Assembly (NCBI RefSeq): GCF_000007345.1
Contig: NC_003552.1
Location: forward strand, 4,526,001-4,590,000
Source of the DNA: Methanosarcina acetivorans C2A
GTDB taxonomy: Archaea > Halobacteriota > Methanosarcinia > Methanosarcinales > Methanosarcinaceae
DNA: 64,000 bases
Reading direction: 5' to 3'
Shown here: positions 1 through 64,000 of the stretch, piece by piece
Layout of the letters: the number at the start of each line of letters is the position of its first letter
Numbering within the stretch: the first letter of the stretch is position 1
Notes under the pieces: generated by a model
Seen by the model: the letters and a program-made list of their open reading frames with translations, nothing else
The model's database searches: none
What the model was told of the DNA's origin: nothing
Program-made: the position numbers and the translations under genes

Positions 1-126
1 GAATTCGGCTTTTGTGAGTTCACCTTCAAAGACACTGTTCTGAACCCAGTTCATATATTCCCTTAAAAAAGATCTCACTTTGTTTACCCGTTCTACTCCT
101 ACATCGTACACAATTACCACATACAT
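1..126 (-). CDS. cas2: Cas2, CRISPR adaptation endonuclease-like subunit (partial, 3' end outside window)
   Basis: The first 42 codons of a minus-strand gene are present and the rest lies beyond base 1. The N-terminus [20 protein letters not shown] is the typical Cas2 first beta-strand with the conserved Asp of the YDV motif, followed by the first helix. Cas2 forms the central dimer of the Cas1-Cas2 complex that inserts new spacers into CRISPR arrays. The ATG starts one base after the cas1 stop codon, so the two are surely co-transcribed and probably translationally coupled. No CRISPR array is visible on this side of the cassette; it may lie to the left of the window. Confidence 0.93.
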
Positions 127-127
127 T

Positions 128-1093
128 TTACCACCACATCACAAGAGGTTTATAATCTTCCACTCCAAGAACATGTTTTGAAATTTTGTACAGCTCCAGC
201 CGGATCAGGCTTTTATAAGATACATTCCTGTTCAGGCCTTTGTGTTTGATAGTGGTTTTGAGCTTTTCATCATACTCTTTGAGGAAGATCTTTTTTCCTT
301 TCTCGCTAAGTAGCATGTTTCCGATTTCTCCCCTGAAACAGCTATCATCCAGCATATTTTTGTTAATAAGTTTAAAAATTATCCTGTCTACCAGAATTGG
401 CTTGAAAATCTCACTCACGTCGAGAGATAAAGAAAACCTGCGTTCAAAAGGCTCATGCAGGTATGAAATTGTAGGATTGAGCTGAGTATTGTAAATCTCT
501 GAAAGGGTCGTGGAATAAACGAGAGAATTCCCAAAACTGATTAGCGTATTCATTTTATTTTCCGGCGGTCTTCTAGTGCGTTTTATTATCCTGTATTCCT
601 CAGGGAATATTTCATCGAGTGCATTGTAGTAGAGTTCCCTGATTTTCCCTTCCGTTCTCATCATTGAGGGTATTGTCTCTGCATCTTTCAGGCGGGAAAA
701 CTCAGTTTCTATTGAAGTTGCATAATCTCCAACTGCTTCCTGAACGTCCTCCCGGGTTCTTGCATAATACCTGAGGTTTTTCAGGATATTTCCACAGGCA
801 CCCTCAATAAATTTTCCAGCAAGGCACAACCGTCTTTCAGAATTGAGATAATTTTCAGCCTGCCGAATTACAAGATCTCCACTGACCAGGGTTTCCCGTG
901 GATACATCGAACCCTCATAGAACCCGTAGTAATTAAAAAAATGGATCGGAATTCCTTCTTTTGAAAGATAGGAGACGACTCCTGACGAGAAAGAAAGATT
1001 ACCATAAGCGAAAATAGAGTTTATTTTGTTTATTGGCAGGATCTTTCTGCTGTCTTTGTTTTCAAAATAGACTGTGTTTTCTTTTCTCTTCAA
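128..1093 (-). CDS. cas1: Cas1, CRISPR integrase
   Basis: Cas1 is the metal-dependent integrase that cuts and joins prespacer DNA at the CRISPR leader. The C-terminal helical domain carries the expected signatures, including [10 protein letters not shown], the [21 protein letters not shown] stretch with catalytic His and Asp, and a basic C-terminus. The coordinates use the first standard start, TTG, which gives 321 residues. The frame continues upstream, and the codons just before it read FYILQDGI, exactly the first strand seen in type I-B Cas1 proteins. A strong GGAGGT lies 6 bases before an ATC codon at 1127-1129. True translation therefore probably begins near 1129, which would make 333 residues and implies either a non-standard start or a mutated ATG. 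It sits 65 bases after cas4 and one base before cas2. Confidence 0.95.
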
Positions 1094-1194
1094 AATTCCA
1101 TCCTGTAAAATGTAAAAATCTTCGCGGATTCTTTTACCTCCTCTTACTTCTCAATAGTTTCATCACTTTGAAGCAATTCATGTCCGTTTTCATC

Positions 1195-1782
1195 TCATTC
1201 CCCACAAAAACAGAATTCCTGATAAGCACATCTTGAACAAATTTTCTTATGAGCTGGCACAGGCATTGAGCCAAGAACTATTTTTTTAATCTCCTCAATT
1301 TCTCTTTCAGTCGCGTCCTCATCTTCGGGATTCAATTCAACTTTTTCTATTTTATTAAGAAGAGGGTAATTTAAAACCCCCACGGCATCAAAATCTCTTT
1401 TCTTGAGGTAATAAAGGTAAAATAAAAGCTGAGCCCTATCGGCAGCATCCATTTTTTTGCTTTTCTTGATTTCGTGAATCTCAATTCTTTTCCCTGTTTT
1501 CACAAAATCGATGCTTATTCCATCAATGGTAATGTTTTTAGAATTCTTCTTATAACGATCTTCGTGCAGAATTTTTCCTAAAGCAACATTATCATCACCT
1601 TTCTCAAGAGTAATATTATGAGAAAATAGCCAGAGTTTTGTCTTGCATATGTGGTAATAGTTTACCTTAACTCCAGTAATACGAACAGAGTCAAGGAAAA
1701 CTTCTGCATGTATACTTGTTTCGGGACGATCTTCCAGATCATTTAAACCACAGTCGTTATCTTTACCAGCCTCATTATTCAC
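1195..1782 (-). CDS. cas4: Cas4, CRISPR-associated exonuclease
   Basis: Cas4 is a RecB-type nuclease with an iron-sulfur cluster that trims prespacers and helps select the PAM and orientation during adaptation. One cluster cysteine lies in the N-terminal YYHICKTKLW motif. The other three are in the C-terminal CSRCAYQEFC segment. The nuclease core has EIHEIKKSKKM for motif QxxxY/ExK chemistry and a following DRAQLLFYLYYL helix. At 195 residues it is normal in length. It begins 12 bases after the cas6 stop and belongs to the cas6-cas4-cas1-cas2 transcript. The N-terminal 25 residues (MNNEAGKDNDCG...) are poorly conserved in character, so a shorter start is possible. Confidence 0.93.
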   Translation of the reverse strand: MNNEAGKDNDCGLNDLEDRPETSIHAEVFLDSVRITGVKVNYYHICKTKLWLFSHNITLEKGDDNVALGKILHEDRYKKNSKNITIDGISIDFVKTGKRIEIHEIKKSKKMDAADRAQLLFYLYYLKKRDFDAVGVLNYPLLNKIEKVELNPEDEDATEREIEEIKKIVLGSMPVPAHKKICSRCAYQEFCFCGE

Positions 1783-1794
1783 TCCTGAGTCTCC

Positions 1795-2535
1795 TTACTT
1801 TGTGTTTACCTGCAATAGATCCAGACATCCGAACCCCATAGCGTTTTTTTCACCCAGCCCGGCATCATAAGCAAATTTAAGGAGCTCCGGGTTTGCAGAG
1901 ATAGAAAAATCCATCAAACTGCAGCGCCTATAATTGTTTTCGATTTTTACACGCTTGGGTTTGAAATTGGGGATATTTAGGATTTCAAAAAAGTCTTTCT
2001 CGATTTTTGATCCGTAAAATTCTTCATACCTGGCAACCAGATTTTTATGCAGGTTTTCATGGAATTTCGAGTCTTTAGGGTACAGATCGAATTCTACTAG
2101 TTTATCATTCTGCTTTCTCAGGGTTTTTAAGTAGATAGGCGAGAGAGTCCTGAAAGTACACATATCCGAAAAATGTACTGCAGGAAGAACTTCAATTCTT
2201 TCAATTATGAAACTGACTTTGTTTTCATTGTTCCCGAGAAAAAACTCCGGTTCAAGCAAAAGCCCTTCCGCAAAACTTCTTATGAACTCAGGATCAGGAG
2301 ATGATAGGAAAAAATGAGCCGTCTTGAAATTTAGCCCATTCTTTTCGGGGATTCTATCATCAAGAACGAGATTTGAAAAAGTATAGAACTTAAAACCTTG
2401 CTTGCTGTGAGTTTTAGCCGCAAGCTCTACATTTGAGGTGGCTAATTTAGAGTATAGCATGGAAGCAAGGCCATACTGATAATCATAATGAAGCGGATAG
2501 GGAGATATTTTTCGGATACTTACCCTGCATCTCAT
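1795..2535 (-). CDS. cas6: Cas6, CRISPR RNA endoribonuclease
   Basis: Cas6 cuts the precursor CRISPR transcript within each repeat. The 246-residue protein has the double ferredoxin-like (RAMP) layout. A conserved glycine-rich loop lies near the C-terminus (AGLGEKNAMGFGCLDL), and an early His (YPLHYDYQYGLAS) is a candidate catalytic residue. It is the first gene of the minus-strand cassette. A TATA box is centred 27 bases before the ATG, which suggests a leaderless or nearly leaderless message. No effector genes (cas3, cas5, cas7, cas8) lie to the right of it, so the crRNAs it makes must serve an effector encoded to the left or elsewhere in the genome. Confidence 0.92.
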   Translation of the reverse strand: MRCRVSIRKISPYPLHYDYQYGLASMLYSKLATSNVELAAKTHSKQGFKFYTFSNLVLDDRIPEKNGLNFKTAHFFLSSPDPEFIRSFAEGLLLEPEFFLGNNENKVSFIIERIEVLPAVHFSDMCTFRTLSPIYLKTLRKQNDKLVEFDLYPKDSKFHENLHKNLVARYEEFYGSKIEKDFFEILNIPNFKPKRVKIENNYRRCSLMDFSISANPELLKFAYDAGLGEKNAMGFGCLDLLQVNTK

Positions 2536-2557
2536 AAAGAACTATTGTGATATTTTG

Positions 2558-2566
2558 TATTTATAA
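2558..2566 (-). promoter_or_regulatory. Predicted TATA box of the cas6-cas4-cas1-cas2 transcript
   Basis: On the minus strand this reads TTATAAATA within GTTATAAATAC. Its centre lies about 27 bases upstream of the cas6 ATG at 2535, the spacing expected between an archaeal TATA box and the transcription start, so the transcript would start at or next to the ATG. Confidence 0.5.
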
Positions 2567-3007
2567 CAAACACAAATTGTGAGAAAAAGAAGAAAATTAG
2601 TAAGCTGTTTCCCTGACAAACTTACAAATCTTAACTCCCACCGTCCTTTACCCTAATTTCTCAAATGTTCACACCTTCACATTATGTCTCAATAAATAAA
2701 AATAGAAAGTTATCATCGCATTACGCTAGCCGGAGAAGCATAGAAGAAGTGAAGGAAGAGTAAATTTTCCCATCAAAACTTCCGAAATATCAAATCGTTA
2801 TCATTGATGGGTAAAAAGAAAAAAATACTTGTGAAGACATTGAGGTAATTGGCAGACAGACAAAGCTTGCATAATGGACCCGCCTGCAGACCAGACTGCA
2901 GGTAAAATATATGGGAAATGAGACAAAGAGAATATGGGGGAGAAGGAGTTTCAGGATGTAGTATGGGGGTACTGCATCGAAAAGACTCCCTGCTCCCTCT
3001 GATCTTT
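2567..3007. other. Intergenic spacer with a small hairpin and no convincing gene
   Basis: No reading frame here looks coding. A perfect 7-bp hairpin, CCTGCAG-accaga-CTGCAGG, lies at 2883-2902 and is followed by an A/T-rich tract, so it could be an old terminator. The stretch around 2735-2870 reads like a worn-out gene end in one plus frame, with stops interrupting it, but no family is recognisable. Confidence 0.35.
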
Positions 3008-3103
3008 CTCTGTAAATTAAAATCGTCTTTCCTCTATAAATTAAAATCGTCTTTCCTCTGTAAATTAAAATCGTCTTTCCTCTGTAAATTAAAATCGTCT
3101 TTT
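3008..3103. repeat. Tandem repeat, four 24-bp units
   Basis: Four consecutive, nearly identical 24-bp units contain TAAATTAAAATCGTCTTT. Single-base variation is seen in units one and four. There are no spacers between units, so this is a simple tandem array and not a CRISPR. It lies just beyond the 3' end of the AlkD-like gene. Confidence 0.85.
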
Positions 3104-3198
3104 CTCTAACCTTTAATCCTCAATTTTTTAATCTTCGATCCTCGTTTCGTTAATCCTCAGTCCTTGATTCTTTAGTCTTCAAGCCCGGGATTTCAGGC

Positions 3199-3918
3199 TT
3201 ACTTTTCCATAGCTTTGGCCCGGAGGTCTGCAGGGAACTTTTCGATTGCGTACCTGAGGGAGGTCCTGGGCATTTCTTTTTTGTTTTTCATGACGTAGTC
3301 GAAGACTTCCTGCAGGTGGGGTTTGCTGGCTTCTTTTAACATCCAGCCGTAGCCTTTCCGGACCATGTCGTCTTTGTCCGTGAGGAGGAGGTCTGAGATT
3401 TCGAAGATCTCGGGCAGGAAAAGGCCTTTTCTTGCAGGCAGGATGAGGGTTACGGCTGACGCCCGCCTGAACCAGCGGTTGTCCGATTGCGCCCAGAGTT
3501 TGAGGTTTTCAATGTAAGAGGGGAATTTTTCGATAAAAGAGCCAACCGTGTGGTTGCAGAGGGTGTCGCATTTCGCCCAGTTGTTGACGTAGTTCTCGAC
3601 CCAGTGCTCAAAAACGAAGAAATCGGCTTCGGTGTATTCGGCTCTTACCATGTATGCCCACTCAAAGGCGACAAAGGCTTCCTCGCAGTAGTCCGACTGC
3701 AGAAGGGGGTCCCCGAGGGCAAATATATTTTCCTTATCCGCCTGGCCTGCCGATTTCAGTTCCTTAAAATAGTCCTTTGTGATTTTTCTGACCGCAGCCG
3801 CCCTGACCCCGTGGCATTTCACTTCCTCTTTAAAAAAGCGGGAACAGCTGTTTTTCGCCTTTTCGTCAACGTTTTCTATTAAGTCTTTCCTGACCCTGGA
3901 TACGATATCGGTTTGCAC
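3199..3918 (-). CDS. DNA alkylation repair enzyme, AlkD-like HEAT-repeat protein
   Basis: This 239-residue, mostly helical protein belongs to the AlkD/DNA alkylation repair family, whose members excise alkylated bases using a curved stack of HEAT-like repeats. Family landmarks are the central NNWAKCDTLCNH segment with the Trp and Asp expected at the active site, the NRWFRRASAV Arg-rich helix, the DDMVRKGYGWMLKEAS repeat, and a C-terminal RTSLRYAIEKFP. The start codon is GTG at 3918. It is a single gene read toward the tandem repeat at 3.1 kb, divergent from the GNAT gene. Base-excision activity is inferred from the family; some members only bind DNA. Confidence 0.85.
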   Translation of the reverse strand: MQTDIVSRVRKDLIENVDEKAKNSCSRFFKEEVKCHGVRAAAVRKITKDYFKELKSAGQADKENIFALGDPLLQSDYCEEAFVAFEWAYMVRAEYTEADFFVFEHWVENYVNNWAKCDTLCNHTVGSFIEKFPSYIENLKLWAQSDNRWFRRASAVTLILPARKGLFLPEIFEISDLLLTDKDDMVRKGYGWMLKEASKPHLQEVFDYVMKNKKEMPRTSLRYAIEKFPADLRAKAMEK

Positions 3919-3974
3919 AGTTCTTTATTAAATCAAAGGTGTTCTTATAGTTTCTTTTTCAGAAGGAAAAATCA

Positions 3975-4016
3975 GGGAGGTATAAAGGAGGTATAAGAGA
4001 GGCATAAGGGAGGCGT
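3975..4016. repeat. Short imperfect tandem repeat, about four 10-bp units
   Basis: Consecutive units resemble GGAGGTATAA (also AGAGGCATAA and GGGAGGCGT). The unit combines a Shine-Dalgarno-like GGAGG with a TATAA, in the shared upstream region of two divergent genes. Whether it is regulatory is unknown. Confidence 0.55.
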
Positions 4017-4053
4017 CAAAAACATTTTTCATGAGGGAAGCTTATTTTCCATC

Positions 4054-4548
4054 ATGCCTCATGTAAAGATTCGCCCTCAGGAACTTTCAGATGCCAAACG
4101 TTTTTTTGAAATCTTCACACAAACGGACTTTGAATACATAGAAGTCCCGGTAGAAACCCTTGAGGACGAAAAACGCTTCCTGAATCTGAACGAGGTAAAA
4201 AGAAAAACCAATTTTGAACACAACTATTCGATTTTTTTTGACGGGAAACTCGTAGGAGCCTGCGGGATCAGGATCGACCAGCACAGGCCGTGGGTAGGGG
4301 AAATCGGATATCTCGTAGATAAGGATTACTGCGGGCAGGGAATCGCAACCGAAGCCGTAAGGCAGCTTGAGAAAATCGGTTTTGACGAACTGAAATTGCA
4401 GAGGATTGCCATCCTGATGGATATTCGAAATCTGGCGAGCGAGCAGGTTGCCCTCAAGTGCGGGTACGAAAAAGAAGGCGTGGCAAAAAAAATCCACAGG
4501 ATAGGAAAAGGGTACTACGACTGTTTCGTATACGCGAAAACCAGGTAA
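4054..4548 (+). CDS. GNAT-family N-acetyltransferase (RimJ/RimL type)
   Basis: The 164-residue protein has the whole GNAT fold of the RimJ/RimL-like subgroup, which transfers acetyl from acetyl-CoA to amino groups of proteins or small molecules. Visible motifs are the N-terminal IRPQELSDAKRFFEI, the beta4 strand HRPWVGEIGYLVDKDYCGQG, and motif A with the acetyl-CoA pyrophosphate loop CGQGIATEAVRQL. RIAILMDIRNLASEQVALKCGYEKEG forms the acceptor-side end. The start is ATG 4054 with no strong Shine-Dalgarno nearby. The substrate cannot be told from sequence. Confidence 0.88.
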   Translation: MPHVKIRPQELSDAKRFFEIFTQTDFEYIEVPVETLEDEKRFLNLNEVKRKTNFEHNYSIFFDGKLVGACGIRIDQHRPWVGEIGYLVDKDYCGQGIATEAVRQLEKIGFDELKLQRIAILMDIRNLASEQVALKCGYEKEGVAKKIHRIGKGYYDCFVYAKTR

Positions 4549-4586
4549 AATACCATAACAGGCAAGCTCCCGGAACCGGGCAGATC

Positions 4587-4637
4587 CCAAAACAGACAAA
4601 ATACCAAAACAGGCAAAATGCCAAAACAGACAAAATA
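4587..4637. repeat. Tandem repeat, three 17-bp units
   Basis: Three 17-bp units of the form CCAAAACAGRCAAAATR follow each other exactly. They lie shortly after the GNAT stop codon. Confidence 0.85.
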
Positions 4638-4670
4638 CTGTTCCCAAGCAAGCAGCAGATAGCGGCGAGG

Positions 4671-4721
4671 CAGAAGCAGAAGCAGAGCAGAAGCAGAGCA
4701 GAGCAGAAGCAGGGCAGAAGC
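4671..4721. repeat. Low-complexity GCAGAA/GCAGAG tract
   Basis: A purine-rich run of short GCAGAAGCAGAGCAG-like units. Long frames through it on both strands are by-products of the simple sequence and are not genes. Confidence 0.6.
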
Positions 4722-4800
4722 AAAATTGGAACCTTAATCAACAGGCGAGAAAAATAAAAACTGAGGAAACAAAGCCCGGATAAGGGGGATCTGTAGAAAC

Positions 4801-5157
4801 TCAGACCAGCCCCAGAGTCTCTACAAGGCTTATTCCGTACCAGACTACCATAAGGTTATTTGCGGTTACAAGGATGCCCACGGATTCTATGACGTGTTTT
4901 GTGAGAGTCCAGCGTTCCTTTGAAGTTTTTATCGCCGGAGCTACGTAAAAGAGCAAAAGGATGAATGCAATTTTTATAAGCAGTAGATGATAAATTCCAT
5001 ACTTTTCAAGGATCATGGCAGGAACAGGGTTATATTCTGTGCCGAAAGGCAGTGCGTAAAACGTAGAAGCCCAGTCCCCTATCACATAGAAAAGGATGAT
5101 AAAGCGGATATCGTACAGATAAGACCTGAACGAACTCCAAGCATAGCCTACTTCCAA
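4801..5157 (-). CDS. Small archaeal membrane protein (DUF5658-like)
   Basis: The 118-residue protein has about three predicted membrane helices: FIILFYVIGDWASTFYAL, YHLLLIKIAFILLLFYVA and VGILVTANNLMVVWYGISL. The pattern GDWASTFYALPFGTEYNPVP matches the conserved Asp-containing first helix of DUF5658-type proteins (GDW-T-AL-G-E-NP). No biochemical function is known for them. The larger DUF63 protein at 18.7 kb has a similar D-ASTYIGIEKLG helix. The gene stands alone on the minus strand. Confidence 0.65.
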   Translation of the reverse strand: MEVGYAWSSFRSYLYDIRFIILFYVIGDWASTFYALPFGTEYNPVPAMILEKYGIYHLLLIKIAFILLLFYVAPAIKTSKERWTLTKHVIESVGILVTANNLMVVWYGISLVETLGLV

Positions 5158-5724
5158 GAAAACCCCCCTCTTATTACTTCTTTGTTTTTAATTAAAAGCG
5201 ACTTTATTTTGTGAGATTATATAAGCGTAAGAAACTAAGGTAGAGGTTCACAAATTTTAGTAAGGAGCCCACAACTGGTTTTAATAATATTTAAGGTGTT
5301 TATGAGCTCCTGAATACGAAATAAAGATTTAAACGAGCTTGAATAAGATTGAAAACAATAAAATATATATTTAACAGGATTTTTTCAGGAATAAAATAAA
5401 AAAAGAGATATTACGGGCTCCTGAAGTTGGTTTTGAGCATAGATAGAAGAGTATTTCTAACATATACCCGATGTACTCAATATGTAAAGTTTATGAATAT
5501 TTTTAGCCCTGTTTTTAATAAAGTGAGGAAGTATTCTGTAAGTATGGAAAAGATTTAAAAAGGAGAATTTCAACTAAGAGGAAAACTCCGACAACAGATA
5601 ATTTCATCAAAGGCGATCACAGCAAAAAGGAACCAGCAAAAGAAGTCCGGTGGAATCCCGAAGTGAGAGCCTTGCTGGAGACTATGAATTAACTAATGAC
5701 TGAAAGTCGGACTCAAACTAAAAG
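5158..5724. other. Intergenic spacer before the ABC ATPase
   Basis: AT-rich, no supported gene. A short frame encoding about 45 residues ending at 5691 (...EVRWNPEVRALLETMN) is open but has no plausible start codon and is preceded by a different short frame, so it may be a decayed gene end. The plus-strand A/T-rich tract around 5340-5400 could hold a promoter, but none is clear. Confidence 0.3.
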
Positions 5725-6552
5725 ATGATGCTAATGGCTGAACAATTCGAAAAACCGGAGATTGAGAACTCGTCTTCTCTTCTGGAAATGAAAAATGTTA
5801 CGGTGGTTAGGGGCGGGAAAAAGATCCTTGACTCCGTATCACTCTCCATCAATCCCGGAGAACACGTTGCAATTATCGGGCCCAACGGCTCCGGCAAGTC
5901 CTCCCTCATCAAAACCTTAACAAAAGAGTACCATCCTCTTGCAGCGGCCGACGGGCTCGTACTGAAAATAATGGGGAAGGAGACCTGGAACGTCTTTGAG
6001 CTCAGGAAGCTTCTCGGGATAGTCTCTGGAGAACTCCAGCAGACCTGCTGCCGCCGGATCGGGGTCCTGGATGTGGTGCTCTCCGGGTTTTTCAGCAGCA
6101 TAGGCATATATTACAACCACGAAGTGACCCCGGAAATGGAAGCGAGAGCAGAAGAGGTTCTGGACTTCCTTGAGATTTCTCACCTCGAAGAGCGGCCGAT
6201 GTGCGAGCTTTCCACAGGAGAAGCAAGAAGAGTGCTGATAGGGAGGGCTCTTGTGCACGACCCGCAGGCGCTCTTTTTAGACGAACCCGCAAACAGCCTT
6301 GACTTAAAAGCCCTTCACGGCTTCCGCGAAAGCGTCCGGAAAATTGCGCTCTCAGGCAAAAGTGTGATTCTTGTCACCCACAACCTGCAGGACGTTATAC
6401 CCGAAATCAGCCGTGTGGTCCTCATAAAGGAAGGGAAAATCTTCAGGGACGGGAAGAAAGAAGAGATCCTGACAGACGCAAACCTCTCGGAACTTTTCTC
6501 CCTCCCGGTAAAAGTCCTGGAAAAAGAAGGTTACTACCAGGCCTGGAGTTGA
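5725..6552 (+). CDS. ABC transporter ATP-binding protein (ModF/YlmA-like), no permease nearby
   Basis: A single complete ABC ATPase domain fills the 275 residues: Walker A GPNGSGKSS near residue 54, Q-loop GIVSGELQQ, signature LSTGEARRVLIGRAL, Walker B ALFLDEP, D-loop NSLDLKALH and switch His in LVTHN. The signature has T and E where LSGGQ is usual, a trait of the ModF/YlmA-like soluble ABC group. An unusual QQTCCRRIG precedes the helical domain. Neighbours are DUF1638 genes, with no permease or binding protein, so transport cannot be assumed. It may act as a soluble regulator or pair with a distant permease. The start could be ATG 5725, 5728 or 5734; none has a clear Shine-Dalgarno. Confidence 0.88.
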   Translation: MMLMAEQFEKPEIENSSSLLEMKNVTVVRGGKKILDSVSLSINPGEHVAIIGPNGSGKSSLIKTLTKEYHPLAAADGLVLKIMGKETWNVFELRKLLGIVSGELQQTCCRRIGVLDVVLSGFFSSIGIYYNHEVTPEMEARAEEVLDFLEISHLEERPMCELSTGEARRVLIGRALVHDPQALFLDEPANSLDLKALHGFRESVRKIALSGKSVILVTHNLQDVIPEISRVVLIKEGKIFRDGKKEEILTDANLSELFSLPVKVLEKEGYYQAWS

Positions 6553-6712
6553 AAAAAGCATATCCCGGACCCAGCCCTGAAAATCCTCCCCTTTCAGAGC
6601 TAACCGGGACGGAGGAAATAGACTCAAAATTAAAAAACCCTTGTTTTCCGCTAAGAGTTATTAGCTCTCCTGATAAGGATATTCTTTAATAGTCCCGGGA
6701 AAAGTTTATATT

Positions 6713-7507
6713 ATGACAGTGATGGGCATAATCGGCTGCAGGATCTTCGAAGATGAAATTGTCCATGTGCTTACAAACGACCCTGAAGCGGAAAAGATTT
6801 ACATCATAAAAAATGAAGAAAATATAGGGCTCCTGCACAAACTTAAATCCCAGGGGCTTGATCCGGTAGTCCTTCCATTTTATGAATTAAGAACCCACCT
6901 GAAGCAAAGGGACGAGTTCAGCGTCATTGTCCAGCTTCAGGAGATAGGACTCCATACGGACCCTTCCAGGCTCAAAAGCAGAACATATACAAACCTGAAC
7001 CTGATGTCCAGGTTTGCAGACGGGATCCTCCTTTTTTATGGGCTTTGCGGACATGCTTTATCCCGGATGCAGAAAGATTGTTCATTTTTCAGGTGTTCCC
7101 TGAAGCTACTTCAGGACAGGAGCGAAGGCGAACCGTCTCAGCCCCTTGAAGACTGTATTGCAGCAGCCCTCGGAGGCACCTCCCGCTACCGGGAAACCCT
7201 GAAAAAACACAGTGATACCTTTTTCTTAACCCCCATGTGGGCCGTAAACTGGGAAAAAGCTTTCAGGTTGGGAGATAAATCGATCCCGAGTTTTGAATTC
7301 ACCCCTGAAAACATGAGAGAACTCGGATATCGAAAAGTTGCAAAGATTGACACAGGGCTCTCCTATGAACCTGATTTTGAGAAAAAAATTGAAGAATTTG
7401 CACTTAAGTTCGGGTTCGAGGTCATAGAACTTGAAGGCAGTACTGAAATAGCTCAAAAGTCGTACAGGCTAATGAAAAAAATGCTTCTCAATCCGCTCAG
7501 AGCCTGA
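6713..7507 (+). CDS. DUF1638 family protein, paralogue 1
   Basis: This 264-residue protein belongs to DUF1638, common in methanogens and in some anaerobes near methyltransferase and corrinoid genes, but with no proven function. Hallmarks shared with the gene at 8112 are GCRIFEDEI at the N-terminus, LLFYGLCG at the centre, an EDCIAAALGG segment and FLTPMWAVNW. The cysteines of IIGC, GLCG and EDC recur in both copies and look like possible metal or corrinoid ligands; that is inference. It follows the ABC ATPase by 160 bases on the same strand. The start is ATG 6713. Confidence 0.82.
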   Translation: MTVMGIIGCRIFEDEIVHVLTNDPEAEKIYIIKNEENIGLLHKLKSQGLDPVVLPFYELRTHLKQRDEFSVIVQLQEIGLHTDPSRLKSRTYTNLNLMSRFADGILLFYGLCGHALSRMQKDCSFFRCSLKLLQDRSEGEPSQPLEDCIAAALGGTSRYRETLKKHSDTFFLTPMWAVNWEKAFRLGDKSIPSFEFTPENMRELGYRKVAKIDTGLSYEPDFEKKIEEFALKFGFEVIELEGSTEIAQKSYRLMKKMLLNPLRA

Positions 7508-7563
7508 AAAGGTTCTATCCAAAAAGAACCTTAAAAACTTCACTACTTGCGGACTGGCTCTAA

Positions 7564-7785
7564 ATTAGATTGTATCAAAATGGAATTGATTCAAAATTAG
7601 ATTGGATAAAAATTAGATTGGGTCAAATGGGATTGGATAAAAATTAGATTGGGTCAAATGGGATTGGGTCAAAATAAGATTGGGTCGAAATAAGATTGGG
7701 TCAAAATAAGATTGGGTCAAAATAAGATTGGATCAAAATAAAATTGGGTCAAATGGGATTGGATAAAAATGGGACTGGATAAAAA
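7564..7785. repeat. Imperfect tandem array, about thirteen 16-17-bp units
   Basis: Units resemble AAGATTGGGTCAAAAT, with variants such as ATTAGATTGGATAAAA. They run without spacers between the two DUF1638 genes. The most regular part is 7676-7745. There is no coding potential. Confidence 0.8.
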
Positions 7786-8111
7786 ACGATTAGCTTTTTT
7801 GAAATTACCATAAAGAACCTGAAAAATTGTCTTGATGGCATTAGGTCAAGTTATTGAAATGTACCAGATGATTGATCAGTGCATTATTTTAACGCTCAGA
7901 TATATATGGATACACGTAAAATAATAACTGAATATATTTAAATGCCGGCAAATTAAGTTGAATCTTTTTAGGCTTTTTAAAAAATCTGATTTTTAAAGCA
8001 TATTATTTTTAAAAACATTCTTCCGGAGATTACATGGAATCCCTCAGGAGCTGCCCGGTCAGCTTTTCAAAATATGGGAAATAAAGATTTGTACATGCCA
8101 GAGGAGTCTAC

Positions 8112-8918
8112 ATGCCAGTAATGACCATAATAGGGTGCAGGATGTTCGAAGACGAGATAATGCACCTTCTTGAAAACGACCCTGAGATCGGAAAAGTGCT
8201 TGTGGTGGAAAACGAAGACTGCGGCGGGATCATGAGAAAGATGGCAGAAGCGGGAATTGCACATACTGCGCTCCCCCTTGAAGCGATTCCCGAAAAATCC
8301 GCAGGGAAAGGTGAAGGTTTAACCCTGATCATATACATGCTTGAACTTGCCCTCCATGCAATCCCTGAAAACCTCAAAAAAACCGTTTATTCAAAAGTAG
8401 AACTTATGGCGCCCCGCTCGGACGGAGTCCTGCTCTTTTACGGGCTTTGCGGAAACGTGCTCGGGAAAATTGAAGAGGACTTCAGAGCCCTGGACTGCAG
8501 GGTGAGTATCCTGAAAGAAGAGAACGGAGAAATCGTAGACGACTGCATAGGGGCTGTCCTCGGAGGCAGGGGGCACTACCTAGAAGCCCTGAAAAGCTGT
8601 AGAGGCGCAGGGACCTTTTTCCTGACCCCCATGTGGGCCGTGAACTGGAGGGAAATGATCCGGACTGCCGGTCTGAGCCGGAACCCGGATGATATTGAGA
8701 TGTCGAAATTCGTCTTTGACTATGCAGGTTACAAAAGGGTTGCAAGGGTAAATACAGGCCTTGCCTACGAAAAAGACTTTGATGCCCGGGTAAAAGAGTT
8801 CTCTACGCTCTTTGAGTTTGAGGTTACGGACCTCGAAGGGACTCTGCAGCTTGTGGAGAATTGTTATGCAAAAACAAAAGCCTCAATGTTAGAGGCCTGC
8901 CCTCATTCCCAGACCTGA
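8112..8918 (+). CDS. DUF1638 family protein, paralogue 2
   Basis: The 268-residue protein is clearly homologous along its length to the gene at 6713. It shares GCRMFEDEIMHLL, LLFYGLCGNVLG, VDDCIGAVLGGRGHY and FLTPMWAVNW. GAGGAG lies 6-7 bases before ATG 8112. The two genes are separated by about 600 bases holding a 16-bp tandem array, so they are probably transcribed separately. Divergence between them suggests an old duplication with specialised roles. No domain beyond DUF1638 is recognised. Confidence 0.83.
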   Translation: MPVMTIIGCRMFEDEIMHLLENDPEIGKVLVVENEDCGGIMRKMAEAGIAHTALPLEAIPEKSAGKGEGLTLIIYMLELALHAIPENLKKTVYSKVELMAPRSDGVLLFYGLCGNVLGKIEEDFRALDCRVSILKEENGEIVDDCIGAVLGGRGHYLEALKSCRGAGTFFLTPMWAVNWREMIRTAGLSRNPDDIEMSKFVFDYAGYKRVARVNTGLAYEKDFDARVKEFSTLFEFEVTDLEGTLQLVENCYAKTKASMLEACPHSQT

Positions 8919-9294
8919 AAACCAGGATCCGAGTCCGAATCCGAGTCCGAAAACCGGGGCCTGAAAAGTTTCTATCCTGCTTCATCAGATTCCGGAATCG
9001 TTTTCTATTTTTTTGATTCAATCCTTAAAGGTCGGTCCTGGAAGATAGGTTCTGGAAAACATATTGACACGGTTTTCTATCTCACACATATTCCCCACAC
9101 ATATTTGTCATATCTTCCAAATATTTGCCATATCTTACACATCGCGATCACATCTTGCACATATTTATTATGCACTTCTCTGCTTCACCGTATACATCAG
9201 TTTACTTTATAAATTGAGAGGCATTAATATTCATAGAAAATAAAAAGTTAACACGAAACCTAACGGCAAAAAAAACATTAGGGGGAATTCAGAA
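8919..9294. other. Intergenic spacer upstream of glycogen synthase
   Basis: No gene seen. A direct repeat of TCCGAGTCCGAA-like sequence lies at 8930-8952. Loosely repeated ACATATTTGYCATATCTT units occur around 9085-9170. The sequence just before 9295 is AT-rich and then gives AGGGGGAATTC, a plausible ribosome binding site for the TTG start. Confidence 0.35.
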
Positions 9295-11088
9295 TTGGGA
9301 AACCATTTCATTATAATTGCCGGAGAAGAGGCAGGGCCTGCCTCAAATAAAATGGGCGGGATCTGGAACGTCATTCATGAAGAGGCACACACCCTTGCGA
9401 CTCTTTTTGACTCCGGGAAATTAAAGAAGGCAAAAGAAAATACCGAGATCCTTGTTGCGGGCCCGTATTTCGGGCACAGGGGCGCGGACTGGAACCGGGG
9501 TTTGAACAGGATTACGGATATGAACGGGCTTGCTCCTCTCAGCACTGACGGAGAACTCAAAAAAAGCCTGAAAGCCCTTGAAGACGAGGGCATTAAAGTT
9601 TTCACAGGAGAAGAACTGGTCGGAGAAACCAGGATAGGTTACCTGCAATTCCAGACCTCTGATTTTGGAAAAATCCGTTCAACCTATGGGGGGAAAGATA
9701 TGACTCTCGAAAGCAGGGTCAAAGCCGAAGCCTACGAACTCCTGGGGCTTGACTCCCTCAGATATGAAGGCATGCCAAATGGCGCGGAATATACTCATTA
9801 CCTTTCTCTTTCACATTCGATTTCCGAGCTGATCCAGCTTCTTGTAAGTTCGGCTCCCAAAACTTTGGCAGAAGAGAAAGACCAGGAGAAAGAATTAATT
9901 CCCTGTCCGGGGGTTTCCCTGCACTGCCATGAATTTGGGGTATTTTATGCTCCTGCGAGACTTAGGAAACTGGGAATCCCGACAAACTCCGTTGCAACCC
10001 TGCATGCTACTATCCCCGGCAGAGCTGCCGGATACAACTCCATCCAGAAAAGAAGAAATAATGACAGCACGTGGCCTCCGGGAGTACCTGAGAACCTTGC
10101 CTCCCTCGAAGCCCTTGCCATGTACGCAGACATGGTTACTGCAGTAGGGGAATCCACGCGCCAGGAAGCCCGACTTTTTTACGGAATTAACGGGATTGTT
10201 ATTAGAAACGGGATAACAATCGAAGCCGAAAAAATAGACTGGAGCCGAAAAGAACTCTCCCTCTCAAAGATCCGGAATTTCCTTTCCGAAAACCTGTACA
10301 GATACTACGGGGGGGAAAAGATCGAGCCCGAAAAGATTATCCCCATTTTCACAATCTCCCGCATAGAGGTTGAAAACAAAGGGTACCCTGACCTTCTCGA
10401 TTCCCTTGTAGCTCTCGAGCATATAATAAGGAACAGCATCATGGAAGGGCATATGGAAGAGGGGATAAAGGTGATCTGTTTCCTTGTAGCTACGGAAGGC
10501 CCTAAAACCAACCTTCCGGAAGGGTTCCCGGTAAATCTTCCAAAAGATGTGCTTGTAGGAAACGAGCTGAGGCTTCAGCAGATGATAGAGGAAAGAGAGC
10601 TTGACTTCCCGAAAATGGTAAGAGGAAAACGTTCGGTTGCTGCTATGCTCTACCCCCAGATCATCTCTCCCGGGGACGGTGGGCTGGGAATGGGGGTAAG
10701 GGACTTCATGGCTGGCTGCTGTGCCGGAGTTTTTCCTTCCCGTTATGATCCCTTCCTGCTCACGGGGCTCGAAGCCGGAAGAGAGGGGACCCCAAGCGTG
10801 GTAAGCCGGGTCTGCGGTTTCAGCGATGCCATAAAAACTATCGAGTCCCTGGTAGAAGGCCTGGGCGGAGTAATAGTGGTAGACAATATAGACCTCTCTT
10901 ACTACGAGACCGTCCTTGACTACGCCCTTTCAGTCAGTTACTTTACCAGAAATTTCATAGACGACCGGGTGAAATACAAACTTCTCTGCAGGGAAGCTTT
11001 TCTCCTTGCAAAGGACATGGGCTGGGAAAAACCCGCAGAACAGTATTATGAATTGATAAGCGGGGCACGCTTTTGTAAAAAGAAATAA
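9295..11088 (+). CDS. Glycogen synthase, GT3-like glycosyltransferase
   Basis: The 597-residue protein resembles the eukaryotic-type (GT3) glycogen synthases found in some archaea and bacteria, which extend alpha-1,4-glucan from a nucleotide sugar. Visible features are the N-terminal KMGGIWNVIHEEA (the KxGG-type donor loop), LHCHEFGVFYAPARL, the central ATLHATIPGRAAG, a GESTRQEARLFYGI helix, and the catalytic E-x7-E region in RYDPFLLTGLEAGREGTPSV. The start is TTG 9295, chosen because GGGGG lies about 10 bases ahead and the homologous N-terminus begins there. The next genes, a GalT-like enzyme and a GT4 enzyme, support a role in storage polysaccharide metabolism. Confidence 0.82.
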   Translation: MGNHFIIIAGEEAGPASNKMGGIWNVIHEEAHTLATLFDSGKLKKAKENTEILVAGPYFGHRGADWNRGLNRITDMNGLAPLSTDGELKKSLKALEDEGIKVFTGEELVGETRIGYLQFQTSDFGKIRSTYGGKDMTLESRVKAEAYELLGLDSLRYEGMPNGAEYTHYLSLSHSISELIQLLVSSAPKTLAEEKDQEKELIPCPGVSLHCHEFGVFYAPARLRKLGIPTNSVATLHATIPGRAAGYNSIQKRRNNDSTWPPGVPENLASLEALAMYADMVTAVGESTRQEARLFYGINGIVIRNGITIEAEKIDWSRKELSLSKIRNFLSENLYRYYGGEKIEPEKIIPIFTISRIEVENKGYPDLLDSLVALEHIIRNSIMEGHMEEGIKVICFLVATEGPKTNLPEGFPVNLPKDVLVGNELRLQQMIEERELDFPKMVRGKRSVAAMLYPQIISPGDGGLGMGVRDFMAGCCAGVFPSRYDPFLLTGLEAGREGTPSVVSRVCGFSDAIKTIESLVEGLGGVIVVDNIDLSYYETVLDYALSVSYFTRNFIDDRVKYKLLCREAFLLAKDMGWEKPAEQYYELISGARFCKKK

Positions 11089-11145
11089 TGAGGACTCCTA
11101 AATAGGTAAAAGAGGAAATCATGAGTAGATTGAGGTTTTCCGAAA

Positions 11146-12174
11146 ATGTCAGAAATCAGAAAGCACTATTTTCTCCCCGAATACTGCATAATTGCCGAAG
11201 GGAGAGCTAAAAGACCTTCGGATTTTGCAGGGGCAGCCAAAGATTCCGAAAAAAATCATTCTGAAAGCTGCGTGTTCTGCGGAGGGAATGAAGAAAAAAC
11301 ACCTCCTGCAACTGCGGCATATAAGAAGGGGGAGATCTTTGCCGATACCGAAAAAAAACGAGTCCGCAACTGGGATTTTCGCTGTTTTCCAAACCTCTAT
11401 CCCGCACTTTCTCCTGCTCCGCCCTCTCCCGGATTTCGCGGAAAAGGGCTTGAAGCTTTTCCTGGATTCGGTTTCCATGAGGTAATAGTGGAGTCCCCCG
11501 TACACGGGAAAAAACTTGAGGAATTCTCCGATGCTGAGATATCCGGGCTTATGGGAGTCTATAAGGACAGAGTATGCCATTACGCAGCCCGTGAAAAAAT
11601 CCGTTATGTTTCCCTGTTCAAAAACTCCGGAAAAGCTGCAGGCGCTTCACAGAACCACTCACATAGCCAGCTCCTCGCCCTGCCGGTTTGCCCTCAGGTT
11701 CTGGAAAGGGAACTGAAGGCTATCAGGGAAGGAGAAAAATGCCCTTACTGTGTGCTCCTTGAAAAAGAAAAAACTTCGACACGCCTTATCCGTGAAAATA
11801 GCAAATTTGTGGCTTTTGCCCCTTACTATTCAACAGGACCCTTTGAAGTATGGATCCTTCCAAAAGAACATATTAGTTTCCTGGGAGATTTCAGTCCGGA
11901 ACTCCTTTTTGCTCTCGGGGAAATTTTGAGAGCGGTCCTCAGGAGTTATGGAAAAGTACTGGGGAACCTGCCTTATAACCACATGTTCTACCAGCTTTTT
12001 GAGACACCAGAGTACCACCTGAACCTGAGGCTGATGCCCAGGATCTCCACGGCTGCGGGGTTTGAATTGAATACCGGAATTTACATCAATACGGTTTCCC
12101 CTGAAAAGGCAGCTTCATATCTGAGGGGGGATATTAATGAGCCGACTCGGGAGAAAGTCGGGAGAGAAAAATAA
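11146..12174 (+). CDS. galT: GalT-family hexose-1-phosphate nucleotidyltransferase
   Basis: The 342-residue protein belongs to the HIT-superfamily GalT group, which moves UMP (or AMP) between nucleotide sugars and hexose 1-phosphates through a nucleotidyl-histidine. The active-site motif is NHSHSQ, where classical GalT has HPHxQ. Two Cys pairs, CVFCGG and CPYC, look like zinc sites. VWILPKEH and the C-terminal MPRIST end the domain. The HSHSQ form and the glycogen synthase 57 bases upstream fit UDP- or ADP-glucose phosphorylase activity as well as galactose metabolism; the exact substrate is not fixed by sequence. The galT symbol is by family. Confidence 0.8.
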   Translation: MSEIRKHYFLPEYCIIAEGRAKRPSDFAGAAKDSEKNHSESCVFCGGNEEKTPPATAAYKKGEIFADTEKKRVRNWDFRCFPNLYPALSPAPPSPGFRGKGLEAFPGFGFHEVIVESPVHGKKLEEFSDAEISGLMGVYKDRVCHYAAREKIRYVSLFKNSGKAAGASQNHSHSQLLALPVCPQVLERELKAIREGEKCPYCVLLEKEKTSTRLIRENSKFVAFAPYYSTGPFEVWILPKEHISFLGDFSPELLFALGEILRAVLRSYGKVLGNLPYNHMFYQLFETPEYHLNLRLMPRISTAAGFELNTGIYINTVSPEKAASYLRGDINEPTREKVGREK

Positions 12175-12526
12175 ACAGCTGGAGTGAAAGTTTCCGCTGT
12201 AGAACATAGGGAAAAAAACGGAGATATATTTATGTACAATTAAAAAGGATAAAGTTAGGGAAGTATAGAGATGTATCCTTAACGCGAAAATCATCCTGTG
12301 AACAGGCATATCTGGAGAATTCCTGTTCTGAATAGGTACGTGAAGGGTTTTAGAGGAAGAAGGATAGAGAAATTACGACAAGAAAGGCGCAACCTGAGTT
12401 TACCGGTTACCGATCTGGAAATATATCAGGTAAAACTGAAGGGTTTTAACAAAACAGGCTGGGGGATACCTGTAACTTTTAGCAGCCGCAATGTCCTTCA
12501 CTTGACAAAAAGGAATGAGTGAGTCT
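12175..12526. other. Intergenic spacer between the GalT-like and GT4 genes
   Basis: No supported gene. A 74-codon plus frame at 12298-12522 has no convincing start or family resemblance. AT-rich sequence near 12220-12245 (ATATATTTATG) may be the promoter of the GT4 gene. Confidence 0.3.
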
Positions 12527-13690
12527 ATGAAAAAGATTCGAGTAGGAATGTTTAGCTGGGAAAGTTTGTATTCGATACGTGTAGGTGGGATTTCACCCCA
12601 TGTATCCGAACTCTCTGAGGCTCTTGCAGCCAAAGGTCATGATATTCACCTTTTTACACGAGGCAAAGATAATAGTGATGAAATCATCAAAGGAGTTCAC
12701 TACCACAGAGTGGAGTGCGACCGGTATGGAGGAATAGTTGAACAGATGAACAGGATGTGCGACGCCATGTACTGTCGGTTCCTGGACGTGCAGGAGGAAG
12801 CTGGAGAGTTTGATATCCTCCACGGGCACGACTGGCATCCTGTAAATGTCCTCTGCAGGCTTAAAGCCCAATTTGGGCTGCCTTTTGTCCTGACTTTTCA
12901 CAGTACGGAATGGGGGCGTAATGGAAACCGCCACGGAGACTGGTGGGAAGCAAAAGAGATTTCACACAGGGAGTGGCTTGGCGGGTATGAAGCTTCCGAT
13001 GTAATTGTTACGTCTACGATTTTGAAAGACGAAATCAAGCACATATACAAACTTCCCGATTATAAGCTCTGGGAGATCCCCAATGGGATAAACGTGGGAA
13101 AAATAAAGAGGGAAATTGACCCCGGAGAAATAAAAAGAAACTACGGTATCCACCCCTGCCTTCCCGTGGTGCTCTTTACCGGAAGGATGTCTTACCAAAA
13201 GGGACCGGATCTGTTAGTCGAAGCCGCAGCAAAAGTCCTGAGGAAACGGGATGCCCGGTTTGTGCTTATAGGAGAAGGAGAGATGCGGAATCAATGTGAA
13301 AACCAGGCTAACAGGCTTGGGATCGGAGGCTCCTGCGATTTCCTTGGTTATGCTCCGGATAACACCGTCATAGACTGGTTTAACGCCTGTGACCTTGTCT
13401 GTGTCCCGAGCCGGAACGAACCCTTCGGGATAGTCGTGCTTGAGGCATGGGATGCAAGAAAGCCGGTAGTTGCAAGCGATGCAGTCGCTCTTGTTGAGAA
13501 CTTCAGGACAGGTGTCATTGCCCATAAAGAGCCCTCGTCCATTGCCTGGGGCCTCAATTACGTACTTGAAGGGCTCGGCCGCAACAGGATGGGAGAAAAG
13601 GGGTACGATCTCCTGAAAAAGAGATACAACTGGGAAACGATAGCTACAAAAACCCTTGAAGTATACGAAAAAATAATAGAAAAAACCTGA
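12527..13690 (+). CDS. GT4-family glycosyltransferase (glycogen synthase-like)
   Basis: The protein is a GT-B fold, family 4 glycosyltransferase of about 387 residues. Near the N-terminus are the donor loop RVGGISPHVSELSEAL and the HGHDWHPVNVLC and TFHSTEWGR motifs. The C-terminal domain has FTGRMSYQKGPDLLVEA, the RNEPFGIVVLEAWDARKPVV E-x7-E site and a final NWETIATKTLEVYEKI helix. It resembles archaeal proteins annotated as glycogen synthases that use a nucleotide glucose donor. ATG 12515 gives four more residues (MSES), but the conserved MKKIRVGMFSW begins at 12527. Neither start has a well-spaced Shine-Dalgarno. It sits in the carbohydrate block with GT3 and GalT. Confidence 0.87.
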   Translation: MKKIRVGMFSWESLYSIRVGGISPHVSELSEALAAKGHDIHLFTRGKDNSDEIIKGVHYHRVECDRYGGIVEQMNRMCDAMYCRFLDVQEEAGEFDILHGHDWHPVNVLCRLKAQFGLPFVLTFHSTEWGRNGNRHGDWWEAKEISHREWLGGYEASDVIVTSTILKDEIKHIYKLPDYKLWEIPNGINVGKIKREIDPGEIKRNYGIHPCLPVVLFTGRMSYQKGPDLLVEAAAKVLRKRDARFVLIGEGEMRNQCENQANRLGIGGSCDFLGYAPDNTVIDWFNACDLVCVPSRNEPFGIVVLEAWDARKPVVASDAVALVENFRTGVIAHKEPSSIAWGLNYVLEGLGRNRMGEKGYDLLKKRYNWETIATKTLEVYEKIIEKT

Positions 13691-13776
13691 ACACTAATAG
13701 TAGTGTTTCACCGTGTCTCTAAACTCGAAGCTGCTACAAAGAAAATTAAATTAAAAGTGGATACAGATACCCCCTC

Positions 13777-13863
13777 AAAAAAACACACATGATATTCTTC
13801 GAATAGCAGGCACAAATAATAAAAGTAATTGAAAGTACTTTCATACCAAAGAAATGTATATTT
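13777..13863. repeat. Direct repeat, left copy, flanking the aldo/keto reductase gene
   Basis: An 83-87 bp stretch, starting with an A7 run and ending TGTATATTT, is repeated imperfectly in the same orientation at 15312-15394 on the other side of the gene. Shared blocks include CTTCGAATA and ACTTTCATRCCAAA. This copy contains the perfect 12-bp palindrome GAAAGTACTTTC at 13831-13842. Confidence 0.65.
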
Positions 13864-13971
13864 CTGGGACTGTAATTGACTCAGAAAGACGTAGTGTAAA
13901 GTACTGCTCGAATAAGTGTAAAAACGGTTGCATATAAAGCGAGATCTTATGCTGAGGGTTGATAGCGCTGA

Positions 13972-14009
13972 CGCGGACATACCGTCGTTTGCTGCGGGAT
14001 ATGTCCGCG
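13972..14009. other. Strong inverted repeat (10-bp stem) upstream of the aldo/keto reductase
   Basis: CGCGGACATA at 13972-13981 pairs perfectly with TATGTCCGCG at 14000-14009 across an 18-base loop. It is far more GC-rich than the surrounding spacer. It could be a terminator for the GT4 transcript, an operator, or part of a mobile structure. Confidence 0.55.
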
Positions 14010-14137
14010 CCATTGCAATTTTAATTCAGGACAATTTTATACAATAGAAAAAAACGGTTACCTTTTCAGATAAAACATTGCTATTTTTTTAGAATACGGA
14101 AATTACTTATAATCATTTTTTCTTGATTATGTTAGCT

Positions 14138-15253
14138 ATGAAAAAACTTGGATTCGGGACGTTGCGTCTTCCACTCACCCGTCCTGACGATGTGAAATCG
14201 ATCGATCAGGATCTTTTTAATCGGCTCGTTGATGAATTCATGAAAGCGGGTTATACTTACTTTGAGACCGGCTGGCCATATCATTCCCAGTGTGCTGAAG
14301 ACGCCTGTAGAAAAGCAATTGTAGAACGGTATCCCAGGGAAAAATTCTGTCTCGCGGATAAGATGCCGACCTATAATCTCAAAAAAAGTGAGGACTATGA
14401 GAATATTTTCACCGAACAGCTGAAACGTTGTGGAGTAGACTATTTCGATTATTATCTCTTCCATAACCTTGGTAACAAAACCTATAAACAATGTGAAGAA
14501 CTCGGAGGTTTTGAGTTTCTTCGACAGAAAAAGGACGAGGGAGTTGTGAAGCATATAGGTTTTTCGTTTCACGACACACCGGAAGTTCTTGTTAAAATAT
14601 TAACAGAACATCCCGATGTGGATGTTGTGCAATTGCAGATAAATTATATCGATTGGGAAAACATCAGCATCCAGTCACGCAGATGCTACGAAGTTGCGAG
14701 GAAACATAACAAACCGATCATCGTCATGGAGCCAGTTAAAGGCGGGGCGCTTGCCTCGGTCCCTGAAAAGGCGGAAAAACTTATGCATAAGATCCATCCG
14801 GAGGATTCCCCTGCTTCGTGGGCACTTCGGTTTGCTGCGGGATTTGAGGGAGTTTTCATAGTCCTGAGCGGTATGAACACCATTGAACAGGTGAAGGATA
14901 ATATCAAGACCTTCGATAATCTGACACCGATTTCCCCTGAAGAAAATACTGTCCTCGAAGAAGTCAAGGAGATCATTAGCAAGAGTACCGCGGTCCCCTG
15001 TACTGCATGCCGGTACTGCGTCGAGGGGTGTCCGCAGGATATCCAGATACCCGTTTTATTCTCAATTTATAATGATGCAATGAAGTATGGAGATATCAAC
15101 TACCCCACTGTGCATTACCAACATGCAGTCTTTGGTCACGGTAAAGCAAGCGACTGCATAGAATGCTGCAAGTGTGAAAAGAGTTGCCCGCAACATCTGC
15201 CAATATCTGAAATCATGAAGGAGATCGCAACTAGGTTTGATAAAGAGAAATGA
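14138..15253 (+). CDS. Aldo/keto reductase with C-terminal ferredoxin domain
   Basis: The N-terminal 260 residues form an aldo/keto reductase barrel: FGTLRLPL, the TYFETGWPYH catalytic-Asp region replaced by an E/G pattern, DKMPTY, YLFHNLG, HIGFSFHDT and GGALASVP. A C-terminal domain carries two cysteine clusters, CTACRYCVEGCPQDI and CIECCKCEKSCPQHLPI, for two [4Fe-4S] centres. Such fusions are common in anaerobes and are thought to couple ferredoxin to reduction of unknown carbonyl substrates. ATG 14138 begins the conserved MKKLGFGTLRLP; ATG 14129 is also in frame. The gene is alone, flanked by 80-bp direct repeats, which hints at past mobility. Confidence 0.88.
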   Translation: MKKLGFGTLRLPLTRPDDVKSIDQDLFNRLVDEFMKAGYTYFETGWPYHSQCAEDACRKAIVERYPREKFCLADKMPTYNLKKSEDYENIFTEQLKRCGVDYFDYYLFHNLGNKTYKQCEELGGFEFLRQKKDEGVVKHIGFSFHDTPEVLVKILTEHPDVDVVQLQINYIDWENISIQSRRCYEVARKHNKPIIVMEPVKGGALASVPEKAEKLMHKIHPEDSPASWALRFAAGFEGVFIVLSGMNTIEQVKDNIKTFDNLTPISPEENTVLEEVKEIISKSTAVPCTACRYCVEGCPQDIQIPVLFSIYNDAMKYGDINYPTVHYQHAVFGHGKASDCIECCKCEKSCPQHLPISEIMKEIATRFDKEK

Positions 15254-15311
15254 GAATTTCCGGCAGGCTTTTATATTTTTGATCATTCCACCGTTAACAA
15301 TGTATTGAATT

Positions 15312-15394
15312 AAAAAAACGAACATGAAACTCTTCGAATAACGGGCCCAAAAAATGAAAGTACTTGAAGGCACTTTCATGCCAAATTGTATATT
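15312..15394. repeat. Direct repeat, right copy, flanking the aldo/keto reductase gene
   Basis: This is the same-orientation counterpart of 13777-13863, with the A7 run, CTTCGAATA, GAAAGTACTT and ACTTTCATGCCAAA in the same order and a final TGTATATTT. It lies between the reductase stop codon and the convergent DUF2150 gene. Confidence 0.65.
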
Positions 15395-15473
15395 TAAAAA
15401 TCGTATCTGAAATTCAGATACTTAAAAACCTCAAATATATATAAAATTTAAAGAAAAGTTTAAAAGGAAGATG

Positions 15474-16109
15474 TTATACGGCGTCTTCCTCATCGTCTTC
15501 ATCAAATTCTTTGTAACTGTCACTTCCGACCATTGCTGCCGAGATAGAATCAATCCCGTCGAGCCACTCTGCAACAATGCCGTACGGGAGTTCAGCCATT
15601 GCCTCTTCAGGCAGGCTCTGTCCTTTAAGCACGATTGCGCCGCACTGGGCAGTGTAATCAAGAGCAAGGTCAAGGTTATCCGAGGCTTCGGCATCGACTG
15701 CTGCTTTTATAAGTTCATCGATACTTGCTTCGCCCTCATAATCACCCATAACATAACATTCAAAGGCGACAAGCGCCCCCATAAGAGAGGTCTGTACTGA
15801 ATCGATCATAAGGTCGATATCTTCAGAAATGGGATCGACCTCGGAAAGCACGATATCCCTTATCTCCTCAAGAATTTGCAGAGCTTTTTCCTTGGAGAGC
15901 ATAGCTTTTTCAAAACGAGCGGTTACTTTCAGGCAGGCAAGGATCACGTCGTCAACCATATTGACAAATACGGCACTTTCCTTCCCGACTTCTTCTTCTG
16001 TTTCTTTTATTTGAAAACCGCTTTCCCTTGCCCGTCCGAGCCAGTTTTCCCAGCGCTTTTGGGTATAAAATTCATAGGGGGGGACCTGGTTCATTTCATG
16101 TTCAGGCAC
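15474..16109 (-). CDS. DUF2150 family protein
   Basis: The protein matches DUF2150, a family found in methanogens and halophiles without a known function. It is acidic and largely helical, opening with PPYEFYTQKRWENWLGR and ending in an Asp/Glu-rich tail (SYKEFDEDDEEDAV), and is soluble with no membrane segment. The first possible start, GTG 16109, gives 211 residues. A TATA box (GTATATAAG on the minus strand at 16121-16129) predicts transcription to start near 16100, inside that extension. The true start may therefore be ATG at 16094 (MNQVPPYEF), giving a nearly leaderless message. It converges with the aldo/keto reductase. Confidence 0.8.
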   Translation of the reverse strand: MPEHEMNQVPPYEFYTQKRWENWLGRARESGFQIKETEEEVGKESAVFVNMVDDVILACLKVTARFEKAMLSKEKALQILEEIRDIVLSEVDPISEDIDLMIDSVQTSLMGALVAFECYVMGDYEGEASIDELIKAAVDAEASDNLDLALDYTAQCGAIVLKGQSLPEEAMAELPYGIVAEWLDGIDSISAAMVGSDSYKEFDEDDEEDAV

Positions 16110-16120
16110 TTATAACACCG

Positions 16121-16129
16121 CTTATATAC
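16121..16129 (-). promoter_or_regulatory. Predicted TATA box of the DUF2150 gene
   Basis: GTATATAAG on the minus strand. The usual 25-27 base spacing puts the transcription start near 16098-16102, just ahead of the ATG at 16094. Confidence 0.5.
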
Positions 16130-16184
16130 CTTTTTTATTAATTAATAATCAATCTTACTATTACTAAAAGGTGTTTGTTTATGT

Positions 16185-16634
16185 TCACCAGGCAAGTTTC
16201 ACTTTTTTCAAGGAATTGCCGGCTTCACATTTTGAGTCAAGGCTTTCAAGGACCTCTACGATTTTGCATTTGTCCCCTTTTAAAAGCCCTTCCGGGTGGC
16301 AGACCTCATACACGCTGCACTCTCTCTTTCCACATTTGGCTGGCTCATACATAATTTTTGCTCCTTCAACGGCCTTTCTCGATTCCAGAGTTGTCAGGAT
16401 AGGAGCCCTGCTGACGTCCACAGCAAGTACCCCGCTGTCGTGCAGGAAACATTCATGTATGTCCTTGCTTCTGATTCTCTCGACCCTATACCTGCGTCCG
16501 GGTTCAAGGTTAAGGCATGTATTCTTCAACCGGCATTTCTTACATTCAGGCATTTCACCTTTGAATATGAATTCCAGTCCTTCCCTTGCCAGCCGTGATC
16601 CGATGAGTGTTATTTTTGTATCACTTTCTGTCAT
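16185..16634 (-). CDS. UPF0179 family protein
   Basis: The 149-residue protein belongs to the archaeal family UPF0179, of unknown function. Conserved features are the N-terminal TLIGSRLAREGLEFIFKG, a first cysteine set CKKCRLKNTC with LEPGRRYRVERIR, and a second set CGKRECSVYEVCHP. The five to six cysteines suggest bound zinc or an iron-sulfur cluster; this is inference. A TATA-like TTTAAA/ATATATTT box lies about 20-25 bases upstream of ATG 16634, so the message is probably short-leadered. The gene follows egsA on the same strand after about 290 bases. Confidence 0.85.
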   Translation of the reverse strand: MTESDTKITLIGSRLAREGLEFIFKGEMPECKKCRLKNTCLNLEPGRRYRVERIRSKDIHECFLHDSGVLAVDVSRAPILTTLESRKAVEGAKIMYEPAKCGKRECSVYEVCHPEGLLKGDKCKIVEVLESLDSKCEAGNSLKKVKLAW

Positions 16635-16649
16635 AATAGTTCTTCCGTT

Positions 16650-16659
16650 TAAATATATT
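16650..16659 (-). promoter_or_regulatory. Predicted TATA box of the UPF0179 gene
   Basis: On the minus strand the sequence reads GAATATATTTAAAC, about 20 bases before the ATG at 16634. This is consistent with a nearly leaderless transcript. Confidence 0.4.
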
Positions 16660-16925
16660 CTGGTATTCGTTGGTTTTTCGGGATTCCGGGAGCTGATCCC
16701 AAAATATTTCTAATTAGTATTGAGATTAGACCTGAAGTCAGGCACTTAAGACGGATTATCCTGAATAAATCGAATTCATTTAAACTCAAATGGGCCGTTA
16801 ATACTTATTAGATCTGAAATTAGATCTGAACCCCGGCCTGAAAGATTCTGAGATATCATTGTTTATCTTTATGATATTTTAAACAGTTGTTGATTTTTTG
16901 CTTCAGCCTGAGTTAAAACAACTTT

Positions 16926-17996
16926 TCAACTTATGACCTTTGTGATTCTTGCAACCTTCTCGGCTGCCGAGGGAGTAAGCCCGTTTCCGAGAATTGTGTA
17001 TCGGTCCGGACGGATACTGTGTGCATGTAAAAGGGCTTCAACTATATATCTATCTTCTATGCCCAGTTCTTCTGCATTCGTGGGAGCCCCGATCTTTTTT
17101 AAGGCGTCCCGGATCTCCTGCCAGTTTCCCCCGTGCAGGTACATCATCATGATCGTACCAACTCCACATTGTTCACCGTGCAGCGCAGGCTTTGGGGCAA
17201 TCCTGTCAAGGGCGTGGCTGAACATATGTTCCGACCCCGAAGCCGGCCTTGAAGAGCCTGCAATGCTCATTGCAACCCCATTCGAAACCAGAGCTTTTAC
17301 CACAAGCCTGGCAGACGTCTCATGTTCCGGTTTTATCGAATCGGCATTTTCTATTACCACCCTTGCTGCCATACGGGAGAGAGCGGCAGCATATTCCCCG
17401 AAATACTCGTTTCGGAGCCTGCTTGCAAGCTCCCAGTCCAGAACTGCCGTGTAATTGGAAATAATGTCTCCACAGCCGGCTACAAGAAACCGGAACGGAG
17501 CCGCCGAGATGATTTCGGTGTCTGCAACTACGGCAATAGGGGCCTGGGCCTGTACGGAAGCATTTTTTCCGTTGTCAATTATTGAGGCGCGGGAAGACGC
17601 GATACCGTCATGAGAAGCTGCTGTCGGCACACTGATAAAGGGGATTTCGAGCCTTGTGGAAGCGAGTTTTGCAAGGTCAATGGATCTGCCGCTTCCGATC
17701 CCGAGAAGAAAAGTAGCCCCGGTCTCGGAGGCTTTTTGCATTATTTTATCGACTTCCTCCATGGTTGCCCTGCAGGTAAGCACCATTTCTGTGCTGCTCC
17801 CTGCGTTTTCCAGGAGTGTGCTCACTCTTTTACCCGCGACGTCCCGGGTAGTGTTTCCGGTAACTATCAGCGCATTCCCTTTCAGTTTCAGGTCCCTGCA
17901 AACATCTCCGATTTCCTCAAGTACGCCATGCCCGACAAGCACGTCCCGTGGAAGCTGCATCCATTTTGCGCTGTTTTTATTGATGGTCAATTTCAT
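16926..17996 (-). CDS. egsA: sn-glycerol-1-phosphate dehydrogenase
   Basis: This enzyme reduces dihydroxyacetone phosphate to sn-glycerol 1-phosphate, the stereospecific backbone of archaeal ether lipids. The 356-residue protein matches the family length. Diagnostic features are the nucleotide-binding [33 protein letters not shown], the zinc ligands in the Asp of [10 protein letters not shown] and the His residues of [11 protein letters not shown] and [10 protein letters not shown], and a C-terminal [12 protein letters not shown]. The start ATG 17996 gives the expected N-terminus. It is a single gene followed on its strand by UPF0179. A 24-bp tandem array lies directly ahead of its start codon, where the promoter should be. 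Confidence 0.96.
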
Positions 17997-18009
17997 ACCC
18001 GCATGAATT

Positions 18010-18120
18010 TTTAGTTGTGATATTTTTGTGATATTTAGTTGTGATATTTTTGTGATATTTAGTTGTGATATTTTTGTGATATTTAGTTGTGATATTTAGT
18101 TGTGATATTTAGTTGTGATA
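18010..18120. repeat. Tandem repeat upstream of egsA (24-bp and 14-bp units)
   Basis: Three 24-bp units of the form TTTAGTTGTGATAT plus TTTTGTGATA run head to tail and are followed by three shorter TTTAGTTGTGATA units. The array starts 14 bases from the egsA start codon, so it occupies the likely leader or promoter region of that gene. Confidence 0.8.
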
Positions 18121-18729
18121 AAGAGCTAATATAGACCTGATTAATAAGGCAGGTTTAAGCCAGCCGGAATTGAGGCTTACTTACTGAAGATTTACATCTC
18201 AACTGTCTCTGCAGATATCTCTAATCATCCGGGTATTTAACACCAGCAGATAAGCATCAGGGATTATATCGACAGATAGTAAAACCTGCAGAGAATTTGG
18301 ACAATATATCAAATACCTGTTTAATAGGTAAACTTAATTCATTAACTTAATTCTCAGAGGGATTAAGAAGAAAATGCTTCAGCTCGGTTTACTTCACATC
18401 CTTCTTTCCCGACTTTCCTTCAATCAATTTCATCTCTGTTGATAGGTCTATTGACCCTTACCCGTTAACAGATACAATTACATATATTAATTATAAAAAT
18501 GAAGTAATATAAAATTTATTCGATATAACATTCCTATAAGATATCTGCTTTTCCTGAAACAAAGCTTCGAGAAGGCAAAGAAATATCTGTGATTAAACCG
18601 AACACCGTTCACCAGTTGAGATTCCCACATTCATAGTTCGGAAAGAAGTTTGTTTCAGATAAATAAGCCAGTACGCAAACTCAGTTATGTACAGTAAGTA
18701 TTAATTGTATTAGGTTATTGCCATTTTGA
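18121..18729. other. Intergenic spacer between divergent egsA and the DUF63 gene
   Basis: AT-rich, no gene recognised. It must hold the promoters of both neighbours. An ATATATTAATTATAAAA tract at about 18481-18498 is the most TATA-like segment. Confidence 0.3.
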
Positions 18730-19599
18730 ATGAGTGATAAGATGAATATTTTAACGGATAAGATTTCACAATTTATCAATACCTACTACCTGGATCCCAT
18801 TAAGGGCGATGAAGGGTATAATCTTGTAAATACCTTTACCTGGGCAATCGTACTGGGCATCTGTATTTTCGGGATTTTCAAGCTCCTCAAAAAGCTGGAA
18901 GTAAAAATAACCCCCGAGTTTATTCTCTCAATCCTGCCATTCGTACTTGCAGGCTCTTCTCTGCGCGTGCTTGAAGATTCCCCTGCCGGCATCTTTCACC
19001 CCCCGTTCTCCTATTTGCTTATAACCCCGAATATTTATTTCCTGGTTTTCGGGGTAACCGTAATCTGCCTCTGGCTCTCAATCAGGCTGCAGAAAGCAGG
19101 GTTTGTGGAAGATTATCATCCCGTGTTCGCAGGCTTCGGGCTGGTATGGTTTTTCTTAAACCTTGGCGTTCTTCTACATTATGAAAATGTCGTCGCCGCG
19201 TACGTTCCGGTCTTTGTTATCGGAGTGGGAACAGGACTGACCCTTGTCTTTTACCTGGTTGCCCGTCACTTTAAGTCCGCGATCTTTACCAACCCCCTGA
19301 ACCTCTCAATCCTGCTCGCCCATATGATGGATGCTTCTTCGACATACATAGGAATAGAGAAACTGGGATACTTTGAAAAACACGTGCTTCCATCTTATCT
19401 CATTGAACTTACGGGTACCGCATTGGTTATGTATCCGTTGAAGCTAATTATCTTCGTAGGGGTTATTTATGCACTTGATACCCAGTTTGAGAAAGATGAG
19501 GAGTCCGAAAACCTGAAGATGCTTATCAAGATGGTTATTTTGATCCTCGGGCTTTCTCCGGCAACTCGAAACACAATTCGAATGATGCTGGGAATCTGA
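18730..19599 (+). CDS. DUF63 family multi-spanning membrane protein
   Basis: The 289-residue protein has about seven or eight hydrophobic helices, beginning with TWAIVLGICIFGIFKLL and FILSILPFVLAGSSLRVLED and ending with ILGLSPATRNTIRMMLG. It matches DUF63, an archaeal integral membrane family of unknown activity. The AHMMDASSTYIGIEKLG helix with a buried Asp is the most conserved signature and recalls the Asp helix of the small DUF5658-like protein at 4.8 kb. ATG 18730 or the in-frame ATG four codons later could be the start. A SpoIIM-like membrane gene follows on the same strand. Confidence 0.83.
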   Translation: MSDKMNILTDKISQFINTYYLDPIKGDEGYNLVNTFTWAIVLGICIFGIFKLLKKLEVKITPEFILSILPFVLAGSSLRVLEDSPAGIFHPPFSYLLITPNIYFLVFGVTVICLWLSIRLQKAGFVEDYHPVFAGFGLVWFFLNLGVLLHYENVVAAYVPVFVIGVGTGLTLVFYLVARHFKSAIFTNPLNLSILLAHMMDASSTYIGIEKLGYFEKHVLPSYLIELTGTALVMYPLKLIIFVGVIYALDTQFEKDEESENLKMLIKMVILILGLSPATRNTIRMMLGI

Positions 19600-19708
19600 A
19601 AGAAATGAAAAATAGGGGTCTGCAGCCGGCACTCGGAGATCTGAAAGGAATGGAAAACCGTTGCTTGCTGAACCCGAATTTAAGGGGTTAAATCCTTGGG
19701 GGATGAAC

Positions 19709-20452
19709 ATGGAAAAAGAGGAAGAATATTATTTGAGGGAGAGAAACGGAGAAGAACAAGCAGAAACTTCCGAAGGGGAAAGGGAAGAAAAAATATATGC
19801 CCCCGTGGAAAATTTCCATTTAACTGAAAGCGGAGAAACAAAATCCAGGCCAGGGGAAAGAACTAACTCAAAAATATCCGAGTTTACCAGCTATCTGAAT
19901 TTTATCTGGCCTTATTTCCTTATAATGGCCGGGGTATTTTTCGTGGCTCTGCTTGCAGGCTATAACTCATCGGCAAATTTTCCGCATATGGCTGATGAAC
20001 TCATGAAAGATTTCAGCAACCGCTTCGAGCCCCTCCTGGCTATGCATCCGCTAGTAATTATGTTTGGAATCTTTCTTAATAATGCCTTTGTGAGCCTGCT
20101 CTTTCTTATACTGGGGCTAGCCTTCGGGGTTCTTCCGGTTTTGTTTGTCGCCTTCAATGGATATATTGTAGGAGTAATCTCGCACCTCGTAGCCCAGGAA
20201 AGAGGCCTGCTTTTTATCGTACTTGCTCTGCTCCCGCACGGGATACTGGAACTGCCCATGGTCTTCCTGGCAGCCGGAATAGGGCTCAGGTTAGGACACC
20301 AGGTTTTCGCTGCCCTTATAGGCAGGCACACTGAAATTAAAAAAGAATTTAAAGGAGGGATGAGATTTTATTTCCGCTGGATTGTGCCTCTCCTCTTCGT
20401 GGCAGCTGTAGTTGAGACCTTTATTACACCTTTGATCCTGAATTTCCTCTAA
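19709..20452 (+). CDS. SpoIIM/DUF95-like integral membrane protein
   Basis: After a charged N-terminus of about 70 residues (rich in Glu and Lys), the protein has about five membrane helices in the stage II sporulation protein M (DUF95) pattern. Key parts are YFLIMAGVFFVALLAGY, the MFGIFLNNAFVSLLFLILG Asn-Asn helix, a FNGYIVGVISHL segment and ALLPHGILELPMVFLAAGIG. Archaeal members have no known role; in spore formers SpoIIM drives membrane migration. ATG 19709 was chosen because GGGGG lies 6-7 bases ahead; ATG 19703 and an upstream TTG at 19661 are alternatives. It probably forms a unit with the DUF63 gene. Confidence 0.82.
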   Translation: MEKEEEYYLRERNGEEQAETSEGEREEKIYAPVENFHLTESGETKSRPGERTNSKISEFTSYLNFIWPYFLIMAGVFFVALLAGYNSSANFPHMADELMKDFSNRFEPLLAMHPLVIMFGIFLNNAFVSLLFLILGLAFGVLPVLFVAFNGYIVGVISHLVAQERGLLFIVLALLPHGILELPMVFLAAGIGLRLGHQVFAALIGRHTEIKKEFKGGMRFYFRWIVPLLFVAAVVETFITPLILNFL

Positions 20453-20752
20453 AAAATCGGATAAAACGAAGCTGCCGTGAGAGGGCACACCAGCCCTCCA
20501 GCTTACCCTCTATTATATAAACGATTACTTCTATTAGAAAGGGTTTTAATAGGTAAAGCTGTTAATGGGGAAAAATCCAATCAGAGCTCTTATTTCATAA
20601 TACCTGGAAAACTACCGCAGGGGCCTGTATTTAAGGCATGAACTGTATTTCAGGCGTCTCATCGAAGATCATGGAGAGAATCACACGGGATCACATCTGG
20701 TCCCTATCTCACTGGAGTATCAATACCTCGAAAAAACCTAGGGACATCATAT
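20453..20752. other. Intergenic spacer
   Basis: No gene, repeat or clear hairpin was found. A TATTATATAAACG tract near 20510-20522 is a possible promoter for the PurP-like gene. Confidence 0.3.
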
Positions 20753-21916
20753 ATGATTGATAGGAAAGAAATTAAGGAAATCGTTGAAGGTTATTACGCA
20801 CATGCTGATAAGATTAAAGTGGGGACAATTGCCTCTCACTCGGGACTCGACATCTGCGATGGAGCAGTTGAAGAAGATTTCAGGACCCTTGCAGTCTGCC
20901 AGGCAGGCAGGGAGAAGACTTACACCGAATACTTCAGGGCTCAGAGAGACCCCTACGGGAAGATAAAGAGGGGAATTGTCGACGAGACAGTTGTCTATAA
21001 GAAGTATAACGAAATCCTCCTGCCCCAGAACCAGCAGAAACTGGTTGACGAAAAAGTGCTTTTTATCCCTAACCGCTCTTTTACCTCCTACTGCAGCATC
21101 GATGAGATTGAAGATAATTTCAGAGTGCCCATGGTAGGGAGCAGGAACCTCCTCAGGAGCGAGGAGAGAAGCGAACAGCAGAGTTACTACTGGATACTTG
21201 AAAAAGCCGGGCTTCCGTTTCCGGAAAAAATCGAGTCTCCCAAAGACATTAACGAGCTCGTAATGGTAAAGCTTCCCCATGCCGTAAAGAAACTCGAAAG
21301 AGGCTTTTTCACGGCATCAAGTTATAAAGAGTACCAGGAAAAATCCGAAGCCCTTATAAAGCAGGGGGTTATTACGCGCGAAGCTCTTGAAAATGCCAGG
21401 ATCGAGCGGTATATTATAGGCCCTGTGTTCAACCTTGATATGTTCTACTCCCCTATAGAGCCAAAAATGAGCAAACTGGAACTCCTTGGCATTGACTGGC
21501 GCTTTGAGACCAGCCTTGACGGGCATGTAAGGCTCCCTGCTCCCCAGCAGATGGCTCTTGCCCCGCACCAGCTCACTCCGGAATACACGGTCTGCGGGCA
21601 CAACTCGGCAACTCTTCGTGAGTCTCTCCTTGAAAAGGTATTCGAAATGGGAGAAAAGTATGTGAAAGCCACTCAAGAGCATTACGCCCCCGGAATTATA
21701 GGACCTTTCTGCCTGCAGACCTGTGTGGACAAGGACCTGAATTTCTATATTTATGATGTGGCCCCGAGAGTCGGCGGCGGGACCAACGTGCACATGTCAG
21801 TCGGGCATTCCTACGGCAACTCCCTCTGGAGAAGGCCGATGAGTACGGGCAGAAGGCTTGCCTTTGAGATCAGGCGCGCTCTGGAGCTTGAGAAACTTGA
21901 TATGATCGTCACATAA
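20753..21916 (+). CDS. purP: PurP-family ATP-grasp ligase (FAICAR synthetase-like, probable PurP2 type)
   Basis: PurP makes FAICAR from AICAR, formate and ATP in archaeal purine synthesis. The 387-residue protein has the family order: GTIASHSGLDICDGA, PNRSFTSYCSIDEIEDNF, VPMVGSRNLLRSE, VKLPHAVKKLERGFFTASS, RIERYIIGPVFNLDMFYSP, GPFCLQT and the C-terminal metal-binding RVGGGTNVHM. The loop that in canonical PurP reads PGARGGRGYF is here PHAVKKLERGFF and lacks the glycine-rich ATP clamp. This places it with the divergent PurP2-like group, whose reaction is less certain. An additional AQRDPYGKIKRGIVDET insert follows the first domain. It is a lone gene upstream of the translation operon. Confidence 0.8.
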   Translation: MIDRKEIKEIVEGYYAHADKIKVGTIASHSGLDICDGAVEEDFRTLAVCQAGREKTYTEYFRAQRDPYGKIKRGIVDETVVYKKYNEILLPQNQQKLVDEKVLFIPNRSFTSYCSIDEIEDNFRVPMVGSRNLLRSEERSEQQSYYWILEKAGLPFPEKIESPKDINELVMVKLPHAVKKLERGFFTASSYKEYQEKSEALIKQGVITREALENARIERYIIGPVFNLDMFYSPIEPKMSKLELLGIDWRFETSLDGHVRLPAPQQMALAPHQLTPEYTVCGHNSATLRESLLEKVFEMGEKYVKATQEHYAPGIIGPFCLQTCVDKDLNFYIYDVAPRVGGGTNVHMSVGHSYGNSLWRRPMSTGRRLAFEIRRALELEKLDMIVT

Positions 21917-22064
21917 ATTTATTAAGGCTTTCCGGCATTAGTAGTATGAGTTGTGCAGGATACCGTAAACTTTAAAAGTATAATCCTAATCTGCGAAATT
22001 CACGTATAACCAGAAATTTAATGAAAAAACTTTTCCGGGCTTTCAGCCTGTAAATTCAGGATTT

Positions 22065-22082
22065 GCCCGAAGGGATTCGGGC
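22065..22082. terminator. Perfect 7-bp hairpin downstream of the PurP-like gene
   Basis: GCCCGAA-GGGA-TTCGGGC. It lies 150 bases after the stop codon and ahead of the promoter of the aIF2-gamma operon. No long U-tract follows, so a termination role is only likely. Confidence 0.35.
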
Positions 22083-22123
22083 TCATGTAAAACCCGTTCC
22101 TGTAAAATCCCGCTTAATCTACA

Positions 22124-22132
22124 GCTTATATA
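22124..22132 (+). promoter_or_regulatory. Predicted TATA box of the aIF2-gamma operon
   Basis: GCTTATATA lies about 155 bases ahead of the aIF2-gamma start. With the usual spacing, transcription would begin near 22152 and give a leader of roughly 130 bases. Confidence 0.45.
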
Positions 22133-22285
22133 GAACCAAGGATCACATAATGAAAATTAAGAATTAGACTGGATTTAGAATTGAAATCTGCAGACCCCGG
22201 AGTTAAAATCCCTGGAGGCACAGATTTCGGAAAAAATACCTGCCTTATATCAGATTATCTTCACTCTACTGGAGGAAACTACAAC

Positions 22286-23512
22286 TTGAGTCAGCCCTGT
22301 GTTAATATCGGCATGGTAGGCCATGTCGACCATGGAAAAACCACACTTGTCAAAGCTTTATCCGGTGTGTGGACGGATACGCATAGTGAAGAAGTAAAAA
22401 GAGGGATTTCGATAAGATTGGGATATGCCGATTCCCCATTCATGAAATGCCCGAAATGCCCTGCTCCTCAATGTTATACTGTGGAGAAGACCTGCCCCAA
22501 CTGTGGAGAAAAAACGGAAGAACACAGGATAGTGTCCTTTGTAGATGCCCCGGGGCACGAAACACTTATGGCAACAATGCTTTCCGGTGCTGCGATTATG
22601 GATGGAGCAGTGCTTGTAATTGCTGCAAATGAAGAATGTCCGCAGCCCCAGACAAAAGAACACCTGATGGCTCTGGACATCATAGGAATTAAAAACATTG
22701 TTATAGTCCAGAATAAAATTGACCTCGTATCAAGGGAAAAGCTTGTCGAGAACTACCACCAGATAAAGGAATTTGTTAAGGGCACGGTTGCCGAAAACGC
22801 GCCTATAATCCCTATTTCTGCCCAGCAGAATATTAACATTGATGTCCTGATCGATGCCCTGGAAACCCAGATCCCGACCCCTGTACACAAAGTGGATAAG
22901 CCTGCCAGCATGTTGATCGCCCGATCTTTTGACATTAACAAGCCCGGAGCCTCAATCGATGAAATCCGCGGAGGAGTTATCGGAGGCACCCTTACGGAAG
23001 GCGTACTTCACCCCGGGGACGAGCTCGAGATAAGACCCGGAATAAAAGTCACAACAGAAGGCAGCACCAAATGGATTCCTATCGTGACAACGATTTCATC
23101 CATTTATGCAGGTCCGACAAAGGTAGAGGAAGCAACTCCGGGTGGGCTTCTGGCTGTCGGAACTTACCTTGACCCCACCCTGACGAAAGGCGACTCTTTA
23201 ACCGGACAGATCGCAGGCGTCCCAGGCACCCTGCCTGAGACCAGGCACCAGTTTGTCATGGAACTTCACCTGCTCGACAGGGTTGTGGGAGTTACAAGGG
23301 AAGAAAAGATAAATGAAATCAAGACCAGTGAACCCCTTATGCTCAATATAGGGACTGCAACGACCGTAGGGATCGTTACAAGTGCCAGGAAAAATGAAGC
23401 TCAGGTGGCACTCAAGCGCCCGATAAGCGCAGCCGTCGGAGCTATGGTTGCTATTAGCAGGAGAATCGATTCCCGCTGGCGGCTCATTGGAGTAGGGGTA
23501 ATAAAGAGTTGA
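22286..23512 (+). CDS. eif2g: Translation initiation factor aIF2, gamma subunit
   Basis: The GTPase subunit of aIF2 brings initiator Met-tRNA to the small ribosomal subunit. The G-domain motifs are present: [10 protein letters not shown] (G1), the switch I region ending [17 protein letters not shown] (G3), NKID (G4) and ISAQQ (G5). A zinc knuckle, CPKCP...CPNC, is inserted in the G domain as in other aIF2-gamma proteins. The start is TTG 22286, with GGAGGA about 10 bases ahead, giving 408 residues. The open frame extends 35 codons further upstream, but that extension has no homology character. It heads an operon with a PIN protein, Rpo7, Spt4, DUF359 kinase, S24e and S27ae. The next start overlaps its stop codon. 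Confidence 0.96.
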
Positions 23513-23874
23513 AAATCATAATCGATACTAACGGGTTCATGATCCCTGTCCAGTTCGGAGTGGATATTTTCGAAGAACTGAAAAGGCTGGGTTTTAATGA
23601 GTTCTATGTGCCTGAAGCTGTTGTATTTGAAATCGAAAAACTCATAAAGCGGGAAAAAGGTTCAAACAGAACGGCCGCAAAGGTTGCCAGGTCCATGATG
23701 GACAGGTGCGAACGAATAGCCGGAACGGGACCTGCGGATGATGTGATTCTCAGGCTCGCGGGCGAGATGGAAGCGGCTGTTCTGACAAATGATATAGGGT
23801 TGAAGCGCAGACTTGCCGAAAACGGGATCCAAACCGTGTCTCTGCGCCAGAAAAACAGACTTGATATTGTCTGA
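23509..23874 (+). CDS. PIN-domain ribonuclease, Fcf1/Utp24-like
   Basis: A single 121-residue PIN domain. The acidic metal-binding residues are visible in IIIDTNGFM near the N-terminus, [15 protein letters not shown] and [11 protein letters not shown]. Genes of this type sit right after aIF2-gamma in many euryarchaea and are related to Fcf1/Utp24, nucleases of rRNA maturation. That position, with no antitoxin gene, argues for ribosome biogenesis and against a VapC toxin. The TTG start overlaps the aIF2-gamma stop (TTGA), so the two are translationally coupled. The rRNA target is inferred from context only. Confidence 0.82.
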
Positions 23875-23932
23875 AACCCACCGGACATTTCCGGGCAGCA
23901 GTTCCATTGATTAAATTTAGGGTGATTAGCAG

Positions 23933-24517
23933 ATGTATAAATTAATGAAGCTCATTGATACTGTTCGCATTCCTCCCACCCTTCTCGGGGAAGAAATAAT
24001 GCCTACCATTAAAAACGCGTTACGGGAAAAACTTGAAGGACAGGTTGACAAAAAGCTTGGCTCCCTTGTCGCTGTTTACAATATCGACGAGGTCGGAGAA
24101 GGACATATTCTCGTAGGAGACGGGGCTGTGTACTATGATGTGACATTCGAAGCCATAATGTTCATTCCGGAGCTCCAGGAGATTATTGAAGGAGAGGTCG
24201 TGGAAGCTGTTGGCTTTGGAGTTTTCGTTGGAATGGGTCCGATGGACGGGCTGCTCCACGTCAGCCAGATTACTGACGACTTTATTTCTTATGATGCCAA
24301 AAATGCAAGGCTGGTCACTAAAAACGGAGGCAAATCAATTGCCGAAGGGGACCATGTCAGAGCCAGAATTGTTGCAGTCAGTATCAATGAAAGGGAACCA
24401 AAGGAAAGCAAGATAGGGCTTACCATGCGCCAGACTGCTCTAGGGAAACTGCAGTGGCTCGAAGAAGCCCGCAGGAAGAAGCAGCCTCAGGAAGCCCCAG
24501 GCAAAGAGGCTGCCTGA
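23933..24517 (+). CDS. rpo7: DNA-directed RNA polymerase subunit Rpo7 (E')
   Basis: Rpo7 forms the stalk of archaeal RNA polymerase together with Rpo4 and binds emerging RNA. The N-terminal RNP-like domain (VRIPPTLLGEEIMPTIKNAL, IDEVGEGHILVGDGAVYYDVTFEA) is followed by an S1 RNA-binding domain containing GVFVGMGPMDGLLHVSQI and KIGLTMRQ. At 194 residues it is typical. GGTGAT, the full anti-Shine-Dalgarno match, lies 6 bases before ATG 23933. It lies between the PIN gene and Spt4 in the conserved operon. Confidence 0.96.
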   Translation: MYKLMKLIDTVRIPPTLLGEEIMPTIKNALREKLEGQVDKKLGSLVAVYNIDEVGEGHILVGDGAVYYDVTFEAIMFIPELQEIIEGEVVEAVGFGVFVGMGPMDGLLHVSQITDDFISYDAKNARLVTKNGGKSIAEGDHVRARIVAVSINEREPKESKIGLTMRQTALGKLQWLEEARRKKQPQEAPGKEAA

Positions 24518-24548
24518 ATAAAAAAGAAGGCAAAAAAGAGGATTTGCA

Positions 24549-24734
24549 ATGTCAGAAAAAGTCTGTCGACACTGCTTGAGGGTCCTGGAGGGGCAAACCT
24601 GTCCTGTTTGTGGAACTTCGGACCTTGCGGAAGAATGGAGTGGACTTGTTATTATCCTTGACACGGAACGCTCGGAAATCGCAAAAAGACTCGGGGTTGA
24701 CATCCCGGATAGATTTGCCTTGAAGGTGCGCTGA
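24549..24734 (+). CDS. spt4: Transcription elongation factor Spt4 (RpoE'')
   Basis: A 61-residue zinc protein that pairs with Spt5 and clamps RNA polymerase on DNA during elongation. The four zinc cysteines are in CRHC near the start and CPVC after a short loop, followed by EEWSGLVIILDTERSEIAKRLG, the Spt5-contacting strand and helix. GAGG lies about 8 bases before the ATG. It lies directly after Rpo7, the standard archaeal arrangement, and ends one base before the next start codon. Confidence 0.95.
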   Translation: MSEKVCRHCLRVLEGQTCPVCGTSDLAEEWSGLVIILDTERSEIAKRLGVDIPDRFALKVR

Positions 24735-24735
24735 G

Positions 24736-25609
<874 letters not shown>

Positions 25610-25630
25610 GCCTTACTGAGGTGTATAAAC

Positions 25631-25780
25631 ATGGCAGTAAAAGATTACTATAAAGTCCAGGGCGACTCCGTAACCAGACTCAAACAGTTCTGTCCCAGAT
25701 GCGGACCCGGTGTATTCCTTGCCGACCACAAAAACCGCCTTGCCTGCGGAAAGTGCGGCTACACCGAATTCAAGAAATAA
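25631..25780 (+). CDS. rps27ae: 30S ribosomal protein S27ae
   Basis: A 49-residue zinc ribosomal protein. It starts [18 protein letters not shown] and has two Cys pairs, CPRC and CGKC, for one zinc ion, ending GYTEFKK. This is the archaeal S27a without the ubiquitin fusion of eukaryotes. It closes the aIF2-gamma operon and is followed after 37 bases by a perfect hairpin that probably ends the transcript. Confidence 0.95.
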
Positions 25781-25817
25781 CCCGCAAGGGAAATCATAAC
25801 TCATTTTTCAACTCGAA

Positions 25818-25837
25818 CCGCAGGAGTTTTCCTGCGG
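25818..25837 (+). terminator. Hairpin after the S27ae gene
   Basis: CCGCAGGA-GTTT-TCCTGCGG, a perfect 8-bp stem with a 4-base loop. It is followed by CTTCTTTCATT, a pyrimidine-rich tail suitable for archaeal termination. Confidence 0.6.
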
Positions 25838-25870
25838 CTTCTTTCATTCACGTCCTCCTCCGGAGGAAAG

Positions 25871-25980
25871 TCTATCAAACTTTTCTTTAAAATCGATCAA
25901 ACTTTTCTTTAAAATCGATCAAACTTTTCTTTAAAATCGATCAAGCTATTCTTTGAAGTCTATCAAACTTTTCCTCACAC
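25871..25980. repeat. Tandem repeat, five 22-bp units
   Basis: Five 22-bp units begin TCGATCAAACTTTTCTTT (first and last units TCTATC). The middle units are identical and units four and five are diverged. The array sits just past the end of the ribosomal operon. Confidence 0.85.
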
Positions 25981-26200
25981 GCTCAGATACCACCATTAAA
26001 TATTCGAGCCCTTTCTTTTCGATTTTCAACAATTCAACAGCTTTTTCACGGAGCTACCGCAGGGCTCCTTTCAATATTTATATATTTTCAGACCCTAATT
26101 ATTTATTGCACAAAAGATTATTAAGTCATATTTTGAGGTTATAACCATGCAATAATTTATCTATTTTGTATGCTAATTTCTATTAATAAGTAACATCTCA

Positions 26201-26210
26201 GATATATATC
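26201..26210 (+). promoter_or_regulatory. Candidate TATA box for the small basic-protein pair
   Basis: GATATATATC lies about 90 bases before the first ATG. The predicted transcription start near 26230 gives a leader of about 65 bases ending in a strong Shine-Dalgarno. Confidence 0.35.
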
Positions 26211-26296
26211 ATTTTTGAGAATATCTACGGGACATCTACGGAATGACTGACATCAGATAGCGGACAGGCGCTATTTTGCAAGGAGGAGGATAAAAT

Positions 26297-26479
26297 ATGC
26301 CTGAGGAAAGTGCGAAAACAAAAATCGTCAGAGTAAAGAATATTCACATAAAAAACCTGAAAGTAAAGGGCCTGAGACCAAAACCTCTTATTATAAAGAA
26401 CCTGAATTTAAAGGACGTCAGGAAAGCAAAGGGGGTAACATGTCAGAGAAAAACACAAGAAAGAAAAGCATCACAATAA
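26297..26479 (+). CDS. Small basic protein with IKNLK-type repeats, first of an overlapping paralogous pair
   Basis: A 60-residue, Lys-rich protein not matched to any family. AAGGAGGAGG lies 7 bases before the ATG, one of the best ribosome binding sites in the window, so real translation is likely. The core reads VRVKNIHIKNLKVKGLRPKP, then LIIKNLNLKD, an alternating hydrophobic/basic pattern around repeated IKN/IKNL triplets and a central KGLRPKP. The same pattern recurs in the gene starting at 26440, which overlaps its last 40 bases in another frame. The last 15 residues (VTCQRKTQERKASQ) come from the overlap and look unconstrained. There are no membrane segments. Function unknown; nucleic-acid or polyanion binding is a guess from charge alone. 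Confidence 0.7.
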   Translation: MPEESAKTKIVRVKNIHIKNLKVKGLRPKPLIIKNLNLKDVRKAKGVTCQRKTQERKASQ

Positions 26480-26601
26480 AGGACTCGGACATAAAAAACT
26501 TTAAAATAAAAGGTCTGGGGCCAAAACCCTTTCTCATAAAGAACCTGACCATAAGAAATTTCAGGCTTATCTTCAAACTCCCACCGGAAAAGAAAGAGTA
26601 G
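26440..26601 (+). CDS. Small basic protein, second of the overlapping paralogous pair
   Basis: A 53-residue protein in a different frame from its partner. It starts at ATG 26440 directly after GGGGGT, inside the 3' end of the first gene. Its core, ITIKDSDIKNFKIKGLGPKP, then FLIKNLTIRNF, aligns residue for residue with the first protein (IKN-[FL]-K-[VI]-KGL-x-PKP and IKNL). A tandem duplication therefore made this coupled pair. It ends FRLIFKLPPEKKE. It was recognised by translating the overlap and by its similarity to the neighbour; no family is known. Confidence 0.68.
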   Translation: MSEKNTRKKSITIKDSDIKNFKIKGLGPKPFLIKNLTIRNFRLIFKLPPEKKE

Positions 26602-26648
26602 GGGAAGGGGAAAGCTTGGCATTCCTGCAAAAAAAACAGAAAAAAAGT

Positions 26649-26827
26649 GGCTCCTCGCTGTTCTATGTGGATTGAAAATAATTGCTCAGTTAAAAAGTAG
26701 CTATGCCAAAAAGAGAAACATCAAGCTAGAATGTGATTTTCAAACATAAGTGTTTCTAAATTTTATATGTGCTACTTCGACATTTTATAGATGAATGTAA
26801 GTTATCCACTCGAAATAGCGAAGAGCC
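26649..26827. mobile_element. 179-bp miniature inverted-repeat element (ISL3-like ends), copy A
   Basis: The ends GGCTCCTCGCTGTT and the reverse complement of AATAGCGAAGAGCC form terminal inverted repeats of about 24 bp (continuing TATGTGGAT / ATCCACTCG). The GGCTCTTC start is typical of ISL3-family transposons. The flanking octamers AAAAAAGT and GAAAAAGT match at 7 of 8 bases, as expected for the 8-bp target duplication of that family. There is no transposase gene inside. A second copy, the same length and inverted, is at 50650-50828, with about three quarters identity along the whole element. Confidence 0.75.
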
Positions 26828-27225
26828 GAAAAAGTTTCTTTATGATATGCAAAAAATATTCTGAAGAAATTGAAGAGCAAATGAAAGCATTTGCGGTCAG
26901 AATATAACCTGAAAGTCCATCAGACAGGTTATCCACATCCAGGATAACTCACAGTTTTCCCTACCTCCAGTAAATTTTCTCCGAGGACCCTATTATAAAA
27001 GAAGGAGAAGCTACTGCAGGCCCAGGGCAGACCAGGAGAAAGAAGGATCGCAAAAGCTAAAGTTATTGAAATTAAAATTCCGGCCTTTTTTTTGCAAAGA
27101 ACCCCCTCATTAGAAATATATTTTAAATAAACGGAAGGAAAAAATGGAGGGAAATTTGAGAAAATTTATCTCAATTCCCTTTCATTTAATCATTTTTACC
27201 CATATTTTTTCCTTTTTTCCTTTTC
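26828..27225. other. Intergenic spacer at the left edge of the surface-protein island
   Basis: No gene supported. The last roughly 85 bases (27140-27225) are the 3' flank of the giant gene and are nearly identical to 34597-34676 and 43560-43638, part of the segmental duplication. T-rich runs (TTTTTTCCTTTTTTCC) on the plus strand mean A-rich, not U-rich, on the transcript strand. Confidence 0.4.
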
Positions 27226-30200
27226 TTATATCATTGCAAACATGTCCACAACATCATCAAAGTCTATCCTTCCGTTTCCGTTGAAGTCGAAGTACTCCAC
27301 CGGCATGTTTTCCTCTATCCAGTCCATGTTGTGGAAGTAAGCCACTATATCCACGAAACTGAACTCCCCGTTTCCGGTGAGGTCTTCATAGAGTCCGTCT
27401 CCGTCAAGGTCCCTGGGGGTATATTCCTGATCCGGCAGTGGGGACAGAAGGGTTACTTCAATTGTCCCTGTTAGGAGAGCTGGTTCGATGGAGTCTCCGG
27501 AATCTTCTTCCAGACGTTTAACCCCTATCGAAAGGTTCGCAGACCCTTTTTCCTTTCCAGAAACCGTGAGAGTAGCAAGCACAACATCTGCTGCCCCTTC
27601 CTTAACGGCATCTTCCAGATCAACAGTCTTCATGTAGATAGAAGTTGCTGGCAGGGTAGAGTTCTGAGTAATCAGAGCCCAGGAAGGGTACTCGATGTCG
27701 ATTATCTCGGCAATGGTCGGGTCGTCGATGGCAACGGTCAGGTTGTAGCCTGAAAGGCCTGCAGGGAAATTACTGGCAACGACACTTATTTCAGTGGATT
27801 CGTTTTCTGCAACTGAGGAACTTGTCGGATCGAAATAGAGAGTAACGGTTGATCCGGAAGCTTCGGTAACTTCTATGTAATCTGTTTTTAACTCAAAGTC
27901 TGTCCCGGCAGCATTTTCCACAGTCAGATTCACAGTGTAGTTACCTTCTGCAGAATAAGTATGCACAGGGTTCTGCTCAGTTGAGTTAGCTCCATCCCCA
28001 AAGTCCCAGAACCAAGAAGTGGGGGAACCTGTGGATTGGTCAGTGAAATTCACAGTGAGAGGAACAGTTCCGCTAGTTGCATCAGCAGTGAACATAGCAA
28101 CGGGTTCAGGTGTTGAGGGCTCCAATACAGTGATATAATCGGTCTTAAGCTCGTCATCGCTTCCGCCTGCATTGGTTACCGTCAGCTTTACGCTGTAGTT
28201 ACCTTCTGCAGCGTAGGTGTGGACAGGGTTCTGTTCGGTTGCATTCGTATCGTCTCCGTCGCCGAAGTCCCAAGACCATTCTGTAGCTCCAGAGGAGTTG
28301 TCGGTAAACTGGACGGTCAGCGGGGCATCACCTGATGTCGGTGTTCCGGTGAAGTCAGCGACCGGAGCCCCTGCAGATTCATTCCCGTATCCGACGGTCA
28401 GAGCCGCAAGGCAGATCTTGAAAGAGACGCCCTGGTTAGTGTACCCGAAGGTGTTCGATGCTGCCGGTGTAAGCGCACTGGTTACATTAAAGGAATTGAA
28501 TTCGTAGTAACCACCACTTCCAAGAGATGAGGCTGCAATACTGTTTCCGTCAAGGGTATAGGAGGCGTCAGTGCTGGAAAAAGATACTGACTTTATCTCT
28601 GCTTCTGTCCACCCACTGGCAAATGTACTTGCGTCAAAGGTGGTTGAACTGCTTCCCGTCATCCAGTCGTTTCCGTGGTTGACGATGTAATTGACCTCGT
28701 CAGAATCTCCGTCATTGTAGGCGACTACAAGCGTGACGCCTTTTATCCGACCGTCAAAGCCCCTATCCGAGCCCACTGTGACGCCTATATCCGATGCAGT
28801 CACCCGGATATTTGGGGTGGTCGAGTTTAGGAGGTCGGCTACATCATACCAGGCCTCATAGTCGGAATAGACCTTACTAACATGGTCATTGAGAGGGTAG
28901 ACGACCTGATCTGTATCTGACTGAATATTGCACTCCTCGACTCCTAACACTGTTTCAAAGGTACCGTCGCCATCAGAATCTAGTTCTGTCTTCAATTGGA
29001 GGGCGCCGTTGCCGGACCCTGAACCCGAGTAGTCGTTTACAAAGACCCTTGCCCATACGATATCGTCGCCAGATGCCGGAAGAGTATACGAATAATTTGC
29101 TGTCGTAGTCCATGGAGACCGTGAGTCTATGTAGAGGTCACCTGAGACTGTACCGTTCTGGATTGTTGTAAGGTAGTCATGAGACATCCCCGCCGTAAGC
29201 GCATGCTCTATCGTCCTGTTGCTGCTTCCTCCGGAGTTGGAGACTGTCAGGCGGATATCATATGTCCCGACATCTGAAAATTCTATATCTGTCGGGTTCT
29301 GCGCTCCCGAACCAAATTCGGTCCACTCGGAACCTGTGTACAGGTTTCTGTACTCCCAGATATAGACACTGACATTTCCTGTGGAGTTGTCGGTGAACGA
29401 CACGGTGATGGGAGCCGTACCATGCGGCATGCAATCGTCGGTGTAAAGTGCTACATTGAAGTCAGCTATAGGTGCACTTTCTCCCGAACTTCCACCACTT
29501 GTAACAGTGATATAGTCGATCTTCTCCACGGTATCGCTGCCAGCATCGTTTGTAATGGTGAGGGTCACGTTGTAGGTGCCGCTCGCAGTATAGATGTGGG
29601 CAGGGTTCTGAGCAGTCGAGTTTTCTCCGTCACCAAAGTCCCATGACCACGAGGTAGGATAACCAGCTGATTCATCGGTGAACCGCACGGTCAGGGGAAC
29701 TCCCCCAGATATCGGGACTGCGCTGAAATCTGCGACAGGCGTTTCGGCATCCCTGAATGCATATAGTTTTTTATCATAGCTTCCAATGTACAGGGTTCCG
29801 TCCGATCCTATTGATGCCGGACCGTAAACCCGTCCGCCAGTGGTATAATCCCATTTAAGTGTCCCTCCTGGGCTAATTCCATAGAATTTTCCGCTGGAAT
29901 CCCCGATATAGACAGTGCCATCCACTCCGATGACTGGCTGGGAATAACGGAATTCGCCATCGGCATAGTAGTTCCATTTAAGGGTTCCATCGGGGTTTAT
30001 CGCATACAGGTTATGGTCATAGCTTCCGATGTAGACGGTGCCGTCTGCCGCGATCGACGGTGCACCATAAATTTGTGCGCCGGTCGTGTAGTTCCATTTA
30101 AGGGTTCCATCGGGGTTTATCGCATATAGGTTACTGTCATAACTCCCGACGTAGACGGTGCCGTCCGCTGCAATCGCCGGTGAGTTATATATTCTACCTC

Positions 30201-33200
30201 CGGTTTCATATGACCACTTAATGATCCCGTTGCTATTTATGGCGTATAATTTGTTGTCTTCATAATTTCCTGCATAAATGGTCCCGTCTGCTGCGATCGC
30301 CGGAGAAACGTAATTGAATCTGCCTCCGACGGCGCAGGTCCACATTAAGGTCCCGTCCGGGAACAGTGCGTACAGGTTGCCGTCCCGGCATCCCACGTAG
30401 ATAATCCCGTCAGATCCGATCGCAGGTGATCCATAAACATAATCCCCGGTCGGAGATGTCCATTTGAGGGTGCCGTTGGGATTTATGGCATCCAACTTCT
30501 CATTACGATTTCCAACATATATTACTCCGTCCGAATCGATTGCCGGGGTGCAGTAGTAGCAGTACCCCTCTGTATTGTAGCTCCACTTTAAGGTCCCGTT
30601 CGGATTGAACGCGTACAGATTCTGGTCTGCGTTGCATATGTAAATCGTGCCGTCAGGCCCTATCGTCGAACCACCAATATAGAAATTGTCCCCTGCCGTG
30701 TAGGTCCACACGACATTATTGCTCTGCGGCCCGGCATAGGGGGACTGCCCGGTGTTGTTTAAATCATACCCGAACTTCGGCCACGCCGAGTCCGCGAGCT
30801 TTATTCTCTCTACTGCATTTACGGTGATGTAATCCGTCTTCGTCCCGGTGCCAGAGCCGCCGGCATTCGTTGCCGTCAGCGTGACGGTATAATTCCCGGC
30901 GAAGACATACCTGTGGCTCGGGTTCTGCTGGTCTGAAGTCGAGCCGTCGCCGAAGTCCCATGTCCACGATGTCGGGTTGTTGGCAGACTCGTCGGTGAAC
31001 TGGACGGTAAGGGGAACATCGCCGGAGGTCATATCTGCACTGAAGTTCGCAACGGGTGTAACGGCCTCCAGAACCGTGATGTAGCCGGTCTTCAACTCTG
31101 CGTTGCTGCCTGCAAAGTTTGTCGCTTTGAGGGTCACGGTGTAGGTACCGGCTGCATTGTAGGTGTGTACCGGGTTCTGCATCGTTGCATTGGTATCGTC
31201 TCCGTCACCGAAGTCCCATAACCACGATGTCGGGTTTTTGGCGGATTCATCGGTGAACCGGACGGTCAGGGGAACGTCGCCGGTAGTCGGTTCGGCACTG
31301 AAGTTCGCAACGGGTATGACGGCCTCTAAAACCGTGATGTAGCCGGTCTTTGACTCCGTGCCGTTGCCTGCGATGTTCGTCGCCGTGAGGGTTACGTTGT
31401 AGGTCCCGACTGCATTGTAGGTGTGCATCGGGTTCTGCATCGTTGCATTGGTATCGTCTCCGTCGCCGAAGTCCCATAACCACGATATCGGGTCTTTGAC
31501 GGATTCATCGGTGAACTGAACAGTCAGGGGAATGTCGCCGGTGGTTGGCTCTGCACTGAAGTTCGCAACGGGCGCCTCTGTTCTGAACGCATAGAGCGCA
31601 TTGCCCGCGCAGACGTAGAGGGTAGAATCCGATCCGATCGCAGGCGAACAATAACTGCCCCCGATATTGGAATCCCATTTGAGGGTGCCGTCGGGGTTTA
31701 ACGCACAGATTCTGCCCGCACTGTTTATGACGTAGACGGCCCCGTCCGCCCCGATCACCGGGGAACCATGACCGGAATAGCCAACAGAGCAGCTCCACTT
31801 GAGAGTGCCGTTGGGGTATATCGCATAGAAGTTGCCATTCAGGGACCTCGCGTACAGGGTGCCGTCAGTTCCGATAGCAGGTGCGCAGAGAATCTGGTCG
31901 TATTGGGCTATGCTGAAATCCCATTTGAGGGTGCCGTCTGGATTTAGAGCAAATAATTTGCTGTCCCGATTTCCGATATAGACCGTACCGTCAGATCCGA
32001 TAGCAGGGGAACCATAAAATGAGATATAATCTGTGCTTCCGGTAGTGTAAGTGTAGTTCCATTTTTCAGTACCGTCAGGATTGAACGCATGGAAGACAGC
32101 CTCTGAGCTGCTTCCAATATAAATAGTCCCGTCAGGTCCGATCGCGGGGGAACCTATGAGATTGACGTCCTCATGGTTCCCATTCTGCCACCGGACCTTC
32201 CATTTGAATGTGCTGTCAGGGTTGACTGCATGCAGATAACCGTCACAGCTGGCGATATAGATCGTCCCGTCAGGTCCGATCGTTGGCGATTTGAAAATGT
32301 CGTTAGCGGTAGCGTAACTCCATTTGAGAGTGCCGTCTGGATTAAGTGCATAAAGATTACCATCACGGTTACCGGTGTAGATGGTCCCATCCGTTCCGAT
32401 AGCTGGTGAGCCATAAAATCTCTGCCAGGTATATCCTACTCTGAACGTCCATTTTAGAGTCCCGTTCGGATTTATGGCGTAGAATTCATGGGTACCGCAA
32501 CTTCCGGTATAAATGGTCCCGTCTGCTCCTATTGCAGGTGAATTGTATTGTAATGAACCTCCGGCGTTGAATGTCCACACGACATTCCCGGTCTGCGGGC
32601 CGATATAGGGGGAACGTCCTGTGTTGTTGAGATCGTAATGGTACTTTGGCCATGCTGTGTCTGCAAGTCCTTCTGTTCCTGTTCCTTCAACGGTGATATA
32701 GTTTATCTTCACTTCGGAGTCGCTACCAGCGGCGTTTGTGACAGTGAGGTTGACAGTGTATGTACCGGCTGAGGTGTAGATATAAGAGGGGGTCTGCTCA
32801 GTACTGTCAACTACTCCATCGTTCTCAAAGTCCCACGAATAGGACGAAACAGTACCTGTTGATTGGTCAGTGAAGTTGACTGTCAACGGAGCATTGCCTG
32901 AAGTAATGTCTGCAGAGAAGTTGGCAACAGGGGCTGAAGGCAGTGGTTCACTTACAGATATATACCCTGTCTTCACTTCTGAAGCGTTTCCACCTGCATT
33001 GCTAACAGTAAAGTTAACCGTGTAAATTCCTTCAGTTGAGTAGGTATGCACCGGGTTCTGGTCGGTACTGTCAATGGTGCCGTCATTCTCGAAGTCCCAC
33101 GCCCAACTGGTTGCGTTGGTAGATATGTCGGTGAATTGTACAGTTAGGGGCGCAGAGCCGCTGGTGGTATTAGTAGTAAAGTTTGCGACTGTTCCAACTG

Positions 33201-33276
33201 TTTCCTCTGCAGCAGACGCCAGTCCGGTCATGCACATCAGTGCAGCTATACAGAGAATCAAAAATATTCGTTTCAT
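27226..33276 (-). CDS. Giant secreted PKD/PQQ-propeller/DUF3344 surface protein with cohesin- and dockerin-like C-terminus (giant 1)
   Basis: The 2016-residue protein has an N-terminal signal peptide (MKRIFLILCIAALMCMTGLA). Domains in order, with approximate residues: two PKD domains (28-200), a PQQ-like beta-propeller of IGPDGTIY/LYALNPDGTLKW repeats (205-565), three PKD (570-820), a second propeller (825-1175), two PKD (1180-1360, the second divergent), DUF3344 (1362-1628) and two PKD (1630-1800). It ends with a cohesin-like domain (VTLYFDPTSSSV..., 1805-1942) and a dockerin-like Ca-binding pair, DLDGDGLYEDLTGNGEFS and DFNGNGRIDFDDV (1947-2016). PKD and propeller modules suggest cell-surface adhesion or scaffolding, and the tail suggests assembly by cohesin-dockerin pairing. 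No transmembrane anchor is seen at the C-terminus. ATG 33276 follows a spacer of 1.4 kb. Confidence 0.9.
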   Translation of the reverse strand: MKRIFLILCIAALMCMTGLASAAEETVGTVANFTTNTTSGSAPLTVQFTDISTNATSWAWDFENDGTIDSTDQNPVHTYSTEGIYTVNFTVSNAGGNASEVKTGYISVSEPLPSAPVANFSADITSGNAPLTVNFTDQSTGTVSSYSWDFENDGVVDSTEQTPSYIYTSAGTYTVNLTVTNAAGSDSEVKINYITVEGTGTEGLADTAWPKYHYDLNNTGRSPYIGPQTGNVVWTFNAGGSLQYNSPAIGADGTIYTGSCGTHEFYAINPNGTLKWTFRVGYTWQRFYGSPAIGTDGTIYTGNRDGNLYALNPDGTLKWSYATANDIFKSPTIGPDGTIYIASCDGYLHAVNPDSTFKWKVRWQNGNHEDVNLIGSPAIGPDGTIYIGSSSEAVFHAFNPDGTEKWNYTYTTGSTDYISFYGSPAIGSDGTVYIGNRDSKLFALNPDGTLKWDFSIAQYDQILCAPAIGTDGTLYARSLNGNFYAIYPNGTLKWSCSVGYSGHGSPVIGADGAVYVINSAGRICALNPDGTLKWDSNIGGSYCSPAIGSDSTLYVCAGNALYAFRTEAPVANFSAEPTTGDIPLTVQFTDESVKDPISWLWDFGDGDDTNATMQNPMHTYNAVGTYNVTLTATNIAGNGTESKTGYITVLEAVIPVANFSAEPTTGDVPLTVRFTDESAKNPTSWLWDFGDGDDTNATMQNPVHTYNAAGTYTVTLKATNFAGSNAELKTGYITVLEAVTPVANFSADMTSGDVPLTVQFTDESANNPTSWTWDFGDGSTSDQQNPSHRYVFAGNYTVTLTATNAGGSGTGTKTDYITVNAVERIKLADSAWPKFGYDLNNTGQSPYAGPQSNNVVWTYTAGDNFYIGGSTIGPDGTIYICNADQNLYAFNPNGTLKWSYNTEGYCYYCTPAIDSDGVIYVGNRNEKLDAINPNGTLKWTSPTGDYVYGSPAIGSDGIIYVGCRDGNLYALFPDGTLMWTCAVGGRFNYVSPAIAADGTIYAGNYEDNKLYAINSNGIIKWSYETGGRIYNSPAIAADGTVYVGSYDSNLYAINPDGTLKWNYTTGAQIYGAPSIAADGTVYIGSYDHNLYAINPDGTLKWNYYADGEFRYSQPVIGVDGTVYIGDSSGKFYGISPGGTLKWDYTTGGRVYGPASIGSDGTLYIGSYDKKLYAFRDAETPVADFSAVPISGGVPLTVRFTDESAGYPTSWSWDFGDGENSTAQNPAHIYTASGTYNVTLTITNDAGSDTVEKIDYITVTSGGSSGESAPIADFNVALYTDDCMPHGTAPITVSFTDNSTGNVSVYIWEYRNLYTGSEWTEFGSGAQNPTDIEFSDVGTYDIRLTVSNSGGSSNRTIEHALTAGMSHDYLTTIQNGTVSGDLYIDSRSPWTTTANYSYTLPASGDDIVWARVFVNDYSGSGSGNGALQLKTELDSDGDGTFETVLGVEECNIQSDTDQVVYPLNDHVSKVYSDYEAWYDVADLLNSTTPNIRVTASDIGVTVGSDRGFDGRIKGVTLVVAYNDGDSDEVNYIVNHGNDWMTGSSSTTFDASTFASGWTEAEIKSVSFSSTDASYTLDGNSIAASSLGSGGYYEFNSFNVTSALTPAASNTFGYTNQGVSFKICLAALTVGYGNESAGAPVADFTGTPTSGDAPLTVQFTDNSSGATEWSWDFGDGDDTNATEQNPVHTYAAEGNYSVKLTVTNAGGSDDELKTDYITVLEPSTPEPVAMFTADATSGTVPLTVNFTDQSTGSPTSWFWDFGDGANSTEQNPVHTYSAEGNYTVNLTVENAAGTDFELKTDYIEVTEASGSTVTLYFDPTSSSVAENESTEISVVASNFPAGLSGYNLTVAIDDPTIAEIIDIEYPSWALITQNSTLPATSIYMKTVDLEDAVKEGAADVVLATLTVSGKEKGSANLSIGVKRLEEDSGDSIEPALLTGTIEVTLLSPLPDQEYTPRDLDGDGLYEDLTGNGEFSFVDIVAYFHNMDWIEENMPVEYFDFNGNGRIDFDDVVDMFAMI

Positions 33277-33610
33277 CTTTCACTCACTCCACATTTCTAA
33301 AATTTTACCCAAGAATCCTGTGACTGTGGCCTTTTTCAGCAGGACCGGAGGGGGGTGTTCGGGATTGAATCACAATTATTTTGTAGCTCTTCTAATCCGA
33401 GGAGGGAATCTCCCAATAATAAAAAATAAAAATATTTACTGTGTAAATTAAAAACTTGAATCTGCTTTATATAGTGTTTTTCAGATCAACCCAAATTATT
33501 GAATGTAAATTACTCTGTAAAATTTAGTTATCACTTCTGAAGTCAAGAACGAAACTTTTCAAGTATTGTTGCCTTCTTCCAGTCCCCCAACATTTGATTC
33601 AATGTAATGG

Positions 33611-34022
33611 AGTTGATCCGAATTTGGATTCTGAATCTTCTGGAGAGGATCGGTGTTCAGAAATTGGGAAATTTAGTATGAAAAAAGGTTACCACGTATA
33701 TAAATTAATCTAAAAAATAAGAATAGTAATCACTTATATATGCATTAAGTAACAAAAATAAACTAATTTGTAACAATATGTTTGCCGGTAATGCATTTTA
33801 GCCATATCCTTACTTTCGATAAAAATTCTATTCATTTTATAAAAGAAAATTTGCAAAGAAGGTTTCATTTTTTTCAGTTCGAGTTTGGGTCCTGCATTGA
33901 ATCTGAAGAGTATCGCGTTGTAGACTGGAACAGGACATAGACCTCATATAATAAGGCCAAAATTTAAGATAGACTTTGGGTACAAAATAGATAGCTTTCA
34001 GGCAGAAAAATTCTTTAACCAA
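33611..34022 (-). promoter_or_regulatory. Conserved upstream element of giant 1 (copy 1 of 3) with TATA box
   Basis: About 400 bases of spacer sequence recur upstream of giant 2 (42566-42966) and, more diverged, upstream of giant 3 (49921-50335). The minus strand contains CATATATAAG at 33733-33742 and a second TATA-like TTTATATACG at about 33693-33706 in the first two copies. A start near 33710 would give a leader of about 430 bases. The part upstream of the TATA (33760-34020) is also conserved, with no intact frame shared by all three copies, which argues for regulatory and not coding conservation. Confidence 0.5.
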
Positions 34023-34406
34023 TGACCAACGAATCCGAATTTTAACCTGTCATTGTACTTCAAAAAAGGACGAGAATGGGAGACCTGTAAGTGCAGGCAG
34101 GGGGGAGTTTAATTTTTCATTCAAATTATTATTCTTTGAACTTTTCTCTGTTATTTACATGTGAGCCCAGCGCTTGACTTTCGTATACACTTATCATAGT
34201 TTCAAAAATTATTTGAATTCCACATTTATGGGCAATTATTTCTTGCGGCTAAGTAATACAAATTTTAAATAAGATAACATTAAATATTATGAAAATTATC
34301 AAAAGTATTAAATATCTGCTCAACATACATAGTTCTGGCCAAAAATATCCGAAAGACACCGAAACAGACACGCCTCCTAAATGTCTGCGATGCATTCGAC
34401 TCTGAG

Positions 34407-34442
34407 AATTCCTCGCCTGTAAATGTATGCAGGTGAGGAGTT
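34407..34442 (-). terminator. Conserved hairpin beyond giant 2
   Basis: AATTCCTCGCCTG pairs with CAGGTGAGGAGTT (two G-U type pairs) around a 10-base loop. It lies about 240 bases past the giant 2 stop codon and is repeated after giant 3 at 43364-43399. The loop differs by one base between copies while the stem is kept. Confidence 0.4.
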
Positions 34443-34676
34443 TCAGGTAGAGAAAAAATCCTTATCTATTTGTGAATAGTATCCAAAAGTATAATTCGGA
34501 GAATTTCATCTGCTTTTTTTGAGAAAAACAACCTGGATTCAAACTTCCCAGGTTCTGACCCATAAGCCATATTTGGAAATAAATGAAAGAAAAAGTTGTG
34601 GGAAATTTGAGAAAAATTATCTCAATTCCCTTTCATTTAATCATTTTTACCCATATTTTTTCCTTTTTTCCTTTTC

Positions 34677-37600
34677 TTATATCATTGCAAACATGTCCAC
34701 AACATCATCAAAGTCTATCCTTCCGTTCCCGTTGAAGTCGAAGTACTCCACCGGCATGTTTTCCTCTATCCAGTCCATGTTGTGGAAGTAAGCCACTATA
34801 TCCACGAAACTGAACTCCCCGTTTCCGGTGAGGTCTTCATAGAGTCCGTCTCCGTCAAGGTCCCTGGGGGTATATTCCTGATCCGGCAGTGGGGACAGAA
34901 GGGTTACTTCAATTGTCCCTGTTAGGAGAGCTGGTTCGATGGAGTCTCCTGAATCTTCCTCCAGACGTTTAACCCCTATAGAGAGGTTCGCAGATCCTTT
35001 TTCCTTTCCAGAAACAGTAAGAGTAGCAAGTACAACATCTGCTGCCCCTTCCTTAATGGAATCTTCCAGGTCAACAGTCTTCATGTAGATAGAAGAACCT
35101 GGAAGGGTAGAGTTCTGAGTAATCAGAGCCCAGGAGGGGTACTCTATATCAACTATCTCAGCAACAGCCGGGCCGTCGAGAGCAACGGTCAGGTTGTAGC
35201 CTGAAAGGCCTGCAGGGAAATTACTGGCAACGAGATTTATTTCAATAGATTCGTTTTCTGAAACTGAGGAACTTGTCGGATCGAAATAGAGAGTAACAGT
35301 TGACCCGGAAGCTTCGGAAACTTTTATGTAATCCGATTTTAACTCAAAATCAGAACCAGCGGCATTTTCTACAGTCAGATTTACGGTATAGTTACCTGCT
35401 GCAGAATAAGTATGCATGGGGCTCGATTCATTGGAGGTTGCACCGTCGCCGAAGTCCCACGACCATTCTGTCGGAGAGCCGGTGGAGTTATCGGTGAACT
35501 GGACAGTCAGTGGCGCCGTCCCGCTTGTCGGGTCAGCTAAGAATCCCGCGACGGGCGCTACCGGTACCGAGGTATGATACCTGATAATAACGATACCATC
35601 ACCGCCGTCTCCACCGGTTCCATACCAGCCAGCGCCGCCACCGCCGGTTCCAGTGCTGTCGAGACCCGCTTCACCGTTGACATTTCCACTCTGAGGCCCG
35701 CCGCCTGTTCCACCATTGACCGCTGATGAACCACCTGTTCCACCAGGCCCAAGGTTTGCACCGCCGCCGCCGCCACAGGCATAGACTACCTCCGTGCCGG
35801 TAATTGAGGAGGTTATACCATCACCGCCGTCTCCACCGAGACGATATGCGCCGTCTCCGCCAGTTCCACTGGCACCTCCACCGCCGCCGCCAGCCAGTTC
35901 GCCGCCGCCGCCAGTTGGGTAGTTAGACCCGCCAGCGTGGCCCTGACCGGAAACGCCATCACCTCCAGGCAAAGTAGCACTGGTTGATGAGCCGGCGCCA
36001 CCTCCGGAACCTCCGCTAAGACCTGCAGATCCTAAATTACCGCCGGCGCCGCCGCCTGTCGCGATGACCGTAGAAAACTGCGAATCTGATCCGTTCATTC
36101 CTATCGAGCCGCCGGCGTCTCCGCCGGGTCCGCCGGCGCCAACCATAATAGCATAACCCATACCGGGGGTTACGGCCAGTGTACCGTTCAGGAAACCTCC
36201 TGCACCGCCGCCACCATTCGAATAATGCCCGGCGCCGCCGCCGCCACCGGCAACCACAAGGTATTCAACCTCTGATATCCCCGGTGGAGCCGTCCATGTC
36301 GTACTGCCATAATTCCATATTACTACCGTATCTTCACCGACAGTGTAAGTGCTGCCACCTGCGACAGAGATATAATCGGTCTTTGTCACACTGCTGCTTC
36401 CTGTGTTGTTGGTCACGGTAAGGTTCACCGTGTAGGTGCCCGGTGCAGTATAGATATGGCTTGGATTCTGCTGGGCCGATGTGTTGCCATCGCCAAAGTC
36501 CCATGACCATGAGATCGGGGCGCCCGCCGACTCGTCGGTGAACGTCACGTTAAGCGGTGCAGTGCCGCTCGTCGGGTCGGCTGAGAAGTCTGTGGACGGG
36601 ACGGTTCCGGATGACGTGTATTCCACGACCAGGATCTGCTGGAGTGCATCCATACCTCCGCTTGTCGTACCCTGTATACCCGCCTCGTTTCCGGTTGCAT
36701 TAATGTAGTTTGTAGCGTCAAAGACTAAGGGGCTTCCTGAATTTGAACTTCCCTGCCATGCATTGGTTGCCACTATGTTGCCGTTGAAAAGCAGGTTTCC
36801 TTCATCGGGCCCCGCACTTCCTGCGAAGCTGTAGAGCATAGCATTCTGGACCTTTTCCACGTCAATGAACATGCCGGTGAAAGGAGCGTACGCAGTAGCC
36901 TCTTCAGGCGTGGTCCCGTAACCTGTCAGGGAATAAGCCAGTTCATCGCATTCCTCATTGATGAAGATCTGCTTTCGGGTTTCATTATCGTTTCCGTAGA
37001 CCACAACAAGAGTGCTCGGATACAGTGCGTTTTTGTTTTCACCAACAGGTGTCATGACAAGGCTGTTTCCTGCAGAGCTAAACTTGTCTGTTACATTGTA
37101 GACACAGAGCCCGTATTCATAGTCAGCATACGCTCCAAAATTGCTCCAGTCCCTGTAGAGGGTGCCGTTTCCTGTTGAGATGTTTCCGTTATCAAGGGCG
37201 TTTCCATTGAAGTTAATATTCAACCACGGATATCCGCCGGGCGTCTGGTCCCAGTTGTAGGCGACATAAAGGAAAGCCTTTTCTATGGTGGAGCCGTCCG
37301 GGACCGGAAGGTCACTTGCAGTCCAGGTTTCGGTCCTGCTCTCCCATCCTACGGGTTGGTAAGCAGAATCAGGCTGAGTGGAATACAAAAGGTTTCCCTG
37401 GAGATCAAAGGTATGCCTGGTAGTGATATTGCTTCCGCCTTCCCAGTAGATGCCTTTGCCCTTATACCCATTGTACCTGAGAGGTTTAGCCGAACTGCTC
37501 TTGTTGTTGTTTGTCTCATCCGTTTCAGCGATAAGGTTGTCCGGGTCGACAACGGCAGTGTAGGTCACGGTGCCGCCTTCAAGGTCACGGATAGTGGGGT

Positions 37601-40600
37601 CGATCAGGGTTACTGTGGTCTTTGCATCGCCAGCAAGGGACGCAATCGTTGTCGTGTCTACGGGAACTGTTCCACTGGAAACGTCGCTTGCATACACAGC
37701 TATCGAAATGTTGCTAAGGGTAGCAGTTCCTGTGTTTTGGACATTGAGAACTTTCACAGGATTTGTTTCCCTGGCAAAGACCGCAGAAGCCGGAACGGTA
37801 TTGACAAGCCCTGAGATGCTAAGGTCGTTAGTTGCCACTTGACCCGCTTGAGTTACGGTTATGTAATCTGTCTTCAGTTCGGAATCGCTTCCATCTTCAT
37901 TCGTAACTGTGAGGTTGACAGAATAGGTTCCTTCAGTGGAATATGTATGTACCGGGTTCTGTTCCGTAGAGTTGTTGCCGTCCCCGAAATCCCAGAGCCA
38001 GGAAGCTGGTGAACCGGTTGACTCATCGGTGAACGAGACCGTAAGGGGGATGCCACCGGAGGTAACGTTCGCGGTGAAGTCTGCAACAGGGCCGTCACCA
38101 CCGGATGAACCTGCACCGGATGCGGTCAGAAGTGCAAGCTGGATTTTGTAATAAGAACCGGTAGGAGCGTACGTAACTGTGCTGTCCTCTCCTGAATTGA
38201 AGTACTCAGTTACATTCCAATCGTTGTATCCGAAGTATTCGCCCTGCGGTCCTCCAGATGAGAGCGACTCTCCGTTGTACGTATATGCGCCGTTGACGCT
38301 TGCACAGTATATAGAGGATAGGTTCACAGCATCGGGATCGGAGAGTGCGGACGTGCCGAATACAGTTGAACCCGTATAACTGCCGGTGTTGGCAGTGTCG
38401 TGACCCTGGTTCACCCAGTAATGGATCTCGTCGTCATCCCCGTCATCGTATGCAACGACAAGGGTTACATGTTTGATCCTGCCGTCAGAACCTCCACCTG
38501 TAGCCTTGATATTCACTTCATTTCCTGTTATGTTGTCGGTCAGGTCGTACCACATGAAGTAGTCGCTCGTCACCCTGACCACGTGGTCATTCACCCATGC
38601 CGGAGTGTTAGTGTAGTCGATGCTTGCAGCATCGTGTTTTTGCAGTTCATAGATCCCGTCACCGTCGCCGTCGATGTCTATAGTCATCGAAAAGGACTTT
38701 ATGTCCGTCATGAGCCCGCAGTAGACGTCGGCATACAGCCTCGCCCATTTGATCTCCGTGTGGGGAGGTAGTGTGAATGTTTGTTCACCATATCCCGAGA
38801 ATCCCGGCCATGAACCGTGCCACAGCCCGCCTGAAACTGTGCCCTCCTGCACGGTGAGCAGCGGTGATCCTCCGTCATAACTACCCGTGTTGAGCGGTGC
38901 GGCCACCTCCATCGTGGAAGTCGCAGTATCGGTCCCGCCCGGTCCGGTGGCCGTCAGGGTGACGGTGTGGGTCCCTTCGGTGACATAGGTGTGAACAGGG
39001 TTCTGCTCGTCAGAGGTTTCGCCGTCGCCGAAGTCCCAGGACCAGGTGCTCACGTTGCCGGTCGTGGTGTCGGTGAACTGCACGGTGAAGGGTACCCGGC
39101 CTGAAGAGGCATCGGTCGTAAAGCTCGGGATAGGTGCGGTCACGCCCGAACTATCGTTTGTAACGTTGATGTAGCCGATCTTTTCCGTCGAATAACTGTG
39201 ATAGGCATCAGCGCCCGTAAGGGTCACGTTATAGATCCCGGGCGCCGTGTAGACGTGGACGGGGTTCTGAACCGTCGAATTGGTGTCGTCACCGTCGCCA
39301 AAGTCCCATAACCACGATGTCGGGGAACCCGTCGACTCGTCGGTGAACTGCACGGTCAGGGGGGCACCGCCCATTTTCGGGCCTGCATTGAAATCTGCGA
39401 CATCCCTGAATGCATATAGGTTATTATCATAACTTCCAAGGTACAGGGTTCCGTCCGATCCGATCGATGCTGAACTATGAATCCGACCAGTGGCATATTC
39501 CCATTTCAGTGTCCCGTCGCGGTTGATTGCATATATATTACCACTATTATCGTTCATTGTCCCGCTATAATCTCCAATGTAGACGGTACCATCCGATCCG
39601 ATGACAGGTGTAGAATAGAATCTGTAATTGGCCTCGTAGGTCCACTTGAGCGCTCCATCGGGATTTATTGCAGAAAGAATACCGCTATAATCTCCTACGT
39701 AGATGGTCCCGTCCGCCCCGATCGCCGGTGCACCATAAATTTGTGCACCGGTAGTGTATGTCCATTTTAGTGTTCCATTCGCGTTTATTGCATATAGGTT
39801 ATTATCCTCGCACCCAACATAGATGGTGCCGTCTGCTGCGATCGCCGGTGAGTTATAGATTTCACCACCGACTTGATAGGTCCATTTAAGAGTCCCATCG
39901 GGGTTTATTGCATATAAATATGAATTATAGGTCCCGATGTAGATAGTACCGTCTGTTGCGATCGCCGGGGTGCTATAGTCAAAACCAGGTGTTGAGTAGC
40001 TCCACCTAAGGGTACCGTCCGAGTAGAATGCAAACAGATTACCATTGTAGCCTGCTGCGTAGATAATCCCGTCAGATCCGATTGCCGGTGACCCCATAAA
40101 CTTATCGCCTGTGGTATATTCCCATTTAAAGGTTCCGTCAGGATTTACGGCATACAACTTTCCGTTGTAGTCTCCTCCATAAAGGGTTCCGTCCGAATCG
40201 ATTGCGGGGGTGCTATAGCTGCGCGCCCCTGTGGTGTTGGTCCACCTAAGGGTACCGTTCGGGTAGAACGCATACAATTTTTTATCTACGTTATTTATGT
40301 AGATCGTACCGTCCGGGCCTATCGATGGACCACCATTCGTAAAGTATTCCCCGGCCGTGTAGGTCCACACGATATTGTTGCTCTGCGGCCCGGCATAGGG
40401 GGACTGTCCGGTGTTGTTGAGATCATACCCGAACTTCGGCCACGCCGAGTCCGCCAGTTTTATTGGCTCTCCTGTTACGGTGATGTAGCCGGTCTTCGAC
40501 TCCGAGCTGTTGCCCGCAATGTTCGTCGCTGTGAGGGTCACGTTGTAGGTTCCGGCTGCATTGTAGGTGTGTACCGGGCTCTGCATCGTTGCATTGGTAT

Positions 40601-42131
40601 CGTCTCCGAACTCCCATAACCACGATGTCGGGTCGTTGGCAGATTCATCGGTGAACTGCACGGTCAGAGGAACGTCGCCGGTAGTCGGCTCTGCACTGAA
40701 GTTCGCAACGGGAATAACAGCCGTTAAAACCGTCGTGATGTAGCCGGTCTTCGACTCCGAGCTGTTGCCCGCAATGTTCGTCGCTGTGAGGGTCACGTTG
40801 TAGGTTCCGGCTGCATTGTAAGTGTGTACCGGGTTCCGCATCGTTGCATTGGTATCGCCTCCGTCACCGAAGTCCCATAACCACGAAGTCGGGTTGTTGG
40901 CAGATTCATCGGTGAACTGCACGGTCAGAGGAACGTCGCCGGTAGTCGGCTCTGCACTGAAGTTCGCAACGGGAATAACAGCCTCTAAAACCGTGATGTA
41001 GCCGGTCTTCGACTCCGTGCTGTTGCCTGCAATGTTCGTCGCTGTGAGGGTCACGTTGTAGGTTCCGGCTGCATTGTAGGTGTGTACCGGGTTCCGCATT
41101 GTTGCATTGGTATCGTCTCCGAACTCCCATAACCACGAAGCCGGGTTGTTGGCAGATTCATCGGTGAACCGGACGGTCAGGGGAACGTTGCCGGTGGTCG
41201 GCGATGCCGAGAACCCGGCGAGAGGAACTATGATAGGAGCGGTATTCTCATAACCATATGTAATTCCTGTAGATTCACCGATCATAAGGTCATAGTCGCC
41301 ATCACAGTCAAGGTCGGCCAAAGCTGGTAATGAACGAGAACCTACAGAAGGAATGTTCCAGGAAGAGTTCGCAGCCCACTCCGGGCTGTCCGAAGACCCG
41401 GTATTCTCATAACCATATATAACTCCATCATATCCACCCATCATAAGGTCATAGTCGTAATCGCCGTCAAGGTCGGCCAAAGCTGGTGATGAATAATAAC
41501 CTATAGAAGGAATGTTCCAGGAAGAGTTCGCAGCCCACTCCGGGCTGCCCGAAGACCCGATATTCTCATAACCATATGTAACTCCATAGCCTTCACCGAT
41601 CATAAGGTCATAGTCGCCGTCGCCGTCGAGATCGGCCAGAGATGGGGCAGCATTCTGGCTCACATCAGGAGTATTCCACTCGGATTTTGCAGTCCATACG
41701 GGGCTGTCTGAAGTCCCTGTATTCTCATAACCATATGTAACTCCACCGATTTCACCGATCATAAGGTCATAGTCGCCATCACAGTCAAGGTCGGCCAAAG
41801 CTGGTGATGACCAAGAACCTACATCAGGGACATTCCATTCCGATTTCGCAGTCCATACGGGGCTGTCTGGAGTCCCTGTATTCTCATAACCATATGTAAT
41901 TCCATCCTTTGCACCGATCATAAGGTCATAGTCGCCATCATCGTCAAGATCGGCCAAAGCCGGTACTGAATACTCGCCTACATCAGGAGTGTTCCAGGAA
42001 GAGTTCGCAGTCCACTCAGGGCCGGCCGCCGCAACTGGGGTTACGATCAGAACCAAGCATACGAGCAGGCCGAGCCAGAAGATCCAGGAGCTCAGGAACG
42101 TGGCTTTATTCAGCAAATTTATCCGCTTCAT
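34677..42131 (-). CDS. Giant secreted surface protein with FG-GAP, PKD, PQQ, DUF3344, CARDB, Gly-rich, cohesin- and dockerin-like domains (giant 2)
   Basis: At 2484 residues this is the largest gene here. A signal peptide (MKRINLLNK... SWIFWLGLLVCLVLIVTPVAAA) starts at ATG 42131. Approximate domain order: five FG-GAP/VCBS-like repeats with DLDGDGDYDLMIGE motifs (37-300), three PKD (305-555), a PQQ propeller (556-910), two PKD (912-1077), DUF3344 (1080-1340), PKD (1344-1423), CARDB (1427-1547), a DUF3344-like domain (1547-1837), PKD (1843-1927), a glycine-rich domain (1930-2187), PKD (2190-2270), cohesin-like (2273-2410) and dockerin-like (2413-2484). The open frame runs 39 codons further up, but that region holds a different short ORF, so 42131 is preferred. 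The role is probably surface adhesion or matrix building. Confidence 0.9.
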   Translation of the reverse strand: MKRINLLNKATFLSSWIFWLGLLVCLVLIVTPVAAAGPEWTANSSWNTPDVGEYSVPALADLDDDGDYDLMIGAKDGITYGYENTGTPDSPVWTAKSEWNVPDVGSWSSPALADLDCDGDYDLMIGEIGGVTYGYENTGTSDSPVWTAKSEWNTPDVSQNAAPSLADLDGDGDYDLMIGEGYGVTYGYENIGSSGSPEWAANSSWNIPSIGYYSSPALADLDGDYDYDLMMGGYDGVIYGYENTGSSDSPEWAANSSWNIPSVGSRSLPALADLDCDGDYDLMIGESTGITYGYENTAPIIVPLAGFSASPTTGNVPLTVRFTDESANNPASWLWEFGDDTNATMRNPVHTYNAAGTYNVTLTATNIAGNSTESKTGYITVLEAVIPVANFSAEPTTGDVPLTVQFTDESANNPTSWLWDFGDGGDTNATMRNPVHTYNAAGTYNVTLTATNIAGNSSESKTGYITTVLTAVIPVANFSAEPTTGDVPLTVQFTDESANDPTSWLWEFGDDTNATMQSPVHTYNAAGTYNVTLTATNIAGNSSESKTGYITVTGEPIKLADSAWPKFGYDLNNTGQSPYAGPQSNNIVWTYTAGEYFTNGGPSIGPDGTIYINNVDKKLYAFYPNGTLRWTNTTGARSYSTPAIDSDGTLYGGDYNGKLYAVNPDGTFKWEYTTGDKFMGSPAIGSDGIIYAAGYNGNLFAFYSDGTLRWSYSTPGFDYSTPAIATDGTIYIGTYNSYLYAINPDGTLKWTYQVGGEIYNSPAIAADGTIYVGCEDNNLYAINANGTLKWTYTTGAQIYGAPAIGADGTIYVGDYSGILSAINPDGALKWTYEANYRFYSTPVIGSDGTVYIGDYSGTMNDNSGNIYAINRDGTLKWEYATGRIHSSASIGSDGTLYLGSYDNNLYAFRDVADFNAGPKMGGAPLTVQFTDESTGSPTSWLWDFGDGDDTNSTVQNPVHVYTAPGIYNVTLTGADAYHSYSTEKIGYINVTNDSSGVTAPIPSFTTDASSGRVPFTVQFTDTTTGNVSTWSWDFGDGETSDEQNPVHTYVTEGTHTVTLTATGPGGTDTATSTMEVAAPLNTGSYDGGSPLLTVQEGTVSGGLWHGSWPGFSGYGEQTFTLPPHTEIKWARLYADVYCGLMTDIKSFSMTIDIDGDGDGIYELQKHDAASIDYTNTPAWVNDHVVRVTSDYFMWYDLTDNITGNEVNIKATGGGSDGRIKHVTLVVAYDDGDDDEIHYWVNQGHDTANTGSYTGSTVFGTSALSDPDAVNLSSIYCASVNGAYTYNGESLSSGGPQGEYFGYNDWNVTEYFNSGEDSTVTYAPTGSYYKIQLALLTASGAGSSGGDGPVADFTANVTSGGIPLTVSFTDESTGSPASWLWDFGDGNNSTEQNPVHTYSTEGTYSVNLTVTNEDGSDSELKTDYITVTQAGQVATNDLSISGLVNTVPASAVFARETNPVKVLNVQNTGTATLSNISIAVYASDVSSGTVPVDTTTIASLAGDAKTTVTLIDPTIRDLEGGTVTYTAVVDPDNLIAETDETNNNKSSSAKPLRYNGYKGKGIYWEGGSNITTRHTFDLQGNLLYSTQPDSAYQPVGWESRTETWTASDLPVPDGSTIEKAFLYVAYNWDQTPGGYPWLNINFNGNALDNGNISTGNGTLYRDWSNFGAYADYEYGLCVYNVTDKFSSAGNSLVMTPVGENKNALYPSTLVVVYGNDNETRKQIFINEECDELAYSLTGYGTTPEEATAYAPFTGMFIDVEKVQNAMLYSFAGSAGPDEGNLLFNGNIVATNAWQGSSNSGSPLVFDATNYINATGNEAGIQGTTSGGMDALQQILVVEYTSSGTVPSTDFSADPTSGTAPLNVTFTDESAGAPISWSWDFGDGNTSAQQNPSHIYTAPGTYTVNLTVTNNTGSSSVTKTDYISVAGGSTYTVGEDTVVIWNYGSTTWTAPPGISEVEYLVVAGGGGGAGHYSNGGGGAGGFLNGTLAVTPGMGYAIMVGAGGPGGDAGGSIGMNGSDSQFSTVIATGGGAGGNLGSAGLSGGSGGGAGSSTSATLPGGDGVSGQGHAGGSNYPTGGGGELAGGGGGGASGTGGDGAYRLGGDGGDGITSSITGTEVVYACGGGGGANLGPGGTGGSSAVNGGTGGGPQSGNVNGEAGLDSTGTGGGGAGWYGTGGDGGDGIVIIRYHTSVPVAPVAGFLADPTSGTAPLTVQFTDNSTGSPTEWSWDFGDGATSNESSPMHTYSAAGNYTVNLTVENAAGSDFELKSDYIKVSEASGSTVTLYFDPTSSSVSENESIEINLVASNFPAGLSGYNLTVALDGPAVAEIVDIEYPSWALITQNSTLPGSSIYMKTVDLEDSIKEGAADVVLATLTVSGKEKGSANLSIGVKRLEEDSGDSIEPALLTGTIEVTLLSPLPDQEYTPRDLDGDGLYEDLTGNGEFSFVDIVAYFHNMDWIEENMPVEYFDFNGNGRIDFDDVVDMFAMI

Positions 42132-42241
42132 CGGGACCACCCTGTCTGGGGGGGCTTTCCTGCACCTTCCACGGTTTGGGTGAAAGGCGCACTCATGCAC
42201 ATAAGTGCAGCTATATATAAAACCAGAAATATTCGTTTCAT
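42128..42241 (-). CDS. Upstream ORF: stranded signal peptide of a giant 1 paralogue
   Basis: This 37-codon ORF begins MKRIFLVLYIAALMCMSAPF, almost the same as the giant 1 signal peptide. It then leaves homology and ends at a TGA that overlaps the giant 2 ATG as ATGA. Its 5' flank matches the giant 1 leader base for base. It is therefore the 5' end of a duplicated gene cut off after about 16 codons, with giant 2 placed directly behind it. If translated, it could couple to giant 2. It may be a plain relic; the ATGA overlap is what suggests otherwise. Confidence 0.6.
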   Translation of the reverse strand: MKRIFLVLYIAALMCMSAPFTQTVEGAGKPPQTGWSR

Positions 42242-42565
42242 CTTTCACTCACTCCACATTTCTAAAATTTTCATTCACAAATCCTGTGACTGTGGCCTTT
42301 TTCAGCAGGATCTGAGGGGTTGTTCGGGATTGAACCACAATTATTTTGTAGCTCTTCTAATCTGAGGGGAAATCTCCCAATAATGAAAAACAAAAAAATT
42401 TGCGGTGTATACTAAACAATTTGAACTTGTATTTTGAGGATGTTTTTCAGATCATTGAATTTAAGTTACTCTGTAAAATTTAGTTATCACTTATGAAGTC
42501 AAGAACAAAACTTTTCAAGTATTATTGCCTCCCTTCAGCCTTCTAACATTTTATTCAATGATATG

Positions 42566-42966
42566 GAGTTGATCCGAATATGGATTCTGAATCTTCTGGA
42601 GAGGATCGGTGTTCAGAAATTGGGAAATTTAGTATGAAAAAAGGTTACTACGTATATAAATTAATCTAAAAAATAAGAATAGTGGTAATTTATATATGTG
42701 TTGTGTAACAAAAATATACTTATTTGTAACACTAAACTTGCCGGTAATGTATTATATCCATGTCATTACTTTCGATAAAAATTCTATTCATTTTATAAAA
42801 GAAAATTTGCAAAGAAGATTTCATTTTTTTCAGTTCGAGTTTGGGTCCTGCATTGAATCTGAAGAGTATCGCGTTGTAGACTGGAACAGGACATAGACCT
42901 CATGTAATAAGGCCAAAATTTAAGATAGGCTTTAGGTACAAAATAGATAGCTTTCAGGCAGAAAAA
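42566..42966 (-). promoter_or_regulatory. Conserved upstream element of giant 2 (copy 2 of 3) with TATA box
   Basis: Close match to 33611-34022. The minus strand carries CATATATAAAT at 42688-42698 and TTTATATACG near 42652-42664. The predicted leader to ATG 42241 is about 425 bases, or 535 to the giant 2 start. Confidence 0.5.
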
Positions 42967-43363
42967 TTTCTTAACCAGTGACCAACGAATCCGAATTTAA
43001 ACCTGTCATTGTACTTCAAAAAAGGACGAGAATGGGAGACCTGTAAGTGCAGGCAAGGGGGGAGTTTAATTTTTCATTCAAATTATTATTCTTTGAACTT
43101 TTCTCTGTTATTTACATGTGAGCCCAGCGCTTGACTTTCGTATACACTTATCATAGTTTCAAAAATTATTTGAATTCCACATTTATGGGCAATTATTTCT
43201 TGCGGCCAAGTAATACAAATTTTAAATATGATAACATTAAATATTATGAAAATTATCAAAAGTATTAAATATCTGCTCAACATACATAGTTCTTGCCAAA
43301 AACATCCGAAAGACAACAGAACAGACACGCCTCCTAAATGTCTGCGATGCATTCGACTCTGAG

Positions 43364-43399
43364 AATTCCTCGCCTGTAAATGTACGCAGGTGAGGAGTT
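43364..43399 (-). terminator. Conserved hairpin beyond giant 3
   Basis: Second copy of the AATTCCTCGCCTG / CAGGTGAGGAGTT stem-loop seen at 34407-34442, about 240 bases past the giant 3 stop codon. Confidence 0.4.
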
Positions 43400-43638
43400 T
43401 CAGGTAGAGAAAAAAATCCGTATCTATTTGTGAATAGTATCCAAAAGTATAATTCGGAGAATTTCATCTGCTTTTTTTGAGAAAAACAACCTGGATTCAA
43501 ACTCCCCAGGTTCTGACCCGTATAGCCATATTTGGAAATAAATGAAAGAAAAAGTTGTGGGAAATTTGAGAAAAATTTATCTCAATTCCCTTCCATTTTA
43601 TCAAATTTTCCCATGTTTTTTCATTTTTTTCTCCTTAA

Positions 43639-46600
43639 TCATATCATTGCAAACATATCCACTACATCATCAAAGTCTATCCTCCCATTCCCGTTGAAGT
43701 CGAAGTACTCCACCGGCATATTTTCCTCTATCCAGTCCATGTTGTGGAAGTACGCCACTATATCCACGAAACTGAACTCTCCGTTTCCGGTAAGGTCTTC
43801 ATAGAGTCCGTCTCCGTCAAGGTCTTTAGGGGCATATTCCTGGTCCGGCAGAGGACTAAGGAGAGTCACTTCAATTGTCCCTGTTAGGAGAGCTGGTTCG
43901 ATAGGGTCTCCGGAATCTTCCTCCAGACGTTTAACCCCGATCGAAAGGTTCGCAGATCCTTTCTCCTTTCCAGAAACCTTGATAGTAGCGAGCACAACAT
44001 CTGCTGCCCCTTCCTTAACGGAATCTTCCAGGTCAACAGTCTTCATGTAGATAGAAGTCCCGGGCAGGGTAGAGTTCTGAGTAATCAGAGCCCAGGAAGG
44101 GTACTCTATATCGACTATTTCGGCAATGGCCGGATCGTCGATAGAAACGGTCAGGTTGTAGCCTGAAAGGCCTGCAGGGAAGTTGCTTGCAACAAGATTT
44201 ATCTCAGTGGATTCGTTTTCTGAAACTGAGGAACTTGCCGGATCGAAATAGAGAGTAACGGTTGATCCAGAAGCTTCGGTAACTTCTATGTAATCCGATT
44301 TCACCTCAAAATCAGTTCCGGCAGCATTCTCTACAGTCAGATTTACGGTATAGTTACCTGCTGCAGAATAGGTGTGCACTGGATTCTGTTCCGTCGAGTT
44401 TGCTCCATCTCCGAAGTCCCAGAACCACGAGGTCGGTGTACCTGTGGATTGGTCCGTGAACTGGACAGGCAGAGGAGCTTCACCTTCAGTTACATTTGCG
44501 CTGAAGTTAGCGACTGGTGCAGCTACAGTTTCTTCCGGATATTCAACGACAAGGATCTGCTGAAGAGCGTCCATACCTCCGCTCGCTGTACCCTGTATAC
44601 CCGCCTCGTTACCAGCTTCATTGAGATAGCTCTTCACGTCAAAGACCAGAGGGCTTCCTGAATTTGAACTTCCCTGCCATGCATTGGTTGCCACTATGTT
44701 TCCGTTGAAAAGAAGGTTTCCTTCCTCGGGTCCCGCACTTCCTGCGAAACTGTAAAGCGTAGCATTCTGGACCTTTTCCACGTCAATGAACATGCCGGTG
44801 AAAGGAGCGTACGCAGTAGCCTCTTCAGGCGTGGTCCCGTAACCTGTCAGGGAATAAGCCAGTTCATCGCATTCCTCATTGATGAAGATCTGCTTTCGGG
44901 TTTCATTATCGTTTCCGTAGACCACAACAAGAGTGCTCGGATACAGTGCGTTTTTGTTTTCACCAACAGGTGTCATGACAAGGCTGTTTCCTGCAGAGCT
45001 AAACTTGTCGGTTACATCGTAGACACAGAGCCCGTATTCATAATCAGCATATGCTCCAAAATTGCTCCAGTCTCTGTAGATGGTTCCATTTCCTGTTGAG
45101 ATGTTTCCGTTATCAAGGGCGTTTCCGTTGAAGTTAATATTCAACCACGGATATCCACCGGGCGTCTGGTCCCAGTTGTAGGCAACATAGAGGAAGGCCT
45201 TTTCTATGGTGGAGCCGTCCGGGACCGGAAGGTCACTTGCAGTCCAGGTTTCGGTCCTGCTCTCCCATCCTACGGGTTGGTAAGCAGAATCAGGCTGCGT
45301 GGAATACAAAAGGTTCCCCTGGAGATCAAAGGTATGCATGGTAGTGATATTGCTTCCGCCTTCCCAGTAGATGCCTTTGCCCTTATACCCATTGTACCTG
45401 AGAGGTTTAGCCGAACTGCTCTTGTTGTTGTTTGTCTCATCCGTTTCAGCGATAAGGTTGTCCGGGTCGACAACGGCAGTGTAGGTCACGGTGCCGCCTT
45501 CAAGGTCACGGATAGTGGGGTCGATCAGGGTTACAGTAGTCGTTGCATCGCCAGCAAGGGACGCAATCGTTGTCGTATCTACGGGAACTGTTCCACTGGA
45601 TACGTCGCTTGCATACACAGCTATCGAAATATTACTAAGGGTAGCAGTTCCTGTGTTTTGGACATTGAGAACTTTCACAGGATTTGTTTCCCTGGCAAAG
45701 ACCGCAGAAGCCGGAACGGTGTTGACAATTCCTGAGATGCTAAGGTCGTTCGTTGCCACTTGACCCGCTTGAGTTACGGTTATGTAATCTGTCTTCAGCT
45801 CGGAATCGCTTCCATCTTCATTCGTAACTGTGAGGTTGACAGAATAGGTTCCTTCAGTAGAATAGGTGTGTACCGGGTTCTGTTCCGTAGAGTTTGCTCC
45901 ATCCCCAAAATCCCAGAGCCACGAAGTGGGGGAATTTGTGGACTGGTCAGTGAAATTCACAGTGAGAGGAGCACTACCATTCGTTACATCCGCAGTGAAA
46001 GCAGCAACGGGTTCAGGCACAGGTATTGAGGACTTCGATACAGTTATGTAATCAGTCTTAAGCCCCTCATCGCTTCCGTCTGCATTGGTTACCGTCAGCT
46101 TTACGCTGTAGTTACCTTCTGCAGTGTAGGTGTGGACAGGGCTCTGCTCAGTGCTGTTTACACCATCTCCAAAGTCCCAGAACCAAGAGGTCGGTGTGCC
46201 TGTGGACTGGTCAGTGAAGTTAACCGTGAGAGGATCAGTGCCGCTTGTTACATCAGCAGTGAAATTGGCAACTGGAGACTCCGATACTGCCGACACTGTG
46301 ACAAGCACTGTAAGTACATTGTTAGCTTCATCCGATTCAGCTATCCCATTTTCCGAGTCTGCAGTTATTATTAGGCTGTAGTTACCTGCTGCTTCCGGTG
46401 TCCATGTGAAGTTTACCAAGGCGCTACTGTCCGATGAAATGCCTGATATGGATTGTGTGTCCACAACTGTGCCGTTTACGGAAAGGGTCGCGTTAAATGT
46501 ACCTGTATTTCCTGTACCGGAGTTGTTGATGGTGGCAACTATTGTGCAAGGTGTATTTGCAACAATTCCAGATGGTGGGGTAACGGCAGTGGGTATGATA

Positions 46601-49284
46601 TCTGGCTTTGATCCTACCAGAGGGGCGGTGTTTTCATAAGCATATGAATTGCCTGAAGATGCCCAACCTATTAACAGATCATAGTCTCCATCTCCATCTA
46701 GGTCGGCAAGGGCTGGTGCCGCATTATTTTTTATCTCAGGCGCATCCCATGTAGTTTTCTTTGCCCACACTGGGCTACTTTTAGTCCCTGTATTCTCGTA
46801 GGCATACGTGTAACCGTAAACATTTCCTATTAGCAGGTCATTGTCTCCGTCGCCGTCAAGGTCAGCAATAGCTTGTCTAGAGGTATATCCTACATCAGGC
46901 GTATTCCATGTAGTTTTCGTTGTCCACTCTGGGCTGCTTTTATTCCCTGTGTTTTCATATGCATACGAAGTACCATAATATTCACCTATCATCAGGTCGT
47001 AGTCTCCGTCTCCATCAAGGTCTGCAGAACATGGAGCTGTATACTTTCCTACATTAGACACATCCCATGTAGTTTTCCTTGACCACACCGGGCTGCTTGC
47101 ATTTCCTATGTTCTCGTAGGCATAGGTAACACCAGATTTGGCTCCTATCATCAGGTCGTAGTCTCCGTCTCCATCAAGGTCGACAGAACATGGAGTTGCA
47201 TAATCTCCTATATCAGGCAAATTCCATTCCGATTTTGCCGCCCATACCGGATTGCTTGCATTCCCTGTGTTCTCGTAGGCATACGTAACACCAGCTCTGT
47301 CTCCTCTCAGCAGGTCATAGTCTCCATCTCCATCAAGGTCAGCAAAACATGGTATTACGCCGTTTCCAATGTTAATGCTCCATTCAGATTTGGATGTCCA
47401 TATGGGCCTGAAATCCGAAACTGTGATATATCCTATTTTTGTAGTTGTGTTGGTTCCAGCAATGTTTGTTGCTGTGAGTATCACGGTGTAGGTTCCGGAC
47501 GCAGAGTATGTGTGTGTGGGATTCTGGCTAGTTGAGCTTGTATCATCACCAAAGTCCCAGACCCATGAAGTTGGAGCATTGGTTGACTGGTCAGTGAAAG
47601 AAACAGCGAGTGGCGCACTTCCACTGGTCGGCGTTGCTGTGAAGTTTGCGACAGGCGAAATATAGGCGGTAATATAGTCTGTTTTTTCCTCGCTGTCGTT
47701 TCCGGCTACATTGGCAGCTGTGAGTTTGACGGTGTATTTTCCTGCAGCAGTATAGGTGTGTACCGGGTTCTGCTCGGTGCTGCTTGCACTGTCTCCAAAG
47801 TCCCAGAGCCACTCAGTCGGTGCGTTAGTGGACATGTCAGTGAATTGCACAGTGAACGGCATATTACCACTGGTATTGTTGGCTGTGAAGTCTGCGACCG
47901 GAATGATAGTGGAAGCTGTGATATAACCCACTTTCGCGGTGGAATTGGATCCACCGGCATTGGTAGCAGTGAGGTTGACCGTGTAAGTACCAGGGGTTGA
48001 ATATGTGTAGGAAGGATTCTGTTCCGTACTGTCAATTATTCCATCGTTTTCGAAGTCCCAGGCCCATGAGGTAGGTGAGTTCGCTGAGAGGTCGGTGAAG
48101 TTAACCGTTAGCGGGACATCTCCTGAAGTCTTGTCCGCGCTGAAATTGGCTACGGGGGTGGTAGCTGAAGTGATTCCAACCAGTGATGTAAACTTGTTGT
48201 TGCTCTCTTCTGACTCAATTACTATATTCTCTGGATCCACGACCACGGTCAACGAGTAGGCATCGGTGCTGCCGTCAGGCTTCCAGTGGAATTCAACTGT
48301 TATACTATCTCCAGCTGCCAGTTCGGAAACCTGTTGAGTGTCCACAACATTACCATTTACCACAAGTGATACATTAAAGGATTGAGAACTCTTGTTGCCA
48401 ATGTTCTCAATGTTTGCAGTCATAATATTTTCGGTGTCTGCAGACACAAGAAAAGGAGTTAGGTTTACTGGCAGGAGATCCGGAGCTTTATACTCAATTG
48501 ATAGTGCATGGAATACTGGAGAACAGTAGGAATCTTCTCCTCTTGAAACTAAAACTGTCTGGTTTTCGGTTACAAGAGAAGGTTTTATATTGTCCCACCT
48601 GATATAATCGAAGTAGTCACCACTTACCGAATTGGCAGGACTTGAAAGGGATTTTCCGTTAAAATCCTCATAATTATATCCCGTAAGGTGGGTTGAATAA
48701 AGACTTGCACTCTGCACATTAGATAGATCCACGGTCCCGTTGAAATATGTGGTAGAATTATCCACTTCATATCCTACGTAATCTCCGTAATGAAGCCAGT
48801 CACAGCCTTCTGCAACCCAGCATTCTATCTCTGGCTTACTTTCGTTCTTCAGTACGACTACGAGAGTGCTGCCGTACTGTCTGCCATCGCCCCAGGAAGC
48901 CGAGTCTATTGTTGCAGTATTTGTTTCTCCGGGGAGTACGTAGTCTACGACATCGTAGGGTATCCAGGTCACACCCATTTCGGTAGAATAATAGGACGGA
49001 TTAGTTTCAAATGCATGTCCATTGAATGTGGTGGATATTGATGCTCTGGTATCTGATGAAGCCCAGACTCCTACATAGTACCGTGCAAAAATAACGGTTC
49101 CATTAGGTACGTCAAAGTTGTTTGTAGAGTATTTGGAATCCCAGTTTGCCGTGGATGACACATACATCTCACCTCGAATCGTGTCGTGTGCTACTGTGGG
49201 TAAAGCCGAGGAAGTGCTGGCAAAAATCAGGATTAACAGTATTGGAAGTATGTAGATGACGTATTTATTGCTAATGTTAATCAC
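43639..49284 (-). CDS. Giant secreted surface protein with DUF3344, CARDB, PKD, FG-GAP, cohesin- and dockerin-like domains (giant 3)
   Basis: The 1881-residue protein starts with a signal peptide (YVIYILPILLILIFASTSSA). Approximate order: DUF3344 (29-265), CARDB (268-368), three PKD (370-625), five FG-GAP/VCBS repeats (626-888), CARDB (895-995), two PKD (1000-1170), CARDB (1175-1295), DUF3344-like (1295-1580), PKD (1585-1665), cohesin-like (1668-1808) and dockerin-like (1811-1881). It lacks the PQQ propellers of the other two. The CARDB/DUF3344 block at 44640-45780 is almost identical to 36710-37860 in giant 2, so a large piece has been copied between the genes. Start ATG 49284 lies far from the conserved TATA at about 50055, implying a long leader or another promoter. 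Confidence 0.9.
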   Translation of the reverse strand: MINISNKYVIYILPILLILIFASTSSALPTVAHDTIRGEMYVSSTANWDSKYSTNNFDVPNGTVIFARYYVGVWASSDTRASISTTFNGHAFETNPSYYSTEMGVTWIPYDVVDYVLPGETNTATIDSASWGDGRQYGSTLVVVLKNESKPEIECWVAEGCDWLHYGDYVGYEVDNSTTYFNGTVDLSNVQSASLYSTHLTGYNYEDFNGKSLSSPANSVSGDYFDYIRWDNIKPSLVTENQTVLVSRGEDSYCSPVFHALSIEYKAPDLLPVNLTPFLVSADTENIMTANIENIGNKSSQSFNVSLVVNGNVVDTQQVSELAAGDSITVEFHWKPDGSTDAYSLTVVVDPENIVIESEESNNKFTSLVGITSATTPVANFSADKTSGDVPLTVNFTDLSANSPTSWAWDFENDGIIDSTEQNPSYTYSTPGTYTVNLTATNAGGSNSTAKVGYITASTIIPVADFTANNTSGNMPFTVQFTDMSTNAPTEWLWDFGDSASSTEQNPVHTYTAAGKYTVKLTAANVAGNDSEEKTDYITAYISPVANFTATPTSGSAPLAVSFTDQSTNAPTSWVWDFGDDTSSTSQNPTHTYSASGTYTVILTATNIAGTNTTTKIGYITVSDFRPIWTSKSEWSINIGNGVIPCFADLDGDGDYDLLRGDRAGVTYAYENTGNASNPVWAAKSEWNLPDIGDYATPCSVDLDGDGDYDLMIGAKSGVTYAYENIGNASSPVWSRKTTWDVSNVGKYTAPCSADLDGDGDYDLMIGEYYGTSYAYENTGNKSSPEWTTKTTWNTPDVGYTSRQAIADLDGDGDNDLLIGNVYGYTYAYENTGTKSSPVWAKKTTWDAPEIKNNAAPALADLDGDGDYDLLIGWASSGNSYAYENTAPLVGSKPDIIPTAVTPPSGIVANTPCTIVATINNSGTGNTGTFNATLSVNGTVVDTQSISGISSDSSALVNFTWTPEAAGNYSLIITADSENGIAESDEANNVLTVLVTVSAVSESPVANFTADVTSGTDPLTVNFTDQSTGTPTSWFWDFGDGVNSTEQSPVHTYTAEGNYSVKLTVTNADGSDEGLKTDYITVSKSSIPVPEPVAAFTADVTNGSAPLTVNFTDQSTNSPTSWLWDFGDGANSTEQNPVHTYSTEGTYSVNLTVTNEDGSDSELKTDYITVTQAGQVATNDLSISGIVNTVPASAVFARETNPVKVLNVQNTGTATLSNISIAVYASDVSSGTVPVDTTTIASLAGDATTTVTLIDPTIRDLEGGTVTYTAVVDPDNLIAETDETNNNKSSSAKPLRYNGYKGKGIYWEGGSNITTMHTFDLQGNLLYSTQPDSAYQPVGWESRTETWTASDLPVPDGSTIEKAFLYVAYNWDQTPGGYPWLNINFNGNALDNGNISTGNGTIYRDWSNFGAYADYEYGLCVYDVTDKFSSAGNSLVMTPVGENKNALYPSTLVVVYGNDNETRKQIFINEECDELAYSLTGYGTTPEEATAYAPFTGMFIDVEKVQNATLYSFAGSAGPEEGNLLFNGNIVATNAWQGSSNSGSPLVFDVKSYLNEAGNEAGIQGTASGGMDALQQILVVEYPEETVAAPVANFSANVTEGEAPLPVQFTDQSTGTPTSWFWDFGDGANSTEQNPVHTYSAAGNYTVNLTVENAAGTDFEVKSDYIEVTEASGSTVTLYFDPASSSVSENESTEINLVASNFPAGLSGYNLTVSIDDPAIAEIVDIEYPSWALITQNSTLPGTSIYMKTVDLEDSVKEGAADVVLATIKVSGKEKGSANLSIGVKRLEEDSGDPIEPALLTGTIEVTLLSPLPDQEYAPKDLDGDGLYEDLTGNGEFSFVDIVAYFHNMDWIEENMPVEYFDFNGNGRIDFDDVVDMFAMI

Positions 49285-49804
49285 CTTTGGGTTGTTCGTC
49301 TTGAAAAGGAGGTGAAAGACCCTATCAGGTCGTTTCTACCTGAAAATTGTGTTTTCTCTCTTTCAAAGCTTACATAGTAATTGTGAACTCTCAGAGCTGC
49401 CTATGTGCCTATTCAATCGTTTACCGAAATTCTGTGACTCTGTCCAGTCAAATTCTGTATTCTAACAATTATGTTAAGTAGAATAGTCCTGCCAATGTAC
49501 ATTTAATTTCGACCCGCCAAACTTGTCCTCGCAAAGGAGAATGGATGATGTAAAGGCGATCCTGCTGGTCAAAATAGCCAGGGATTGAAAATTAGAATTT
49601 GGATCCCGGGAAAAAACAGGACCATTGAATTCTATGACAGCTTGATCCGGATAAAGGGAATCTTTGACCATTAAAGGATAGATCTGCTGCATAAAATTTA
49701 TTTAAGGTCGGCAATCACATAAGAAGAGTTCACAGTATTCTAACTTTTACCATTTCTTTTTTATTCATATCACATCCCGAACATTTATTCCATTGTTTGA
49801 GCCA

Positions 49805-49911
49805 GCAACGAAATAACCCGTAGCTATCATTTTCAGTAAATTCCGATTGGCTCCAATGAGCCTGAAAATTACCATACACAATTGGAAAATATACGCAGGT
49901 TATTTCGTTGC
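49805..49911. repeat. 107-bp imperfect palindrome upstream of giant 3
   Basis: GCAACGAAATAACC (49805-49818) and GGTTATTTCGTTGC (49898-49911) are perfect inverted 14-mers. Inside are further pairings, ATTTTCAG with CTGAAAAT and a small ATTGG-ctc-CAAT hairpin, so the whole unit can fold on itself. It could be a structured leader RNA of giant 3 or a short inverted-repeat mobile element. Confidence 0.6.
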
Positions 49912-49920
49912 ATTTCTCTA

Positions 49921-50335
49921 TAGAGAGATGATCCAAATTTGGAGACTGAGCTCTTAAAGAGAATCATTTCTCAAAACTTTGATATATTAAATAAGAGAAA
50001 GTAGACCTTATGTACTTAAATTCATCTAAAAATTATGAATATCAATTCTTTATATATATGATTATTAACACAAACATCTTTGTTCGTAATACTAAACCTG
50101 CCGATAATCCATTTTCTTCATATCCTTGCTTTCGTTAAAAATCCGATTCCTTTTTAAAAGGAAATTTACAAAAAAGGTTTCATTTTTTTCAGTTCGAGTT
50201 TGGATCCTGTATTGTATCTAAAGATTTCTAGCGTTGTAGAATGGAACAGGATATAGACATGTAAAAAGACCAAAATTTAAGGCAGACTTTGGGTACAAAA
50301 TCGATAGATTTCAGGCAGAAAATTTCTCAACAAAG
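49921..50335 (-). promoter_or_regulatory. Diverged conserved upstream element of giant 3 (copy 3 of 3)
   Basis: Similarity to 33611-34022 is clear in order and content: GTTGTAGA-TGGAACAGGA, the TTTCATTTTTTTCAGTTCGA block and a minus-strand CATATATATAAA at 50049-50060. More substitutions and small indels occur than between copies 1 and 2. The TATA is about 770 bases from the giant 3 start. Confidence 0.45.
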
Positions 50336-50372
50336 AGCCAGTGAGATCTTTTTAAAAAACAAGGTTAATTTC

Positions 50373-50504
50373 GAGCTGATCCCAAAACTCAAAAATCGCT
50401 TCGTTGAATCTCGATATTGGAAGAATCAATCGAGCTATTGATTACAAAAGTAGTTATGAAACTCTTATTGCATGTGGAAATAACATTGTTTTTGGGATAG
50501 GCTC
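50373..50504. mobile_element. 132-bp miniature inverted-repeat element, IS5-like ends
   Basis: The left end GAGCTGATCCCAAAAC and the right end, reverse-complemented GAGCCTATCCCAAAAA, match at about 13 of 16 bases. No coding sequence lies between them. A solo copy of the end motif (GAGCTGATCCCAAAAT) occurs at 16689-16704. Family assignment rests on the GAGCCTAT-CCAAAA start only. Confidence 0.5.
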
Positions 50505-50649
50505 TTTATTTATACATAATTATATGATATGAATGTATAAATTCAATACTTCACTAAAAATTTCTCCTCTACCTTCAACTCATTCCCATTTAACCTCAGA
50601 TATTCCACTATTGTCCTAACCTTTAACTTTCGTCTCGACCATTCAAGGT

Positions 50650-50828
50650 GGTTCTTCGCTGTTTCGAGTGGATAACTCACATTTATTCCCTAAAAATTAG
50701 AGTAGCATCTCTAAAATTTAGAAACATTTATTGGCGAAAATCAAATTCAAAATTGATGGTTCTCTTTTTGACCTATCTACGTTATAACTATGCGATTATT
50801 TTCAATCCACACAAAACAGCGAAGAGCC
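50650..50828. mobile_element. 179-bp miniature inverted-repeat element (ISL3-like ends), copy B
   Basis: The reverse complement begins GGCTCTTCGCTGTTTTGTGT and aligns end to end with copy A at 26649-26827, exactly the same length and opposite in orientation. There is no target duplication at this copy (TTCAAGGT versus AAAAATTC), and no transposase inside. Confidence 0.75.
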
Positions 50829-51046
50829 AAAAATTCACCTTATTTTTGAAAAGAGGGGGAGAAATCTAAGATAAGAAATCTTATAAATTAGGTATAAAAT
50901 ATGAAAAATCTCAGGTTGGAAGTAATGTCAATTTTTTAGATACCGTATGTGAAACTAATCTACTGATCTCGAATTTTTGACTTCAAAGCCTCTCAAAATT
51001 TGTAATATTACAGAAAAATCGGCACGCTACCTGCTTGCATTTTGCT

Positions 51047-51331
51047 TTACCAAAACCCGATAAATTTAAGAGAATATAAACATAAAATTCCTACTATAAT
51101 ATTGATTGCTACGAGCTGACCCCTAATTTTCTTCCATTTTTTCTTTATGATATGATTTCCCCAATATGCCATTGAAGTCGACATCATACCTGTCACAAAA
51201 GCCACAACGACATCAGGGAGTCCAAAAATCTTACTAAGAATTAACCCAGCTCCTCCAACCACACACACAGGACAGACCATACTACTCCTCTTCATTAATC
51301 TATATCTAATTTCTAAAGTGTCTTTTGCCAT
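51047..51331 (-). CDS. Small membrane protein with a CxxC motif next to a thioredoxin-like lipoprotein
   Basis: The 94-residue protein has about three hydrophobic segments: VVGGAGLILSKIFGL, VVVAFVTGMMSTSMAYW and LVAINIIVGILCLYSLKF. SSMVCPVCVVGG at its first membrane edge holds a CxxC. The charged loop IIKKKWKKIRGQ would face the cytoplasm under the positive-inside rule. No family was recognised. Its position 245 bases downstream of a WCPDC thioredoxin-fold lipoprotein, on the same strand, suggests a redox partnership, with this protein passing electrons across the membrane. That is inference from context. Confidence 0.7.
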   Translation of the reverse strand: MAKDTLEIRYRLMKRSSMVCPVCVVGGAGLILSKIFGLPDVVVAFVTGMMSTSMAYWGNHIIKKKWKKIRGQLVAINIIVGILCLYSLKFIGFW

Positions 51332-51575
51332 CTATTTATGAATTATATGCATGACTTCAAAATACTAACTATAGTGATAATCTACCGAAAATACATATTC
51401 CATAAAGTTCACAAGTCTCAGTAAACCTAACTTTGGGTGTTTAGCAACCTCTATACTTCAACAGATATGCTTCTCTAATGTGGATTAGCACAATGTGTTA
51501 TTCTGATGTTATACCGTAAGCTTTTTTATTACATGTCAACACACACTGCTGTCTGATTTTTTCACATATTCCCTT

Positions 51576-52097
51576 TCATTGAGATATATTATTCCCCTGC
51601 TGAAGAAGGGCAAAATTCAAGACTCTTTCAAACACATTTTCATCATCTTCAGAATCACCACTCAACCCAATAATCCTTGCCTGGTTTCTGTCCGTGCTGA
51701 TTTTTCCATTCTTTTGCATATATACGTATGTTCCATTTTCAATATCCACGATCACAAAGGAGTCAGGAATGGTTTTTGCTCCGAAATATTCTGCAAGTTC
51801 TGGATTCTGGTCCACATCCATATATGCGATTGTGGCATTCCCCTGGTATTCTACTGCAAGTTTTTCAAGGATTGGTTTCATAGACCGGCAATCTGGACAC
51901 CATTTAGATCCCATTCTCATAAAGATCGGGCCTTTTTCGAGAGATGTATTTATCTGCTCCAGCTGGGTTATCTTCACGGGAGTACTTATTCCCTGACTTA
52001 ACTCAGAGCTTGTAGAATTTCCCCAATTATTATCGATGCAGCCAGCTGTAAAAAAAACAACTGCAAGCAGGATCATTAATAGAACTAATTTTTTCAT
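51576..52097 (-). CDS. Thioredoxin-fold lipoprotein with WCPDC active site
   Basis: The N-terminus MKKLVLLMILLAVVFFTAGC is a lipoprotein signal with the lipobox ending at Cys. A Ser/Thr/Asn-rich linker follows, then a thioredoxin domain: PIFMRMGSKWCPDCRSMKPIL (active site WCPDC instead of WCGPC), ATIAYMDVDQNPELAEYFG, and the cis-Pro KTIPDSFVIVD. It probably acts outside the membrane, making or reducing disulfides in secreted proteins. Only Cys-bearing surface neighbours such as the DUF3344 protein at 52.3 kb are obvious clients. The start was chosen at ATG 52097; ATG 52106 adds MAS. Neither has a strong Shine-Dalgarno. A CxxC membrane protein lies downstream. Confidence 0.85.
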   Translation of the reverse strand: MKKLVLLMILLAVVFFTAGCIDNNWGNSTSSELSQGISTPVKITQLEQINTSLEKGPIFMRMGSKWCPDCRSMKPILEKLAVEYQGNATIAYMDVDQNPELAEYFGAKTIPDSFVIVDIENGTYVYMQKNGKISTDRNQARIIGLSGDSEDDENVFERVLNFALLQQGNNISQ

Positions 52098-52275
52098 GCT
52101 AGCCATCTACTATTAATGCGATTGATTTTTTAACTGGACCTTGTCAATAAGACAGTCACTCCAAATTACAGTTACCCATCTCACTACTTATTTGGCATGA
52201 GGTTAATGATGATGCTTTATATGGGAATAATACGTCAAATTAAATAAATAACCCTAAAAATAAATGAGAGATGAG

Positions 52276-52292
52276 CAGCCTTATTCGGGCTG
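52276..52292 (-). terminator. Candidate terminator of the DUF3344 gene
   Basis: On the minus strand, CAGCC-CGAATAA-GGCTG is followed by CTCATCTCTCATTTATTTTTAG, a small stem with a pyrimidine/U-rich tail. It lies about 55 bases past the stop codon at 52346. Confidence 0.4.
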
Positions 52293-52345
52293 TTTCTCCC
52301 ATCACACTCGTTCTTTTCTCATCTGCGGGTAAAGCCAATTAAGGA

Positions 52346-53449
52346 TTATGAATACACAATGGAAGCAAATGGATTCGTCCAATTCCACACTATATCAGCA
52401 TAATCACAGATGCAACCATTAGTAGTTTTTACGCAAAATTTAAAAGGATTTGTGCTGTAGCAGTGGCATCCATTATTATGACATTCCTGCAAGTAAAGAA
52501 TGACATTTGCTGCTTGCATCTGTTTGTCGGTGTAAGTGTAGTCATTATTGGGTAGCCCATTTCGTATCCCCACAGAATTGTCGCCATTCTCAATGTAGCT
52601 GGTGATATCTTTTACATTATAGGAGAAATTGCCATCTCTTGGGTTCCCATCCCATAATCCAGTCGCTATAGGCTGATCATTAAAATAGAGCGTATTGTTT
52701 TCTGTATTTCCAGCCGGGATCGCGGTAATTAGACTTGCATGACTCATATCGCTAGTGTTCACACCTGAAATATTCACATAACTCGTTGCTAGTGCCGGAG
52801 TTACGGTCGAATTGAGATATGTCATATCACATCCATCAAAAATCCAGTATGTAGTTTCACAGTCACTCGTAAAATTGGTGAGTGTTAAAAGCCCTACCGC
52901 TTGAATATTGAATGACTGGTTCTTATCAGAACCATACGCGTTGGTTATGTTCACAATATTCTCTGGAAGTGATGGGATGATTTCTGAAGTGACATTATAA
53001 CAATCGGTTCCACTAGGATAATCCCAATTACCATAGCCCTTACGGTCATAGGATCTGTTCTCTAATGTTAGTTGCACATCATTGAAGGTTACATTCATAA
53101 TAGGGAGAACTCCCGTGTCATATGAAGAATTAGGATCAGTGTCATTAAAACTCCATGTCCAGTACACATACAGTCTTCCAATAACTACGCTCACATTTGA
53201 ATCATCTGCTACTGCTTGTGGAAGTCTGGTTGTGTAAACATAGTTGTCGTTACTCCACATTTTAGGGCTATAATAACTGTCCCCGTAAGTATAGTTAATG
53301 TTTCCTGTGATTGTTCCATGTGCATATTCGGTCAGCGGGTTATCTGCATAATAGCTAGCAGCCGCCGGCAACACTGTCAAAACCAGCGCCACACACAGGA
53401 CAAGCATAAACATCCCGATGCGCAAGCTTATATCAGGTTTTCTTATCAT
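52346..53449 (-). CDS. Secreted DUF3344 protein with Cys-rich C-terminus
   Basis: The 367-residue protein starts at ATG 53449, where GAGGAG lies 9 bases upstream. The open frame runs 45 codons further but without a ribosome site. The signal peptide is IGMFMLVLCVALVLTVLPAAA. The rest matches the DUF3344 domain seen inside the giant proteins: EYAHGTITGNINYTYGDSYY, a VVIGRLYVYWTW strand, TTYWIFDGCDMTYLN and VNISGVNTSDMSHASLITA. The C-terminal 50 residues carry about seven cysteines (CHNNGCHCY, FKFCVKT, NGCICDY), absent from the other DUF3344 copies. It is the first gene of the minus-strand surface-protein run and lies just upstream of the thioredoxin-like lipoprotein. Confidence 0.82.
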   Translation of the reverse strand: MIRKPDISLRIGMFMLVLCVALVLTVLPAAASYYADNPLTEYAHGTITGNINYTYGDSYYSPKMWSNDNYVYTTRLPQAVADDSNVSVVIGRLYVYWTWSFNDTDPNSSYDTGVLPIMNVTFNDVQLTLENRSYDRKGYGNWDYPSGTDCYNVTSEIIPSLPENIVNITNAYGSDKNQSFNIQAVGLLTLTNFTSDCETTYWIFDGCDMTYLNSTVTPALATSYVNISGVNTSDMSHASLITAIPAGNTENNTLYFNDQPIATGLWDGNPRDGNFSYNVKDITSYIENGDNSVGIRNGLPNNDYTYTDKQMQAANVILYLQECHNNGCHCYSTNPFKFCVKTTNGCICDYADIVWNWTNPFASIVYS

Positions 53450-54870
53450 GATTATATGCTCCTCAAAATCCATTCTATAATGATTTTCTATTGCGATATG
53501 TTTCCACATCTTGTGAAATATCAATTGTATCATTCCGTCCTTCCTGAAGATTTTAAGAAGCTGGCGATCGATACTTTCCAGCAAGTATATATAGAGAACA
53601 CGAAATAATACAATAGCCCAGAAACGGATATTTTATATCCTTTTCCAGGTTAGCCTCGACTGTTTTTGGTAGAAACTGTCGAGCGGTATTAGGCAAGGGT
53701 CTGGAAATCAGTTTTTATCGTCGTTTTCCAGGCTCTTTCTGTCCAATAATTCAATCACCTTTTCTTTATGCTTCAGATGATTACTCGTCAAATATCACTC
53801 TCAATATCCTGGTTTACCTGACTGATCGGTCGATATTTTTGCAGATTGGGTTCAGGACTTTTTAACTTATCTCATTTTTGGACTCCACTTCCCTTTGACA
53901 TAATTATGTTGTTTTTGCTACGTATTTAAAGTTATTTCATAGCTCATATGTTGTTTTGATTGAGTATATCATACAAAATAGTAATTTATCCAGTTAAATA
54001 ACATAGATATATAAAAGAAGTTTTAAATATAATCGATCTTTGTTCGGCACCGGTCGACAGTTTTTTTATTAACATAAGCAACCTCATACTGATAAAAAAT
54101 ACTGTTCCTGGCACCGATATATGGGAATATAAGAGGAACAAGATCATTATAAAAATTCAAATAGTGTTGATTAAAGAATATGAAGTTATTTATAAATAAG
54201 ACAAATATAATTGATGAGTAAATGTATGACATCTATTTGTGGTTTTATTCAAAAATATAGGACAGATGGTATAAAATTGCTTTAGTATATATTAATATTA
54301 AATAATATAAAATAAAGAATTAATAACATATGGTATTACAAAAATTGACAAAAGTATTAAATACAATGAAAAACAAAATAAGTCCCTTATTTTTGATTCA
54401 GTCTGGCTGAGAATACAGAAGAAAAACGAGAATTTTCATTGGCTGTTGACAATTCAGTACCGCAGTTTTCGGTTGACAGGCCACTGGATTTTGACCAAGG
54501 GCCTTCAAGGGCCAGAATACGTTCCGTAGAAATGGAGGCAATTTGTCACGATTCTTTACTTAACCGAAGATGCATGTAACATTATAAGGTTTCAGGCGGC
54601 TAGGCCAAACGTTGCAGTTAGCTTCACAAAAAATAACGTTTCTGGCATGCTGGCGCGATAAATATGACTTTTCGTATTGCCGTTCTTACTACTCCTTCCA
54701 GAACAGAAAATAAACCTGCAAGGCACGTAGAAAAGAACACAGGAAAATAATGAGTGGTATTTCAGCTCCTTCGTATCTCAGTGGAGTTAAGGTAGTAATG
54801 TATACACAGGGATAGCGTTCATAGCACTAGGAATTTTTGAATATAGTAAATAAGTAACTCTTTTCGGTAG
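53450..54870. other. Long AT-rich intergenic region, 1.4 kb
   Basis: No supported gene. A 61-codon plus frame at 54397-54579 (LAENTEEKREFSLAVDNSVP...) has no start codon and is probably a fragment. Minus frame 54023-54232 is simple AT-rich sequence. Short repeated CGACTGTTT/GTCGACAGTTTTT motifs occur at 53657 and 54050. It lies between the divergent DUF3344 and TPR genes, so promoters of both are here. Confidence 0.35.
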
Positions 54871-54871
54871 G

Positions 54872-54880
54872 CATATATAT
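54872..54880 (+). promoter_or_regulatory. Predicted TATA box of the TPR gene
   Basis: CATATATAT lies about 60 bases before ATG 54938. The predicted start near 54902 gives a leader of about 35 bases carrying GGGGGG. Confidence 0.5.
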
Positions 54881-54937
54881 AGCCGTGAGCAGATATATTT
54901 CACACAAATAATTTAAGAAGAGAACTCCGGGGGGAAT

Positions 54938-57900
54938 ATGCAATCTCTTTACGCCAGAGCCTGGTATAGTAAAGCCCTTGCCCTTTTGAACCTGAAAAAT
55001 CCAATAGAGTCAGAGAAAAATTTTGAAAAGGCTCTTGAAGCTTTCGATGCCCTGCTTGAGATAAATCCTCAGGACACGATTGCCTGGCAATATAAAGGAA
55101 ACATACTGCGTTATCTGGACCGGCCTGAGGAAGCTCTGGAGGCCTTTGAAAAGGCTCTTGCTTTTGACCCGGATAATGTTTCTGCCCGCTATTTTAAGGG
55201 GCTGACTCTGGGGTACCTGAACCTTCCCGAGAGAGCTCTTGAGGCTTTCGAGAGGGTGCTTGAAAAAGATCCTGAACATTCAGGAGCTCTTTACTACAGC
55301 GGGCTTGCCTTAAACCAGCTCGGGAAGCATACCGAAGCTGCTTCAGCCCTCTCGGGAGCCCTTGAAATAAATCCCGAAAATCCAGGGGCCTGGTATTACA
55401 GGGGGGAGTCTCTCTACATTCTGGGAAAGAGTGCAGAAGCTCTTAAAGCCTTTGAAGAGACCCTGGCGCTGGAACCCTCGCATGCAGGGGCATGGGAAGG
55501 TAAGGCAAAAGCATACCTTTCCCTGGGGAGGAAGAGGGAAGCTTTGAAGGCAAGTGAAAAGGCTTTGAAACTTAAACCTTCTTCTGCAGAGGCATGGGAA
55601 ACTCAGGGAAAAATTATGGAAAGCATCGGGAAAAAAGAAGAAGCACTTGGAGCTTTTGAAAGAAGCCTTGTGCTTGAGCCCATGAATGCAGGAAACGTGA
55701 TGGAAAAAGGCAAGTTACTCGGAAGCCTGGGGAGGTATGAGGAAGCTCTTGAAGCATTTGAAAGTTCACTCTGGATGGACAGTTCTCTTAGCGAGGCAAA
55801 GATCAAACGGGGAAAAACCCTGCTTGCTCTTGGAAACTTTCAACAGGCGCTTGACTCATTCAGGAAAAACCTTGAAGAGGACCCGGAAAATTTCGAAAAC
55901 TGGGGTGGGACAGGCAGCTGTTTCCTTGCCTTCGGAAAATATTACGAAGCAATGAAAGCTTACGAAAAAGCCCTCTCCATCGAACCTGAAAACAGCTGCA
56001 TCATGAGCGGGATCGGGGAAATTTATTATCAGCTTGGAGATTATTCCAGAGCCCTGGAGGCATTTGAGCAAGCTCTGAGGCTTGACATCGAAAACGGCTT
56101 TGCCTGGAACGGGAAAGGAAATGTGCTCTGCAAGCTCGGGAAGTACCAGGAAGCCCTCGAAGCTTATGAGAGCCTCCTTACACTTGATTACGAAAGCCTG
56201 CCTGCCCGCTACAACCGCGGAGTTGCCCTCTCCAAGCTTAAAGCCCGGCAAAAGGAAGAAGAAAAAACTCTTGAAAACAAGCTACAGGCGGCATTTAAGA
56301 AATACCTTGAGCTGTCCGGGAAGCTCCCGGAAGATAAAATAGGGGCTGAAGGCTGGAAATACAGAGGGCTTGCTTTTGCCGAGCTAGGGGAATATAAAGA
56401 AGCACTTCAAGCTTTTGACAGGGCAGCGAGATACAGTTCAGGGGATGTCTATCCCCTGGCCTGCCTGGGAATTACCCTCATATGTCTCGGGGAATATGAA
56501 GAAGCACTTCAAGTGTTTGAGCAGGCAGAGGAACTTTTTTACGCAAGCGTAGGCGCAGAAAAAACCGGGGAGCCCGGGGAAGAAAGAGAAGCGGAAATGT
56601 CCTGGACTCTGGATGCTGCCGAGAAAAAGCCCGTGCTGGAAAGGCTCAGGACCGCGAAAGGTTTTGCCCTTGACGCACTCGGGAGGTATGAAGCCTCCCT
56701 AGAAGCATTTGAGAGTGCCAGAAAGCTTTCGGGAAACGGAAAAATCGCCTGTTCCGGAAAAGGTCTTGTTTTTGTACACTGCGAAGAATGGAAAAAAGCC
56801 CTGGAAGCTTTTGATACGGTCCTTATCTTCGATCCGAAAGATACCCCTGCTGCGGTAATGAAAGCCTTTGCCCTGATAAGATTTCAGGAGTTTGGGAAGG
56901 CTATCGAGGTCCTCGAGAGGGTCACAGCAGAGGATAAATGCCCTGATCTTTCCTCCTGCCTGCTGGGCTTTGCCTGTGCCAGACAGGGAGATTTTGATAG
57001 GGCCCTGAAGGCTTACAGGAAAGCAATTGAAGCAAACCCGAAAAACATTCATGCCAGGAACGGGCTTGCAGAAATTTACTTCAGGCTAGGGAACAGCAGG
57101 GGAGCCTTAAAAGAGCTTGAAGCTTCAATTGCAGAAGCCCCGGAAAACGCGTTTTCAAGGAACCTGAAAGGCAGGGTTGAACTTGAAGAACAGGCATATG
57201 AAGACGCTCTTGAGTCCTTCGGGCTGGCGCTTGCCCTGGATCCGGAAGACCAGAGGCTCCTGCTCTGGGATACATATGCCAGGTACATGTATGCAGAGGC
57301 TTCTTTTGAGGGAAACAATGCACGTTTCAGGCACATGCTCCTTGCAGCTGCCGGAAAACTCGAAAAGGCGACCATCTGCCAGACCCCCGCAGATAACGAA
57401 CTGAAGGCTTACGCCCTGTACTTCCTGGGCCTTTTTTACTGCAAGGCCCATTACTTCCGAAAAGCATCCGAAAGACTCGAAGAATGCCTGAAGCTCGAAA
57501 ATTCCCGGAAGGTACAACAGTCTGCATCCCTCCTCCTTAAAAACATCCGGACAGGTCGTCCGGGATCGGCCTGGTGGGAGTGGTGGCTTGCTCCGGGAAC
57601 CCACGAGACTCTTAAAAAAGCAGGCTTCGGACTAATTTTCCTATCGGTCTTCAGCCTGCTGCTGTCCCATCCCGCAGCCTCAACCCTGCCCCTTATATCC
57701 TGGCCTGCATCCGTTATAAGCCAGATTTTTTACCCGGCCGGGGAAAACAGTGCCTTATGGGCACTTTATGGGGAAGAGTATCTGATCTCGATTCTGATTC
57801 TGTTCACCCTCCTGTTCCTCCCGGCGTTCAGGCTCGGCAGGCCGGAAAAAGAAGAACTTGAGCTTGAAACGTTTACCCCGCCACCTCCTGAATTTGACAT

Positions 57901-58000
57901 CCCCGCATCCGTTCTGGAAGAGTTTACGGAAAGACTTGAAAAAAACCTGTTCTCTCCGGAACCCATGAAAGAAAGTGTGAAAAAGCTAGGGAAGTTTTGA
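54938..58000 (+). CDS. Large TPR-repeat protein with C-terminal membrane segments
   Basis: The 1020-residue protein has about 20 or more tetratricopeptide repeats over residues 1-880, with the standard pattern (for example AWYYRGESLYILGKSAEALK and ALEAFEKALAFDPDN). TPR arrays are protein-protein scaffolds. Near residues 905-930 (FGLIFLSVFSLLLSH) and 955-980 (YLISILILFTLLFLPAF) are two membrane helices. The short tail LEEFTERLEKNLFSPEPMKE probably faces the cytoplasm with the repeats. A helix-breaking, acidic insert separates repeats around residues 540-555 (AEKTGEPGEEREAEM). GGGGGGA lies about 5 bases before ATG 54938. No partner can be named. Confidence 0.88.
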   Translation: MQSLYARAWYSKALALLNLKNPIESEKNFEKALEAFDALLEINPQDTIAWQYKGNILRYLDRPEEALEAFEKALAFDPDNVSARYFKGLTLGYLNLPERALEAFERVLEKDPEHSGALYYSGLALNQLGKHTEAASALSGALEINPENPGAWYYRGESLYILGKSAEALKAFEETLALEPSHAGAWEGKAKAYLSLGRKREALKASEKALKLKPSSAEAWETQGKIMESIGKKEEALGAFERSLVLEPMNAGNVMEKGKLLGSLGRYEEALEAFESSLWMDSSLSEAKIKRGKTLLALGNFQQALDSFRKNLEEDPENFENWGGTGSCFLAFGKYYEAMKAYEKALSIEPENSCIMSGIGEIYYQLGDYSRALEAFEQALRLDIENGFAWNGKGNVLCKLGKYQEALEAYESLLTLDYESLPARYNRGVALSKLKARQKEEEKTLENKLQAAFKKYLELSGKLPEDKIGAEGWKYRGLAFAELGEYKEALQAFDRAARYSSGDVYPLACLGITLICLGEYEEALQVFEQAEELFYASVGAEKTGEPGEEREAEMSWTLDAAEKKPVLERLRTAKGFALDALGRYEASLEAFESARKLSGNGKIACSGKGLVFVHCEEWKKALEAFDTVLIFDPKDTPAAVMKAFALIRFQEFGKAIEVLERVTAEDKCPDLSSCLLGFACARQGDFDRALKAYRKAIEANPKNIHARNGLAEIYFRLGNSRGALKELEASIAEAPENAFSRNLKGRVELEEQAYEDALESFGLALALDPEDQRLLLWDTYARYMYAEASFEGNNARFRHMLLAAAGKLEKATICQTPADNELKAYALYFLGLFYCKAHYFRKASERLEECLKLENSRKVQQSASLLLKNIRTGRPGSAWWEWWLAPGTHETLKKAGFGLIFLSVFSLLLSHPAASTLPLISWPASVISQIFYPAGENSALWALYGEEYLISILILFTLLFLPAFRLGRPEKEELELETFTPPPPEFDIPASVLEEFTERLEKNLFSPEPMKESVKKLGKF

Positions 58001-58163
58001 AATCCGGAAAAGAAGGGAAAAACCTGAAAGAATGTGAAGCCATAAAAGAAGGAGAAATTAAAAACCTTGGATGGCAGAAAAGCAAATGTATATAACCCCC
58101 TCCGATATTATCGAAGGCAGTGACAGCAAGTAGAGGAGAAGGAATGGAAGGAGACCGGAAGTC

Positions 58164-59807
58164 TTGAAAAACACATTCATCCTTGGAATCGAAGGCACTG
58201 CCTGGAACCTGAGTGCCGCAATCGTGACCGAGACCGAGATCATTGCAGAGGTCACGGAGACCTATAAACCCGAAGTAGGCGGAATCCACCCCAGAGAAGC
58301 CGCCCAGCACCATGCAAAGTATGCAGCAAGTGTTATCAAAAGACTCCTTGCAGAAGCAAAAGAAAAAGGAGTGGAACCTTCAGATCTTGACGGCATAGCT
58401 TTTTCACAGGGACCCGGGCTCGGGCCCTGCCTGAGGACCATTGCAACCGCAGCCAGGATGCTTTCCCTGTCCCTGGACATTCCTCTTATAGGGGTCAACC
58501 ACTGCATCGCCCATATAGAAATAGGGATCTGGCGAACCCCGGCAAGAGATCCTGTAGTTCTCTATGTAAGCGGGGCAAATTCCCAGGTCATCTCATTTAT
58601 GGAAGGGCGCTACAGGGTCTTTGGCGAAACCCTTGATATCGGGCTTGGGAACGCCCTTGACAAGTTTGCGCGGAGAGCAGGTCTGCCTCACCCCGGGGGG
58701 CCTAAAATCGAAGCCTGCGCAAAAGACGCAAAACGATATATCCCTCTTCCTTATGTGATTAAGGGGATGGACCTCTCTTTTTCCGGGCTTTCCACGGCTT
58801 CAAGCGAAGCCCTGAAAAAAGCCTCCCTTGAAGATGTCTGCTACTCCTATCAGGAAACCGCTTTTGCAATGGTTGTGGAGGTTGCGGAACGCGCCCTTGC
58901 CCACACCGGAAAAAATGAAGTGCTGCTGGCAGGCGGGGTTGGAGCAAACACAAGGCTTCGCGAGATGTTAAATGAGATGTGTGAAGCCAGAGGGGCAAAG
59001 TTCTATGTGCCCGAAAAACGCTTCATGGGCGACAACGGGACGATGATCGCATACACCGGGCTCCTGATGTATAAGTCAGGAAATACCCTGACCCTTGAGG
59101 ATTCGCGGGTGAACCCGAATTTCAGGACCGATGACGTGAACGTTACCTGGATAAAAGAAGAAGAGATGAAAAAAGTCCCGGAAATCTCTCCCGAGGCTTT
59201 CCTCAGGGCGCCCCCAGGAGAAAGGCTGGACAACGGAGCTGAAGCTGTTATTTACCTTGACGAGGGGCCGGAAGGGAAAAAAGTGCTTGTTAAGGAAAGG
59301 GTCCCGAAGCTTTACAGACACAAAGAGATAGATGAAAGGATCAGGAGGGAAAGGAACCGGACAGAAGCCCGTTTGATATCTGAAGCCAGGCGGGCAGGAG
59401 TGCCCACGCCGATCATCTATGACATTGAGGAATTCAAGCTCAAAATGCAGTTCATCGAAGGAGTCCCCATAAAGTACCTCATAACCCCCGAGCTTTCGGA
59501 AAAAGTCGGAGAGCTTGTAGGCAGGCTGCACAGTTCGGGGATAGTCCACGGCGACCTTACCACCTCAAACCTCCTGCTTGCAGGGGAACGACTTTACCTC
59601 ATCGACTTCGGGCTTGCCTACTTTGACAAAAGCCTGGAAGCCAGAGGAGTGGACGTCCATGTACTTTTCCAGACCTTTGAAAGTACGCACCGCGGCCACG
59701 AAACCCTTGTCAAAGCCTTTGAAAAAGGGTATGGAAGTACTTTTATAGATTCAAAGGATGTACTCAAGCGAGTTGAAGAGATAAAAAAGAGGGCTCGCTA
59801 TGCATAA
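58164..59807 (+). CDS. kae1: Fused Kae1-Bud32: tRNA N6-threonylcarbamoyladenosine synthase plus kinase (KEOPS)
   Basis: Residues 1-325 are Kae1 (TsaD/Gcp fold), the catalytic subunit that puts threonylcarbamoyl on A37 of tRNAs reading ANN codons. The metal-binding His residues are in AQHHAKYAAS and NHCIAHIEIG, and nucleotide-binding segments include YVSGANSQVI and LAGGVGANTRLREML. Residues 345-547 are Bud32, an atypical kinase/ATPase: VLVKERVPKLYRHKEID, HGDLTTSNLLL and LIDFGLAYFD. The fusion occurs in several euryarchaea, including methanogens. TTG 58164 follows GGAGACCGGAAG. The 3' end overlaps the next gene by 8 bases. Confidence 0.96.
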   Translation: MKNTFILGIEGTAWNLSAAIVTETEIIAEVTETYKPEVGGIHPREAAQHHAKYAASVIKRLLAEAKEKGVEPSDLDGIAFSQGPGLGPCLRTIATAARMLSLSLDIPLIGVNHCIAHIEIGIWRTPARDPVVLYVSGANSQVISFMEGRYRVFGETLDIGLGNALDKFARRAGLPHPGGPKIEACAKDAKRYIPLPYVIKGMDLSFSGLSTASSEALKKASLEDVCYSYQETAFAMVVEVAERALAHTGKNEVLLAGGVGANTRLREMLNEMCEARGAKFYVPEKRFMGDNGTMIAYTGLLMYKSGNTLTLEDSRVNPNFRTDDVNVTWIKEEEMKKVPEISPEAFLRAPPGERLDNGAEAVIYLDEGPEGKKVLVKERVPKLYRHKEIDERIRRERNRTEARLISEARRAGVPTPIIYDIEEFKLKMQFIEGVPIKYLITPELSEKVGELVGRLHSSGIVHGDLTTSNLLLAGERLYLIDFGLAYFDKSLEARGVDVHVLFQTFESTHRGHETLVKAFEKGYGSTFIDSKDVLKRVEEIKKRARYA

Positions 59808-60354
59808 AATCGTCTTTGTTACAGGGAATAAGGGCAAGTTTGCCGAAATCAGGGATATCCTCAAAACTTTCGGAATCGAAGTCATCCAGGAGAAAAACGG
59901 GTATCCGGAACTCCAGGAAGATGAACTCGAACCGATTGCCGCTCACGGGGCACAGTATGTTGCAAACAAACTGAACATGCCTGTGATGGTGGACGACTCC
60001 GGAATCTTCATAAATGCCTTAAACGGCTTTCCGGGCCCCTACTCCCGCTTTGTGGAAGATAAACTCGGAAACCTGAAAGTGCTCAAAATGATGGAAGGAG
60101 AAGAAGACAGGACCGCGTACTTCAAAACCGTAATCGGATACTGCGAACCCGGAAAAGAGCCCCTGGTTTTCCCCGGAGTAGTGGAAGGGAAGATCGCATA
60201 CGAAGAGCGGGGCACTGGCGGCTTTGGATATGATCCTATCTTCGAGTACCAGGGCCTGACCTTCGGGGAACTGGGGGATACCGAGAAAAATAAGGTTTCC
60301 CACCGACGCAGGGCTGTTGATGAGTTCCTGGAATGGTTTACCAGCAAGGCTTAA
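59800..60354 (+). CDS. rdgB: XTP/dITP pyrophosphatase (RdgB/Ham1 family)
   Basis: This 184-residue enzyme removes non-canonical purine nucleotides (ITP, dITP, XTP) by splitting them to monophosphates and pyrophosphate. Signatures are FVTGNKGKFAEI at the N-terminus, MVDDSGIFINALNGFPGPYS, RTAYFKTVIGY, the GTGGFGYDPIFEY catalytic loop and KNKVSHRRRAVDEF near the end. Start ATG 59800 overlaps the end of kae1-bud32 by 8 bases, so the two are translationally coupled. The pairing with Kae1 is widely seen in archaea. Confidence 0.95.
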   Translation: MHKIVFVTGNKGKFAEIRDILKTFGIEVIQEKNGYPELQEDELEPIAAHGAQYVANKLNMPVMVDDSGIFINALNGFPGPYSRFVEDKLGNLKVLKMMEGEEDRTAYFKTVIGYCEPGKEPLVFPGVVEGKIAYEERGTGGFGYDPIFEYQGLTFGELGDTEKNKVSHRRRAVDEFLEWFTSKA

Positions 60355-60420
60355 AAACCCTGCATCCCCAGGAAAGTTACCTGCAGAGGCCCGCTTACCT
60401 GAACTAACCTCACTTTTTTT

Positions 60421-60555
60421 CCACTTTTCTTTTTTCCACTTTTCTTTTTTCCACTTTTCTTTTTTCCACTTTTCTTTTTTCCACTTTTCTTTTTTCCACT
60501 TTTCTTTTTTCCACTTTTCTTTTTTCCACTTTTCTTATTTCCGCTTTTCTTTTAT
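60421..60555. repeat. Tandem repeat, nine 15-bp units
   Basis: Nine uninterrupted units of CCACTTTTCTTTTTT (last two slightly diverged). The array is between the convergent RdgB and RHH-like genes and reaches the stop codon of the latter. The unit length of 15 keeps a frame open on the plus strand (FFHFS repeats), which is an artefact of the repeat. Confidence 0.9.
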
Positions 60556-60905
60556 TCTTCCAGTTTGTGTTTGAGCATATCAAGAGCCACGCTGAGCTGA
60601 TTCAAACCCAGTTTCAGGGCAACGGTAATGATCTTGTTATTTGAAGTATGGCCAAACTCTCGTTTAATTGCAAATAAATCCATTATGCACTGCTGATCCA
60701 GGACCAGAGGCCCGTCGAGAAGGTCTTTTGAGGTAGGTTTTTTACTTTTAATTTCAATTTTCTTTGGCTCGGCTTTTGACTCGCTTTCCGATTTTGCAGC
60801 CACGCCTCCAACTTTCGGGGCTTCTGGTATCTGCCCCTGGAAATATTCCATTTGCCGGAGACAGTGAGTCAGGCAAACGTTTATTACAAATTCCTCAACT
60901 TCCAT
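60552..60905 (-). CDS. Small uncharacterised protein with RHH-like N-terminus
   Basis: The coordinates begin at the first ATG and give 117 residues, but the frame and homology-like character extend upstream. The preceding codons read IPFTEEQLEEIKKYAALNEM, which with the following VEEFVINVCLTHCLRQMEYF makes a strand-helix-helix of ribbon-helix-helix type. No ATG, GTG or TTG is available upstream in this frame. A GGAGG lies 7 bases before an ATA at 60993-60995, giving a likely length of about 147. The middle part is a Lys/Ser/Glu linker (SESESKAEPKKIEIKSKKPT). The C-terminus is a helical region (DQQCIMDLFAIKREFGHTSN...). Probably a transcription factor; unproven. Confidence 0.65.
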   Translation of the reverse strand: MEVEEFVINVCLTHCLRQMEYFQGQIPEAPKVGGVAAKSESESKAEPKKIEIKSKKPTSKDLLDGPLVLDQQCIMDLFAIKREFGHTSNNKIITVALKLGLNQLSVALDMLKHKLEE

Positions 60906-61222
60906 TTCATTAAGGGCTGCATACTTTTTGATTTCCTCAAGCTGCTCCTCAGTAAAAGGGATACATAACAGATTTTCATCGCATTCTTTGTTTATCCCAA
61001 ACCCTCCTGTGTTTTCTGATAATTACCTTTCGTTTTCGTTATAATTTTATTATAAGAACATTATTTTATTCAAGCTTTCTTTTAGCAGTCGTCTCCTGTT
61101 ACCCTTAAACCGTCCTTTATCTTCAAGTTTTCCTTTTAGTTTTTGCTACCGAAAAAATACTCATTTTATTCCATTTCCCTATAAGTGAAATTTTTTACTA
61201 TGTTAAGAGCATTTATCTCTAT

Positions 61223-61831
61223 ATGAAGAAAATTATTTCCGACACTGCAGCTGCGGATACTATTCCTCTTAAACTCGTAGTATATCTCGGACTTTTGGCC
61301 GCAGTGGTGCTCCTCCTGGCCCATGCCTGGGATACGGCTTCGCCTGTCCTTCAGGAAGCGGAAGTTAAAAAACAGGTCGAAATCGCTTCCCTTTCTCTAC
61401 TCTCAATTCAGGGCGGGTATGCCCGGGACCCTGCAGACAGGTACAGCCCCGAAGGCAGCATGTGCATCCTGAGCTTTTCGCTTCCGGAGTCAGTCAGGTA
61501 TATCAGTTTCGGAGTAGATCCCGACCGGGAATGCAATAGCAACCTGACCGACTCCGCATGGGTTTCGGAAAACAACACCCTTATCTACCAGTACGAAAAC
61601 GGGATTAAAAAGAGAGTACTTATCGGAGGAAATCCCATCCGCTTTATAAAAGGCACCCGGAATTCGGAAGGCATATGGGTCCCTGCCGAAATCCAGGATG
61701 GAAACCAGACGGTTTCAGGGCTCGACAGGCTCGAAAGTACGGGTGTGGTGATAGAATCCCCGGTTTCAGGCGAGTTCCTGTTCGAAATGGTTACCCGGGA
61801 CGGGATAAGGTATACAATGGCCAGGTTCTGA
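61223..61831 (+). CDS. Uncharacterised exported protein with a single N-terminal membrane helix
   Basis: The 202-residue protein has one membrane helix at residues 15-35 (LKLVVYLGLLAAVVLLLAHA) after a short polar start (MKKIISDTAAADTIP). The rest is predicted extracellular and beta-rich with Asn-Ser/Thr sites (SNLTDS, NNTLIYQYENG, GNQTVSG). The layout resembles archaeal pilin-like proteins, although no clear type III cleavage site is present. A single Cys pair (MCIL, RECN) could form a disulfide. There is no Shine-Dalgarno before ATG 61223, so the message may be leaderless. No family recognised. Confidence 0.65.
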   Translation: MKKIISDTAAADTIPLKLVVYLGLLAAVVLLLAHAWDTASPVLQEAEVKKQVEIASLSLLSIQGGYARDPADRYSPEGSMCILSFSLPESVRYISFGVDPDRECNSNLTDSAWVSENNTLIYQYENGIKKRVLIGGNPIRFIKGTRNSEGIWVPAEIQDGNQTVSGLDRLESTGVVIESPVSGEFLFEMVTRDGIRYTMARF

Positions 61832-61862
61832 ACAATGACCAGGTTCGGAAGATCATGAAAAA

Positions 61863-62600
61863 TTAAAGGTAAGAAATCAATAATGCTCTTGCAGGCGCCC
61901 CATCGCAGCCCTCAATTCTCAGGGGAAGGCACAGGAAAAAATACATTCCTTCCTCAACCGTTTTTAGGTCAAGGCATTCCACAATGTTCACGTTATTTGA
62001 AAGCAACATGTGGTGGGCAGGCAGGTTTTCGGAAGAGAGGCTGTCCACGGAAAAACCATCGATTCCTACTGTTTTGAACCCATTCCGGACAATCCAGGCT
62101 GCACCGCTTGCATCAAGGTAAGCAGAATTCTCTGGTGACTCCTCAAGTTCCCTTCTCTTATCGCTTTTTTCGGCCTGAGAGCCTGAAATTTCGGAATCTT
62201 CCTCTTTTCGGAAAGAAACCTTTGTTTTCAAGAGGAGAATAGGAATATTTGAACTGCTTTCAATGACTTCCTTTACCGGATAAGCTTCATCAAGAATGGA
62301 GCCGGTCAATGCCCCGAATATCCCGGAAAAATCCAGAACAATTGCCTCACCCATAAGGCTTCCAATGTCCAGGCTGTCAACCGGAAGGCCACCTTTCAGG
62401 ACGTGAGAAGGAGCATCAACGTGTGTGCCCGTATGGCTTCCGAAACCCAAGCTGGAAACTGCACAGCCGTCCTTTTCGAGAGTGAGAAACTTTTCGATTG
62501 AAGGCTCCGGGTCTCCGGGAAAGACGGAAGTAAAAGGAGAAATAGGAACTGTAACATCAATGATTTTTCCCTTAACCGGTATTTTTTCAGAGGAAAACAT
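61863..62600 (-). CDS. Cyclase-family metal hydrolase (kynurenine formamidase-like)
   Basis: The 245-residue protein belongs to the cyclase/arylformamidase family of metal-dependent amidohydrolases. The hallmark HTGTHVDAPSH gives the metal-binding His/Asp set. The N-terminal IIDVTVPISPFTSVFPGDPEP and C-terminal VGIDGFSVDSL and HHMLLSNNVNIVECLDL complete the fold. A hydrophilic insertion of about 30 residues (KEEDSEISGSQAEKSDKR...) is not usual. GGAAGAG lies just before ATG 62600. The substrate is unknown: no tryptophan-degradation genes are near, and archaeal members act on diverse amides or lactones. Confidence 0.87.
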   Translation of the reverse strand: MFSSEKIPVKGKIIDVTVPISPFTSVFPGDPEPSIEKFLTLEKDGCAVSSLGFGSHTGTHVDAPSHVLKGGLPVDSLDIGSLMGEAIVLDFSGIFGALTGSILDEAYPVKEVIESSSNIPILLLKTKVSFRKEEDSEISGSQAEKSDKRRELEESPENSAYLDASGAAWIVRNGFKTVGIDGFSVDSLSSENLPAHHMLLSNNVNIVECLDLKTVEEGMYFFLCLPLRIEGCDGAPARALLISYL

Positions 62601-62809
62601 CTCTTCCGACCTTTTCTAATTTTGTTATTGTTATGACCTCATTCTGATTTTGCGCTGATTTTATTCCGATTTCGAGTTCGTCTCATTACGACTTTGTTCC
62701 TATTTGATTCCTACTTTGAGTCCATGTCATGACTTCATATTTATATCATTACGACTTCGGGCTCATTTCATTCCGGATTATTTCCGATGCCTTCAGCTCA
62801 ATTCTCAGC

Positions 62810-63016
62810 TCATTCCATGTAAATAATGGATCTGTTAGTACACTCATCTATACATTTCATGCAAAGGTTACACTTTTTAGGATCAATTTTTGCAAGTTCG
62901 TTTTCTTCGTAAATAGCGCCCACAGGACATATGTCCTTGCACTTGCCGCACCTTTTGCAGCCGAAGACTACAACATATCCATCCTTCTCTGACATCAGTG
63001 AATCTTTGGCATACAT
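62810..63016 (-). CDS. Small ferredoxin with two [4Fe-4S] clusters
   Basis: The 68-residue protein is a bacterial-type 2[4Fe-4S] ferredoxin. The first cluster motif is CKRCGKCKDICP. The second, CNLCMKCIDECT, has Thr in place of the usual Pro after the last Cys. It is an electron carrier in the cytoplasm. The N-terminus has in-frame ATGs at residues 1 and 8; the second (MSEKDGYVVVF) is equally likely. It is divergent from the adjacent radical SAM gene, which needs reducing electrons, so a partnership is plausible but not shown. Confidence 0.88.
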   Translation of the reverse strand: MYAKDSLMSEKDGYVVVFGCKRCGKCKDICPVGAIYEENELAKIDPKKCNLCMKCIDECTNRSIIYME

Positions 63017-63152
63017 GGATATATTAGTTTCTGAGCCCTGAATTTCCAGTCCGTACCCGGAAAAATTCTTTTTCGTTGCGTTTCTTCATAGACATAAAAG
63101 AAATCACAGGAAACAAGCCTTATATAGGACAAAAGAATATGCAGTCTCAGGC

Positions 63153-64000
63153 ATGGAAAAGTTCACTGAGGATCAGACAGGCTCTTTTTGCAGCTACCTT
63201 TCCGAAGGCTGCAGGTTCTGCCAGCAGGGCGCCAAAATGGTGCTCTTTGTAACAGGGCTCTGCCCTAAAAGCTGTTTTTACTGCCCACTTTCGGACGAAA
63301 GGCGGGGAAAAGACCTGGTTTTTGCAAACGAAAGGCCTGTAAAAAGCGATGAGGATTTACTGAAGGAAGCCGGGCTTATGGACGCCCTGGGGACAGGAAT
63401 TACCGGAGGAGAGCCCCTGATAAAAGTAGAGAGAGTCCTGTACTACATCCGCCTGTTAAAGTCCTCTTTTGGAAAAGAACACCATATTCATCTTTATACC
63501 TCGCTTGCCCCGGACCGGGAAATCCTTGAAAAGTTAGCAGAAGCGGGCCTTGACGAAATTCGCTTTCACCCTCCACAGGTTGTATGGGGAGAGCTCAGGC
63601 ACAGCCCCTATGCGGACTCCCTGAAAAATGCAAAAGCCCTGGGCATGGAAACAGGAATCGAAATCCCTTCCCTTGAAGGGGCTGAAATAGTTGCGGCTTT
63701 TGCAGAGGAAATGGGAATCTTTCTCAACCTGAACGAACTGGAATTTTCCGATAATAACTCGGATGCTCTTCTTGAAAACGGATTTTCCCTGGAATCAGAC
63801 ACCTCCTGTGCTGCTGCAGGTTCACATACGCATTCTGAAAAGGCTTTTCAGGTGTGCAAACGGGTGCATTTCTGTTCCTCGACCTATAAGGATGCAGTCC
63901 AGCTGCGCAAAAGGTTTCAGAGGATTGCAAAAAATACAGCAAGAGAATTTGATGAAATCACGGAAGACGGCACCCTTATCTATGGGGTCATCAACGGCGG
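63153..64000 (+). CDS. Radical SAM protein (COG2108-like), partial at right edge
   Basis: The first 282 codons of a plus-strand gene are present and the frame stays open to base 64000. The radical SAM cluster motif is CPKSCFYC (CxxxCxxC) in FVTGLCPKSCFYCPLSDE, followed by GTGITGGEPL for SAM binding and TSLAPDREILEKLAEAGLDEIRFHPP. An extra cysteine pair, GCRFCQQG, precedes the motif, as in the uncharacterised COG2108 group related to pyruvate formate-lyase activases. The reaction is unknown. ATG 63153 was chosen as the first in frame. A ferredoxin gene is divergent at 62.8 kb. Confidence 0.85.
   Translation, partial: MEKFTEDQTGSFCSYLSEGCRFCQQGAKMVLFVTGLCPKSCFYCPLSDERRGKDLVFANERPVKSDEDLLKEAGLMDALGTGITGGEPLIKVERVLYYIRLLKSSFGKEHHIHLYTSLAPDREILEKLAEAGLDEIRFHPPQVVWGELRHSPYADSLKNAKALGMETGIEIPSLEGAEIVAAFAEEMGIFLNLNELEFSDNNSDALLENGFSLESDTSCAAAGSHTHSEKAFQVCKRVHFCSSTYKDAVQLRKRFQRIAKNTAREFDEITEDGTLIYGVING

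Follow-up and report, generated by a model that had tools for sequence, protein, structure and literature searches.

The DNA analysed here, referred to below as the window, is a stretch of 64,000 nucleotides from Methanosarcina acetivorans C2A (positions 4526001-4590000, within one contig of 5,751,492 bases). Downstream of rps24e and rps27ae, it contains two short open reading frames, ORF A (26297-26479, 60 codons) and ORF B (26440-26601, 53 codons), as recorded in the ORF list of the window. Sizes and positions are those given by an earlier sequence-only reading, which had described an overlapping pair of homologous, basic small proteins, each preceded by a ribosome-site-like sequence; both of these sequences are also present. 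The features of the locus are the following:

25304-25609, plus strand: rps24e, conserved upstream neighbour (Pfam S24e, E 4.4e-32)
25631-25780, plus strand: rps27ae, conserved upstream neighbour (Pfam S27a, E 1.1e-22)
25818-25837, plus strand: terminator-like hairpin between rps27ae and the A/B pair (2 such sites found versus 1.2 expected in shuffles)
26156-26178, plus strand: conserved upstream element TTTATCTATTTTGTATGCTAATT (the TTTTGTATGC element), common to the A, C and D genes of relatives
26280-26289, plus strand: putative ribosome-site-like sequence of A, AAGGAGGAGG
26297-26434, plus strand: gene A, conserved part (46 codons, MPEESAKT...KDVRKAKG); the 45-46 aa orthologues of genomes G118, G008 and G003 stop here with TAA
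26431-26435, plus strand: GGGGG run, one base longer than in G118 (GGGG) and than the AGAGG/GAGG form of G008 and G003; source of the apparent overlap
26431-26436, plus strand: ribosome-site-like sequence of B, GGGGGT (AGAGGT in relatives)
26435-26479, plus strand: unconserved C-terminal run-on of A, VTCQRKTQERKASQ, then a stop; reached by a frame change, it lies in the DNA of B in the other frame and is absent from all relatives
26436-26438, plus strand: TAA, by sequence comparison the A stop codon in relatives, here out of frame and one base 5' of the B ATG
26440-26601, plus strand: gene B, 53 codons, with seven pentads at residues 11-45; kept in Methanosarcina and two sister genera (pS 0.49, pN 0.087)

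Also between rps27ae and the pair, a 22-base unit, AAAATCGATCAAACTTTTCTTT, is repeated in tandem 4.9 times (window positions 25867-25973).

As the sequence-only reading had noted, the two ORFs overlap by 40 bases in different frames in the window sequence. In the three other species with an intact pair (G008, G003 and G118), however, A has 45-46 codons and finishes with AGG/GGG-TAA, a single base separating its stop from the B ATG, and the junction, GGTAACATG (TAACATG), is non-overlapping. The window reads AAAGGGGGTAACATG at this point versus AAAGGGGTAACATG in G118 and AAAGAGGTAACATG in G008 and G003. Because of this one extra G, the A stop is out of frame in the window and A runs on for 14 residues through the first codons of B; the resulting tail, VTCQRKTQERKASQ, is B DNA read in another frame and is present in no relative. 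The overlap is not conserved between species, and since a one-base change accounts for it, neither the 40 bases nor the “different frames” are a property of the family. On this comparison, the overlap is not supported as an evolved feature: it is the effect of a single-base insertion particular to the window genome, the extra G being either a sequencing error or a natural slip, i.e. a true mutation of the strain. The usual architecture is that of two adjacent, non-overlapping cistrons, probably in a tight operon, where the end of A supplies the ribosome site of B. A and B would probably be carried by one short mRNA yielding two related, strongly basic small proteins of 46 and 53 aa. The A stop normally touches the ribosome site and start of B, and this spacing suggests that translation of B follows that of A through re-initiation or coupling; the two genes are probably translationally coupled. 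One base in a G run can thus create a false overlapping-gene architecture that masks a normal operon.

A and B are paralogues. Both carry the pattern IKN-[LF]-K-[VI]-KGL-x-PKP followed by IKNL, and their local BLOSUM62 alignment scores 108, whereas 2000 shuffled alignments averaged 25 (sd 5.2) and reached 59 at most. With a family profile, members, whether intact or degenerate, were detected in 21 of the 31 Methanosarcina genomes as well as in two sister genera, and nothing convincing was found outside these among 238 genomes of the class. Judged by this search, the family is restricted to the Methanosarcinaceae. The A+B pair was found in G000, G003, G008 and G118, and G018 has an A-like gene that continues into what is left of B. 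B, which is the more widely kept of the two, lies mostly downstream of rps24e-rps27ae, alone or with A. Two further types of copy were observed: C, an A-like copy that precedes a methyltransferase gene in G021, G019 and G011 and is broken in G013, and D, a shorter, eroding copy in seven Methanosarcina genomes, frame-shifted in G022. In a tree of the family, all B sequences group together (95/95), as do all D sequences (100/97), and the position of A beside B is weakly supported; the underlying alignments are short, making the order of duplication indicative at most.

No relative of the family was found in Pfam, NCBIfam or the PDB, as the sequence-only reading had anticipated in stating that no known family fits, and PHROGs returned weak, scattered matches only. 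Searching Pfam with 20 family members at E 1 gave nothing except single unrelated matches, the family profile had no PDB sequence match up to E 10, and no viral relatives were found in IMG/VR. A scan of GTDB contigs returned one named relative, Methanosarcina sp. 2.H.T.1A.6. Four weak matches in other genomes were rejected as homologues: L080 is a DNA repeat, and L078, L079 and L081 come from reading pentapeptide-repeat genes in the +1 frame. In these three, that frame stays open over 112-219 codons, giving LTLK[GE] repeats. A and B are members of a lineage-specific small-protein family, apparently uncharacterised and unnamed in the libraries searched.

Codon-level comparison points to proteins as the products. 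Purifying selection is strong on B (pS 0.49 and pN 0.087 across five independent pairs, Fisher p about 4e-29) and weaker on A (pS 0.22, pN 0.089, two pairs, p 0.01). The sequence-only reading had looked to homologues in close relatives and to synonymous bias as the means to decide whether the duplicated pair makes real products, and both are found: homologues occur in Methanosarcina and in two sister genera, and the bias is seen in both genes. Confinement of the homologues to the Methanosarcinaceae together with this bias marks the family as lineage-specific, and with the good ribosome sites these results argue for real products. Given the weak selection on A and the decay of C and D copies in several species, A may be in the process of being lost. 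The family is absent from complete genomes and its copies decay, which indicates that it is dispensable rather than essential.

The block upstream of A, TTTATnnnTTTTGTATGCnAATT, is common to the C and D genes, which are located at another chromosomal position. The upstream element has a single exact match in its own genome, and among the 31 Methanosarcina genomes each of its five exact matches precedes a family gene. This resembles a private promoter or regulatory element that moved along with the gene. As exact matches occur only at family genes, with one in the genome itself, the element was rejected as the sign of a regulon. The loci with B only have a different private block, GGAAAACCGTTTATTT...AATATTATATTTA, found only at such loci. 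On one contig of G013 (C58; L012/L043), a transposase-like ORF is present between the upstream element (21052-21074) and the broken C copy (19170-19319).

Four other explanations were weighed. The least credible takes A and B for open frames that arose by chance in AT-rich intergenic DNA. Their short length and their absence from family databases would fit, but their conservation and paralogy, the synonymous bias, the ribosome sites and the orthologous arrangement together make this reading hardly conceivable, and for B it is already refuted. It is also improbable that the overlap is functional, i.e. that the extended C-terminus of A is real and selected in M. acetivorans. Such a reading would draw on an ORF that stays open for 14 further codons and on a tail as basic as the rest of A; however, the tail is in no relative, A stops one base before B in three species, and a single-base change in a G run is the commonest kind of slip or sequencing error.

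The main product of the locus might instead be a regulatory RNA made from a conserved promoter, with the peptides secondary or decaying. This could be argued from the D copies, where the second half is gone and the upstream element is preserved better than the protein. We consider this unlikely: B has a strong codon-level signature, the block upstream of B loci is a different one, the locus has no significant Rfam family match, and the D copies come from closely related species, so that their upstream identity may reflect mere recency. About as unlikely, or slightly more so, is a role of A and B alongside a TPR-repeat protein, the gene of which follows B in many genomes. At most B loci, those of the two sister genera among them, this gene lies downstream of B and in the same orientation. 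However, the neighbourhood of rps27ae and the TPR gene also exists without A or B in G117, G116, G004, G002, G014, G015 and others, and the link to the TPR gene is therefore positional. Moreover, in the window 28 kb of other genes intervene, the TPR gene (54917-58000) being located behind large PKD-type surface-protein genes. These very large PKD/PQQ-type genes occupy 27226-53632 on the minus strand, between the pair and the TPR gene. As the TPR gene is nearby in most relatives, this block looks like a lineage-specific insertion or rearrangement. We thus favour the reading of A and B as a real, conserved, Methanosarcinaceae-limited paralogous pair, with a probability of about 0.9; when translational coupling is included, the account is still likely, though with less assurance.

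What might the two proteins do? Both are strongly basic (pI 10.9 for A and 10.5 for B), and B has no cysteine. Family proteins consist of about seven pentads of the form L-x-[IV]-K-[N/D/G], as seen in residues 11-45 of B: ITIKD SDIKN FKIKG LGPKP FLIKN LTIRN FRLIF. Autocorrelation of the protein sequences at lag 5 gave z values of 2.3-5.1 in 17 of 17 members tested, which are related and hence not independent. AlphaFold, provided with 20 family members, predicted a two-stranded beta hairpin for B (residues 7-23 and 31-47; pLDDT 74, pTM 0.34), while A was poorly predicted (pLDDT 56). A Foldseek search with the B hairpin returned no match in the PDB. The approximately seven pentads of each chain may form a long beta hairpin or pentad sheet, which would set the hydrophobic residues and the lysines apart. 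Because a lone hairpin of such composition probably needs partners, we infer that the chains associate, either A with B or B with itself; once assembled, they could use their lysines to bind a polyanion (RNA, DNA or the ribosome) or an acidic protein. A role as a non-essential, oligomerising accessory protein that binds a polyanion or an acidic partner is what we put forward, but only tentatively.

A further possibility is that the family was born from a 15-base tandem repeat and then duplicated into a coupled pair. Family DNA still shows 15-base periodicity, with autocorrelation at lag 15 giving z values of 1.6-3.7 over codon shuffles in all but one of the members. In G015 and G021 (L019, L117, L129), a 15-base minisatellite located between dnaJ and a trkA-like gene has the unit CTGAGTATTAAGAAT, which encodes LSIKN and is close to the family unit CTGAnnATAAAGAAC (Lx[IV]KN); these arrays came from the family-profile search, so their likeness is selected. 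Arrays of 15 bases are common in the window genome (14 rows in 400 kb), as are minisatellites of many unit lengths, and none of the 15-base arrays sampled there reads Lx[IV]K[N/D]. The pentad pattern also arises from pentapeptide-repeat genes in the +1 frame. A general link between the family and minisatellites was rejected, since no sampled array fits and the outside pattern matches that were inspected were mostly unrelated coding sequence. We regard such an origin as unlikely; if true, a minisatellite would have given rise to a gene in an archaeon, with the duplication into a coupled pair coming later. Two other repeats were recorded. In G119 (L035), a 15-base minisatellite of 8.6 near-perfect copies, reading FSIDN on the coding strand, begins immediately downstream of gene B, no more than about 60 bases from its stop. 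Elsewhere in the window, two similar adjacent ORFs at 6677-7507 and 8085-8918 (MGIIGCRIFEDEIVHVL... and MTIIGCRMFEDEIMHLL...) form a tandem duplication with a repeat array between them (7555-7785).

For genetically tractable methanogens, the pair provides a small-protein family that lends itself to testing, with two paralogous mini-genes that are under selection and one of which has a co-travelling upstream element. Among known proteins, those with pentapeptide repeats share with A and B the period of five and a hydrophobic residue at every fifth position. However, their pentads are of the type A-[D/N]-L-x-x, and are recognised by Pfam, whereas A and B have only about seven pentads, of the type L-x-[IV]-K-[N/D/G], without a Pfam match. 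Pentapeptide-repeat proteins fold into a right-handed quadrilateral beta helix; the model of B, of moderate confidence (pLDDT 74, pTM 0.34), is a hairpin and A is poorly predicted, so that the fold may differ. Weak profile matches do fall on Methanosarcina pentapeptide-repeat genes, in their +1 frame (LTLKG versus ANLKG).

Other parallels come from M. mazei, where Ribo-seq shows that many small, unannotated ORFs are translated, several of them conserved only in Methanosarcina or Methanosarcinaceae (PMC11456600). These sORFs resemble A and B in being short, stand-alone, conserved only within Methanosarcina or Methanosarcinaceae and without an assigned function; the text of that study describes no tandem paralogous pair adjoining rps27ae. 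Two small proteins characterised in M. mazei, MtrI and MtrR, regulate the Mtr complex. MtrI has 68 aa, is helical and carries a cobalt-binding cysteine, and its structure is solved (PMC12774963); MtrR is described as a hydrophilic, uncharged protein of 49 aa (PMC13370731). By these descriptions A and B are unlike either, with their pI of 10.5-10.9, a B devoid of cysteine and no PDB match up to E 10. MtrI and MtrR are nevertheless lineage-specific, non-essential small proteins of Methanosarcina, and they show that such proteins can be accessory regulators.
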